Assembly: GCA_009699205.1 (NCBI GenBank)
Contig: WLOP01000004.1
Span: 1 to 49,211, forward strand
Reading direction: 5' to 3'
Length of the DNA stretch: 49,211 nt
Source: Actinomycetota bacterium
GTDB taxonomy: Bacteria > Actinomycetota > Actinomycetes > Nanopelagicales > Nanopelagicaceae
Part shown: piece by piece, positions 1 through 49,211 of the stretch
Layout of the letters: each line of letters opens with the position of its first letter
How positions within the stretch are numbered: the first letter of the stretch is position 1
Program-made: the position numbers and the translations under genes
Notes under the pieces: generated by a model
What the model was told of the DNA's origin: nothing
Database searches by the model: none
The model's input: the letters and a program-made list of their open reading frames with translations, nothing else

Positions 1-3
1 CAT
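1..3 (-). CDS. Start codon of a gene running off the left edge
   Basis: Only the initiator ATG (minus strand, bases 3 to 1) is visible. It is supported by a Shine-Dalgarno GGAGAG five bases upstream and by a 132-nt leader that aligns without gaps over most of its length to the leader of the secreted LRR gene at 1411. The arrangement suggests a tandem paralogue or co-regulated neighbour of that gene. Nothing of its protein can be read, so the function is unknown. Confidence 0.5.
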
Positions 4-135
4 CGCTTCTCTCCAAATTCATCGTGCAAGGTGCTCCCGTATGGACCACGCACGGCAACTTGTGAGGAGGCCGATGGGTTAACCCTTACAGGTGCAAGGG
101 GAGAGTGCAAGGCAGGGGGTTGGGCAGACCCAACC
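4..135 (-). promoter_or_regulatory. Structured leader, copy 2 (candidate cis-regulatory RNA)
   Basis: This is a 132-nt 5' leader on the minus strand in front of the gene starting at 3. It opens with a 7-bp hairpin (GGTTGGG, loop TCTG, CCCAACC; 118-135). A second stem, CCCTT with AAGGG around an 8-nt loop, lies 17 nt further on. A block of about 40 nt (37-77) is highly similar to copy 1. The distances from hairpin to block and from block to ATG match copy 1 to within one base. The element begins 31 nt after the stop codon of the LRR gene. The hairpin is not followed by T residues in this direction, so it is not an obvious terminator. I do not recognise a known riboswitch class. Confidence 0.6.
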
Positions 136-166
136 TTTTAGGATGAAATCTGAGCTTCGTCTCCTT

Positions 167-1411
167 TTAAGGCGAGCAGGCCCCAGGGATGGCGATGTCC
201 CCGAAGGCATTCGGATCAATGGCAACCCCAAGCGGCAAGTCAAGGCAGATGATGTTCGTCCATTTGAAAACATCCCAGCTAATGGTTTGGACACTTGAAG
301 GCAGAGAGATTGAAGAGAGAGCGGTGTTATAAAAAGCTCCGTGATCAATCCTTACGAGCGTGCTGCCAACAATAGTAACCGAGGCTAGGTTTGTGGAATC
401 AGCAAAGGTATAGGAATTGATTATCCCGACACCGTTCCCGATGGTCACACTCGTCAATGAAGGTGTGGAGTTAAAAGCCTCTGCCTCAATATAGGTGACT
501 GAATTGGGGATTATCACATCTGTTACATGCGAACCCCGTAATCCCCAAGGGCCGATGGAGGTTACAGAGGAGTCAATATTCACCGCGCCAACACAATTGG
601 AGTTTGTATCGAGAATTCCATCGGAAGTTACGTGGTAAGTCCCGCTAACGCCACAAGGGAAGTCTGCATCCGTATTAGATGGCATCTGATCTAATGAGCG
701 CCAATGATCAACCCCCCAGGTGTCATCGCGAGTTTCAATAGTAAATTTGTATACATCTGTGGAGAGTGCGAATGTTCCACATGGGCCAAAGGAGCGATTA
801 CCATCGAAATTTGCGACAAAACTTGTCGCAGTTATATCGCTCGGATAAATACCGACATCGTTGACAACATATGCATATCCATGTCCATCACCAGTGACAT
901 AGTCACTGTTGCCGGTGGCACCGGAATATCCACCCCATGGATCACCATAAACATCTAACCCAGGATAATCGCTTGCATCGCGGCCACCATCAAAGAGAAC
1001 TTCAGCACTTTGTGTCGATGTGCCCTGGTTGGCACACGTAGGAAGTGCGAGATAGAGAGGATTAGATTCGGTTCCCGAGTAGGCCTTTATGATGAAATCT
1101 TTACCGTTGCATTCACTGGGAATATTACTTATCTGAACGCCGCTAAGTTGGAAGTCACCTTCATTGGCGCTATTAACAAAACTCGAAACAGGTGTAACGG
1201 TAAGAGTGCTCTCTGCGTTCGATCCGCAGTAAACAGTCTGCGCAACCCCTTGTCCAAATTCAACGGGCCCTGAGTTGATATTGATATTTGCAGCAAGAGT
1301 AGAACCAAGAGCGACGGTAATTGAAAGCAGTCCGATACCTAAAATGATTTTGACAGGTTTACCTTTAGGGGCGCGAGAACGACCGCCATCGCTAAAGTTC
1401 AAGACCGACAT
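167..1411 (-). CDS. Secreted leucine-rich-repeat (BspA-type) protein
   Basis: The product is a 414-residue exported protein of unknown role. The start at 1411 is chosen because AGGGAGG lies just upstream of the ATG; the longer reading from 1492 would run into the structured leader. A basic N-terminus followed by a hydrophobic segment at about 22-41, ending near STLAAN, is a signal peptide or membrane anchor. Residues of about 42-260 form a Ser/Thr/Gly-rich beta domain with scattered cysteines. The C-terminal third has repeats of the LRR_5/BspA type (units such as VTDVIIPNSVTYIEAEAF and LTSVTIGNGVGIINSYTF). Such repeats usually mediate binding at the cell surface. The N-terminal domain resembles one I recall from several secreted proteins of freshwater actinobacteria, but that is memory, not a search. 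Confidence 0.85.
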   Translation of the reverse strand: MSVLNFSDGGRSRAPKGKPVKIILGIGLLSITVALGSTLAANININSGPVEFGQGVAQTVYCGSNAESTLTVTPVSSFVNSANEGDFQLSGVQISNIPSECNGKDFIIKAYSGTESNPLYLALPTCANQGTSTQSAEVLFDGGRDASDYPGLDVYGDPWGGYSGATGNSDYVTGDGHGYAYVVNDVGIYPSDITATSFVANFDGNRSFGPCGTFALSTDVYKFTIETRDDTWGVDHWRSLDQMPSNTDADFPCGVSGTYHVTSDGILDTNSNCVGAVNIDSSVTSIGPWGLRGSHVTDVIIPNSVTYIEAEAFNSTPSLTSVTIGNGVGIINSYTFADSTNLASVTIVGSTLVRIDHGAFYNTALSSISLPSSVQTISWDVFKWTNIICLDLPLGVAIDPNAFGDIAIPGACSP

Positions 1412-1544
1412 CGAATCCCTCCCTATTCCTCGAGTCTTCACGGTCCAGTATTGGCCGTGCATGGCCACGTGTGAGGCGGCCGACGGGAGCAATCCTGAGA
1501 GCCGAGGAGCGCAACTTCAATTGCAAGGTTGGGTTTACCCAACC
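1412..1544 (-). promoter_or_regulatory. Structured leader, copy 1 (candidate cis-regulatory RNA)
   Basis: This 133-nt leader of the LRR gene begins with the hairpin GGTTGGG-TAAA-CCCAACC (1527-1544). It continues with a stem TCCT/AGGA around an 8-nt loop, then the conserved block (about 1445-1487), and ends in the Shine-Dalgarno. Compared with copy 2 the second stem sits at the same offsets, and its base pairs change in a compensating way (U-A to C-G, and C-G to U-A). That is what a selected RNA structure would show. The CTCCC within the leader could also pair with the GGGAG of the ribosome site, which would allow translational control; that part is inference. Confidence 0.6.
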
Positions 1545-1551
1545 TAATTAG

Positions 1552-1557
1552 AAGTTA
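1552..1557 (-). promoter_or_regulatory. Probable -10 box for the LRR leader
   Basis: TAACTT on the minus strand fits the actinobacterial TANNNT pattern and ends seven bases before the first G of the leader hairpin. Transcription would therefore begin at the hairpin itself, giving a transcript with a protected 5' end. No convincing -35 is visible. The tRNA-Tyr gene ends only about 50 nt upstream, so read-through is an alternative. Confidence 0.4.
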
Positions 1558-1607
1558 TTTTCGAATTCGACTGAATCGATTCTTCTGTAGGCACTTTTAA
1601 GTCTTAC

Positions 1608-1692
1608 TGGTGGCGGGTGAAGGATTTGAACCTTCGAAGGCAGAGCCGGGGGATTTACAGTCCCCTCCCATTGGCCGCTCGGGCAACCCGCC
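1608..1692 (-). tRNA. tRNA-Tyr (GUA)
   Basis: The minus strand reads a class II tRNA with acceptor GGCGGGT pairing with ACCCGCC, then A and an encoded CCA end. The anticodon loop is CTGTAAA (anticodon GTA), there is an extended variable arm, and the T-arm has TTCAAATCC. Length is 85 nt including CCA. Bacterial tRNA-Tyr has a long variable arm, which agrees. Its 3' end faces the accessory-looking LRR segment. Confidence 0.95.
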
Positions 1693-1807
1693 AGGGTCGA
1701 ACAGAACTTGCGGCAATTATGGATTGTGCGAGGTCAAAGGATACCGTAGGCAAGTAGGCGCGCAAACCGCCTTTTTTAAGGGCAAGTAATGAAAGAGAGT
1801 AATGAAA

Positions 1808-2299
1808 ATGGCTTCAGATAGCAGTTTTGACGTAGTTTCTAAGATCGACCGTATGGAGCTCGATAACGCGGTCAACCAAGCAATCCGTGAGATTGATACA
1901 CGTTTTGATTTTAAGAATACTGGAGCGAAATTAGAGCTCGAAGGCGAAAAGATTTTGATCGAAGCCGGTACCGAGGAACGCGCAAAGGCAACGTTAGATG
2001 TCTTGAAAGATAAATTGGTAAAGCGCGGAGTATCCCTTAAGCATATTGACCCAAGCGAGCCATCTCTCAGTGGCAAGATTTACAAAATTAACTGTCCGCT
2101 TAAAGAAGGTATCTCTACCGAGAATGCCAAGAAGGTCGCCAAATTGCTACGCGACGAAGGTCCAAAATCAATCAAGACCCAAATTCAAGGGGATGAACTC
2201 CGCGTCACTAGCAAGAGTCGTGACGACCTACAAGATGCCATTGCCATGATTAAAGAAGCAAAATGGGAATTCGCAGTTCAATTTACTAACTACCGGTGA
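1808..2299 (+). CDS. yajQ: YajQ family nucleotide-binding protein
   Basis: This is a 163-residue protein of the YajQ/DUF520 family, matching the usual length. The N-terminus SSFDVVSKIDRMELDNAV, the strand-helix pattern with RFDFKNTGA, and the C-terminal WEFAVQFTNYR are typical of the family. Members have two RNP-like ferredoxin folds; E. coli YajQ binds nucleotides and RNA, and a Xanthomonas homologue binds cyclic di-GMP. Its role here is not known. Two in-frame ATGs lie six bases apart (1802 and 1808). The second is preferred because AGAGAG sits about eight bases before it and it gives the family's normal N-terminus. Confidence 0.93.
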   Translation: MASDSSFDVVSKIDRMELDNAVNQAIREIDTRFDFKNTGAKLELEGEKILIEAGTEERAKATLDVLKDKLVKRGVSLKHIDPSEPSLSGKIYKINCPLKEGISTENAKKVAKLLRDEGPKSIKTQIQGDELRVTSKSRDDLQDAIAMIKEAKWEFAVQFTNYR

Positions 2300-2350
2300 G
2301 CCCGAATTAGTAAAATCGAACATAAAGCAACAGGGCTCTTCTACGGAGTA

Positions 2351-3208
2351 ATGGCCTACACCCTCTGGGGATTGTTGCCCGTGTACTGGCACCAACTCAA
2401 GAAAGCTACTGCATTTGAAATCTTGGCTAACCGCGGAATATGGGCTTTAGTTTTTTGTCTCCTTTTATTAGGGGCACGTAAACAACTCGGTAAAACAATT
2501 GCGATAATCCGCACGCGACGTACATTTGCCTTACTTGCACTCTCGTCAATGTTTCTGACAATCAACTGGGGTGTATATATCTGGGCCGTGAGCGTCAACC
2601 GTGTTGTTGAGGCGTCCCTTGGGTATTACATCACCCCCCTCGTCACAGTTGCTGCTGGAGTTTTAGTTTTCCGCGAACGCTTGCGCACCTTTCAATGGGT
2701 CGCTGTGGCACTTGCAGCAATCGGGGTGGTCGTACTTACTGTGGAATTCGGATCTGTACCTTGGATTGCCTTGGCGGTGTCGATCTCTTGGAGCTCCTAC
2801 GGTTTCATGAAAAAAAGCTTGAATTTAGGGGCTTTAGAGTCTCTCTCCATTGAAACCCTTATCGCACTTATCCCCTGTGTTTCTTATATGGTCTTTCTAG
2901 AAAATCAACAGCGGGCTCAACTGGGCCACGATAGTAAGTCAACGCTTCTACTCGTAGGCGCGGGTGTAGTGACTGTTGTTCCACTGCTCTGGTTTAACGG
3001 CGCAACAACGCGGTTACCATTCACAATCACTGGTTTATTGCAGTACATCACTCCAACAATAATGTTCTTAATCGGAACGCTCATCAATCATGAGGCGATG
3101 CCGGCGGGCCGACTCATCGGCTTTGCATTTATCTGGTTGGCATTGACTTTCTTAGGAACGGATTTGGTTCGGTCAAACCGAACTACCGCTAGCGCTCTTA
3201 AGAACTAG
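2351..3208 (+). CDS. rarD: RarD-type EamA/DMT permease
   Basis: This is a ten-helix membrane protein of the drug/metabolite transporter superfamily, RarD branch, with motifs such as YTLWGLLPVYW, FEILANR and, near the end, LPFTITGLLQYITPT. The substrate of RarD is not established. The first ATG (2351) falls inside the first transmembrane helix by comparison with RarD proteins and has GGAG only two bases before it. The family-like residues KATGLFYGV continue upstream in frame to the yajQ stop, where only ATT (2306) or ATC (2315) codons could start. ATT at 2306 has GGTGAG five bases upstream, so the true start may be there. The 3' end overlaps ppdK, which is convergent, by 36 bp. Confidence 0.88.
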   Translation: MAYTLWGLLPVYWHQLKKATAFEILANRGIWALVFCLLLLGARKQLGKTIAIIRTRRTFALLALSSMFLTINWGVYIWAVSVNRVVEASLGYYITPLVTVAAGVLVFRERLRTFQWVAVALAAIGVVVLTVEFGSVPWIALAVSISWSSYGFMKKSLNLGALESLSIETLIALIPCVSYMVFLENQQRAQLGHDSKSTLLLVGAGVVTVVPLLWFNGATTRLPFTITGLLQYITPTIMFLIGTLINHEAMPAGRLIGFAFIWLALTFLGTDLVRSNRTTASALKN

Positions 3209-5875
3209 CGCACGCCCTGCTTCAAGACGCGCAACCGGAACTCTAAAAGGCGAACAAGAAACATAGTCAAGACCTAATTCATGGAAGAAGTGAATACTGC
3301 GAGGGTCTCCCCCGTGTTCACCGCATACACCTAATTTAAAATCGGGACGTAAGGAACGGGCTTGTTCGGTTGCAGTGCGAACCAAGATTCCCACACCTGC
3401 CTGATCCAGAGATTCAAATGGGTTAAATGGCAACAACTCCAGGTCAAGGTAGCGCGGCAAGAAAGTGGACTCAACATCATCTCGACTAAATGCCCACGTC
3501 AACTGCGTAAGGTCATTGGTGCCAAATGAGAAGAAGTCTGCGTATTGACCTAGACGACTTGCTGTAATTGCTGCGCGCGGAGTTTCAATCATTGTCCCAA
3601 TTGGGATATCTAATTTCTGTCCTGTGCCGATGAAAGTTTTTTTGATTTCATCTTCAAGAGTTTCGCGAAGATAAAGCAGTTCCCGCTGGGTTGCGACAAG
3701 TGGAATCATCACCTCAGGTTTTGGATCATGCCCTAATCGCTTTACCTCGAGGTAGGCATGAACAAGGGCCCGTACCTGCATCTTGTAGAGCTCTGGAATC
3801 AGAATTCCAAGACGAACTCCACGCAACCCAAGCATGGGGTTGGCTTCATGAAGACGCTTAACAGCGGCGAAAATGGCTAGGTCTCGAGGAGGGACTTCCT
3901 CACCCAAGGCTTCTGCGCGTGCCATTTCAGAGCTAAGGGCAGCAAGGGGTGGAAGGAATTCATGTAATGGAGGATCAAGAAGTCGAACAGTTACAGGTAA
4001 ACCAGACATAGCCATCATGATGCCGACGAAATCACCGCGTTGCAGAGGTTCCATTTCAGCAATCACACCGCGTTGCACATCTTCATTTTCTGCCAAGACT
4101 AAGCGCTCTACATAGGAACGGCGTGGCCCAAGGAACATATGTTCTGTGCGACAGAGCCCAACACCTTCTGCACCAAGAATTCGTGCGCGCACGGCATCTT
4201 CAGGAGTATCGGCATTTGTGCGTACTCGGAGAGTACGGATTTCATCGGCATAACTGAGAATGCGATCGACAGCTTTAACAACTGGAGACGCTTCATCGCT
4301 TGCAGCCGACAATCGACCTTCTAAATAGGAAGTCACTGGAGATGCAATCACTGGAATGACTCCCATATAAACATTTCCTGTCGATCCATCGATAGAAATA
4401 ATTTCGCCTTCATAGACAGTCAAACTGCCAACGGTAAAGAGTGATGCGCGTTCATCGACAGAAATACTTTCCGTACCGCAAACGGCCGTCTTGCCCATTC
4501 CGCGTGCAACAACTGCAGCATGTGATGTTTTGCCACCACGACTTGTCAAAATACCTTCAGATGCGACCATGCCGACAAGGTCATCCGGACTTGTTTCGCG
4601 ACGCACCAAAATTACTTTCTTTCCAGAGCGCGCTAAGTCGAAAGCGCGACGCGAATCAAAGACCACTTCACCCACAGCCGCTCCAGGGGATGCAGGAATT
4701 CCCGTCGCGATTGCTGTAACAGAACCAGCAAGATCGAATTGTGGGAACATCAATTGCGCTAATTGGTCGCCAGAGGTGCGAACCAACGCCTCATCCATAC
4801 TTATCTTGCCCTCATCAACTAACTGTGTGGCGATACGGAACGCAGCCTCAGCAGTGCGCTTACCTACACGAGTTTGAAGGATCCAGAGTTTGCCCTTTTC
4901 GACAGTGAATTCGATATCGCACAGATCTCGATAGTGATCTTCAAGAAGGGTCATCACGCGTTCAAGTTCTGCATGTACTACAGGGCTCTTCTCACCAAAC
5001 TCAACGAGAGAGATCGTGTTACGTATACCTGCTACAACATCTTCACCTTGTGCTCGCTCAAGGTAATCCCCGTAACTGCCTTTTTCGCCCGTTGCAGGGT
5101 CGCGGGTAAATGCCACACCAGTACCTGAATCATCGCTGAGGTTTCCAAAAACCATCGATTGGATATTTACAGCGGTGCCCAAGTCGGAAGGAATACGTTC
5201 ACGACGACGATATAACTGTGCGCGTTCTGAATTCCATGAGCGAAATACCGCTTCAATAGAACGCATCAAATGATCCACGGGATTCGTTGGAAATGGCAAA
5301 CCTGTAACAGCTTCGGTTGTTTTGATGTAGCCATCAGCAAGTGCTTGTAAGCCCATCACATCTAACTCTTGAATACTAGAAATTCCGAAGGATGAGAGAA
5401 CACGACTTTCAGTCTTATGGAACTCATCAGGTGAAATATCACAGACGATACGCCCGTACATATCAATGAAGCGACGGTAAGAGTCCCAAGCAAAACGAGG
5501 ATTGCCAGTTTGGATAGCCATGCTTTCAGCAACTTCTGGTGTCATTCCAACATTAAGTACAGTCTCCATCATTCCTGGCATAGAAAACTTTGCACCAGAA
5601 CGTACGGAGACAAGGAGAGGATTTGCCGCATCTCCAAATTTCTTTCCTAATGATTTTTCGAGATCCACTAAAGCTTTCTCGATTTGCTCAGTAAGTCCTT
5701 CAGGAACAGTGTTAGTTGATAAATACTCACGACATGCATGAGTGGTAATTGTGAAGCCGGGAGGTACTGGAAGTCCGATTCGAACCATCTCAGCTAAGTT
5801 TGCACCTTTGCCGCCGAGTAAATCAGATTGCGTGCGATCACCAAAGGTGAATGGATAAATAAAATCTTCAAACAT
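3173..5875 (-). CDS. ppdK: Pyruvate, phosphate dikinase
   Basis: The 900-residue enzyme interconverts pyruvate, ATP and phosphate with phosphoenolpyruvate, AMP and pyrophosphate in the cytosol, linking glycolysis and gluconeogenesis. The order is as in the family: an N-terminal ATP-grasp domain (LLGGKGANLAEM at about 20-31), a central swivelling phosphohistidine domain with GGKTSHAAVVARG near residue 450, and a C-terminal TIM barrel ending with GVCGEHGGDP, which holds the catalytic cysteine. The length is close to the usual 870-900. The start MFEDFIYPF is the standard one. The gene follows the polyprenyl synthase after a 68-bp gap, so it may be read from the same operon or from its own promoter. 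Confidence 0.97.
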   Translation of the reverse strand: MFEDFIYPFTFGDRTQSDLLGGKGANLAEMVRIGLPVPPGFTITTHACREYLSTNTVPEGLTEQIEKALVDLEKSLGKKFGDAANPLLVSVRSGAKFSMPGMMETVLNVGMTPEVAESMAIQTGNPRFAWDSYRRFIDMYGRIVCDISPDEFHKTESRVLSSFGISSIQELDVMGLQALADGYIKTTEAVTGLPFPTNPVDHLMRSIEAVFRSWNSERAQLYRRRERIPSDLGTAVNIQSMVFGNLSDDSGTGVAFTRDPATGEKGSYGDYLERAQGEDVVAGIRNTISLVEFGEKSPVVHAELERVMTLLEDHYRDLCDIEFTVEKGKLWILQTRVGKRTAEAAFRIATQLVDEGKISMDEALVRTSGDQLAQLMFPQFDLAGSVTAIATGIPASPGAAVGEVVFDSRRAFDLARSGKKVILVRRETSPDDLVGMVASEGILTSRGGKTSHAAVVARGMGKTAVCGTESISVDERASLFTVGSLTVYEGEIISIDGSTGNVYMGVIPVIASPVTSYLEGRLSAASDEASPVVKAVDRILSYADEIRTLRVRTNADTPEDAVRARILGAEGVGLCRTEHMFLGPRRSYVERLVLAENEDVQRGVIAEMEPLQRGDFVGIMMAMSGLPVTVRLLDPPLHEFLPPLAALSSEMARAEALGEEVPPRDLAIFAAVKRLHEANPMLGLRGVRLGILIPELYKMQVRALVHAYLEVKRLGHDPKPEVMIPLVATQRELLYLRETLEDEIKKTFIGTGQKLDIPIGTMIETPRAAITASRLGQYADFFSFGTNDLTQLTWAFSRDDVESTFLPRYLDLELLPFNPFESLDQAGVGILVRTATEQARSLRPDFKLGVCGEHGGDPRSIHFFHELGLDYVSCSPFRVPVARLEAGRALVLKSASGSSV

Positions 5876-5943
5876 GTTGACCTATCCCGCGCCGTTGAGG
5901 GTAAGGCTAGGTTAGCCGACTGTGGAGTTTTCTTGCACCGTAA

Positions 5944-6933
5944 TTAGTGAGTGCGCTCTGTCACCATGTCGCAGAGTGAGAAAAGTGCGGATGTCGCATC
6001 CCCTATAGGTAGTGGCCCTAAAGCTAAGCGTGCTTTGTTCGCTACCTGCACAAGTGCGCTACGCGACTCTTCAATTGCAGGGTGAACACGTAGGGCTGAA
6101 AGTACCTGCTGCACAATAACTTCGGACTTAATAGGGGCTTTTAGAAGTTCTTGCAGTTCGCGATCAGCAGGGTTTGTTGAACGGAGAACATTAAGAGTGA
6201 CAAGAGTTGGTACACCTTCGCGAAGATCTGTCCCAGGTGTTTTTCCTGAATCCTCAGAGTCGCTTGCAATATCTATAACATCATCGGCCAATTGAAAAGC
6301 AATTCCGATTTGCTCACCAAACTCCGTAACAGTGGCAACAAACTCTGGTTTGGCGCCAGATAAAAGCGCACCAAATCTTGCACTGGTTGAAATTAGGGAA
6401 CCTGTTTTATCTGCGACAACCTGTAGGTAATGTTCAAGTGGATCTTGGCCGGCATCTGGCCCTTGAGTTTCCATAATCTGTCCGATTACAAGCCTTTCGA
6501 AAGTGCGAGCTTGTAAGCGCACGGCTTCGGGACCTAAATCGGCTAAGAGATCGGAGGCTTTGGAAAAGAGATAATCACCAGTCAAGATTGCGATTGTATT
6601 TCCCCAGCGAGAGTTTGCACTTTCAACTCCACGGCGTAACGGCGCTTCGTCCATAACATCGTCGTGATACAAAGTTGCCAAGTGTGTGAGCTCGCAAACT
6701 ACTGCCGCTTCAATAACTTCATATCTTGTGGGATCACCTAGATGGGCTGCGATTAAAGTCAGCAGTGGGCGTAAACGTTTTCCGCCAGCTGAAACTAGAT
6801 GATGGGAGGTTTCTTCGACGAGCGGATACTTACCTTTGATATGACTGGCAAGCAGGTTCTCTACCTTTACTAGTCCTTCTGTTAAATCGCGTTCAAGTTC
6901 CTCTGAAACTGTGGGAATTCCAAAGGTGGACAT
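5944..6933 (-). CDS. Trans-polyprenyl diphosphate synthase
   Basis: The 329-residue prenyltransferase elongates an allylic diphosphate with isopentenyl diphosphate. Both aspartate-rich motifs are present: DDVMD at 91-95 followed by LRRG, and DDVID at 217-221. GGKRLRP at 50-56 is the substrate-binding loop. Its position, overlapping nuoN by one base (TGATG), is shared by many actinobacteria and suggests that it makes the menaquinone side chain. Chain length cannot be fixed from the sequence alone, so no symbol is given; ispB, hepT or grcC would be the usual labels. Confidence 0.93.
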   Translation of the reverse strand: MSTFGIPTVSEELERDLTEGLVKVENLLASHIKGKYPLVEETSHHLVSAGGKRLRPLLTLIAAHLGDPTRYEVIEAAVVCELTHLATLYHDDVMDEAPLRRGVESANSRWGNTIAILTGDYLFSKASDLLADLGPEAVRLQARTFERLVIGQIMETQGPDAGQDPLEHYLQVVADKTGSLISTSARFGALLSGAKPEFVATVTEFGEQIGIAFQLADDVIDIASDSEDSGKTPGTDLREGVPTLVTLNVLRSTNPADRELQELLKAPIKSEVIVQQVLSALRVHPAIEESRSALVQVANKARLALGPLPIGDATSALFSLCDMVTERTH

Positions 6934-8453
6934 CAGCGAAGGAATACAGCCAAGGAAGAGATAAAGTTAAGGAAAGGAGTTGGGAATACGCCAAGGAAAA
7001 TTGTGATGGCAAATGAACCCAAGACTGTCACCCATGTAAGAACTGATGGAATTATTACGGTGGTGCCATCTTCGACAGGATCACTGAAGAACATCAGAAC
7101 TATCACGCGGATATAGAAGTAAGCCGCAATTGCACTTGAGAGCACACCGACGAGAACAATTGCGTGGTTGCCGCTTTCATACGCCGCGGAAAATATGGAG
7201 AATTTCCCAATAAATCCGCTGGTTAGTGGGATACCAGCAAAGGCAAGGAGGAAAGCAGCAAAGAGTGATGCCACAAATGGCGACCTCTTGCCAAGGCCTG
7301 TCCAACGCTTAAGGTCCGTGACTTCTCCTGAGGAATCGCGAACCAAAGTCACAATTCCAAATGCGCCAACAGTCGCTACGCCGTAAGCAAAGAGATAGAA
7401 GAGTGAAGCCTCTAGCCCTGCTTTGTTAAGAGCGATAACTCCAGTTAATAGAAATCCTGCGTGGGCAATTGAAGAATATGCCAACATTCTTTTAATATCG
7501 CGCTGAGCGATAGCAACTACCGAACCAAAGAACATGGTGATGATTGCAATGCCAGTTAGCATCGGGCGCCATTCCCAATAAGCATTTGCAAAAGCTGTGT
7601 AGAAAATTCTCAACATCGCACCGAATGCGGCGACCTTTGTTGCTGCCGCCATAAAGGCTGTTACTGGAGTTGGCGCGCCTTGATAAACATCTGGACTCCA
7701 CGCATGAAACGGAACAGCTCCCACTTTGAAGAGCAGGCCGATCGATAAGAAGGCGATTCCGATAAGCAAGATGACATCGTTTCCGCTGCCACCAATAACT
7801 GATTCACGAATTCCATCGAGTGAAACGCTTCCTGAATATCCATAAAGGTAGGCAGCGCCAAAGAGGAAGAAGGCAGATGAGAAAGCACCGAGCAAGAAGT
7901 ATTTCAGCGCCGCTTCTTGTGAAAGCACTCTGCGTCGGCGAGATAGACCCGCCATGAGATACAAGGGCAGCGAGAGCATTTCGAGTGCAACAAAAAGTGT
8001 AATTAAATCGTTTGCAGCTGGAAATAGGAGCATTCCTGCAACTGCGAAAAGAGTAAGTGGGTAAATCTCTGTTAACTGCTCACCGCTTTGAATAGAGGCA
8101 TGCTCTTCGGCAGATCCTGGAGTAGCAGCAGCAAGTGCAGTGAAGTGCTCTTGATCTGCAATTAAACCCACTGCTAATAGGGAGATAACCAAGATTGACC
8201 CTTGCATTAGAAGGGTTGGACCATCAATGACAACCGAGCCCATGGCAGCGCTGAGTGATGATTGGCCGCGAATCCGCCAGACTTGAATCAAAGCTAAGAG
8301 CAAGGTGCCAAAGGTGACGCTGAGCTGAGCAATAGGGCGTACTTTTCTTGAAGCAAATGCCTCAATCAGCACGCCGATTACTGCACCACCTAGGACCACC
8401 AAGATTGGTGACAGAAGCGAATAATTCAGGACTGGCGATAGAAATGTATTCAC
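6933..8453 (-). CDS. nuoN: NADH-quinone oxidoreductase subunit N
   Basis: The 506-residue membrane subunit of complex I is one of three antiporter-like proton channels. It has about 14 hydrophobic helices, with the conserved block ALKYFLLGAFSSAFFLFG, the charged PFHAWSPDVYQGAPTPVTAF segment and DIKRMLAYSSIAHAGF. It is the last nuo gene and starts with GTG directly after the nuoM stop codon. Translation is probably coupled to nuoM. The product sits in the cytoplasmic membrane next to NuoM and NuoK. Confidence 0.97.
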   Translation of the reverse strand: MNTFLSPVLNYSLLSPILVVLGGAVIGVLIEAFASRKVRPIAQLSVTFGTLLLALIQVWRIRGQSSLSAAMGSVVIDGPTLLMQGSILVISLLAVGLIADQEHFTALAAATPGSAEEHASIQSGEQLTEIYPLTLFAVAGMLLFPAANDLITLFVALEMLSLPLYLMAGLSRRRRVLSQEAALKYFLLGAFSSAFFLFGAAYLYGYSGSVSLDGIRESVIGGSGNDVILLIGIAFLSIGLLFKVGAVPFHAWSPDVYQGAPTPVTAFMAAATKVAAFGAMLRIFYTAFANAYWEWRPMLTGIAIITMFFGSVVAIAQRDIKRMLAYSSIAHAGFLLTGVIALNKAGLEASLFYLFAYGVATVGAFGIVTLVRDSSGEVTDLKRWTGLGKRSPFVASLFAAFLLAFAGIPLTSGFIGKFSIFSAAYESGNHAIVLVGVLSSAIAAYFYIRVIVLMFFSDPVEDGTTVIIPSVLTWVTVLGSFAITIFLGVFPTPFLNFISSLAVFLR

Positions 8454-9971
8454 TTACTTACCAACCTCTCCGTTGATCTGAGGCAGTGGGTCAGTAAAAC
8501 CAGCATTTGCAATCGTGTGGGCCGCTCCGGGGTTGATGACATTGAGAAGCGGAGAAGGATAGAAACCTAGAGCAACAATCACAGCAAGAACTGGTGCGAT
8601 TGCAATCTTCTCTCTTAAATTCAAATCCGTGAGGGCTTCATTTCCGGCAGTCACTGGACCATGCAGAGCTTTTTGAACAGGAATCAAGATATACAGCGCT
8701 GCAAGAACGATTCCGAATGTTCCAATTACTGCTGCGACTGGATATCTCGTGTACGTCCCGACGAGAACAAGAAATTCGCTAACGAAACTGGAAAGTCCAG
8801 GAAGTGCCAAACTCGACATACCTGCAATAAAGAAAGTCCACGCCATCACGGGCGTCACTCGTTGCAATCCCCCGAAGTCAGCAATCTTTGATGAACCTCG
8901 TCTAGAAATCATCCAACCAGCTACTAAGAAGAGCGCCGCTGTTGAGAACCCGTGGTTAAACATGTACAAGGTCGCACCTGAATGACCTTGAGATGTCATT
9001 GCGAATATTCCCATAGTGATAAATCCAAAGTGCGAGATCGATGTAAATGCGATCAAACGCTTGATATCTTTTTGACCAATTGCCAAGAATGCTCCGTAAA
9101 TGATTGATATCACGGCGAGGGTCAAAATTACCGGGGTGAATGTTTTGGTGGCGTTAGGAAATAGTGTGAGGCAGTAGCGAATCATTCCGAATGTGCCAAC
9201 CTTGTCCAGCACACCCAAAAGCAGTACTGATGTTCCTGGGGTTGCTGCAGCGGCAGCATCAGGTAACCAAGTGTGGAATGGCCAGACCGGAGCTTTAATT
9301 GCGAAGGCGATAAAGAATCCTAGGAAGAGGAGATTTTCCGTCATCGAACTCATCTTCAGATGTGAAAGTGCGAAGGTATCGAAGGTGTGTCCACCTTGTT
9401 CGCCGGAAAGCACGTAAAGGGCGATGATCGAGACCAACATCAAAAGGCCACCAAAGAGGCTATAAAGCAAGAACTTCACGGCTGCTGCAGCTCTTTCGCC
9501 GGTGCCATATCCACCAATGAGGAAATAAACTGGAATAAGCATCGCTTCAAAGAAGACATAGAAGAGGAATACATCGGTCGCTGCAAAGACACCAATCATC
9601 ATTGTCTCTAGAACAAGCATAAGAACGTAAAAAGTCTTTACTCCCCAACGTCCACCGTTAGGTTCATTCCATCCTGCCAATACGACGATTGGAGCGAGCA
9701 GAACTGATAACAAGATCAATACAAGTGCAATTGCATCGACTCCGAGGGCATAACTAATTCCGAAAGATGGAATCCATGAATGGACTTCAACAAATTGCAT
9801 ATCGACGTTATCGCGTTGAAAACCAACAGCCATAGCAATCGTTGCTCCAGCAACAACCAAAGTTGTTGCAAGTGCTACGGGTTTGACCTTGTTGGACATT
9901 GATTTTGGAAGTGCTGCGATTACGAGAGCGCCAAGAAGGGGCAGCGCCATCAAAGTTGTTAACCAATTCAT
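8454..9971 (-). CDS. nuoM: NADH-quinone oxidoreductase subunit M
   Basis: This 505-residue antiporter-like subunit of complex I has the family signatures [37 protein letters not shown] and [16 protein letters not shown]. The start at 9971 ([11 protein letters not shown]) is preferred over the longer frame from 10025. It forms a 4-bp ATGA overlap with the nuoL stop, has GGTGA upstream, and gives the usual NuoM N-terminus. About 14 transmembrane helices are expected, with the lysine and glutamate residues of the proton channel in helices 5, 7 and 8. Confidence 0.97.
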
Positions 9972-11857
9972 AGCGTCACCATCCAAATTGCCGCGACCAA
10001 GCCAACTGCGCCGAGGAAGATCCACATCGCATAGCTACGAACAAACCCAGTTTGAGTTGTACGCAAAACGTTTCCGGAGCCACGCGCTAAACGCGCGACG
10101 GCGCGAACCGCTCCATCAATGACTGCAACATCAGTCTTGACCAAGCCACGAGTAATAGCTTGACCAGGGCGCATAAATACAGCCTCGTTAAAGTCATCTT
10201 GCATCAAATCTCGACGTGCCGCGCGCGTAAAGACTGTGACATCCGTTGGCGCGACAACAGGAACTTCAGATAAGAAGTACTTGATTATTGCTAGCCCGAC
10301 ACCGACAACAACTAGAGCGAGGGCAAGGATTGAAACCACGGCAGGGCTCATTAGCTCTGCCTCGTGAACAGGCATTGGCTCGACAACAGGGGCAAGCCAA
10401 TTACGTAACGCATCTCCGCGAGTGAAGAGGAATCCCGAAGCAACTGATCCCACTGCTAGTAAAACCATTGGTGCCCACATGAGAATTGGTGACTCATGTG
10501 GATGAGCTTTCTCATCCCAACGTTTATTGCCAGCAAAGGTGAGAATGACGACGCGGGTCATATAAAACGCTGTTATTGCCGCACCCAATAGCGCTGCGGC
10601 CCCGAGAGTAATTCCTTTAATTCCGCCTGCGTTAAATGCGACTTCAATAATCTTGTCCTTGGAATAGAACCCAGCAAATGGTGGAACGCCGATGATTGCA
10701 AGGTATCCGAGACCAAAGGTTGCAAAAGTAATTGGCATAAATTTGCGTAAGCCACCAAAGCGACGCATATTTACTTCATCGTTCATGCCGTGCATGACAG
10801 AACCTGCACCTAAGAACATGCCAGCTTTAAAGAATCCGTGAGTGAGCAGATGCATAATCGCAAATGCATATCCTGCAGGTCCAAGGCCGGCACCCAAAAC
10901 CATGTAACCAATTTGCGACATCGTTGATGCAGCAAGTGCTTTCTTAATGTCATCTTTAGCCATACCGATAACTGCGCCAAAGAGAAGTGTGATCGCGCCG
11001 ATGATTGCTACTGCCAATTGCGCAGTCGGAGCGGCATCAAATATGAAGTTAGAGCGAGTGATGAGATAGACGCCAGCTGTAACCATCGTTGCAGCATGGA
11101 TCAAAGCAGATACTGGAGTTGGGCCGGCCATCGCATCGCCTAGCCATGCCTGCAATGGGAATTGCGCAGACTTTCCAGTTGCAGCGACGAGCAACATAAT
11201 TCCAATTGCTGTGAGCGCTCCAGTTGATGCTTGGCCTGCATGTTCTTTAACGCCAGCGAATGAAACGGTTCCGAGGGTTGCAAACGCAATCATGATTGCT
11301 AGTGAGAGCCCCATATCGCCAACGCGGTTCGCAACAAAAGCTTTCTTTGCGGCCGTTGCGTAGGTTGGCTTCTGGTTCCAGAATCCAATAAGAAGGTATG
11401 AGGCAAGGCCTACGCCTTCCCAGCCGACGTAAAGGTTGAGGTAAGAATCGCCAAGAACGAGCAAGAGCATCGCTGCAATAAAGAAATTGAGGTAAGCGAA
11501 GAATCTGCGACGATCTAAATCATGAGACATATAGGCGATGGAATAGATGTGAATCAACGTTCCGACGCCAGTGATGAGTAAAACAAAGCAGATTGAAAGT
11601 TGGTCGACCATCAATCCCGCATCAACCTGGAAAGTGCCGACTGAAATCCAACTAAAGAGTTTTTGGGTGAGGGCGCGTTGGCTATCAGGTTGTCCGAGCA
11701 TTACAGAGAACTGATAAAGGCCAACTCCGAATGCGCTTGCTGATATCGCCGTGGCAAAGAGATGACCCCAACGATTGGTGCGCTTTCCGCCAAGCAATAA
11801 AAGTGCTGAGCCAAATAGTGGCAATGCGACTAAGTAGACGAGTGATTGAGATGTCAT
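9968..11857 (-). CDS. nuoL: NADH-quinone oxidoreductase subunit L
   Basis: At 629 residues this is the largest antiporter-like subunit of complex I, distal in the membrane arm. Visible family blocks are [40 protein letters not shown] and [18 protein letters not shown]. The C-terminal part contains the long region expected for the lateral helix, followed by a final transmembrane segment ([17 protein letters not shown]). It starts four bases after the nuoK stop and overlaps nuoM by 4 bp. Confidence 0.97.
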
Positions 11858-11861
11858 CGGA

Positions 11862-12161
11862 TCACCGTTTCAACAAACTGGCATCATCAACTGATGCCGA
11901 ACGACGTGAACGATAGATGGTGACAATAATCGCCAAACCAACAACTACTTCGCACGCTGCAACAACCATCGTAAAGAAGGCAACCACTTGTCCATCGAGG
12001 TTTCCGTTGATGCGAGCAAAAGTAACGAAGGCTAGGTTGGAAGCGTTGAGCATGAGTTCAACGCACATGAAAACAACGATCGCATTGCGGCGAACGACCA
12101 CACCGATGGCCCCAATGGTGAACAAGAGAGCCGATACATATAAGTAATTAGCGGCGTTCAT
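11862..12161 (-). CDS. nuoK: NADH-quinone oxidoreductase subunit K
   Basis: This small membrane subunit has 99 residues and three helices, the normal size. Conserved membrane glutamates are seen in [17 protein letters not shown] and [17 protein letters not shown]; both take part in proton movement. The start codon overlaps the nuoJ stop as TAATG. NuoK packs between NuoJ and NuoN in the membrane arm. Confidence 0.97.
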
Positions 12162-12940
12162 TACTCTTCCTCCTCACGGGCTTCAAGTTGGAATGGCTTG
12201 GATTCAATAACATCACCACGAGCTTTCAACGTTTCAGAGACTGAAGAAGTTGCAGCAGTTCCGTCCGGCAAAAGTCCTGGAACATCTACCGCGTTATGTA
12301 GAGCGTAAACACCTGGATTAGGTAGTCCTGCAGCCGAAGCCAAAGATCCAGATCTAAAGCGCGCAGTTGAAAGATCGCGCTGAGTAGGGCGTGAAATGAT
12401 TCGGTGGTTGTGAGCTAGAACCATTGCACCCAACGCAGCGGTAATAAGTAGCGCCGATACAACTTCAAAAGCCCACACATACTTTGAGAAGAGAAGCGCG
12501 GCGAGAGCTTGAACATTGCCCTCGGCATTTACATCAGCTAATCCCACAGATGTGCGACCTAAAGTTGCGCGGCCAAGGAGAGAGACCATCATCCCGCCAA
12601 AACCAAGAGCTGCAGTTATCGCGATTGGACGTAAGCCACGAATTGTCTCTGTTAGCGAATCTGATGAATCAACGCCGACCAACATCAAAATAAAGAGGAA
12701 GAGCATCATTACTGCGCCCGTGTAAACAACAACTTGAACAATGCCAAGAAACACTGCATCTTGTGCGATGTAGAAAATTGCAAGAGTAATCATGACCCAA
12801 GCGAGCAGAATCGCTGAGTGCACTGCCTTCTTAACTAAAAGCATTCCAAGGGCTGCAATAACCGCTAATGGACCAAGTATCCAAAAGAGAACGGCTTCAG
12901 GTGTTTGAGTCTGCCCCACATTGATCGCTAGGTTAATCAT
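12161..12940 (-). CDS. nuoJ: NADH-quinone oxidoreductase subunit J
   Basis: The 259-residue membrane subunit has five helices in its first 165 residues, including [21 protein letters not shown], the site of the pi-bulge helix in complex I. The remaining 90 or so residues are a polar, acidic cytoplasmic tail ending in REEEE. Long tails of this kind are usual in actinobacterial NuoJ and absent from E. coli. The start at 12940 has AGGAGG six bases upstream and lies 8 bp inside the end of nuoI; the longer frame from 12976 is less likely. Confidence 0.95.
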
Positions 12941-13544
12941 GCTTAACCTCCTGCGAAGGATGGGATCCAAGGACATCGCCCTTGTAATAATTAGTGTCGT
13001 TCATATCTGGATACATTGGATGCGGAGGCATCAACATGCCTTCACGAAGCGGAGTGAGTAAATCCATCTTCTCGTAAATCAAATCTGAACGTGAACTATC
13101 GGCTAACTCGTATTCGTTAGTCATAGTTAAGGCGCGCGTTGGGCAAGCTTCGATGCAGAGTCCACAGAAAACACAGCGCAGGTAATTAATTTGGTAAACC
13201 TTGCCGTAACGCTCCCCGGGTGACATCCGGTTCTCTTCAGTATTGGCTTCACCTTCAACATAAATTGCATCTGCAGGACATGCCCAAGCGCATAGTTCGC
13301 AACCAATGCACTTTTCCAAACCATCTGGATGTCGATTGAGTTGGTGGCGTCCATGAAAACGTGGAGCCGTTGGCTCTTTAACTTCTGGATACTGAACGGT
13401 GTTTGGCTTCTTAAACATTGCACGGAAAGTTACCCAGAAGCCCAGTAATTGCGTACCGAAACTAGCAGCACCATTGTTGACGACAGGCTTCGACGACACG
13501 GCTTCGAGGCCGAGATCGCGGCGCGTTGGTTGAATTTCAGACAC
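12933..13544 (-). CDS. nuoI: NADH-quinone oxidoreductase subunit I
   Basis: The 203-residue iron-sulfur subunit carries clusters N6a and N6b. Two CxxCxxCxxxCP motifs are present, C79/C82/C85/C89 and C124/C127/C130/C134, counting from the GTG start at 13544. That GTG has GGAGG five bases upstream and overlaps nuoH by 8 bp. The ATG at 13601 would give an implausible extension inside nuoH. The protein lies in the hydrophilic arm and passes electrons from NuoG to NuoB. Confidence 0.95.
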
Positions 13545-14757
13545 GTGGCTCCTCCGATTGTCGTCCAGGAATTTTCGGAACAGCGAAACTTGGGGCGGCA
13601 ACTTCTACTTCGGGAACTGCCAGCGTGCGCTTCTTCGAAGCATCGAATGCCATGCTAATCAACATAACGATAAGAACGATTCCGCTCGCAAAGCCAACAA
13701 CAGCTGCGCGTGGAGCACCTTGAAGTGAAAGAACTCGAAGCGTCGAAACAATCATGATCCAGAACAAACTTGTAGGAATCAAAACTTTCCAACCAAATTT
13801 CATAAATTGGTCGTAACGCATCCGTGGCAAAGTTCCACGGAGCCATACGAAAATAAAGAAGAAGAAGAGAACTTTGACGAAGAACCAGATTGCTGTAAAC
13901 CAGCCACCAAGCCATTGCTCGGTAAATGTGAGTCCTGGTAGCGCGTGATATCCACCCAAGAAGAGTGTGGTTGCGAGAGCTGATACAGCCACAATGTTGA
14001 CGTACTCCGCAAGGAAGAAGAGAGCGAATTTAAGTGAGGAGTACTCGGTGTGGAAACCACCTACGAGTTCGCCTTCGGCCTCAGCTAAATCGAAGGGCGC
14101 ACGGTTTGTTTCGCCAACCATTGAAATCGCATAGATGACAAAGGATGGGAAGAGAACAACAGCAAACCACCACTTTTGTTGAGCGGCGACAATGTCAGAT
14201 GTGGACATGGATCCGGCATAAATGAAGACCGCAACTAGCGAAAGTCCCATGGCAACTTCGTAAGAAATTACTTGTGCGCTTGAGCGCAATCCGCCAAGGA
14301 GTGGATAGGTCGAACCTGATGACCAACCTGCAAGAACGATTCCGTATACGCCAACTGAAGCGATAGCCAAAACGTAAAGTACGCCGACTGGAAGATCCGT
14401 CAGTTGCATCGCTGTCTTGTGGCCAAACATCGTTACTGGTCCAGTAATTGGAATTACTGCGAAGGACATAAAACACGTGGTGGCACTAATAATCGGTGCG
14501 ATGATGAAAACAATTTTATCTGCTGCTGCAGGAATCAAATCTTCCTTGAGCGCCAATTTCACACCATCTGCTAACGCCTGTACTAATCCAAATGGGCCAA
14601 CGCGGTTTGGGCCAACGCGCATCTGCATACGAGCGACGATGCGACGTTCGCCCCATACAGACATGAGCGTGAGGAGAACGCAACCGATAAAGACAAAAAG
14701 GCCTTTAACGGCTATTAACCAACCAGGATCTTGTCCGAGGAGTGCTGCAGTTGTCAT
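13537..14757 (-). CDS. nuoH: NADH-quinone oxidoreductase subunit H
   Basis: The 406-residue membrane subunit forms part of the quinone-binding chamber at the junction of the two arms. It has about eight helices and the typical blocks [41 protein letters not shown] and [13 protein letters not shown]. The start at 14757 (MTTAALLG) overlaps the nuoG stop by one base, and GAAGGA lies just before it. About 40 extra residues follow the last helix, a short cytoplasmic tail. Confidence 0.96.
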
Positions 14758-17105
14758 TAGTCCTTCACCACCGTTACGCGTGCGCCGCTTGCAACGCCAA
14801 AGGTTGCAAGAAGATGTGAGCCACGCGAATTGCGTGGCAACCAAAGAGCATCATCATGAATATTCTCAACGAGAACGGGCATCACAATCACTCCGTTGTC
14901 GTTAGAAACTCGAACTGCATCGCCATCGACAACTCCAATAGAGGCTGCTCGTTTTGGCGAAATCACTGCAACGCTTTTTCGCGCGGTAGCAGCCAAATTC
15001 TCTTCGCCTTGTTGCAAAGTTCCTTCATCAAGGAGTCTGCGCCAAGAAGTTAAGAGCGCATCGTTGCCGGAAACCGAAATAGATTTAGCCGGTTTGGCAG
15101 CGGCAAATTTCGCACGTGCACCATCCCATGTGGAAAGCGACGCTAACTCTTTAGAAGCAGCTTTAACCGTTGGGATTCCGATTGGACGATTCATTTCATC
15201 GGCAATCATCGAAAGAATTCTTACATCGCTACGATTAAGTGAATCAACTACCGCTGCTTCAAAGTGGCGGGCTCGGCCTTCCCAGTTCAGGAACGACCCA
15301 GACTTTTCTGTAACCGCTGCGACTGGAAGAACAACATCGGCAAGTGCTGTGACAGCACTTGGACGAATTTCTAATGAAACTACAAATGCTTTCTTCAGAG
15401 CTGCCAGAGTCTGGTGATGATTTTCGCCATCGAGTGGATCCACACCTGCCACAACGAGTGAACCAATCTGACCAGCATTGACCGCTTCGATTATGGCGCA
15501 AGCGCTAAGACCGACGGTCGTTGGAAGTGCATCTGCACCCCATACTGTCGAAACATCAACGCGTGCAGAAGCATCTGAAACTGGACGTCCACCTGGCAAT
15601 AGGTTTCCGATTGCTCCGGCTTCAAGTGCGCCACGTTCGCCTGAGCGACGAGGAATCCAGGCAAGTTTCGCGCCTGTGCGATCTGCAAGTGCTGCAACCG
15701 CTGAAAGCAATCCTGCGCTTTCGGATGCGCGTTCTCCGACAAGAATAATTGACTGGGCTGTGAGGCTTTCTGCAGTGACTGCATCTGCTTCGGCACCAGG
15801 TGCTACACAGAGGAAATTAGCATTTAATTTTTCATTTCCGCGTGAAAGTTTGCTCGCAACTGCAGTCACCTTAAGTGAGCGTTTGCGAACTTGCTTGTGA
15901 ATGCGTAAGAACACAATTGGTGATTCTTCTTCTGGTTCAAATCCAACCAAGAGGACGGCATCGGCGCGATCTATATCGCGATAAGTCGTAGAACTTCCGA
16001 CAACTTTTGCCGCGAGGAAATCGCGCTCTTCATCAGATGAAACACGGGATCGGAAATCAATGTCGTTGGTGTTAAGGGCTACGCGAGCGAATTTGCTATA
16101 GCCGTATGCATCTTCAACCGTGACACGTCCACCAACTAATACTGCAGAACGATTTGCGCCTAATCCATTGGCTGCCGCTGCGAGAGCTTCGGGCCATGAA
16201 GCCTCATGTAATTCGCCATCTTCTCCACGAACGAGGGGATGAGTGATGCGATCGCCGGCGGTGACATATTTAAATGCCCAACGCCCTTTATCGCAGTTCC
16301 ATTCTTCGTTAACTTCAGCATCATCCCCCGCTAAGCGGCGAAGTGTTTTACCGCGACGAACATCGGTACGCAAGGAGCAACCTGATGCGCAATGTTCGCA
16401 AGCAGAAGGTGTTGAAACTAAATCAAATGGGCGAGCATGGAAACGATATGAAGCACCAGTGAGTGCGCCGACTGGGCAGATTTGAACGGTGTTTCCGGAG
16501 AAGTAAGACTCGAATGGTTGCTTCTCGTAAATTCCTACCTGCTGCAGCGCCCCGCGCTCGTTAAGAGTAATAAATGGATCCGCAGCGATTTGATCTGAAA
16601 AACGCGTGCAACGCGCACAAAGGATGCAGCGTTCACGATCAAGAAGTACTTGCGCGGAAATCTTTACTGGCTTTTCGAATGTTCGCTTTGTTCCTTCAAA
16701 TCGAGACTCGGATCGTCCCGTGCTCATTGCTTGATTTTGAAGTGGGCACTCCCCGCCCTTATCGCACACTGGGCAATCCAATGGGTGGTTGATAAGTAAA
16801 AGCTCCATGACGCCTTCTTGCGCCTTAGCCGCAACTGCTGAAGTCAATTGAGTTTTTACAATCATTCCTGGTTCGACGGGAATGGTGCAAGACGCTTGAG
16901 GTTTAGGAAATGCTCGACCGTTGATTTCGATATCTACCAAACACTGGCGACATGCACCTACTGGGTCAAGTAGTGGGTGATCACAGAATCGTGGAATCTG
17001 AATTCCAAGTTTCTCTGCTGCGCGGATAACCATCGTGCCTTTAGGAACAGTGACTTCGAATCCATCAATGATGACGGTGATCATGTCGACTACTTCAGTG
17101 CTCAC
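14757..17105 (-). CDS. nuoG: NADH-quinone oxidoreductase subunit G
   Basis: The 782-residue subunit holds most iron-sulfur centres of the peripheral arm. A [2Fe-2S] set is at C41/C52/C55/C73. The His-ligated N5 motif is H107/C111/C114/C120. N4 is C160/C163/C166/C210. An additional set, C236/C239/C243/C271, matches the off-path N7 cluster found in only some bacteria. The remainder is a molybdopterin-oxidoreductase-like domain. Translation appears to start at GTG, immediately after the nuoF stop; ATG at 17084 (MITVIIDG) is an alternative. Confidence 0.96.
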
Positions 17106-18413
17106 TTATGCACCTGCTCTTTCGGTTGCAAAGAGGGTCGATGCATGAGAATCGAATGGGCAGCCACCATGTGTCACGTGCGCGATGTATTCGTCGCGGA
17201 AGAATTTGATGGATGAAGTGATTGGACTTGTTGCGCCATCTCCAAGTGCGCAGAACGAGCGCCCCATGATGTTGTCACATAGATCCAATAACTTATCGAG
17301 ATCTGCGGCGGTACCTTTACCGTTTTCAAGGTCGCGCAAAATTTGCACTAACCACGTCGTACCTTCACGACAAGGAGTGCATTTGCCGCAAGATTCGTGC
17401 TTGTAAAACTCACTCCAACGCAAGACAGCGCGTAGAACACAAGTCGTCTCATCAAAAATTTGCAGTGCTTTGGTACCTAGCATCGAACCCGCCGCTGATA
17501 CACCTTCGTAGTCCAAAGGAGTATCCAAGTGATCTGCGGTGAAAATTGGTGTTGATGATCCACCAGGAGTCCAGAATTTAAGTTGATGTCCTGGGCGAAT
17601 TCCGCCAGAGAGTTCAAGTAATTGGCGCAATGTAATTCCGAGAGGGGCTTCAAATTGTCCTGGGTTCACTACGTGGCCCGAGAGAGAATAAAGAGTCATT
17701 CCTTTGCTCTTTTCGGTTCCCATCGCTGAAAACCATTCGGCGCCATTAGCAATAATTGCCGGTACTGAAGCAATAGATTCAACGTTATTTACCACTGTTG
17801 GTCGAGCATAAAGGCCAGCGATTGCAGGAAATGGTGGGCGCAAACGTGGTTGTCCACGGAATCCTTCGAGTGAATCAAGTAGCGCTGTCTCTTCGCCACA
17901 GATATACGCTCCTGCGCCAATGTGAAGAACTAGTTCGAGGTCGACACCGCTTCCGAAAATATTCTTACCTAGGTGTCCAGCTTTGTATGCATCTTCAATA
18001 GCTTGCTGCAATCGACGAGCAACATGCACAACTTCGCCCCGCAAATAAATAAATGCGTACTTTGCCCGAATCGCATATGAAGCAATAATCATTCCTTCAA
18101 TTAGCACATGTGGGTTAGCCAAAAGAAGTGGCATGTCCTTGCATGTACCAGGTTCAGATTCATCGGCGTTAACAACGAGATAGTGATCTTTGTTATCGCC
18201 TTGAGGAATAAATCCCCACTTCATCCCCGTAGGAAATCCTGCTCCTCCACGGCCGCGAAGCCCGGAATCTTTCACCAATTGAATTACTGCATCTGGTTCC
18301 ATCTTCAACGCTTTTGCAGCGGCTTCATAACCGCCATGGCGTTTGTACCCAGCGATAGTGAAGGAATCGCTTTCATCCCAATGCGCTGAAAGAACAGGGG
18401 TCAAAGTACTCAT
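17106..18413 (-). CDS. nuoF: NADH-quinone oxidoreductase subunit F
   Basis: The 435-residue subunit binds NADH and FMN and starts electron flow in complex I. GRGGAGFPTGMKW (about 54-66) is the nucleotide-binding glycine-rich loop, and GAGAYICGEETALLDSLEG follows. Cluster N3 is bound by C342/C345/C348 (SCGKCTPC) and C388. The start overlaps the nuoE stop by 4 bp (ATGA). The last residues flank the nuoG start without a gap. Confidence 0.97.
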   Translation of the reverse strand: MSTLTPVLSAHWDESDSFTIAGYKRHGGYEAAAKALKMEPDAVIQLVKDSGLRGRGGAGFPTGMKWGFIPQGDNKDHYLVVNADESEPGTCKDMPLLLANPHVLIEGMIIASYAIRAKYAFIYLRGEVVHVARRLQQAIEDAYKAGHLGKNIFGSGVDLELVLHIGAGAYICGEETALLDSLEGFRGQPRLRPPFPAIAGLYARPTVVNNVESIASVPAIIANGAEWFSAMGTEKSKGMTLYSLSGHVVNPGQFEAPLGITLRQLLELSGGIRPGHQLKFWTPGGSSTPIFTADHLDTPLDYEGVSAAGSMLGTKALQIFDETTCVLRAVLRWSEFYKHESCGKCTPCREGTTWLVQILRDLENGKGTAADLDKLLDLCDNIMGRSFCALGDGATSPITSSIKFFRDEYIAHVTHGGCPFDSHASTLFATERAGA

Positions 18414-19042
18414 GCTTTGCTCCCCTTCTTTGCAATCTTTAATCCGAGCAATGATGGATCGCCTGCTTGAACCCCTTCGCCTGCACGGCCATCGTTAATG
18501 CCAGCAAGCACTGCAGAATTTTCTTTCCAGGTAGGCAAAGAGTTTGGGCCACGAGTAGGAGGAATTGGATTTCCTGCGCGCATAGAATCAACTAAATCTT
18601 TTGCAGATTGGACGTTCTGATTGTCGTAGAACTCCCAGTTAGCCATGACAACAGGGGCATAGTCACAAGCCGCATTACATTCGAGATGTTCTAACGAAAC
18701 TTTTCCATCTGCTGTAACACCGTCATTTTCAAGACCGAGATGCTCTTTAAGGCCAGCGAGAATTTCATCGCCCCCCATGATTGCGCAGAGAGTATTTGTG
18801 CAGACGCCTACGTGATATTCGCCGACTGGTTTGCGCTTGTACTGTGTATAGAAAGTGGCAACGGCTGAAACTTCAGCAGTTTCTAGCTCAAGTTTCTTTG
18901 CGACGAGTTCAATGCCTTCGCCGGTAACAAAACCATCGTGTGCTTGAACAAAATGCAGGAGAGGCATAATCGCAGAACGCTTGCGTGGATAACGATTAAT
19001 TATCGTATCCATAGTTGCGATGTCCCGATCTGTATATGCCAT
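18410..19042 (-). CDS. nuoE: NADH-quinone oxidoreductase subunit E
   Basis: The 210-residue thioredoxin-fold subunit binds [2Fe-2S] cluster N1a through C81, C86, C122 and C126. It forms the NADH dehydrogenase module with NuoF. The segment after about residue 150 is a low-complexity polar tail, as in other actinobacterial NuoE proteins. Its ATG overlaps the nuoD stop by one base. Confidence 0.96.
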   Translation of the reverse strand: MAYTDRDIATMDTIINRYPRKRSAIMPLLHFVQAHDGFVTGEGIELVAKKLELETAEVSAVATFYTQYKRKPVGEYHVGVCTNTLCAIMGGDEILAGLKEHLGLENDGVTADGKVSLEHLECNAACDYAPVVMANWEFYDNQNVQSAKDLVDSMRAGNPIPPTRGPNSLPTWKENSAVLAGINDGRAGEGVQAGDPSLLGLKIAKKGSKA

Positions 19043-20382
19043 TAGCGATCAACTCCACCCATAACTGGATCAATTGAAGCAACTGCGCCAATGATGTCGG
19101 CAATCAAACTTCCTTCACACATTGCAGATGTTGCTTGCAGGTTGTTAAAAGATGGTTCGCGGAAATGTAGGCGATACGGTTTCGTTGCACCATCTGAAAC
19201 CAAATGGACGCCTAGTTCGCCACGTGGAGATTCAACTGCCGAATAAACTTGACCTGCTGGCACTCGGAATCCTTCAGTTACTAACTTAAAGTGATGGATA
19301 AGAGATTCCATAGATTCGCCCATAATGTCGCGAATATGCTCAAGGGAGTTACCCATTCCATCGCCACCGATTGCTAGCTGTGAAGGCCATGCAATTTTCT
19401 TGTCGGCAACCATTACTGGCGCTCCCTCAAGAGTCTCAAGTTTGGCTACGCATTGTTCGATGATGCGTAAAGATTGCTCGAGTTCGCCCATACGGATTAA
19501 GAAACGACCATATACGTCGCTGGTATTTGCGGTGATGACATCGAAGTCATAATTTTCGTATCCGCTATAAGGCTCAGTCTTACGAAGATCCCAAGGCATA
19601 CCTGTTGAACGAAGCACTGGGCCAGTGATACCTAAAGTTGTACAGCCAGCAAGGTCGAGGTAACCAATACCTTCTGTGCGCTTCATCCAAATGGTGTTAC
19701 CGATAAGAAGTTTCTCGTTATCTTTGAAATCGCGGCGTAACTCTTTTACAGTCTCGCGAATTTTGGAGAGCGCTCCGGCTGGTAGATCTTGTGCAACTCC
19801 ACCTGGGCGGATGTAAGCCATATTCATACGCAGACCGGAGATGAGTTCGAAGATATCAAGCACTTTTTCGCGTTCGCGGAAGCAGAAAATCATAGGTGTG
19901 AGAGCGCCGAGCTCGAGAGCGCCCGTGCCTAGTGCAACCATGTGCGAAGAGATGCGGTTGAACTCCATCATCATTACGCGAATTGCACTTGCACGCTCTG
20001 GCACATCGTTAGTGATACCAAGCAACTTTTCTACACCTAGGCAATATGCGGTTTCGTTAAATAGCGGGGCGAGGTAGTCCATACGAGTTACGAATGTGAC
20101 ACCTTGGGTCCAGCTGCGAAATTCAGCATTCTTTTCGATACCTGTGTGAAGGTAGCCAATTCCGCAACGAAGTTCCTTGACGGTTTCGCCTTCAAGTTCG
20201 AGCACTAAACGTAAAACTCCGTGAGTGGATGGGTGCTGTGGCCCCATATTTACAACAACGCGCTCTTCTTTGGTGGCGCCAATTTCAGTGATGAGCGAAT
20301 CCCAATCGCCACCGGTTACGGAAAATACTGTGCCCTCGGTAGTTTCTCGAGATGATGCATATGGATCTGTGAAAGTACTCAT
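19042..20382 (-). CDS. nuoD: NADH-quinone oxidoreductase subunit D
   Basis: The 446-residue subunit derives from the hydrogenase large subunit and forms the quinone site with Nuo[16 protein letters not shown] (about 45-59) includes the conserved histidine of that site. Other family blocks are [24 protein letters not shown] and [15 protein letters not shown]. It overlaps the end of nuoC by 4 bp. It is slightly longer at the N-terminus than E. coli-type separate NuoD, as in other actinobacteria. Confidence 0.97.
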
Positions 20383-21008
20383 CGATACGACCTCCGCTCA
20401 TCTGGTGGCGGAACAGTTGCACCTTTGTACTCGACGGGAATTCCGCCAAGTGGGTAATCCTTACGTTGCGGATGTCCGCGCCAGTCATCTGGCATCAGGA
20501 TGCGTGTGAGTCCGGGATGCCCATCAAAAATAATTCCGAACATGTCAAATGTTTCACGTTCGTTCCAATTATTTCCTGCCCACACTTCAACGAGTGAAGG
20601 AATATGGGGATCGGAATCTGGGACACAAACCTCTAGGCGAATACGTCGATTGTTTGTCATCGAGAGCAATGGATAAACCGCGTGAAGTTCGCGATTGGTA
20701 TCGGCTGGGTAATGAACACCGTTTACTCCGAGACACATTTCAAAAAGTAATTTATCTCGCAGGACTAGAGCTACATCAACTAACTTTTCGCGTTTCACAT
20801 AAAGGGTTAATTCGCCTCGATCTACAACGACACGTTCAATGGCTTCTGCAAAATCTGGATACGCGCGTTCTAAATCGTCGGCAACTTCATCAAAGTAACT
20901 TCCAAATGGACGCTCGCTAGAACCTGGATTTGCAACAGTGCGGACTAGGCCTCCAAAGCCCGATGTATCGCCAGTTCCTGGAACTCCGAACATTCCATGG
21001 TCGCTCAT
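20379..21008 (-). CDS. nuoC: NADH-quinone oxidoreductase subunit C
   Basis: The 209-residue subunit of the hydrophilic arm has no cofactor. The signature [35 protein letters not shown] is split here into [18 protein letters not shown] and [20 protein letters not shown], followed by DYPLGG. It overlaps nuoB and nuoD by 4 bp each. The first 30 residues are Gly-rich and not conserved. Confidence 0.96.
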
Positions 21009-21571
21009 GCCAGCAACCCCTTCAATTGAAGTGTTGGCTTGGCTGCCATTGCTGCTGCTTCAACTTCAGCAATAACACGCTCACGATTGGGCCCGAGCTT
21101 GGTGTCGTTAATCTGCTGATGCAGTTTCAAAATTGCATCCATCAGCATTTCAGGGCGTGGTGGGCAGCCCGGAAGATAAATATCTACTGGTACTACGTGG
21201 TCAACGCCTTGAACGATTGCATAATTATTAAACATTCCACCAGAAGATGCACACGCACCCATGGCAATTACCCATTTTGGTCCAGCCATTTGATCGTAAA
21301 TCTGGCGCAGTACTGGAGCCATCTTATTTGAGACTCGACCAGCAACAATCATGAGATCTGCTTGACGTGGTGATGCGCGGAAAACTTCCATTCCGAAACG
21401 CGCTAAGTCGTAACGTCCACCACCGGCGGCCATCATTTCAATTGCGCAACAAGCTAAACCAAATGTCGCTGGCCAGAGTGAGTTTTTGCGCATGTACCCA
21501 GCAAGTTTTTCAACGCTAGTTAAAACTATTCCGCTAGGTAACTTTTCCTCTAGACCCACAATTAATCCCAT
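21005..21571 (-). CDS. nuoB: NADH-quinone oxidoreductase subunit B
   Basis: The 188-residue subunit carries cluster N2, the last electron carrier before quinone. Ligands are C41 and C42 (tandem cysteines in [10 protein letters not shown]), C107 (GACASSGG) and C136 (PGCPPRPE). The start [10 protein letters not shown] at 21571 is preferred over 21592, because the upstream ATG lacks a ribosome site and adds only APRRTG. The gene then overlaps nuoA by 10 bp. Confidence 0.95.
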
Positions 21572-21933
21572 TCCAGTCCGCCGCGGCGCCATACATAGGC
21601 ATACGCAACAAAGACCGTGGAAATAAAGAGCACCATCTCAACCAACCCGAAGACTCCGAGTTTGTCGAATGAAACTGCCCATGGATAAAGGAACACAATT
21701 TCAATATCAAAGATAATAAAGAGCATTGCCGTTAAGAAATATTTAATAGGGAAACGTCCACCTTCAGCAGCTTGCGGACTTGGTTCGATACCGCACTCAT
21801 AGGCTTGAGCTTTAGCTCTGTTGTAACGCTTTGGTCCAGTGATTGCGGCAATCGAAATTGAGATAACAGCAAAGCCAAAACCAATAGCGCCAATAACTAG
21901 AATGGGTACATAAGGATTTGCAACGGCGGTCAT
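21562..21933 (-). CDS. nuoA: NADH-quinone oxidoreductase subunit A
   Basis: This small membrane subunit of 123 residues and three helices opens the 14-gene operon. [21 protein letters not shown] is the loop region (conserved cysteine in YECG), and [20 protein letters not shown] is the conserved second helix. No Shine-Dalgarno is seen. TAGGAT lies nine bases before the ATG, so the operon transcript probably has a leader of only two or three bases. Confidence 0.96.
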
Positions 21934-21942
21934 GGTGGTTAA

Positions 21943-21948
21943 ATCCTA
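21943..21948 (-). promoter_or_regulatory. Probable -10 box of the nuo operon
   Basis: TAGGAT (minus strand) fits TANNNT and lies nine bases upstream of the nuoA ATG, within the 42-bp space after menG. Transcription from it would begin about three bases before the start codon. This matches the absence of a ribosome site. It may act alongside read-through from menG. Confidence 0.45.
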
Positions 21949-21975
21949 TGGTCGCGAGCGCAAATGCTCTAACCG

Positions 21976-22668
21976 CTAAGCCTTTATCCCACTGTGAACT
22001 GCGACAACCCCACCCGTCAGGTTCTTCCAGGTCAGCCCTGTCCAGCCCGATTCAGTGGCGATCTGTGCCAAGGCGCCCTGATCTGGCCAACTCTGGATCG
22101 ATTGGGCTAGGTAGATATAGGCATCCGGATTGCTCGAGGTTAATCGGGCGATTTTAGGGAGGGCTTTCATGAGGTAGTTCATGTAGAGGAGGCGAAATGG
22201 GCGCCATGTGGGGTGCGAAAACTCAGCAATGACCAAACGGCCACCACTTTTAGTCACGCGAAGGGCTTCCCCTAGGGCTTTCTTTGGGTCGGAGGTATTT
22301 CGCAGGCCAAAAGAGATAGTGACTACATCAAAGCGTTCTGCCTCAAAGGGGAGATTGAGGGCATCAGCCTTGGTAAATGTCAGCTCTGGATGGCGCGCTC
22401 TGCCAGCGGCGAGCATGCCTTCGGAGAAATCGCTGGCAATGACATCGGCCCCAGCCTTTGCCAAAGGAGCGCTAGATGAACCAGTGCCAGCGGCCAAATC
22501 TAAAATCTTCATCCCTGGCATCGGAGCGATGGCGGCGGTAGTGGATCTGCGCCACGCCTTGGTACGGCCAAGGCTCAGAAGGTCATTAATGAGGTCATAC
22601 CTCTTGGCAACCCCATCAAACATTGCCGCGACTTCATCGGGATCTTTATCAAGGTTGGCGCGGGACAT
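21976..22668 (-). CDS. menG: Demethylmenaquinone methyltransferase
   Basis: The 230-residue SAM-dependent methyltransferase of the UbiE/MenG family adds the last methyl group to menaquinone. KILDLAAGTGSSSAPLA (about 54-70) is the SAM loop. FDVVTISFGLRNTSDPKKAL and GGRLVIAEFSHPTWRPFR are family signatures. With Men enzymes nearby and no ubiquinone genes, the menaquinone role is the natural reading. It lies 42 bp before nuoA on the same strand. In many actinobacteria a geranylgeranyl reductase-like gene (menJ) sits between them; it is absent here. Confidence 0.95.
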   Translation of the reverse strand: MSRANLDKDPDEVAAMFDGVAKRYDLINDLLSLGRTKAWRRSTTAAIAPMPGMKILDLAAGTGSSSAPLAKAGADVIASDFSEGMLAAGRARHPELTFTKADALNLPFEAERFDVVTISFGLRNTSDPKKALGEALRVTKSGGRLVIAEFSHPTWRPFRLLYMNYLMKALPKIARLTSSNPDAYIYLAQSIQSWPDQGALAQIATESGWTGLTWKNLTGGVVAVHSGIKA

Positions 22669-22684
22669 GCCCTTATTCTCGCGC

Positions 22685-22694
22685 AGAGTAGGCT
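22685..22694. promoter_or_regulatory. Overlapping divergent -10 boxes (menG / bioY)
   Basis: TAGGCT on the plus strand (22689-22694) would start the bioY transcript about 30 nt before its ATG, leaving room for the Shine-Dalgarno AAGGAG at 22721-22726. TACTCT on the minus strand (22685-22690) would start menG with a leader of about nine bases. The two hexamers share two bases, so the promoters should exclude each other. Confidence 0.4.
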
Positions 22695-22731
22695 CACCTC
22701 ACAACTCAGAGCCATCCACGAAGGAGTCCCA

Positions 22732-23307
22732 ATGTCGTTATCGTCCATTTCGTTGCGTAGCGCTGTTTTCCCTCGCTCAACTACTGCAGATAAGGCTCTC
22801 CTTGTTGCCGGTGGCTCTGTCTTTATCGCCCTGTTAGCTCAAATCGCGCTACCGATTCCAGGATCTCCCGTGCCTGTGACAGGACAAACTTTGGGGGTTC
22901 TCTTAATCGGCACAAGTTACGGCGCAAGCCTTGGTCTCACAACAATTCTGACCTATCTCCTCGCTGGAATCCTTGGCGCTCCCATCTTTGCAAGCGCTGG
23001 ACATGGGTTGTCGCACGTAACGGGCGCAACTGGCGGATACCTTTTCGGAATGGTCGTAGCTGCATTCATTATTGGAAAACTTGCTGGACGTAAATGGGAT
23101 CAACGATTACAAACATCATTATTTACGATGCTCTTAGGTAATGTAATTATTTTCTCATTTGGACTTCTTTGGTTGCATGCCTTTACTGACAAGAGCTGGG
23201 CTTGGACATTAGCTAACGGTTTCACTCCATTTATCATCGGTGAAATCCTCAAAATTGCGATAGCCGGAACTTCTTTACCACTTGTCTGGCGATATGTTCA
23301 GAAATAA
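22732..23307 (+). CDS. bioY: Biotin transporter BioY
   Basis: The 191-residue membrane protein is the substrate-binding S component of an energy-coupling-factor transporter for biotin. VPVTGQTLGVLLIGTSYG is the BioY signature, and about six hydrophobic helices follow. No ECF ATPase (BioM) or T component (BioN) is next to it, so it uses a shared ECF module encoded elsewhere or works alone. AAGGAG precedes the ATG by five bases. A lone bioY suggests that the cell imports biotin. Confidence 0.93.
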   Translation: MSLSSISLRSAVFPRSTTADKALLVAGGSVFIALLAQIALPIPGSPVPVTGQTLGVLLIGTSYGASLGLTTILTYLLAGILGAPIFASAGHGLSHVTGATGGYLFGMVVAAFIIGKLAGRKWDQRLQTSLFTMLLGNVIIFSFGLLWLHAFTDKSWAWTLANGFTPFIIGEILKIAIAGTSLPLVWRYVQK

Positions 23308-23316
23308 ATTAAATCA

Positions 23317-24546
23317 ATGTCCCCTTTAATTTCTGTAACTACCGCGCGCCTTGGTGATCATCTGCCGCTATTGGATTTATTGCCGGATGCAGAGCCGCTC
23401 TCTTGGGTGCGCAATGGCGAAGGTTTGGTTGGCTGGGGAGTTCATGCCACGACCACAATCTCAGGGGCAAATCGTTTTCGAGAAGCCCGCGCTTGGTGGC
23501 ATCAACAACTTGAAGCTTTCGCAATTACAGATTCCGTTCACTCAACCGGGACGGGGCCAATCCTCTTTTCATCTTTCTCATTTTCTCCTGAAGAAGATTC
23601 GGTGCTTGTCATACCTAAAGTCGTTGTTGGAACGCGTGGTAGTAATTCTTGGATTACGTGGATTGGCGAAGAAGCACAGCCAAATCTTCTGGGACACATT
23701 GAATCACTGACTTCTCCACAGTATTCCTGGCGAGATGGCACGATCAGCGCGCCAGAATGGCAAAGTAAAGTAGCCGAAGCGATCACTGCAATTGGCGCTG
23801 GAGAAATCGAGAAAGTAGTGCTGGCTAGGGATTTAGTGGCCTCAGCCGCTTCTGCGATTGACCCTCGTTTAATTCTTAGAAATCTTTCTGCTAATTATCC
23901 CTCGACCTGGACTTTTGCTGTTGATGGCTTGGTCGGGGCAACCCCCGAACTATTACTTCGCCTTAACCGAGGAATGGTCACATCACGTGTTCTAGCCGGA
24001 ACAATTCGTAGAACAGGTGATGATGAAAAGGATTTGGCTCTTGCTGCATCCCTTGCACGCTCATCAAAAGATTTAGAAGAGCATGATTTTGCGGTGCGAT
24101 CAGTCGCTGACTCTCTCGCTACTTTCTGTCCATCGACCAACGTCCCAGATTCTCCATTCGTTCTGCATTTAGCCAACGTCATGCATCTAGCGACTGATGT
24201 CACTGGAGCTGTTGCAGATACACCGCAACGTATTGATGTATTTTCAATTCTTGAAAAGCTGCACCCGTCTGCCGCGGTCTGCGGTACGCCTACCGAAAGT
24301 GCCGCAAAGGTAATCGCGCGCCTCGAGGGAATGTCTCGCCAGAGATATGCCGGACCTGTCGGGTGGATTGATGCAAAAGGTGATGGCGAGCTTGGTATCG
24401 CGCTTCGCTGCGGACAGATAGAAAAAAATGAAATTCGGCTCTTCGCTGGATGCGGGATAGTTTCAGGATCAATTCCTGAAAGAGAGTTCGCTGAAAGTCA
24501 GGTTAAATTCTTGCCTATGGAAAGTGCTCTACAAGAGAGCAGTTAA
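23317..24546 (+). CDS. menF: Isochorismate synthase
   Basis: The 409-residue chorismate-binding enzyme makes isochorismate, the first step of menaquinone synthesis. The C-terminal catalytic domain begins near 150 with EIEKVVLARDL, whose lysine is the likely general base. HPSAAVCGTPTESA and RYAGPVGWIDAKGDGELGIALRC follow. The other men genes nearby argue for MenF rather than a siderophore EntC. No ribosome site is seen. TAAATT, overlapping the bioY stop, lies exactly six bases before the ATG and may be a leaderless promoter. The 3' end overlaps menD by 18 bp. Confidence 0.93.
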   Translation: MSPLISVTTARLGDHLPLLDLLPDAEPLSWVRNGEGLVGWGVHATTTISGANRFREARAWWHQQLEAFAITDSVHSTGTGPILFSSFSFSPEEDSVLVIPKVVVGTRGSNSWITWIGEEAQPNLLGHIESLTSPQYSWRDGTISAPEWQSKVAEAITAIGAGEIEKVVLARDLVASAASAIDPRLILRNLSANYPSTWTFAVDGLVGATPELLLRLNRGMVTSRVLAGTIRRTGDDEKDLALAASLARSSKDLEEHDFAVRSVADSLATFCPSTNVPDSPFVLHLANVMHLATDVTGAVADTPQRIDVFSILEKLHPSAAVCGTPTESAAKVIARLEGMSRQRYAGPVGWIDAKGDGELGIALRCGQIEKNEIRLFAGCGIVSGSIPEREFAESQVKFLPMESALQESS

Positions 24547-26100
24547 AACTTTCTTTAAGATTTGTGCATTCTTCTCTCTGCTAGGAACTTCGATCACAAC
24601 AACTGATAAACCTTTAACTGGCGCGTCTATAACTTCTTTCAGTTCTTCCAAATTTTTTACCGTGGTTGCAGATATTCCAAATGAAGTCGCGATAGATTCA
24701 AGATTGCGACCATGTGGTGTCCCAAAAATCTTCTCAAAACCTTCTACTCCGCTTTGGGGAAGTGTCGAGAAAATTCCGCCTCCATCGTTGTTAATGACCA
24801 GGATTCGTAAGTTCGTTTTTGGAGCGCCGAGTAACCCTGTGATGTCATGCAGAAAGGAGAGATCGCCCAACACGGCAGTGGTGGTTTTACGTGAAAGGGA
24901 TACTCCTAGTGCTGAAGAAATATTGCCGTCGATGCCTGCAAGGCCACGGTTAGCAAAAACTTCAACTCCACTACGAGGTGAAGCAAAACCTTCGATATCT
25001 CTTATTGGTCGTGATGACGAGATAAAGAGCGCCGAGCCCTCGGGAAGAGATGACGCAATTTCGCGAGCGATATTCTCTTCAGACCATTTAGGTAGCGACG
25101 ATATTGCAGAAAGACTCCGCGAGCTCGCTGCCTTCCACTGCCCTAACCATTGATCATCAGGTGAAAATTCTTTCTTAACTATCGGCAAGGTTTGAAAAAT
25201 CTGATCAGCACTTCTTTTCATATCAACGTTGGATGTGCGCGGATCTATAACAATTTCAAGTTTGGCTGACCGGATAAGCGCATTCGTAGATCGCGAGAGA
25301 GTTGTTCGTCCTACAACTATTGCTACCTGTGGCTGCAAACTTTCGCGGGTACTTTCAGAGGAAAGAAAGAGCGAGGCATGAGCGATGGAGTGAGAGAAGG
25401 AGAGCGGATCTTCAGCAATCAGCGGCCAACCGATTTCTTTAGCAAGGGTATCAATCTCTGCAACCGAGAACCCACCTCGATCATGTCCAACAACAATTAC
25501 TCCGCGGGGTTGTGTGAGATGAAGTTCCTCAGGTAATTGTTCTCGCTGGGATTTCCATTTCCCTGCTTTAACTCCTTTAAGCCATTTTTCTGAGTCATCA
25601 GGTAGGAGCGGTTCATCAAATTGAATATTCAGATGTACGGGTCCGCTCTGTAATCCATTGAAAGCGCGAGTTAACTTAATATCTGGATCAGAAATATCAG
25701 CTTCGTAAACGATTGTGCTGGTAAAAATACCAGCCTGCAAAGTTGTTTGATTTGCACCTGTCTCGCGTAATTTCTCGGGGCGATCGGCACTAATAGCCAA
25801 TATGGGAATCTGCGAATGGTAAGCCTCAAGAATTGCAGGATGATAATTTGCTACCGCAGTTCCACTTGTACAAACTAAGGCCACCGGACGCTCTGTAGCT
25901 TTAGCGATTCCTAGTGCAAAAAACCCTGCAGTGCGCTCGTCAATGCGTATATGAAGGGTAAGTAAGCCAGCTTCTTCCGCTGCAAAGAGCGCGATTGATA
26001 AGGGTGCATTACGAGATCCGGGCGATAGGACAACATCGGTAACTCCACCTTCAATGAGTTCGCGAGTGAGCGTACGAGCAAGTGTTGTTGAGGTATTCAC
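24529..26100 (-). CDS. menD: SEPHCHC synthase
   Basis: The 523-residue thiamine-diphosphate enzyme joins isochorismate and 2-oxoglutarate. DVVLSPGSRNAPLSIAL (near 25-41) is the family N-terminus, followed by the glutamate-containing helix region. The C-terminal cofactor motif is GDLSFLHDITGLLGA through NNDGGGIFSTLPQ. The start is GTG at 26100, forming a GTGA overlap with the menC stop and preceded by GGTGGAG. The ATG-initiated frame at 26148 would lie inside menC. The gene ends inside menF on the opposite strand. Confidence 0.94.
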   Translation of the reverse strand: MNTSTTLARTLTRELIEGGVTDVVLSPGSRNAPLSIALFAAEEAGLLTLHIRIDERTAGFFALGIAKATERPVALVCTSGTAVANYHPAILEAYHSQIPILAISADRPEKLRETGANQTTLQAGIFTSTIVYEADISDPDIKLTRAFNGLQSGPVHLNIQFDEPLLPDDSEKWLKGVKAGKWKSQREQLPEELHLTQPRGVIVVGHDRGGFSVAEIDTLAKEIGWPLIAEDPLSFSHSIAHASLFLSSESTRESLQPQVAIVVGRTTLSRSTNALIRSAKLEIVIDPRTSNVDMKRSADQIFQTLPIVKKEFSPDDQWLGQWKAASSRSLSAISSLPKWSEENIAREIASSLPEGSALFISSSRPIRDIEGFASPRSGVEVFANRGLAGIDGNISSALGVSLSRKTTTAVLGDLSFLHDITGLLGAPKTNLRILVINNDGGGIFSTLPQSGVEGFEKIFGTPHGRNLESIATSFGISATTVKNLEELKEVIDAPVKGLSVVVIEVPSREKNAQILKKVLTALL

Positions 26101-27083
26101 CAACTCCACCCTTCTACGGCAATCCACTCTTGCGCTCCAGCAACCCAAGTATTGCGTATTCGTTCACGCCACCAAGCCAATCTTTCTGCAGGGACTGCAT
26201 ATGTTGCAATAGCTAATGGGTTAGGTCTAACGGCAGTCAATTCAATAGAACCACCAGAAATTGGCAAAGATCCAATATCGTTCTGAAGGAGTGCGCCTGT
26301 TGCGAGTCCACAAGGAAAATTCAATTGAGGTAAAACTGAAGCTAACCGCAATCCGCGAGAAATTCCAACGGCAGATTCAAGTGCGCTTGAGACAACTGTA
26401 GGTAATTTATGTAAGTCAGCAATTTCTAGCGAGCGCTTGATGCCACCAAGCGGCGCCACTTTCAACATCAATATGTCGATAGCACCACCCAGGTCTAGGG
26501 CTAAAGGTGTTGCGCTTTTACGTATTACTTCATCACCGGCGATAAGAACTTCACCGTTAAGTTTGGTGTGAAGTTCGCGAAGTTCGGCAAGCGTCGCACA
26601 AGGTTGTTCAACATATTGGATTGGACCTAGCGCAGAAATCTTCTTAATGACCTCTAACGCCTCATTAACTTTCCAATGTCCGTTAACATCCAATCGAATC
26701 GCCGCATCTGGTAAAACCTTTCGCGTATATGCAATGCGAGCCATATCTTCTTCAAGGTTATTTCCGACTTTAATTTTGACAGCCGTTGCTCCTGGATACC
26801 AAGAAAGTACTTCACTAATTGCTCTTTCACCATCAATCGCTGGCAAGGTAGCGTTAATCGCAATTTGGGAGCGAATGGGTTGTGGTGGAGCGACAGTCGC
26901 TGCTTCAATGGCGCTGACCAACCATGGCACGCATTCACTAGGGGCGTATTCCAAGAAGGGAGAAAATTCTCCCCATCCTGCAGGGCCCTCAAAAAGTGCA
27001 ATCTCCCGTGAAGTTACAGATCGAAAGTCCGTCTTTGTTGGAAGTTCGATGACACGCAAAGATTCAAGAATTGAATCCAACAT
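26097..27083 (-). CDS. menC: o-Succinylbenzoate synthase
   Basis: The 328-residue enolase-superfamily enzyme dehydrates SHCHC to o-succinylbenzoate. The catalytic lysine is in AVKIKVG. Metal ligands are seen in RLDVNGHW, YVEQPC and IAGDE, and the second lysine in LKVAPLGG. The start follows the menB stop directly (TAAATG), so the two genes are translationally linked. It is somewhat divergent at the N-terminus, but the active-site set is complete. Confidence 0.93.
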   Translation of the reverse strand: MLDSILESLRVIELPTKTDFRSVTSREIALFEGPAGWGEFSPFLEYAPSECVPWLVSAIEAATVAPPQPIRSQIAINATLPAIDGERAISEVLSWYPGATAVKIKVGNNLEEDMARIAYTRKVLPDAAIRLDVNGHWKVNEALEVIKKISALGPIQYVEQPCATLAELRELHTKLNGEVLIAGDEVIRKSATPLALDLGGAIDILMLKVAPLGGIKRSLEIADLHKLPTVVSSALESAVGISRGLRLASVLPQLNFPCGLATGALLQNDIGSLPISGGSIELTAVRPNPLAIATYAVPAERLAWWRERIRNTWVAGAQEWIAVEGWSW

Positions 27084-27962
27084 TTATGGACGCCTTGGGA
27101 ATTTTCCAAAATCTGGTGGTCGCTTCTCTTTATATGCATCGCGTCCTTCTTGACCTTCTTCGGTCATGTAGAAAAGAAGAGTTGCATCCCCCGCGAGTTG
27201 CGCAACGCCAGCAAGTCCATCATCTGCAGCGTTCAAGCTTGCTTTTAGCAAACGTAGCGCCATCCCAGAATTACGTAACATCTCACGACACCAAGAAACT
27301 GTCTCGGCTTCCAATTCAGAAAGTGGAACAACGGTATTTACAAGACCCATATCGAGAGCTTCTTGAGCGTTGTACTCGCGAGTTAAAAACCAAATCTCTC
27401 TTGCTTTCTTCTGTCCCACATGTGCAGCTAAGAGTCCTGCGCCATAGCCACCATCGAAGGAGCCAACCATTGGTCCTGTCTGACCAAACTTTGCATTCTC
27501 TGCGGCAATCGTTAGATCGCAGACAACATGTAGAACATGTCCTCCGCCTACTGCCCAGCCAGCAACCATTGCAACAACTGGCTTAGGTGTTCGGCGAATT
27601 TGTACCTGTAAATCGAGAACGTTGAGACGACCGATTCCTTTTTTCGCTAAAGAATCATCGCCGAGGTATCCGTCATCGCCACGTACGTGAATATCTCCAC
27701 CAGAACAGAAAGCTTCTGTGCCAGCGCCGGTAAGAATTATGACGCCGACGCTTTCATCATCGCGCGCTAATGAAAAGGCGCTCTGCAATTCGATGATTGT
27801 TTGCGGGCGAAACGCGTTACGGCGCTCTGGACGATTGATGGTGATCTTGGCTATTCCTTCGGCCACCTCAAAAATGACGTCAGAAAAATTCTCGCTACCA
27901 GCTGATTTTTCCCACGACGGGATGGCGCGACTGCCGAACTCACGCTTGATTGGCTTGCTCAC
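27084..27962 (-). CDS. menB: 1,4-Dihydroxy-2-naphthoyl-CoA synthase
   Basis: The 292-residue crotonase-fold enzyme closes the naphthoquinone ring. [13 protein letters not shown] is the flexible loop typical of Men[22 protein letters not shown] is the oxyanion-hole region, and [15 protein letters not shown] carries active-site residues. The C-terminus ends [12 protein letters not shown], as in other MenB proteins. The start is GTG (27962) with AGGAGG four bases upstream. It heads the menB-menC-menD operon. Confidence 0.96.
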
Positions 27963-27988
27963 ATTTCCTCCTGCACGGTTACGAGCAC

Positions 27989-27995
27989 TAGCCTA
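27989..27995. promoter_or_regulatory. Bidirectional -10 element (menB / menE)
   Basis: The seven bases TAGCCTA contain TAGCCT on the plus strand (27989-27994) and TAGGCT on the minus strand (27990-27995). The plus-strand promoter would start menE almost at its initiation codon. The minus-strand one would give menB a leader of about 21 nt that includes AGGAGG. One near-palindromic hexamer may therefore serve both halves of the menaquinone cluster. Confidence 0.45.
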
Positions 27996-28003
27996 CGGTG
28001 GCA

Positions 28004-29098
28004 ATGGATAAGTCGTCACAACGAGAACTGCGGACCCTAGGCGCAGCCTGCTCAATTTCAGAGCTGATGCTTGATTTGGCAAAGGCTTTAGCGGGAAATG
28101 GCCCAGCTTTGGGCTTTGGAGAGATTGCATCTACTTCGGTGCCAGAGCGCATCGCAGTAGTTATCGGCACCAGTGGCTCTACCGGAAAACCTAAAGAGGT
28201 CGCTTTAGGAGCGCCTGCATTGATCGCATCCGCGCGGGCTTCGAACAATTTCCTTGGCGCAAAATTTGGAGAAGTCTGGTCGCTACTTCTCCCTCTTACT
28301 CATATTGCGGCAGTGAATGTATTGGTGCGTTGCCTTGAATTAGGAACAACACCCGTTGATTTGCGACAGTCCCATTATTTTCGCAAAGTAGATTTCACGG
28401 CAATTGTTCCGACGCAACTATTTCGCGCACTTAATGGTGACGATGCGCTACTTGAGCATCTACGCAATTGCCAGAAAGTTCTTGTAGGCGGGGCGGCACT
28501 TCCAGATGCAATTCGTACGCGTGCAATCGAATCTGGAATCAACGTCGTCTCTACTTATGGAATGACCGAAACTTCTGGAGGATGTGTTTACGACGGTAGC
28601 CCTCTTGAAGGCGTAACAGCGGAAATTGACTCTAACGGGATTATCAAAATATTCGGAAGCACCAACGCATCGACTTATCTCAATAACCCACAGGAATGGG
28701 AAAGTTCAAATATTGATGGATGGTTTATCACAGATGATCGTGGAAAATTTGTTGATGGAAAACTCGTTGTTGAAGGTCGTGTCGACGATGTAATTGTAAG
28801 TGGCGGCAAGAAGCTCTCACTTAGCGCTGTCGAAGTCGCTCTCAGTGCAGGGTTTCCGCAGATTGAATGTGCAGCATTTGCGCTCGATGATGCGGAGTGG
28901 GGGTCTGCACTCCATCTTGCCATCGCATCAAACCATGAAGTTGATCGACTTGGAATTTCTCATTACTTAGCTGCAGCTCTAGGAGATGTTGCAAAACCGA
29001 AAGGTTTCCTTATGCTTCCTTCATTACCTACATTCGGTGTAGGAAAAATCGATCGTAAGGCGCTAGTTCAACTAGCTCTACATGAAAGGCAGAGTTAA
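28004..29098 (+). CDS. menE: o-Succinylbenzoate-CoA ligase
   Basis: The 364-residue adenylate-forming enzyme activates o-succinylbenzoate with ATP and CoA. AVVIGTSGSTGKPKEV is the P-loop, STYGMTETSGGCVYDG the adenylate-binding motif, and GWFITDDRG plus VEGRVDDVIVSGGKK mark the hinge and C-terminal domain. GVGKIDRKAL holds the catalytic lysine. It is shorter than the usual 400-500 residues because the N-terminal part is reduced, as in other actinobacterial MenE. ATG at 28004 is chosen; GTG at 27998 is possible. Confidence 0.93.
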   Translation: MDKSSQRELRTLGAACSISELMLDLAKALAGNGPALGFGEIASTSVPERIAVVIGTSGSTGKPKEVALGAPALIASARASNNFLGAKFGEVWSLLLPLTHIAAVNVLVRCLELGTTPVDLRQSHYFRKVDFTAIVPTQLFRALNGDDALLEHLRNCQKVLVGGAALPDAIRTRAIESGINVVSTYGMTETSGGCVYDGSPLEGVTAEIDSNGIIKIFGSTNASTYLNNPQEWESSNIDGWFITDDRGKFVDGKLVVEGRVDDVIVSGGKKLSLSAVEVALSAGFPQIECAAFALDDAEWGSALHLAIASNHEVDRLGISHYLAAALGDVAKPKGFLMLPSLPTFGVGKIDRKALVQLALHERQS

Positions 29099-29955
29099 TG
29101 GCTAGCGCAAAGCTTTGGGTGCAAGGTGCGCGCCCACGAACTCTCCCAGCAGCAGTTGCGCCAGTACTTGTCGCAACTGCTCTTGCCAAAAGTAACGCCA
29201 ATATTGCGCATGCGCTCTTGGCCTTAGTCGTAAGCCTGGCTTTGCAGATTGGCGTTAACTACGCCAACGACTATTCCGATGGGATACGCGGCAGCGACGC
29301 AGATCGTGTCGGCCCCACTCGTTTAGTAGGCAGCGGATTGGCGAGCGCGCAAGCCGTTAAGAATGCGGCTCTTATCTCTTTCCTCGTGGCTGCAATTGCT
29401 GGACTCCTTCTAGCAATTCTTACCGCTTGGTGGCTAGTGATTGTTGGAGTGATTTCAATCTTTGCCGCATGGGCCTATACCGGCGGCAAGAAACCGTACG
29501 GGTATAGCGGATATGGTGAAATCTCCGTCTTTATTTTCTTCGGCGTTGTTGCAACTGTGGGCTCTTACTACGTGCAAACCGAAATCTTCACTCTTAAGAG
29601 TTTTATCGTCTCGATCCCCGTCGGAGCCATTGCTTGCGCACTCCTTGCAATTAATAATATTCGTGACCGAGCTAAGGATGCTCTCGTTGGTAAGCACACC
29701 CTTGCAGTTCGTTTAGGTGAGGGCGGAAGTCGTAACTTCTACATCGCCTTACTTGCGAGCGCTCATGTTGCAGCGCTCATGATCTTCTCGCCTTGGGCAA
29801 TTCTTACTCTTGCACTAACGCCCTTAACTTTTTCGCTCATGAAGCGTGTAAAGAGCGGGGTCGAAGGCCTTGCCCTCATCCCCGTCCTTGCCAAGACCGG
29901 TGAGTTGCAGCTTCTCTTTGCGGCCCTGTTAGCAATCGCTCTCTGGCTCTCATAA
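29098..29955 (+). CDS. menA: 1,4-Dihydroxy-2-naphthoate polyprenyltransferase
   Basis: The 285-residue UbiA-family membrane enzyme attaches the polyprenyl chain to dihydroxynaphthoate. [17 protein letters not shown] (near 57-73) and [16 protein letters not shown] are the two aspartate-rich, magnesium-binding loops. About eight or nine hydrophobic helices are seen. The ATG overlaps the menE stop (TAATG). Its prenyl donor probably comes from the synthase at 5944. Confidence 0.95.
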
Positions 29956-29961
29956 GCAAGG

Positions 29962-29967
29962 TAGGCT
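29962..29967 (+). promoter_or_regulatory. Leaderless-type promoter -10 (TAGGCT)
   Basis: TAGGCT ends six bases before the ATG at 29974, and no Shine-Dalgarno is present. This is the spacing expected when transcription begins at the start codon. Confidence 0.5.
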
Positions 29968-29973
29968 CGCACC

Positions 29974-30228
29974 ATGATTCGTTACCTGCCAGTTGTTTTG
30001 GCATTTGCATTTGCTATCTATTCACTCGTTGATTGCGCTAAAGCCGATCAATCAGAAATTAGAAATCTTCCCAAGTGGGCATGGATCTTATTAATTGTTG
30101 TTATCGGAACTCTCGGAGCAATCGCTTACTGGATCGCAGGTCGCCCTCGTCGCCCTCGTCCAAACCCTGGACCTCATCGCAGAATTCTTCCTCCCGATGA
30201 CGATCCAGATTTTCTTCGCACTATATAG
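29974..30228 (+). CDS. Small PLDc_N-domain membrane protein
   Basis: The 84-residue protein has two membrane segments (about 4-20 and 37-55) separated by DCAKADQSEIRNLPKWAW. This is the pattern of the phospholipase D-nuclease N-terminal (PLDc_N) domain; proteins made of this domain alone are common in actinobacteria. The C-terminal tail is rich in Arg and Pro and then acidic. No catalytic HKD motif is present. Its function is unknown. It ends ten bases from the convergent ccsB gene. Confidence 0.85.
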   Translation: MIRYLPVVLAFAFAIYSLVDCAKADQSEIRNLPKWAWILLIVVIGTLGAIAYWIAGRPRRPRPNPGPHRRILPPDDDPDFLRTI

Positions 30229-30237
30229 AGGGTAAAA

Positions 30238-31152
30238 CTACAACCCCGAGTAAGTGTGCTTTCCGGTTCCCCATACATTCACATATACGTAATTAAATAA
30301 GAATGTAGAGCCTGCAAATAAGCAGAGCCATGCAGCTTTACGGCCACGCCAACCGACAGTCACGCGCGCATGTAAATACGCTGCATAAGCAACCCAAGTG
30401 ATGAATGCCCACGTCTCTTTAGGATCCCAGCCCCAGTAACGCCCCCATGCATGTTCTGCCCAAATTGCTCCGGCAACTACTGCAAAGGTCCAAAGAGGAA
30501 ATACGAATGCAACCAAGCGATAAGAGAGTTGGTCGAGCACTTCAAGTGAGGGCAAGCGCTTAGCCCAAGCTTTGCGTTCGCCTTTTGCTTGCATTGAGTC
30601 CAAGTACAGGTAGGCAGCAGCGATTGTGTTTGCAAGTAAGAAAACTCCGCCAGAAATAATTGCTGCAGATACATGGATTACAAGCCAGGTAGATTTCAGT
30701 GCCGGAACAAGTGGAGCACTCGGACGGTAGAGAACTGTGATTGCAGTACCAAGAGTCAAAAGTACTGCGATTGAAACTAGAAGTCCTAACCAACGAAGAT
30801 CATATTTGCGAAGTGCTGCAAGATAGGCACCACAAAATGCGAGTGCGCCAGTAATTGAGAATTCATACATATTGCCCCAAGGAACGCGACCCGCAGATAC
30901 CCCACGCGCGATCACACCTGCAAAGAGAAGTACGAATCCTAAAATCATAAAAGCTGTTGCGATGCGCGCAACCTTTTCTGTGCGGGTGTAATCAAGAGTT
31001 TTAGTTAATAAGTTGCCCTCAGGCGTTTGGCTTTCGGGGGCGCGAACAGCCCATGCAGTCTCATAGGCATGTGCAAAAAATGCCAAGGTATAAACAGCCA
31101 TCGATGAATAGATGAGGTAGTTGGATAGATAGGCCCATGAAGAATGTGTCAT
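30238..31152 (-). CDS. ccsB: Cytochrome c biogenesis protein CcsB (ResC/CcsA family)
   Basis: The 304-residue membrane protein is the haem-handling half of the system II cytochrome c synthetase. The tryptophan-rich WWD-type motif region is AWGRYWGWDPKETWAFITW, flanked by conserved histidines in the neighbouring helices. About eight helices are seen. It overlaps resB by 4 bp (ATGA) and is last in the operon phosphatase-tlpA-ccdA-resB-ccsB. It is expected to work with ResB to move haem outward and join it to apocytochromes. Confidence 0.94.
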   Translation of the reverse strand: MTHSSWAYLSNYLIYSSMAVYTLAFFAHAYETAWAVRAPESQTPEGNLLTKTLDYTRTEKVARIATAFMILGFVLLFAGVIARGVSAGRVPWGNMYEFSITGALAFCGAYLAALRKYDLRWLGLLVSIAVLLTLGTAITVLYRPSAPLVPALKSTWLVIHVSAAIISGGVFLLANTIAAAYLYLDSMQAKGERKAWAKRLPSLEVLDQLSYRLVAFVFPLWTFAVVAGAIWAEHAWGRYWGWDPKETWAFITWVAYAAYLHARVTVGWRGRKAAWLCLFAGSTFLFNYVYVNVWGTGKHTYSGL

Positions 31153-32627
31153 CGTCTCTCCTTCTGTAAGTACTCAACTATCTCTGTGATTTCTCGTTCA
31201 AGGCCGGGGGCCGCATTCTTGGCCAACCCTGCAACTTCGATACTGCCATCACTATTTGCACGGATCCAAATTCTGCGGCGGCGTGTAAACAAAGATGCAA
31301 GCAAACCAAGAATCGCAACAATAGCGCCAAAGAGTGCGTAATTCTTGCCGGGATCTCGGACGACTTGAAGGTTAACCCATGGCACAAACCCGTCGAAAGT
31401 TATGGAACCTTCTGTGAAAGTAAATGTCTCTCCCACCTTCAAGGAATCTAAACCAATCTGCTTCATTAAAGAAGTGTCGATTCGATAGACCGATTGTGGG
31501 ATTCCGCGATCGAGTCCTAAGTCACCTTGCCACACGGAGAAGAGAAGTTTTGGATCTAGCGCTTCAGGGAAAGAGGAAATCCCACCTTTGATGGCATCTC
31601 GCGCAGCAGTCGGTAAGAAGGAGGAAACAAAACCAAGTTGCGGAGTCGAATCTGGAACTTTGATTGCCCCGATAGATGTGAGGTTGCCGTCTTGAGGCAA
31701 AAATGGAATCGGTCCTTGCAGAACAATTGCGCCTTTCTTATCTCTTACGGTTACAACCGGGGAATATCCATTGGCTTGTAAATAAACGTTGGTACTTCCA
31801 AAACTCAAGGGACTATTAACTTTAATTATGCGCTTAACAGGGGTATCACCAGGCTTATCGGTGGCGGTCACAGTCAATGTGTAATCCTGGGGAGCGTTTG
31901 TAACCAGATCATATTTAGCTTCAAAGTTGTCAATCTGCAGAGAGAAGGGCGTGAGCGATCCATCACTGAAGAGTTTGCCAAAAGTGAGCGAGTCATAGGT
32001 TGTCGGTGTATTACTGAAGCGCTCTCCTACATTCACTATCGCTTCGCCTTTCATGCCAAAAAGGGCACCAAGGCTTACTCCGATCAAAATCAAAATCAAA
32101 GCGAGATGGAAGAAAAGATTTCCGCTCTCGCGTAGGAATCCTTTCTCTGCAGAAATTGCACCTTCGAATTCTCGGATACGGAAACGATGTTTTTTGAGAT
32201 ATACCTTGCCTTGAGCTAATTCATCTCCTCTACCTGCGAATCGGGAATGAAATTCCATTCGGTCAAGGTTTTTAGGAGTTAAAGGAGGTAGAGCACGCGC
32301 TGCCTTAAAGTGCTCGAAACTTCTGGGAAGAACGCAACCTATAAGCGAGATAAAGAGCAAAATATAGATGGCGCTAAACCAAGGCGATCCATAAACATCA
32401 AAAAGGGAGAGTCGATCCATCCACTGAGCAAGAGTTGCGTTGTTGCTGAAATATTCGCGCACAGCCATTGGATTTTGACTTCGCTGAGGAATTAAAGACC
32501 CTGGCACAGATGCCACGCCTAGGAGTAGCAATAGAACCAGCGCCGTCTTCATGCTGGTGAGTTGCCGCCAAAGAAAACGAAGTGCGCTAAACCCTGTTAA
32601 CTCTGGAACTTCTATTTGATTGGCCAT
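31149..32627 (-). CDS. resB: Cytochrome c biogenesis protein ResB
   Basis: The 492-residue partner of CcsB has three N-terminal membrane helices, a large extracytoplasmic domain (about 200-430) and one C-terminal helix (ALFGAIVAILGLLASLF), the standard ResB/Ccs1 layout. LIPQRSQNP after helix 1 is typical. The ATG at 32627 is preferred over GTG at 32636 because GGTGA lies five bases upstream. It starts 12 bases after the ccdA stop. Confidence 0.94.
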   Translation of the reverse strand: MANQIEVPELTGFSALRFLWRQLTSMKTALVLLLLLGVASVPGSLIPQRSQNPMAVREYFSNNATLAQWMDRLSLFDVYGSPWFSAIYILLFISLIGCVLPRSFEHFKAARALPPLTPKNLDRMEFHSRFAGRGDELAQGKVYLKKHRFRIREFEGAISAEKGFLRESGNLFFHLALILILIGVSLGALFGMKGEAIVNVGERFSNTPTTYDSLTFGKLFSDGSLTPFSLQIDNFEAKYDLVTNAPQDYTLTVTATDKPGDTPVKRIIKVNSPLSFGSTNVYLQANGYSPVVTVRDKKGAIVLQGPIPFLPQDGNLTSIGAIKVPDSTPQLGFVSSFLPTAARDAIKGGISSFPEALDPKLLFSVWQGDLGLDRGIPQSVYRIDTSLMKQIGLDSLKVGETFTFTEGSITFDGFVPWVNLQVVRDPGKNYALFGAIVAILGLLASLFTRRRRIWIRANSDGSIEVAGLAKNAAPGLEREITEIVEYLQKERR

Positions 32628-32639
32628 AGAGATCACCGA

Positions 32640-33365
32640 TTAAATCACTGGGATAAAGCCAGAGATAAGGGCTCGCAAAGAGTTCATGATTGCATTCCAG
32701 AGACCGAATACTTGCATCAAGCCAATCGTGATTAAGAGAAATCCACCGACATTGGTGATCACATTTCCTCGACGTGTGATGAAGCGGCGCAAACCTTGTG
32801 ATTTATCTAGGTAGAGCCCTGAAAGTATGAATGGTGCACCTAACCCAATGCAGTACCCCAAGGACAAGAGCGCACCACGGGTAGCGCTGGCCTCTTGAAA
32901 AGCTAAAGTTTCAACGGCGCCAAGGGCTGGTCCAATACAAGGTGTCCAACCAACTCCAAATAAGAAACCTAGTAACGGCGCACCTACGAGGCCGCCCACC
33001 GTCGAAATCTTTGGCTTAAATATCGGCATCATCGGAAATTTCCCCATGAAAATTAGCCCTAAAAGTATTGTAAATATTCCAAGAATTCGTGTAATCGAAT
33101 TCTGATGAGTCAAAATCTTTGATCCAAGTCCACCAAAAAGCGCACCATAGGAAATAAAGAGTGCGCTAAATCCTGAAACGAATAGGACTGAACCAAGAAG
33201 TAAACGGCCACGACTCTTGGACAAACCAGCAGCGAAGGATAAGTAACCTGGCACCAGCGGTAGTACGCAAGGCGACAAGAAGGAGATAAGCCCAGCTAGA
33301 ACTGAAATTGGAAATGCAGCAAGGAGAGTGCCATCAAGAATTTGGTTAACAAAGAAATCCTTCAT
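32640..33365 (-). CDS. ccdA: Thiol-disulfide transporter CcdA
   Basis: The 241-residue DsbD/CcdA-type membrane protein has six helices and carries reducing power across the membrane to TlpA-like proteins. The redox cysteines are C33 (FLSPCVLPLVPG) and C143 (GWTPCIGPALG). It overlaps tlpA by 4 bp. The context is system II cytochrome c maturation, in which the haem-binding CXXCH cysteines must be kept reduced. Confidence 0.95.
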   Translation of the reverse strand: MKDFFVNQILDGTLLAAFPISVLAGLISFLSPCVLPLVPGYLSFAAGLSKSRGRLLLGSVLFVSGFSALFISYGALFGGLGSKILTHQNSITRILGIFTILLGLIFMGKFPMMPIFKPKISTVGGLVGAPLLGFLFGVGWTPCIGPALGAVETLAFQEASATRGALLSLGYCIGLGAPFILSGLYLDKSQGLRRFITRRGNVITNVGGFLLITIGLMQVFGLWNAIMNSLRALISGFIPVI

Positions 33366-33910
33366 TCGGCCACCAAGCGATCAATTAGATCGGTCAAAGA
33401 CGCCACAGTGATTTCACCAGAGATTCTTGCTGCGACTCTTCCCTTTTTATCAACCAGTAAAGTAGAAGGAATTGCATTTGCTAGCAGTGAATCATGGAAA
33501 TCTAAGAGAATTCTGTCGTCTACCAGTGTGGGATATGTAATCTCAAACCGCTTGATAAAGGCTTTAGCGGTTGCAACATTATCCCGAGTGAGAATTCCTA
33601 CGAAACTCACATCAGAATATTTCTTAGAAAGCGCCTGCAGAGTGGGTGCCTCTGCGCGACATGGGGCACACCATGATGCCCACACATTTATTACTTTTAT
33701 CTTGCCCTCTTGAGCACGAATCATGTTGCCGTCAATACCCTCACCAGAGATTGCCGGCGCAGGAAAGCGAGTTTCAGCTTTGAGGAAAGTTACTGTGCCG
33801 TTGCCCGCGATGAAACTTTCAGCGCCATCGGTTGAAGATCCACCCCCGCATCCGACGAGTAAAAGGATTGCCGCGATACTTAGTACCGATAATTTTGAGG
33901 TAAGAATCAT
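33362..33910 (-). CDS. TlpA/ResA-like thioredoxin lipoprotein
   Basis: The 182-residue protein has a lipoprotein signal (hydrophobic residues, then LLVGC with lipidated C21) and a thioredoxin-fold domain with the active site WCAPC (C82, C85). The conserved cis-proline region is ANAIPSTLLVDKKG. It should be anchored outside the membrane and reduce apocytochrome c cysteines, receiving electrons from CcdA. It overlaps both neighbours by 4 bp. Confidence 0.93.
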   Translation of the reverse strand: MILTSKLSVLSIAAILLLVGCGGGSSTDGAESFIAGNGTVTFLKAETRFPAPAISGEGIDGNMIRAQEGKIKVINVWASWCAPCRAEAPTLQALSKKYSDVSFVGILTRDNVATAKAFIKRFEITYPTLVDDRILLDFHDSLLANAIPSTLLVDKKGRVAARISGEITVASLTDLIDRLVAE

Positions 33911-34530
33911 TTCTTCTTCACTGGAAGTAGATGACGAGCTGGTTCGCTATACGTAAGTCCAGTAATCACATTTTCTTCGTCAAAATGAATGCTCGTGACC
34001 GAGGCTAACGAACATGCGCGTTTGCGTGGATCATGAATCATGCGGCGCCCTTCAATCGCACTGCGCAAAATCCAAATCGGCAATTGATGTGAGACGCATA
34101 AAGCATCTTTACCATTTGCCGCGCTATGTGCGCTAAAGACTGCAGCAAGCATTCGATTGATTTGTTCTACATATGGTTCGCCCCAGGATGGACGCCATGG
34201 ATTCCAAAGATGCTTCCATGCCGATGGGTGCTTTAAAACTCCATCGCCGATGCCGAAAGGTTTTCCTTCAAATATATTTGACGCTTCAATAAGACGTTCA
34301 TCAGTTGTAATTGTTAACTTATGAAGTGCCGCAATCGGAGCTGCAGTTTCTTGCGCACGTTGCAACGGTGAAACATGGAGCGCCCCAAGATCGAGATTCG
34401 ACGACCATTGAGCGGCAGCTTCCGCCATTTCACGACCTCGTTGTGAAAGTGACCACCCCGGTTGGCGTCCATAAAGAATGTGGTGTGGATTTTCTACTTC
34501 GCCGTGTCGCAGGACGTGAACAGTTGCCAT
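33907..34530 (-). CDS. Histidine phosphatase family protein
   Basis: The 207-residue protein of the phosphoglycerate-mutase-like branch has the catalytic LRHGE near the N-terminus (His9), HVSPLQRAQETA, and the second histidine in CVSHQLP. The substrate is not known; a similar gene precedes tlpA-ccdA-resB-ccsB in mycobacteria. The ATG at 34530 is preferred because TATGCT lies exactly six bases upstream; the longer frame from 34608 would run into the divergent gene. It heads the cytochrome c assembly operon. Confidence 0.9.
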   Translation of the reverse strand: MATVHVLRHGEVENPHHILYGRQPGWSLSQRGREMAEAAAQWSSNLDLGALHVSPLQRAQETAAPIAALHKLTITTDERLIEASNIFEGKPFGIGDGVLKHPSAWKHLWNPWRPSWGEPYVEQINRMLAAVFSAHSAANGKDALCVSHQLPIWILRSAIEGRRMIHDPRKRACSLASVTSIHFDEENVITGLTYSEPARHLLPVKKK

Positions 34531-34536
34531 TGGTAA

Positions 34537-34542
34537 AGCATA
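34537..34542 (-). promoter_or_regulatory. Leaderless-type promoter -10 (TATGCT)
   Basis: TATGCT on the minus strand ends six bases before the phosphatase ATG, and no ribosome site lies between. It should drive the five-gene cytochrome c assembly operon. Confidence 0.5.
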
Positions 34543-34568
34543 AAGCGTCTGCGGGCTCTCTTCATCGC

Positions 34569-34574
34569 TATGGT
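34569..34574 (+). promoter_or_regulatory. Leaderless-type promoter -10 (TATGGT)
   Basis: TATGGT ends six bases before the ATG at 34581. Together with the minus-strand hexamer at 34537 it packs two divergent leaderless promoters into 50 bp between start codons. Confidence 0.5.
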
Positions 34575-34580
34575 TGAGCC

Positions 34581-35354
34581 ATGACGACCCCCCGCAAACG
34601 TGCGGCATTCTTTGATGTCGATAACACGCTCATAAAGGGCTCGTCGCTCTATTTTCTGGGCCGAGGGATGTATCAGCGCGGCTTTTTTAGCAAGAAAGAT
34701 ATCTCGAGATTTGTCCTGGCAAATTTAAGATTTAGTCTGACTGGAAAAGAAAATCCAGAAGAAATCAAACGCTGGCAAGATGCTGCGACGGACTTTATCG
34801 GTGGCCATGATGTCAAAGAGATAGAAGTCATGGCGCAAGAAATCTATGACAAATATATTTCTCCGGCGTTATGGGAAGGAACCATTGCAATCGCCGAAAA
34901 TCATTTAGCCAACGGTGAAGAAGTTTGGTTGGTTACAGCAGCCCCTGAAGATATGGCGCACCTAATTTCTCAACGTTTAGGTTTCACTGGCGCACTTGGC
35001 AGTAAAGCCGAACATAAAGATGGCAAGTACACCGGAGCTATGATCGGAAATCTCTTGCACGGCAAAGAGAAAGCCACTGCAATCACCGAACTCGCCCTCG
35101 AGCGCGGATTTGATTTGTCTGATTGCTACGCGTACTCCGATAGCCATAACGATTTGCCGTTACTACTTGCTGTCGGAAATCCATGCGCAATTAACCCCGA
35201 TGCAATTCTTCGAATTCGAGCTCTTCGCGAACGTTGGACGATGCATGATTTTAGAAAGGCCCGCGTCCTCAACAAATTCTTGGGGCCGATCGTCTGCCGT
35301 TTTGCCGCCGTAGGCGCGTTTCTTACGCCTCGATGGGGGCGTTCTAAAGATTAG
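34581..35354 (+). CDS. HAD-IB family hydrolase (SerB-like)
   Basis: The 257-residue HAD phosphatase has the nucleophile motif FFDVDNTLIKGSS (D12, D14), the motif II region LVTAAPE, and motif IV YSDSHNDLPLL. The helical cap between motifs I and II fits subclass IB, which includes phosphoserine phosphatase. The C-terminal 40 residues are basic and may contact the membrane. Substrate is not predictable; mycobacteria have a similar protein, called SerB1, in a comparable neighbourhood. Confidence 0.88.
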   Translation: MTTPRKRAAFFDVDNTLIKGSSLYFLGRGMYQRGFFSKKDISRFVLANLRFSLTGKENPEEIKRWQDAATDFIGGHDVKEIEVMAQEIYDKYISPALWEGTIAIAENHLANGEEVWLVTAAPEDMAHLISQRLGFTGALGSKAEHKDGKYTGAMIGNLLHGKEKATAITELALERGFDLSDCYAYSDSHNDLPLLLAVGNPCAINPDAILRIRALRERWTMHDFRKARVLNKFLGPIVCRFAAVGAFLTPRWGRSKD

Positions 35355-35394
35355 GTAAGCGCACTATCGGATCTGGCACTAATGTAGGCAAGTT

Positions 35395-37590
35395 ATGGAA
35401 ACGCGATCCTTCACAGATTACCTTCGGGGGCTAGATGATGCTGCCCTGCTCCGACTTTTCGTGCTCCGTCCAGATTTAACATCTCCTGTACCACCTGAAG
35501 TTGCATCCCTTGCAGTGCGTGCAAGCTCTCCCCCAAGTTTGGCTCGAGCAATTGATTCGCTCAATGAGTGGCAATATCAAGTACTAGAGGCCTGCGCTGC
35601 ACTCAATGAGCCGTTGACCGAAAAAGAAATCATTGCCCTAACCGATTCTTCAGCAAAAATTGTCATCCCTCATTTATTAGAAATTGCTTTAATTTATAAA
35701 TCCTCAGATGGTTACCGTTTACCAAACTCATTGCGCGAAGTTATTGGACACGAACCGGCCGGACTTGGGCCTGCATCTATGGCGAAGTTATCGATGAAGA
35801 AATTGGATGAAGCCCCCGAAGCGGCAGAGAAAATTCTGCAACGTCTTGTTTGGGGCCCACCACGAGGAAGTGTTGGAGATATTCGAAATCCTGGACCTGG
35901 AATTGCCTGGCTACTCAAAGAAAATTTCCTAGTACCGCTAGATCAAAGAACAGTGATCCTGCCTCGAGAAGTCGCTCTGCATTTGCGTGGAGGCAAAATA
36001 CATAAAGATCCGCAGCCAAATCCACCAATCGTTACTGGAAAAAAAGTTGAGAGACCAGCAGCCGATCGCGCTGCAATTGCAAATATCTCAACCGTGCTCC
36101 GATGGTGTGAGGAAATTCTAAACTTCTGGTCCGAAGAACCACCTAGCGCTTTACGTGCTGGTGGACTTGGTGTGAGAGATTTGAAATCAGCGGCTCAGCA
36201 CTTAGGAGTCGATGAAGATTGCGCTGCATTTATCTCCGAATTAGTTTTTCTTGGAGGGTTAGCAGTAATCGATGGCGACGATCGGGTACTTCCGACACAT
36301 GCATTTGATCTTTGGTTGACGCAAAACCCAGAAGTGCGCTGGCGCTCCCTTGTCTCTCTTTGGTTGATCACTTCTCGAGTGAGCGGATTAGTTGGGCGTG
36401 GAGATTCAAAACATATCGCCGCCCTTGGCCCCGAACTCGATCGAGTGAATGCGGCGACAACGCGTAAATTGGTCCTTGAAACTTTGCTGACACATGCAAA
36501 TCTTTCCGCAGAAATTGACTCATTTCTTGCCTACATTAAATGGCGAGCGCCATCTCGTCGCAATCCTGGGCTGCAAAGTGAGTTAGTAGCCTGGACTATT
36601 CGAGAATCCGAATGGCTTGGAATTACTGGCCAAGGAGCGCTCTCTACATATGGAGCAGCATTCATACTCCAAGAGGAAAACTTGGGAGTCGCGCAAGATT
36701 TACCAAAACCGGTGGATCACATCCTTATTCAGAGCGACAACACTGCAATTGCTCCAGGGCCCCTTGAAATCGAAATTGCACGAGTTCTAGATTCCATAGC
36801 TGATATTGAAAGTCGTGGCGGTGCAACAGTCTATCGATTCAGCGAAACTTCCATCCGCCGAGGGCTTGACCACGGTAAGACTGGCGAAGAGATAAAAGAG
36901 TTCTTACGTAAAACTTCTAAGACTCCAATGCCACAACCTTTGGAGTATTTGATTACAGATGTTTCAAAACGACATGGTCGCTTAAGGGTCGGCAACACAA
37001 CTTCTTATCTACGTTGTGAAGACCCGGCTCTTCTTACACAAATCTTGAGCGATAAGAAACTCGACGGATTACCCTTTCGACGTATTGCACCAGAAGTTCT
37101 CGTGTGTGATCTTGAAGCAACGGATGCAATCTCAGCCTTACGCGCAGCTGGATATATGCCGGCGGCAGAATCTACTTCTGGAATATTGCTCAATGGGGTT
37201 CGTCTTAATCGCGCAAAGTCCAAACCGCGCCCACCGCGAATCATTGGTGAGATTGAATCTCCGAGCGAAGAATCCCTAGCGGGAGCGCTCCGTGCACTTC
37301 GTGCGGGAGAACGTTCTAGTAAGAAGCAGAGCTCTTTGCGAGAGATAGCATCTAACGCACTCACAGCCCTGCCACGCACTACTGCAAATGAAACGCTAGA
37401 AATTCTTAACAAGTATGTGAAAGAACAGCGAACGCTCTCGATTGGTTACGCAGATAACAATGGTTCGGCTACCCATCGAATAATTGATCCTCTAAGCATC
37501 AGCGCAGGTTCACTCATCGCTCGAGATCACGGCACGGGCGAAGTTCAAACTTTCAGAATCCCGCGTATTACTGGGGTGGCACCGCTATGA
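35395..37590 (+). CDS. Helicase-associated (XPB/Ssl2-like) domain protein
   Basis: The 731-residue protein belongs to the actinobacterial family that sits next to XPB helicase (Rv0862c-like). It has no helicase motifs. Residues of about 430-610 resemble the XPB/Ssl2 helicase-associated domain (VDHILIQSDNTAIAPGPLE, YRFSETSIRRGLDHG). The last 60 residues (EQRTLSIGYADNNG to the end) look like a WYL-type module, which often binds nucleic acid or nucleotides. A partner role for XPB in DNA repair is inference from gene order. The ATG follows a TAGGCA only four bases before it; no clear ribosome site is seen. Confidence 0.85.
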   Translation: METRSFTDYLRGLDDAALLRLFVLRPDLTSPVPPEVASLAVRASSPPSLARAIDSLNEWQYQVLEACAALNEPLTEKEIIALTDSSAKIVIPHLLEIALIYKSSDGYRLPNSLREVIGHEPAGLGPASMAKLSMKKLDEAPEAAEKILQRLVWGPPRGSVGDIRNPGPGIAWLLKENFLVPLDQRTVILPREVALHLRGGKIHKDPQPNPPIVTGKKVERPAADRAAIANISTVLRWCEEILNFWSEEPPSALRAGGLGVRDLKSAAQHLGVDEDCAAFISELVFLGGLAVIDGDDRVLPTHAFDLWLTQNPEVRWRSLVSLWLITSRVSGLVGRGDSKHIAALGPELDRVNAATTRKLVLETLLTHANLSAEIDSFLAYIKWRAPSRRNPGLQSELVAWTIRESEWLGITGQGALSTYGAAFILQEENLGVAQDLPKPVDHILIQSDNTAIAPGPLEIEIARVLDSIADIESRGGATVYRFSETSIRRGLDHGKTGEEIKEFLRKTSKTPMPQPLEYLITDVSKRHGRLRVGNTTSYLRCEDPALLTQILSDKKLDGLPFRRIAPEVLVCDLEATDAISALRAAGYMPAAESTSGILLNGVRLNRAKSKPRPPRIIGEIESPSEESLAGALRALRAGERSSKKQSSLREIASNALTALPRTTANETLEILNKYVKEQRTLSIGYADNNGSATHRIIDPLSISAGSLIARDHGTGEVQTFRIPRITGVAPL

Positions 37591-38687
37591 GTACCCTGCA
37601 ATCAGATAAATACGGCACAATTACACCCATGCTCGCAGCCCTTGAAGCCCTTGTTAAATGTGAATCTCCCACAGAAGATTTAGATGCTTGCCGCGATGTT
37701 GTGCGTCTTGCAAGTGATATTGCGACGCGAGTACTCGGCATTCCCGCTCAGATTCATGAAGTTAAGGGTCGTCCAGTTTTTTGGTGGGGCGCCGAAGAGC
37801 CTGAGATTGTTCTTCTGGCTCATCTAGACACAGTGTGGCCTCATGGATCTTTCTCACCATTATGGAGCGTTGACGGTGATGTTATTCGCGGGCCAGGCAC
37901 TTTCGATATGAAAGCTGGATTCGTTCAAGCACTCTTTGCCCTCAAAGGTATTACCGGATCTGTAGCCCTAGTTGGCACGACAGATGAAGAAACAGGAAGC
38001 GAAACATCTAAAGATTTAATTATGGAATTTTCTCGAAATGCGAAAGCCGTTTTGGTCCTCGAATCGGCTATCGATGGAAAAGTAAAGACCGGTCGTAAAG
38101 GTACTGCGATGTATCGAATTAACGTCCATGGCCGTGCGGCACATGCCGGTCTTGAACCAGAGAAAGGCATCAACGCCACTGTAGAAATTTCGCACGTTGT
38201 TTTACAGCTAGCTGCACTTGAGAATTCAGAACTCGGAACCACTGCTGTACCTACATTGATGCACTCCGGAAACACAACAAATACCGTTCCGGATTTAGCA
38301 ACGCTAGATGTTGATGCTCGATCTTTTTCACAAGCCGAATTAGTTCGTGTCGATCAAGCGATTCGTGCAATCAAACCCAAGCACCCTGAAGCAACTATTG
38401 AGATTAGCGGTGGATTAAACCGACCTCCTCTTGAATTAACTTCGACAATGGAACTTTATGAGCGTGCGGCTAAAGTTGCTGCAACACTCGGCATTACTTT
38501 GGGCCATGCCTCAGTTGGTGGGGCTAGTGACGGGAATTTTGCAGCTAGCGCCGGAGCAAAAGTTTTAGATGGGCTTGGTGGGGTTGGTGCTGGAGCCCAT
38601 GCTCACAACGAATGGGTGAGCGTTAAAGCACTTCAAGAGCGATCAGATTTTCTTCATGCATTTATTAAGGATCTACTTAATGACTGA
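37587..38687 (+). CDS. M20 family metallopeptidase
   Basis: The 366-residue zinc hydrolase is of the carboxypeptidase G2/ArgE/DapE type. Metal ligands are H79 (LAHLDTVW), D107 (GTFDMKAG), E134/E135 (TTDEETGS) and the late histidine in GAGAHAHNEW. HGRAAHAGLEPEKGINA is the dimerisation-domain signature. The substrate is probably an N-acyl amino acid, glutamyl peptide or folate-like compound. It overlaps the upstream gene by 4 bp and xpb by 8 bp, so it is locked into a DNA-repair transcript that has no obvious link to peptide hydrolysis. Confidence 0.92.
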   Translation: MSTLQSDKYGTITPMLAALEALVKCESPTEDLDACRDVVRLASDIATRVLGIPAQIHEVKGRPVFWWGAEEPEIVLLAHLDTVWPHGSFSPLWSVDGDVIRGPGTFDMKAGFVQALFALKGITGSVALVGTTDEETGSETSKDLIMEFSRNAKAVLVLESAIDGKVKTGRKGTAMYRINVHGRAAHAGLEPEKGINATVEISHVVLQLAALENSELGTTAVPTLMHSGNTTNTVPDLATLDVDARSFSQAELVRVDQAIRAIKPKHPEATIEISGGLNRPPLELTSTMELYERAAKVAATLGITLGHASVGGASDGNFAASAGAKVLDGLGGVGAGAHAHNEWVSVKALQERSDFLHAFIKDLLND

Positions 38688-40329
38688 TGGACCACTCATT
38701 GTCCAAAGCGATAAGACCTTGCTCCTTGATATCGATCACCCTCTTAGTACCGAATGTCGTAGAGCGATTGCGCCTTTTGCCGAACTAGAGCGCTCTCCTG
38801 AACATATTCATACTTATCGCTTAACTTCTTTAGGTCTTTGGAATGCTAGGGCTGCAGGACATGATGCTGAGCAAGTTATCGACACACTTATTGAATATTC
38901 TCGTTACGCCGTCCCCCATTCTATTTTGGTTGATGTTGCAGAAACGATGTCACGTTACGGACGCCTTCGCCTAGAAGCAGATCCGATTCATGGGCTGGTA
39001 CTTATAACAACTGATGTTGCAGTACTTGAAGAGGTCATTCGCGCTAAGAAGATTGCACCTCTGCTAGGAGTCCGAATAGACCCAGAAACTATTGCTGTTC
39101 ATCCCAGCCAACGAGGACATATCAAACAATCACTTTTGCGTTTAGGTTGGCCGGCAGAGGATTTTGCAGGTTATGTCGATGGACAACATCATGAGATCGA
39201 TTTAGTACAAAACGGTTGGAAGATTCGCCCTTACCAAGAATTAGCAGCAGAAGGATTCTGGCATGGTGGTTCAGGGGTAGTCGTGCTTCCTTGTGGCGCA
39301 GGAAAAACCATTGTCGGTGCCGCTGCTATGGCGCACGCTAAAGCCACCACATTGATCCTTGTCACTAACACAATCGCTGCTCGTCAATGGCGTGAAGAAT
39401 TGTTGCAACGCACAACGTTAAATGAAGATGAAATCGGCGAATACTCGGGTGCCAAAAAAGAGATTCGCGCAGTCACTATCGCTACCTATCAAGTGATGAC
39501 CAAGAAAAAGAATGGCACCTACGCGCATTTAGATCTCTTTGATACTCATGACTGGGGTTTGATTATTTACGATGAAGTTCACTTATTGCCGGCGCCAATT
39601 TTCCGTTTCACTGCCGATATTCAATCCCGTAGACGTTTAGGACTGACAGCAACTCTTGTACGTGAAGATGGCCTTGAGGGAGAAGTCTTCTCACTCATTG
39701 GACCAAAAAGGTATGACGTCCCGTGGAAAGAGATTGAAGCCCAAGGTTACATAGCGCCAGCTGAATGTATCGAGGTTCGTGTAACCCTGACCGAAGCTGA
39801 ACGTTTGGCTTACGCCACTGCAGAACCAGAGAATCGTTACCGCCATTGCGCAACAACTCGCACAAAACGTGATGTTGTTGTGGAGTTAGCGAAGCGTCAC
39901 TCTGAAGATCAACTACTCGTAATCGGTCAGTACATCGACCAACTCGATGAACTCTCGGAAGTCCTGGGTGTCCCGCTCATTAAAGGTGATACTCCAGTCA
40001 AAGAACGCGAACGCTTATTCAACTTATTCCGAAGCGGTGAACTAAAATCACTCGTTGTTTCCAAAGTCGCAAACTTCTCAATTGATTTACCTGATGCAAC
40101 CGTTGCTATTCAAGTCTCAGGAGCATTCGGATCACGACAAGAAGAGGCGCAACGCCTTGGGCGAATCCTTAGGCCCAAATCAGACGGGCGGACAGCGCGT
40201 TTTTATTCTGTTGTTTCGCGCGACACTATTGATCAAGATTTTGCTCAAAACCGCCAACGGTTCTTAGCAGAGCAAGGCTATTCGTACAGAATTATTGATG
40301 CTGACGATGTCTGGCAAGGGAAGCTCTGA
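38680..40329 (+). CDS. DNA repair helicase XPB
   Basis: The 549-residue superfamily 2 helicase has the N-terminal XPB damage-recognition-like region, followed by motif I CGAGKT (G208-K209-T210), motif II DEVH (298-301), motif III GLTATL and motif VI EAQRLGRILRP. It is an ATP-driven 3'-5' DNA helicase in the bacterial homologues studied. The start at 38680 (MTDGPLIV) has AAGGA eight bases upstream and gives the family's N-terminus; the frame from 38656 adds residues inside the M20 gene. The 3' end overlaps the glutaredoxin-like gene by 38 bp on the opposite strand. Confidence 0.95.
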   Translation: MTDGPLIVQSDKTLLLDIDHPLSTECRRAIAPFAELERSPEHIHTYRLTSLGLWNARAAGHDAEQVIDTLIEYSRYAVPHSILVDVAETMSRYGRLRLEADPIHGLVLITTDVAVLEEVIRAKKIAPLLGVRIDPETIAVHPSQRGHIKQSLLRLGWPAEDFAGYVDGQHHEIDLVQNGWKIRPYQELAAEGFWHGGSGVVVLPCGAGKTIVGAAAMAHAKATTLILVTNTIAARQWREELLQRTTLNEDEIGEYSGAKKEIRAVTIATYQVMTKKKNGTYAHLDLFDTHDWGLIIYDEVHLLPAPIFRFTADIQSRRRLGLTATLVREDGLEGEVFSLIGPKRYDVPWKEIEAQGYIAPAECIEVRVTLTEAERLAYATAEPENRYRHCATTRTKRDVVVELAKRHSEDQLLVIGQYIDQLDELSEVLGVPLIKGDTPVKERERLFNLFRSGELKSLVVSKVANFSIDLPDATVAIQVSGAFGSRQEEAQRLGRILRPKSDGRTARFYSVVSRDTIDQDFAQNRQRFLAEQGYSYRIIDADDVWQGKL

Positions 40330-40546
40330 AGCGATCTGGATCGACGCGCCAGAAATCATGGTGGTGACCATCTATCTGAATTACCGGAACCTGTTCTCCG
40401 TATTTCTTTTCCAAATCAGGATTGCCATCAATAAATTCTTTCTCGATATCGAAATCGAGTTCGGGCTGTAATTGAATCAGCGTTTCCAAAGCGACATCGC
40501 ATAGGTGGCAATTATGACGCGAGTAAATCTTCACGATATTGCGCAT
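40292..40546 (-). CDS. Glutaredoxin-like (DUF836) protein
   Basis: The 84-residue thioredoxin-fold protein has the redox motif CHLC (C13, C16) after a first strand KIYSRHN, and the cis-proline region GEQVPVIQIDG. Members of this small family are common in actinobacteria, and their electron partners are mostly unknown. It converges on xpb with a 38-bp overlap. No clear promoter is seen in the 87 bp between it and the divergent secreted-protease gene. Confidence 0.9.
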   Translation of the reverse strand: MRNIVKIYSRHNCHLCDVALETLIQLQPELDFDIEKEFIDGNPDLEKKYGEQVPVIQIDGHHHDFWRVDPDRFRASLARHRQHQ

Positions 40547-40619
40547 AGCCAGAGCTTGCCTCGCCTTCTTGTGAGGAGCCTGGGAGCCTCCCCCTTAGGA
40601 GCAAATCATCGCACCCTGA

Positions 40620-40625
40620 TACCGT
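40620..40625 (+). promoter_or_regulatory. Probable -10 box (TACCGT)
   Basis: TACCGT lies eight bases before the ATG at 40634. No ribosome site is present, so a leaderless or nearly leaderless transcript is likely. Confidence 0.35.
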
Positions 40626-40633
40626 TCGACAGT

Positions 40634-43018
40634 ATGAAAAATAGGAGATTGCGTCGGCGCACTGGGGCCACATTGGTCGCTGGGATTATCTGTGCTGCCA
40701 TCCTCACAACTCCCCAAGCACAGGCTCGTTCACTAGTTCATGAATTCCCATCTACTTCATGGGGAAATATCTATGCCGGAACCGCCAAAACTGGCACAGC
40801 AATCCGCACTACCTCGGGCATTCACTTAGAGGCAAAGAGTAAATTTGTTGTTACTTACAAGAATTTTCCCACGTGGGCTAAGACTGACATGCAGGCTGCG
40901 ATTGATATCTGGGCTGCAAACTTCGAATCAGCCGTACCTATTCACGTTGAAGCCACATGGGGTCGAGCTCCGCGCCCAGATATTTTAGGTAGCGCTCAAT
41001 CGGCCAACTTCTTTACAAATATTCCTAACGCCCCAGATGCTTCTCTTTACTATCCATCGGCCCTAGCGAATGCAATCGCTGGCGAGGATTTAGATAAAAA
41101 GAACGTCGAGATCAACATCACCGCAAACTCTGATGCGGACTGGAATACTCGAAATGATGGCCTGCCAACGAAAAATGAATTCGATTTAGAATCAGTATTT
41201 ATCCACGAAATTGCACACGGTTTGGGTTTTCTTTCGACAAATGCTTACGACATCTACTTTGGTTGGGGGGCGCTTGAACACCCAACGCCCTTTGATGCAT
41301 TTGTACAAACATCAGATGGAAAAAGTCTGGCTGATTTTCCAACTCCATCGTTAGCCCTTGGGCAAGCGATGACTCGCACTTTGCTCTGGGTTGGCGCAGA
41401 AGGAGTCAAAGCTAACGGTGGCCAAAAGCCACTTCTCTATACGCCAGCGAACTATTTAGATGGTTCGTCGGTAAGCCATATCGATGAAGATACATATTCT
41501 TCCTCGCTTCTTGATTCGGTGATGACACCAAACCTTGGCCCTGGCGAAATATTTAGCGGTCCTGGTCCTTTGCTGCTTGCGATGATGAAGGATTTGCGAA
41601 GTAAACCTCCAGTCGGCCCTGCCGCAACCGCCCCAGAAGTACCACGAAATGTGCAAGCGATAACTGGCGACAAATCAGCAATTATCGCCTTCGATCCGCC
41701 CGCATCAGTGCGGACCTCTCATATCACCAATTACACAATTAAGAATATTAAGACTGGTAAATCGATTACCGTTAACAGCAGCCCTGTTGTAATCAGCTCA
41801 CTTCAAAATGGAGTCAGCTACACCTTCGCTGTGAGCGCGACTAACTCTTTGGGGGCTTCAGAAGCGGTAACAACTAATCCCACCACTCCTACCGCGTCTT
41901 GGGCAGCCAGCGTCTTGGATCTCACCGCAGATGGCAAATATCTTTCAGTTACTTCCTTCAGGAATCAACCTGCTATTGCTTATACCGATAGCAAGAATGG
42001 TGACCTGAAATTAGCGCTCTGGACTGGTAAAGCATGGCGTCGTGTCACTGTCGATGGCAAAGGCGGTGTGGGCGGGAAAACTAGCCACGATGTTTCGGGT
42101 CCAGTCTCGGTTTGTGTGAGCGGTGTTGGCACTAAGCAAATCATGCATATTTTCTACACGGATTTGGCAGATAAAGATCTAAAATATTCGACCTATAACA
42201 ACAGTTCTTTTACTTATGAAGTTGTTGATGGAAATGGCGCAACCCCCATCCCCTACGACCAGGTTGAACGTACTAGGACTGCTGCAGATGTAAGCATCAC
42301 AAATGCGTGCGCCATTGCTCCCGCCGGTCCAGAAGTCTTCTACCGTGACGATGACCAAGGAGTTCTCCTTGGTGCCTATAAAGATTTCACAAACAGATGG
42401 GTTTACGAAGTTGTCGATGGCGATCGGAAAACAGATGGGCGCACTACAGGCGACGTTGCATTTCACTTGAGAGCGCAAACTGTCGGTGCCACAATTTCAG
42501 TAATTTACGATTCAGTAACTGATCTATCGCAGAGTAAGCAAATTGCTGCAGGTGAGATTCGGCTTGCAACGCGCACTATTTCTGCCCTAAATAGTTGGGA
42601 TTACCAAAATCTTGATGAATCTAATTCCACGACCGCTGTGGTTGGTTTTGAGGTTTCACTCGATAATACAAAGGATGGTTTGATTGCCAGCTGGTTAGCT
42701 TCCTCTTCCTCGTTCCAAACAAAGCCAGATCAAATTCGCTGGGTTAACCTCAAAAAGCCAACACAAGTGGTCAGTGTTACTCCCACTGGATACGGAACTC
42801 CAGGTTCGCCGTTAATTACAGATGCCAAAACCTTAATTTTTGGTTGCATGAGCCGGCTATGTACCGTCGGGCTAAGCACAAGTGCAACAAAGCCAACAAT
42901 TAAACTAGTAACAAATTTTCGAAACGCAGATGCCGCTCAAGCAGGCTGGGTAACAGTTAATAAAGTTCGTTACGCAGTTGCCAATGTGGGCGGCAAGATT
43001 TCTCTCTTGAAACCCTAG
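40634..43018 (+). CDS. Secreted metalloprotease-like protein with FN3 domain
   Basis: The 794-residue exported protein starts at 40634, where MKNRRLRRRTG opens a signal peptide cut near residue 32 (TPQAQA). The N-terminal domain has HEIAHGLGFLS at 191-201, a zinc-site HExxH with the glycine of HExxHxxGxxH but serine in place of the third histidine. FDAF follows, as in a group of putative secreted metallopeptidases with HExxHGLGF. Residues of about 333-418 form a fibronectin type III domain. The remaining 370 residues contain repeated units (VTVDGKGG, EVVDGNGA, EVVDGDRK), suggesting a beta-propeller. The 129 bases before this start are open in the same frame but have no signal-like sequence. 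Confidence 0.85.
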   Translation: MKNRRLRRRTGATLVAGIICAAILTTPQAQARSLVHEFPSTSWGNIYAGTAKTGTAIRTTSGIHLEAKSKFVVTYKNFPTWAKTDMQAAIDIWAANFESAVPIHVEATWGRAPRPDILGSAQSANFFTNIPNAPDASLYYPSALANAIAGEDLDKKNVEINITANSDADWNTRNDGLPTKNEFDLESVFIHEIAHGLGFLSTNAYDIYFGWGALEHPTPFDAFVQTSDGKSLADFPTPSLALGQAMTRTLLWVGAEGVKANGGQKPLLYTPANYLDGSSVSHIDEDTYSSSLLDSVMTPNLGPGEIFSGPGPLLLAMMKDLRSKPPVGPAATAPEVPRNVQAITGDKSAIIAFDPPASVRTSHITNYTIKNIKTGKSITVNSSPVVISSLQNGVSYTFAVSATNSLGASEAVTTNPTTPTASWAASVLDLTADGKYLSVTSFRNQPAIAYTDSKNGDLKLALWTGKAWRRVTVDGKGGVGGKTSHDVSGPVSVCVSGVGTKQIMHIFYTDLADKDLKYSTYNNSSFTYEVVDGNGATPIPYDQVERTRTAADVSITNACAIAPAGPEVFYRDDDQGVLLGAYKDFTNRWVYEVVDGDRKTDGRTTGDVAFHLRAQTVGATISVIYDSVTDLSQSKQIAAGEIRLATRTISALNSWDYQNLDESNSTTAVVGFEVSLDNTKDGLIASWLASSSSFQTKPDQIRWVNLKKPTQVVSVTPTGYGTPGSPLITDAKTLIFGCMSRLCTVGLSTSATKPTIKLVTNFRNADAAQAGWVTVNKVRYAVANVGGKISLLKP

Positions 43019-43033
43019 CGAAGAGCTCTTAAA

Positions 43034-43132
43034 TTATTTGGCGTTGCGACGTTGAATGCGGGTCTTCTTCAGAAGTTTCTTATGCTTCTTCTTAGCCATC
43101 CGCTTACGTCGCTTCTTGATTACTGAACCCAT
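43034..43132 (-). CDS. Ribosomal protein bS22 (AURKAIP1/COX24 domain)
   Basis: This is a 32-residue, extremely basic protein: it begins [17 protein letters not shown] and ends TRIQRRNAK. It matches the 33-residue actinobacterial protein (Rv0500B-like) seen in mycobacterial small ribosomal subunits as bS22. AGAAGGAGA lies about nine bases before the ATG, a strong ribosome site. In mycobacteria the same protein follows proC and a BldC-like gene; here proC and a secreted-protein gene precede it on the same strand. It is short enough to be missed by gene finders. Confidence 0.9.
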
Positions 43133-43154
43133 ACGCCACAATCTCCTTCTAGAG

Positions 43155-43173
43155 TTGGAGCCGTTAGCTCCAA
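43155..43173 (-). promoter_or_regulatory. Hairpin in the bS22 leader
   Basis: TTGGAGC and GCTCCAA form a 7-bp stem with a 5-nt loop between the stop codon of the upstream gene and the bS22 ribosome site. No T-run follows in the direction of transcription, so it is not a classical terminator. TAACCT, overlapping the upstream stop codon (43181-43186), could be a -10 that places this hairpin near the 5' end of the bS22 transcript. Confidence 0.35.
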
Positions 43174-43183
43174 GGCAGTTAGG

Positions 43184-44410
43184 TTACCTTGTAAGTGCAT
43201 GAAAAATCGAAACGCCTGTGGCGCTTGAACCGAGGACCACTAGCCCTAAATCTGTGCTGTAAGCCAGCCCTATTGGCGAAATAAGCCCCGTTGCAGAGAA
43301 TGCTTGCGTTATCGCCCCGTTTGCCCCAAAGAGCAAGGCGATCACCGCTCCCTTACTCGCCTTCCATTGGCTTATTCCAGGGATGGTTGATGTCGAAGAA
43401 AAGACCATGGCGTTAGATGTTGCAGATGTATTGATCGTGAGAGCTGGGCCAGTGGAAGGCAATCGTGTTGTCCATGTTGGCGCAAGGGTATTTCCAAATT
43501 TCGTTACTACCGCTTGTACTTTTCCTGCCAGGGTGACATCACCTCCTAAGAAAATAGTTTTACTCACGCTAAACCAATTGCGAAGACTCTGCTGATTTGC
43601 GCTTCGGACTAAAGCAATAATCTTATTGCTGCTAGAAATAGTTGCGATAACTCCATCTCGAAGCCCTTGTGATTTCTTGCCAGCAATTGTTTCAGAGCTG
43701 CCTCCTACAACAATGAGGTTGCCATCGCTTTTCCTCATAACTCCATTGAAGCTTGTATCTGATACTCCAACCAAAAGAGGTTCGGTAAAGCTCTGGGAAT
43801 CTAGCGACTGAGAAACAAAACCGATTGTTCCTTTAGCAGAGGTAGTAATGCCTACTACCGCTAGCTTTGGTGAAGTCACAACACTCGCTTGAACAAGAAT
43901 TGGACTCTTCATGTCACGAGAAATTGTTGCGAGCAATTGACCAGCGGGTGAAATTTTCCAGGCAGTAAGTACTGTGAGATCGCTCCGTAAAGTTACTTCA
44001 GGATCGAGAACCACTCCATCGGGATTTAGGCCGCCGGGAGTTGGGCTCGCAGATATAGGTGCCCCTTGCGCAGTTGCTGCACTTCCAAAAACCCATATAT
44101 TGCCCGAAGAATCAAGTGATGCAGAGGATGCAATTTCATCTACGCCTGTATCAAGTGTGAGCGACCAAATCACCGTCCCAGCGTCATCAATTGCACGAAT
44201 AAAACCATCGTTATTTACGCTTCCTTGTGAGCTACCAAAAAGGTACAGGGTCTTTCCTTTAACTAGTAAACCCGATACTTGGTCAGTTGGGAGCAGGCTT
44301 GTTATTTGAACCATCGCTTTTACTGGAACGTTTTTAATCGCAGATTCTGCGCTTTGCGGCGATAGGACTCCAAGGATTAAGAGAAGTGCTAATGAGATAC
44401 GTATTTTCAA
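43184..44410 (-). CDS. Secreted beta-propeller-like protein
   Basis: The 408-residue protein has a signal peptide (MKIRISLALLLILGV, cut near ESA). The rest consists of beta-rich repeats such as LYLFGSSQGS...DGFIRAIDDAGTVIWSL and NIWVFGSA. These resemble the SBBP/PQQ-like units of secreted propellers (pattern: place, 'G', 'D/GF-A-D--G---W'). No catalytic motif is visible. It overlaps the proC stop by 4 bp and so shares its transcript. Its function is unknown. Confidence 0.8.
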   Translation of the reverse strand: MKIRISLALLLILGVLSPQSAESAIKNVPVKAMVQITSLLPTDQVSGLLVKGKTLYLFGSSQGSVNNDGFIRAIDDAGTVIWSLTLDTGVDEIASSASLDSSGNIWVFGSAATAQGAPISASPTPGGLNPDGVVLDPEVTLRSDLTVLTAWKISPAGQLLATISRDMKSPILVQASVVTSPKLAVVGITTSAKGTIGFVSQSLDSQSFTEPLLVGVSDTSFNGVMRKSDGNLIVVGGSSETIAGKKSQGLRDGVIATISSSNKIIALVRSANQQSLRNWFSVSKTIFLGGDVTLAGKVQAVVTKFGNTLAPTWTTRLPSTGPALTINTSATSNAMVFSSTSTIPGISQWKASKGAVIALLFGANGAITQAFSATGLISPIGLAYSTDLGLVVLGSSATGVSIFHALTR

Positions 44411-45198
44411 GCTAATTCCTGAGAGCGATTGCGGGCAGCAGTCATTGCCTCTCTAACAGTCTTAGCGATGTCGGCGCTATTGAAGGAAGCAATAGCTGCT
44501 GCGGTGGTCCCGTTTGGGCTTGTGACATTTTCGCGAAGTGTTGTCGGGCTCTTCTGGGAAGTTGCTAGTAATTTGGCCGACCCAATCATTGTTTGCACGG
44601 TCAAGGTCGTGGCAATTTCCTCAGTAAGTCCTAATTCCATTCCAGCTTTAATCATCGATTCAACAAAGAGAAAGAAGTAGGCTGGCCCTGATCCACTTAC
44701 AGCAGTCACAGCATCTTGAAGTTCCTCTCCTACTTCAACAGTTTTACCTGTTGCACCAAGGAATTCGCGAACAAATGTTGCTTGTGCAGGTGTCACACCA
44801 TCTCCTATTGAAATTGCCGCCATCCCTTCGCCAACAAGGGTAGGAGTATTTGGCATTACTCGAATTACTGGGTTGGCCGTCCCAAGTGCCGCTGAGATGA
44901 AATCAATTCTCTTGCCCGCTGCAAAGGAGATGACCAAAGTCTCCGGGCGCAGTGAAACTTTGATTTCGCTGAGCGCCGTCGCCATATCTTGCGGCTTAAC
45001 CACCAATAGCAGCACATCAGAACGTAATGCGCATTCTTCAATTGCGGCGCTGCTTATGCCGTAGCGATTATGTAGTTCATCAACACGCTCTTGGCGTTTT
45101 TCAGAAATCGTGATATCCGCTGGTCTCACACCTGATGTAATCAAGGCGCTAATTAACGCCTCACCCATAACGCCAGCACCGATTACTCCGATATTCAT
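44407..45198 (-). CDS. proC: Pyrroline-5-carboxylate reductase
   Basis: The 263-residue enzyme makes proline from pyrroline-5-carboxylate using NAD(P)H. The N-terminal Rossmann motif is IGVIGAGVMGEAL, followed by LLVVKPQDM, RVMPNTPTLVGEGMA, and the substrate-binding VSGSGPAYFF near 165-174. The C-terminal SPNGTTAAAI is also conserved. TAGCCT lies exactly six bases upstream of the ATG, so the transcript is probably leaderless, although AGGAG directly abuts the start. Confidence 0.96.
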   Translation of the reverse strand: MNIGVIGAGVMGEALISALITSGVRPADITISEKRQERVDELHNRYGISSAAIEECALRSDVLLLVVKPQDMATALSEIKVSLRPETLVISFAAGKRIDFISAALGTANPVIRVMPNTPTLVGEGMAAISIGDGVTPAQATFVREFLGATGKTVEVGEELQDAVTAVSGSGPAYFFLFVESMIKAGMELGLTEEIATTLTVQTMIGSAKLLATSQKSPTTLRENVTSPNGTTAAAIASFNSADIAKTVREAMTAARNRSQELA

Positions 45199-45204
45199 CT
45201 CCTA

Positions 45205-45210
45205 AGGCTA
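45205..45210 (-). promoter_or_regulatory. Leaderless-type promoter -10 of proC (TAGCCT)
   Basis: TAGCCT on the minus strand ends six bases before the proC ATG. The intervening TAGGAG looks like a ribosome site but has no spacing to the start codon, which favours a leaderless start. Confidence 0.5.
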
Positions 45211-45245
45211 CCTTCATCTGATGTGCGTTATGAGGCAATAACCCG

Positions 45246-45251
45246 TAGGCT
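45246..45251 (+). promoter_or_regulatory. Probable -10 box (TAGGCT)
   Basis: TAGGCT lies eight bases before the ATG at 45260, and no Shine-Dalgarno is present. It is one of several TAGGCT hexamers in this position in the window. Confidence 0.45.
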
Positions 45252-45259
45252 CTGCAACT

Positions 45260-46069
45260 ATGTCTGAAATTAAGCCAGGGTTTGCCCGCGATTGGTTTGA
45301 GTTCACCGATCCCAACGATGAGAATGAAATCTTCAAATGCGACCTCACATGGTTGACCTCGTTTTGGACCTGTATTTATGGTGATGGCTGCAAAGGTGTT
45401 TTTGAAAATCGTCCCAACGATGGATGTTGCACCGAAGGCGCTATGTACACCGATGAAGATGATGAAAATCGAACTTTGAAAGCCGCGGCAGATCTCACCC
45501 GCGAAATGTGGCAGTTCTACGATGAAGCACAACCCAAGAAGTTAAAGGGCAAATTACAGATAAGCGATAGAGATGAAGATGGTGACCGAAAGACTCGCAC
45601 CATAGATAACTCTTGTATTTTCCTTAACCGCAAAGGTTACGAGGCTCCAGGCTTTACTGGAACATTTGGTTGCGTTCTCCATCATTTAGCGGAGAAAGAA
45701 GGTCGCCACTTCGTTGATACAAAACCTGATGTGTGCTGGCAGCTTCCACTTCGCCGCAGTTTTGAAACACGTGAAGTTGGCGAGCGCGAATATTCCGTCA
45801 CAGTCATCGGGGAATACGAACGTCTGGCCTGGGGCGATGGCGGTAATGATTTTGATTGGTACTGCACCAGTAATACTGATGCCCATGTGGGTAGCCAACC
45901 CGTCTACATCTCAAATAAGACAGAGCTCATAGCCCTTATGGGCCAAGGCGCCTATGACATTTTGGCTAAGCACTGCGATGCTCGTGTGCAAGCAATCAGA
46001 GAGATTGAAAAGCGCGCGCTGCCGCTATTTGTAATTCAGCACCCAGCAACCTTGGCCGCAAAGCAATAG
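45260..46069 (+). CDS. Cysteine-cluster protein of unknown function
   Basis: The 269-residue cytosolic protein has a set of conserved-looking cysteines: C27, C38, C44, C56 and C57 early (GC-KGVF...DGCCTEGA), then single cysteines in NSCIFLN, GTFGCVLHHLA and PDVCWQLP. The order Cys...GCC..GA...C...CxLH..A...C..P recalls the DUF3109/YkgJ type of metal- or iron-sulfur-binding proteins. I cannot confirm the family. There is no signal peptide. It stands alone between proC (divergent) and radA. Confidence 0.8.
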   Translation: MSEIKPGFARDWFEFTDPNDENEIFKCDLTWLTSFWTCIYGDGCKGVFENRPNDGCCTEGAMYTDEDDENRTLKAAADLTREMWQFYDEAQPKKLKGKLQISDRDEDGDRKTRTIDNSCIFLNRKGYEAPGFTGTFGCVLHHLAEKEGRHFVDTKPDVCWQLPLRRSFETREVGEREYSVTVIGEYERLAWGDGGNDFDWYCTSNTDAHVGSQPVYISNKTELIALMGQGAYDILAKHCDARVQAIREIEKRALPLFVIQHPATLAAKQ

Positions 46070-46083
46070 TCAGCGCCCCGCTC

Positions 46084-46089
46084 TAGGCT
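46084..46089 (+). promoter_or_regulatory. Leaderless-type promoter -10 of radA (TAGGCT)
   Basis: TAGGCT ends exactly six bases before the radA ATG, in a 26-bp gap without a ribosome site. Confidence 0.5.
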
Positions 46090-46095
46090 GTACCC

Positions 46096-47463
46096 ATGGC
46101 AAAACCAGAGAAAGATCCATATCGCTGCGTTGAATGTGGATGGACTACCAATAAATGGGTTGGTCGTTGTGGCGAATGTCAGGTGTGGGGCAGTGTCGAA
46201 GAGATTGCCGCACCTAAACGTCTATCACTCGTTCCTGGTGCAGTAACACATGCTGCAACACCGATTGGTGATGTCGATCTTTCCAGCGCAGCTGCACGTT
46301 CTACTGGTGTCAGCGAACTCGATCGCGTACTCGGTGGGGGGCTCGTTCCAGGTGCTGCGATTTTATTAGCAGGCGAACCAGGAGTGGGTAAGTCAACTCT
46401 TCTCCTTAGCGTTGGCGCACAGAGCGCATCTCGCGGAATTCGCGCTCTCTATATCAGCGGCGAAGAATCCGCTTCCCAAGTACGTCTTCGTGCAGAACGA
46501 ATTGGTGCAGTAGATCCACTCCTTTGGTTAGCCTCAGAAAATGACCTCGGAGCTGTGATTTCACATATCGATGAAGTTAAGCCAAATTTACTTATCATCG
46601 ACAGTATCCAAACGATGAGTAGCAGCGCAGCCGATGGCGCATCCGGTGGAGTAACACAAGTACGCGAAGTCGCAGGCGCGCTCATTCGTTTATCTAAAGA
46701 ACGAGATATCACTCTTTTATTGGTTGGGCATGTAACAAAAGATGGATCGATTGCAGGGCCACGCCTTCTGGAACATATCGTGGATGTTGTTTTGCAATTT
46801 GAAGGAGAGCGACATTCACGTTTACGTTTAATACGTGCAACGAAGAATCGCTTTGGAGCGAGCGACGAAGTTGGTTGCTTCGACCTTCATGATGGCGGCA
46901 TCGAAAGCGTTCTAGATCCCACGGGGCTCTTCACCACACGCCATGCCGAACCAGTACCTGGTACCTGCGTCACGGTCACTCTTGAGGGCAGACGTCCATT
47001 ACTCGCAGAAATCCAAGCACTTGTGGGCGGAGGGCGAGATAACGATTATGGCAATGCGCGTCGAGTAACCAGCGGCCTAGATTCTGCACGGACTTCTATG
47101 ACTTTAGCTGTTCTTGAATTACGTGCAAATATTCGAATAGCTGGCCGCGACGTTTATGCCGCGACAGTGGGTGGCATGAAAATGACTGAACCTGCAGCAG
47201 ATCTTGCCTTAGCACTTGCCGTCGCTTCGGCCGCAAAAGGCTTGGCTTTGCCCGGTGATTTAGTGGCTATCGGTGAAGTGGGTCTTGCCGGAGAAATTCG
47301 CAAAGTGAGCGGAGTTGACCGTCGTCTCAACGAAGCGTATCGACTCGGCTTCAAGCGGGCACTTGTTCCCCAAGGCAGCGATATAAAAATAGATGGCATG
47401 GAAATTGTTGAAGTATCACGCCTTGATCAGGCTCTCAATCGAGTAAAGATTTCTGGAGAATGA
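46096..47463 (+). CDS. radA: DNA repair protein RadA
   Basis: The 455-residue RecA-related ATPase processes recombination intermediates. The N-terminal zinc finger is C11/C14/C25/C28. Walker A is GEPGVGKST (93-101). The RadA-specific KNRFG motif is followed by GASDEVG, and the C-terminal half is a Lon-like domain (VYAATVGGMKMTEPAADLALALA). It is the usual length. In many actinobacteria disA (cyclic di-AMP synthase) follows directly; here mutY follows with a 4-bp overlap. Confidence 0.97.
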   Translation: MAKPEKDPYRCVECGWTTNKWVGRCGECQVWGSVEEIAAPKRLSLVPGAVTHAATPIGDVDLSSAAARSTGVSELDRVLGGGLVPGAAILLAGEPGVGKSTLLLSVGAQSASRGIRALYISGEESASQVRLRAERIGAVDPLLWLASENDLGAVISHIDEVKPNLLIIDSIQTMSSSAADGASGGVTQVREVAGALIRLSKERDITLLLVGHVTKDGSIAGPRLLEHIVDVVLQFEGERHSRLRLIRATKNRFGASDEVGCFDLHDGGIESVLDPTGLFTTRHAEPVPGTCVTVTLEGRRPLLAEIQALVGGGRDNDYGNARRVTSGLDSARTSMTLAVLELRANIRIAGRDVYAATVGGMKMTEPAADLALALAVASAAKGLALPGDLVAIGEVGLAGEIRKVSGVDRRLNEAYRLGFKRALVPQGSDIKIDGMEIVEVSRLDQALNRVKISGE

Positions 47464-48311
47464 GCCTGCTCGAAGAAGCAATTATTTCTTGGTTTGAAGT
47501 AAATAAAAGAGATCTACCTTGGCGCTCAAGCACTCCTTGGGGAGTTATGGTCAGCGAATTTATGTTGCAACAAACCCCCGTCGCCCGCGTACTTCCCAAG
47601 TGGCACGAGTGGATGGTGCGATGGCCGACTCCTGCGGATTTAGCCAGCGCAACACCCGCTGAAATAATTACAGCGTGGGGACGTTTGGGATACCCACGCA
47701 GAGCACTTCGCCTTTATGAAAGTGCAAAAGTTATTGCTAAAGATTACAACAATGAAGTTCCGCGATCACAGGAACACCTTCTCGCCCTTGCTGGCGTCGG
47801 TGAATATACTGCTGCAGCTATTGCATCTTTTGCGTACCAAGAAGAGAACTTAGTTCTCGATGTAAATATCAGACGTCTTTTTGCTCGCCTCTTTGATGGG
47901 CAAGAGATCGAAAGCGCACATCTGTCCAAAGTTGAAAGGACGTTACGCCGTGCTCTTATTCCAGAAAACCGTGGACATATCTGGGCAGCGGCAACAATGG
48001 AACTGGGCGCACTCATCTGCACGGCACGCACTCCTAAATGCGATGTATGTCCTGTTTCATCGCAATGCGCTTGGCGGGCACAGGGTTATCCAAAATCTGA
48101 TCTCGTTAAACGTGTGCAGGAATGGCACGGAACTGATCGCCAAATCCGTGGAAAAATAGTGCAGGCGCTGCGCGAGAGCGCCTCTTTAACCCAAGCACAA
48201 ATTGAACTGCTCTGGAATGACGAGCAGCAAGTCGAAAAAGCTCTGAAAACACTCGCTAATGATGGACTTATCACGCGCGAGGGCGATTTTTATCTGCTCC
48301 CCACAACCTAA
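47460..48311 (+). CDS. mutY: A/G-specific adenine glycosylase MutY
   Basis: The 283-residue base-excision repair enzyme removes adenine opposite 8-oxoguanine. EFMLQQTPVARV contains catalytic E33; the helix-hairpin-helix LLALAGVGEYTAAAI is followed by catalytic D134 (LVLDVNIRRL). The [4Fe-4S] ligands are C187, C194, C197 and C203. The protein lacks the C-terminal NUDIX-like domain of E. coli MutY. Its last 75 residues instead look like a small winged helix (LTQAQIELLWNDEQQVEKALKTLANDGLI). It is co-translated with radA. Confidence 0.95.
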   Translation: MSLLEEAIISWFEVNKRDLPWRSSTPWGVMVSEFMLQQTPVARVLPKWHEWMVRWPTPADLASATPAEIITAWGRLGYPRRALRLYESAKVIAKDYNNEVPRSQEHLLALAGVGEYTAAAIASFAYQEENLVLDVNIRRLFARLFDGQEIESAHLSKVERTLRRALIPENRGHIWAAATMELGALICTARTPKCDVCPVSSQCAWRAQGYPKSDLVKRVQEWHGTDRQIRGKIVQALRESASLTQAQIELLWNDEQQVEKALKTLANDGLITREGDFYLLPTT

Positions 48312-48320
48312 ACTGTAGGC

Positions 48321-48881
48321 ATGAGCGGCTACTTCCTTGCAGCGGTAGTAATCCTATTTATCAACTTACTTCCAGCATTTGCCCCGCCAACCTGGGCGGT
48401 TCTTCTCTACTTTGTCTTCACTCAAAACTTAAACCCGTGGGGGTTAATTCTTATCGGCCTCATCTGCGCGACTGCTGGCCGTGCCGGACTCGCCCTCTAT
48501 TTCCGTAAACTCGCCTTTCTTTTTCCAGATAAATTCCTAGCAAATATGAAATCACTTGCCTCCTTAGTTGAAGCAAGTCGAGGAAAGCTCACCGCCCTGC
48601 TCGCAATATTCTTCTTCTCTCCTGGCTCGTCGGCTCAATTATTTGAGGCTGCCGGAATGATCAAAGGTGTTCGCCTAAAACCACTCTTGCTTGTTTTCGC
48701 TGCTGGGCGCTCCGTGAGTTACACCTTTTATGTTTTTGGTGCACAAAAAATCCATGGTTCATCTCTTGGCGAAGTGATGGGGCGATATATGACTTCGCCT
48801 CAAGCAATCATTGCTCAAGTAGCCTTTATCGTCGGCCTTGTCGTATTAGGAAATGTGAACTGGTCTCGCCCTAAACCGTAG
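48321..48881 (+). CDS. Small multi-pass membrane protein
   Basis: The 186-residue protein has about five hydrophobic helices (starting MSGYFLAAVVILFINLLPAF) and a charged central segment with RKLAFLFPDKF. The segment SPGSSAQLFEAAGMIKGVRLKPLLLVFAAGRSVSYTFYVF recalls small SNARE-associated/DedA-like (VTT) proteins, but the match is weak. Function is unknown. It begins nine bases after mutY and overlaps the convergent clpC by 11 bp. Confidence 0.8.
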   Translation: MSGYFLAAVVILFINLLPAFAPPTWAVLLYFVFTQNLNPWGLILIGLICATAGRAGLALYFRKLAFLFPDKFLANMKSLASLVEASRGKLTALLAIFFFSPGSSAQLFEAAGMIKGVRLKPLLLVFAAGRSVSYTFYVFGAQKIHGSSLGEVMGRYMTSPQAIIAQVAFIVGLVVLGNVNWSRPKP

Positions 48882-49211
48882 GAGTTTGAGTTAAATCTCC
48901 AGGAGTATCGGGCATCAATGACTTTTCAGATCCTGCAAAAGTAAATTTGGCATCTGAGCCTTCACCCACTACATCGACAACGATAATTTCGCCAGCTTTA
49001 AGTTCTCCGAAAAGAATCTTCTCTGACAAGTTATCTTCAATTTCGCGTTGAATAGTGCGACGCAATGGACGAGCGCCCATCAATGGATCGTAACCGCGGG
49101 CAGCTAATAATTCTTTTGCCGCAGTCGTTAGCTCGATTCCCATATCTTTTGCCTTAAGGCGATCATCAAGGTTGGTAATCATCAGATCAACAATCTGAAT
49201 AATTTCAGGCT
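48871..49211 (-). CDS. clpC: ATP-dependent Clp protease ATPase subunit, C-terminal part
   Basis: The last 113 codons of a gene entering from the right edge are visible. The visible sequence begins PEIIQIVDLMI and runs through DRLKAKDMGIELT, GYDPLMGARPLRRTIQ and EIEDNLSEKILFGE. This is the C-terminal small (D2-small) domain of ClpA/ClpB/ClpC AAA+ chaperones and fits ClpC best because it is short after that domain. ClpC feeds substrates to ClpP. The frame is open to the window edge, so the ATG at 49182 is internal. Confidence 0.93.
   Translation of the reverse strand, partial: PEIIQIVDLMITNLDDRLKAKDMGIELTTAAKELLAARGYDPLMGARPLRRTIQREIEDNLSEKILFGELKAGEIIVVDVVGEGSDAKFTFAGSEKSLMPDTPGDLTQTPTV

Follow-up and report, generated by a model that had tools for sequence, protein, structure and literature searches.

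The inverted repeat common to the two leaders described here is very probably operator and promoter DNA. The best overall explanation, held with good though somewhat lesser confidence, is an 18-bp operator coupled to a promoter that would be activated through a dimer of a LuxR/NarL-type response regulator encoded on another contig (C13) of the same genome. The window, meaning the whole stretch of 49,211 nucleotides that was analyzed (G000:C12:1-49211), comes from a 1.42-Mb assembly, 96% complete. In the original prediction, the leaders were taken to be a cis-acting RNA controlling a family of secreted proteins. The element does appear to act in cis and to be common to a secreted family, but the notion of a structured RNA leader is unsupported, and the sequences point instead to a DNA palindrome, almost invariant, that keeps a constant distance to a predicted promoter.

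In the proposed mechanism, GGTTGGG-N4-CCCAACC constitutes the putative operator, residing directly upstream of a -35 element (TTGnnn) that is followed by a spacer of 16-17 bp and a weak -10 element (nAnnnT). A dimeric DNA-binding protein would occupy the palindrome and most likely activate transcription. Less certainly, this protein would be the LuxR/NarL-type response regulator whose gene accompanies that of a probable histidine kinase in the family gene cluster, and it would turn on the genes for the secreted proteins and their signal peptidase, and in one relative also those for a Flp/Tad pilus. The element is most likely, in other words, the operator of a probable two-component regulon, of an already known kind. 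The corresponding features of the window are as follows.

118..135, minus strand: palindrome 1, candidate operator, GGTTGGG TCTG CCCAACC, GGTTGGGTCTGCCCAACC (sequence; pattern search)
105..110, minus strand: predicted -35 of leader 1, TTGCAC (promoter geometry)
82..87, minus strand: predicted -10 of leader 1, AAGGGT, including the stem 3′ arm at 83-87 (promoter geometry)
4..75, minus strand: predicted 5′ UTR of leader 1, ~72 nt, holding the block conserved among paralogues (from the predicted -10)
1..3, minus strand: start codon (ATG) of a family gene that continues past the contig end (sequence; the same 140 bp starts contig C15)
1527..1544, minus strand: palindrome 2, candidate operator, GGTTGGG TAAA CCCAACC, GGTTGGGTAAACCCAACC (sequence; pattern search)
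1515..1520, minus strand: predicted -35 of leader 2, TTGAAG (promoter geometry)
1492..1497, minus strand: predicted -10 of leader 2, CAGGAT, including the stem 3′ arm at 1493-1496 (promoter geometry)
1412..1485, minus strand: predicted 5′ UTR of leader 2, ~74 nt (from the predicted -10)
167..1411, minus strand: secreted family member with a signal-like N-terminus ...LGSTLAANININSGPVEFGQGVAQT, then BspA-type LRR_5 repeats (Pfam LRR_5, 1.3e-21; family alignment)

The two leaders are indeed co-linear, as first described; they share a 7-bp inverted repeat and differ in length by one nucleotide: the palindrome lies 114 nt from the ATG in leader 1 and 115 nt in leader 2. Window positions 1-140 recur without a single difference as the opening 140 bases of another contig of this assembly, C15. 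Since C12 and C15 each end within a repeated family gene, one or more family members must be missing from the assembled sequence.

The expectation that further copies would precede genes for secreted proteins is borne out in this genome. Eleven exact copies of GGTTGGG-N4-CCCAACC occur in the 1.42 Mb, against 0 for the reversed control, and 10 of them, a count that takes the identical contig ends C12:1-140 and C15:1-140 separately, are upstream of members of one paralogous secreted-protein family. The eleventh (C17) is located between a guaB-like gene and a gene for another secreted protein. A near-match lies upstream of the family member at C14:94896, a version with one mismatch precedes the signal peptidase operon at C9:8026, and a site at C15:52832 retains an intact right arm but a degenerate left arm; the remaining matches with two mismatches are no more numerous in this genome than the control gives. 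The palindrome is usually preceded by an A-run. Beyond this genome, the exact sequence is absent from 40 relatives, 20 of them congeners, and among 296 genomes of the order it was found only in G000, G305 (the same as G041), G300 and G094. G305, which belongs to the same family as G000, carries its palindromes at coordinates identical to those in G041. The G041 and G300 copies reside in a syntenic cluster. The single copy in G094, which precedes a gene resembling those for sugar-ABC binding proteins and lies outside the cluster, was set aside as chance or unrelated.

The proteins encoded downstream share the signature ...LGSTLAANI.INSG.VEFGQGVAQT.CD, which has 17 matches in G000. Their common N-terminal domain is predicted to be a beta sandwich (pLDDT 81), and another member of the family carries Ldl_recept_b repeats. 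The C9 signal peptidase passes the TIGR02228 cut-off and is of the archaeal/SipW type. At this locus (L108 4622-7912, G000:C9), the signal peptidase gene is followed by genes for a membrane protein and a collagen-like secreted protein, beside family genes.

When the copies are aligned on the palindrome, a consistent promoter-like arrangement becomes apparent downstream, in which TTGnnn occurs after 5-9 nt and is followed, at 16-17 nt, by nAnnnT. Representative predicted -35 and -10 hexamers, with the spacer length between them, are listed below.

Leader 1: TTGCAC-17-AAGGGT
Leader 2: TTGAAG-17-CAGGAT
C9: TTGCTG-17-GAGAAT
C14: TTGTCT-17-GAGAAT
C13b: TTGGCT-17-TAATGT
G041c: TTGTCA-16-TAGCCT

Of 13 scored sites before family or signal-peptidase genes, 12 show this spacing, the exception being C15c; G300 and C15:52832 show it too, bringing the total to 14 cases with one exception; the background rate in genome DNA is 2.9%. 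Relative to first-order Markov shuffles, 12 matches among 17 oriented sites correspond to P = 1.6e-15 in a naive calculation and 5.5e-7 at one site per lineage, values that include the exact G000 copies in which the rule was first noticed. Three sites (C9sip, G041c and G300) were retrieved after the rule had been fixed in writing, and all three fit. The arrangement is not found at C15c, at C17 or, in either orientation, in the G041 gap between the regulator and pilus genes. In a MAFFT alignment of six leaders, made without reference to the rule, the TTG is invariant along with two -10 positions, the A and the T, and the footprint of one orthologous promoter in three species (C13b, G041c and G300) conserves the palindrome, a TTG-like -35 and GCGTAnnnTTG. 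A palindromic site thus recurs at a set distance from the predicted core promoters of several genes with related functions, its center at about -50 to -53 relative to the predicted start and immediately upstream of the -35. The -10 elements are weak, and a generic promoter scan called none of them. In three promoters (L011 2176, L013 6400 and L013 2856), only 6 nt separate the predicted -10 from the start codon, which would make the mRNAs leaderless.

The best candidate for the protein that recognizes this site is encoded within the family gene cluster. A LuxR/NarL-type response regulator lies at G000:C13:123755-124393 beside a probable histidine kinase. The G041 ortholog is 77% identical, and there the palindrome resides in the divergent gap between genes for a LuxR-type response regulator and probable kinase and a Flp/TadE/Tad/CpaB operon. 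Among 20 congeners and 19 further genomes bearing the family, a close ortholog was found only in G041, all other regulators being no more than ~43% identical. A regulator with receiver and GerE domains (Response_reg and GerE, both above cut-off) co-occurs with the palindrome in G000 and G041; the G300 contig breaks off inside the kinase gene, short of any regulator gene. On these grounds, the C13 regulator is somewhat favored as the protein that binds the operator, and a similarly modest preference can be given to its acting as an activator, the most likely mode because the site is just upstream of the -35 and the -10 elements are poor.

The same operator and promoter could instead serve another transcription factor, or the palindrome could be a repressor site, and this is a possible, if less likely, reading. 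The promoter of the G000 regulator gene itself contains no palindrome, and the genome encodes a second LuxR-type regulator (C15:20019), both of which would suit a different factor. A site of this sort in front of the regulator's own gene is frequent among such systems but not obligatory, and G041 does have one. Against this reading, the C13 regulator gene is linked to the family cluster, G041 has its palindrome in the divergent gap, and regulator and site co-occur as just described. Placement directly before the -35 also suits activation.

Family-bearing congeners have a regulator beside the family that is 33-36% identical, without the palindrome, and its recognition helix differs from that of G000 (LRATE.LVQRTF against EQA.EKT..RICANL), which G041 matches. 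In these congeners the family is present with a diverged regulator in the corresponding position, yet the palindrome is missing, so a joint change of regulator and operator seems to have taken place. The Flp pilin is absent from G000 and from three congeners. Upstream of the family gene in five relatives (L064, L065, L066, L067 and L068, from G008, G022, G011, G007 and G016, respectively) there is another conserved region, TAAWACCCG ... GCTTGACTAACCCTC, which may be the operator of the diverged LuxR-type regulator found nearby in congeners. Three family genes in the MAG WLJX (L075 5300-5361, L077 2960-3028 and L085 940-1006) are preceded by sequence resembling TTGATTGAC..CAGCCACCAGGTTGCCG, with a CAACC/GGTTG inverted repeat in one upstream region and CAGCC/GGCTG in another.

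A structured cis-acting RNA leader, in which the hairpin and an adjacent stem within the 5′ UTR would control translation or termination, now seems quite improbable. Its attraction was the presence in both leaders of the common hairpin together with a co-located stem, formed by 96-100/83-87 in leader 1 (CCCUU/AAGGG) and by 1505-1508/1493-1496 in leader 2 (UCCU/AGGA). That stem, originally described as compensatory, does occur at matching offsets from the palindrome with two swapped pairs, but it is not clearly above chance: when leader pairs are shuffled, 1.4-1.8% of them yield a co-located stem of at least four Watson-Crick pairs with at least two double changes, a figure uncorrected for the selection of this feature. 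Substitutions that break the stem, named beforehand as evidence against it, are present in C15b, C11, C13end, G041a and the rest, whether copies are placed by palindrome offset or by TTG offset. In alignment A2, no pairs are changed on both sides, and 56.7% of cells are paired compared with 55.8% in shuffles (leader 1 register). Compensatory change is likewise absent from the palindrome arms of exact copies, near-matches carry uncompensated changes, and RNAalifold applied to six leaders yields a weak consensus (-2.8 kcal/mol) with an unfavorable covariation term. The leader is not a recognized RNA class, as had been supposed: there is no Rfam match at gathering scores, and relaxing E to 5 gives tRNA-Tyr only. 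Moreover, the sequence between the palindrome and the -10 has diverged while its spacing has remained constant, which speaks for DNA rather than RNA. The stem falls within the spacer and the -10, its 3′ arms, AAGGG and AGGA, forming part of the predicted -10 hexamers, so the hairpin and stem would lie upstream of the transcription start and, if so, outside the transcript.

The predicted UTRs also fail to display the expected constraint. The two window leaders are ~75% identical over their last 72 nt, and UTR identity is 0.66-0.79 among divergent paralogues, reaching 0.93 for leader 1 and C15b, a recent pair; identity in the adjoining coding DNA of the divergent paralogues (first 62 codons) is 0.70-0.76. 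The leaders are therefore similar, as the proposal of a conserved block of ~40 nt implied, but the block is no better conserved than the neighboring coding sequence, and because its identity only matches coding identity it needs no special constraint. Pairing between the pyrimidine tract and the Shine-Dalgarno sequence, likewise suggested, is possible, but only the UTR of leader 1 folds better than shuffles (z = -2.6, compared with -0.5, -0.9 and -0.1 for the other three). Conceivably, in addition to the operator, the ~72-nt UTR of genes of the leader 1 type could be an RNA element that hides the Shine-Dalgarno, adding translational control of the family to that exerted by a two-component system, although the chance of this is small.

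Recent gene duplication likely accounts for the UTR block, as reflected in the equal UTR and coding identities and in the 140 bp with which C12 and C15 both begin. Duplication as the sole source of leader similarity, with no function beyond a core promoter, is nevertheless very unlikely, in that a near-invariant palindrome at fixed spacing is left unexplained for genes whose upstream regions otherwise show no relationship (C9, C14, C13b, G041 and G300). Least credible is an intrinsic terminator or a scattered REP-like repeat without a regulatory role, for while the G+C-rich inverted repeat is flanked by A-runs or T-runs at some copies, the hairpin in the gene direction is usually followed by C-rich sequence rather than U, 0 terminators are called in window positions 1-1720, and in three genomes the sites accompany a single gene family while holding to one promoter register.

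With an operator and promoter as the preferred reading, a supposed new RNA class gives way to a testable regulon of uncultured freshwater actinobacteria (Nanopelagicaceae), built on a candidate operator of a two-component system. Its members would be a multi-copy secreted family and a signal peptidase, joined in one relative by a pilus operon, and the apparent co-evolution of regulator and operator can be read here in close genomes. A literature search on the control of secretion in Nanopelagicales found nothing relevant.

Several known systems bear comparison. In Mycobacterium, DosR/DevR is an actinobacterial LuxR-type response regulator that recognizes a palindrome of ~20 bp with two central bases upstream of promoters; the present palindrome also has two central bases upstream of promoters and a LuxR-type candidate regulator, whereas the sequence, genes and signal differ. 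As in the Bacillus SipW-TasA system, a signal peptidase of the SipW/archaeal type is encoded beside secreted surface proteins and is apparently controlled together with them, but the regulator is of another kind and the family domain is a predicted beta sandwich without a clear PDB relative. A TasA-like fold was considered for this domain and rejected, no PDB match having E < 0.001 and the best Z of 5.7 being to immunoglobulin domains. Another parallel in architecture is that of NarL, a response regulator of the LuxR family whose dimers bind inverted heptamers in a 7-2-7 arrangement. Activation by NarL occurs from sites at -40 to -49 and -38 to -47, and at napF and yeaR in Escherichia coli its sites are just upstream of the core promoter (PMC4549865). 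The present palindrome can be read in the same manner, as GTTGGGT-NN-ACCCAAC, with inverted heptamers two bases apart. Its heptamer, GTTGGGT, differs from the TACCCCT of an engineered NarL site (PMC4549865), and here the putative binding site maintains a nearly constant spacing to the -35 across a set of genes for secreted proteins.
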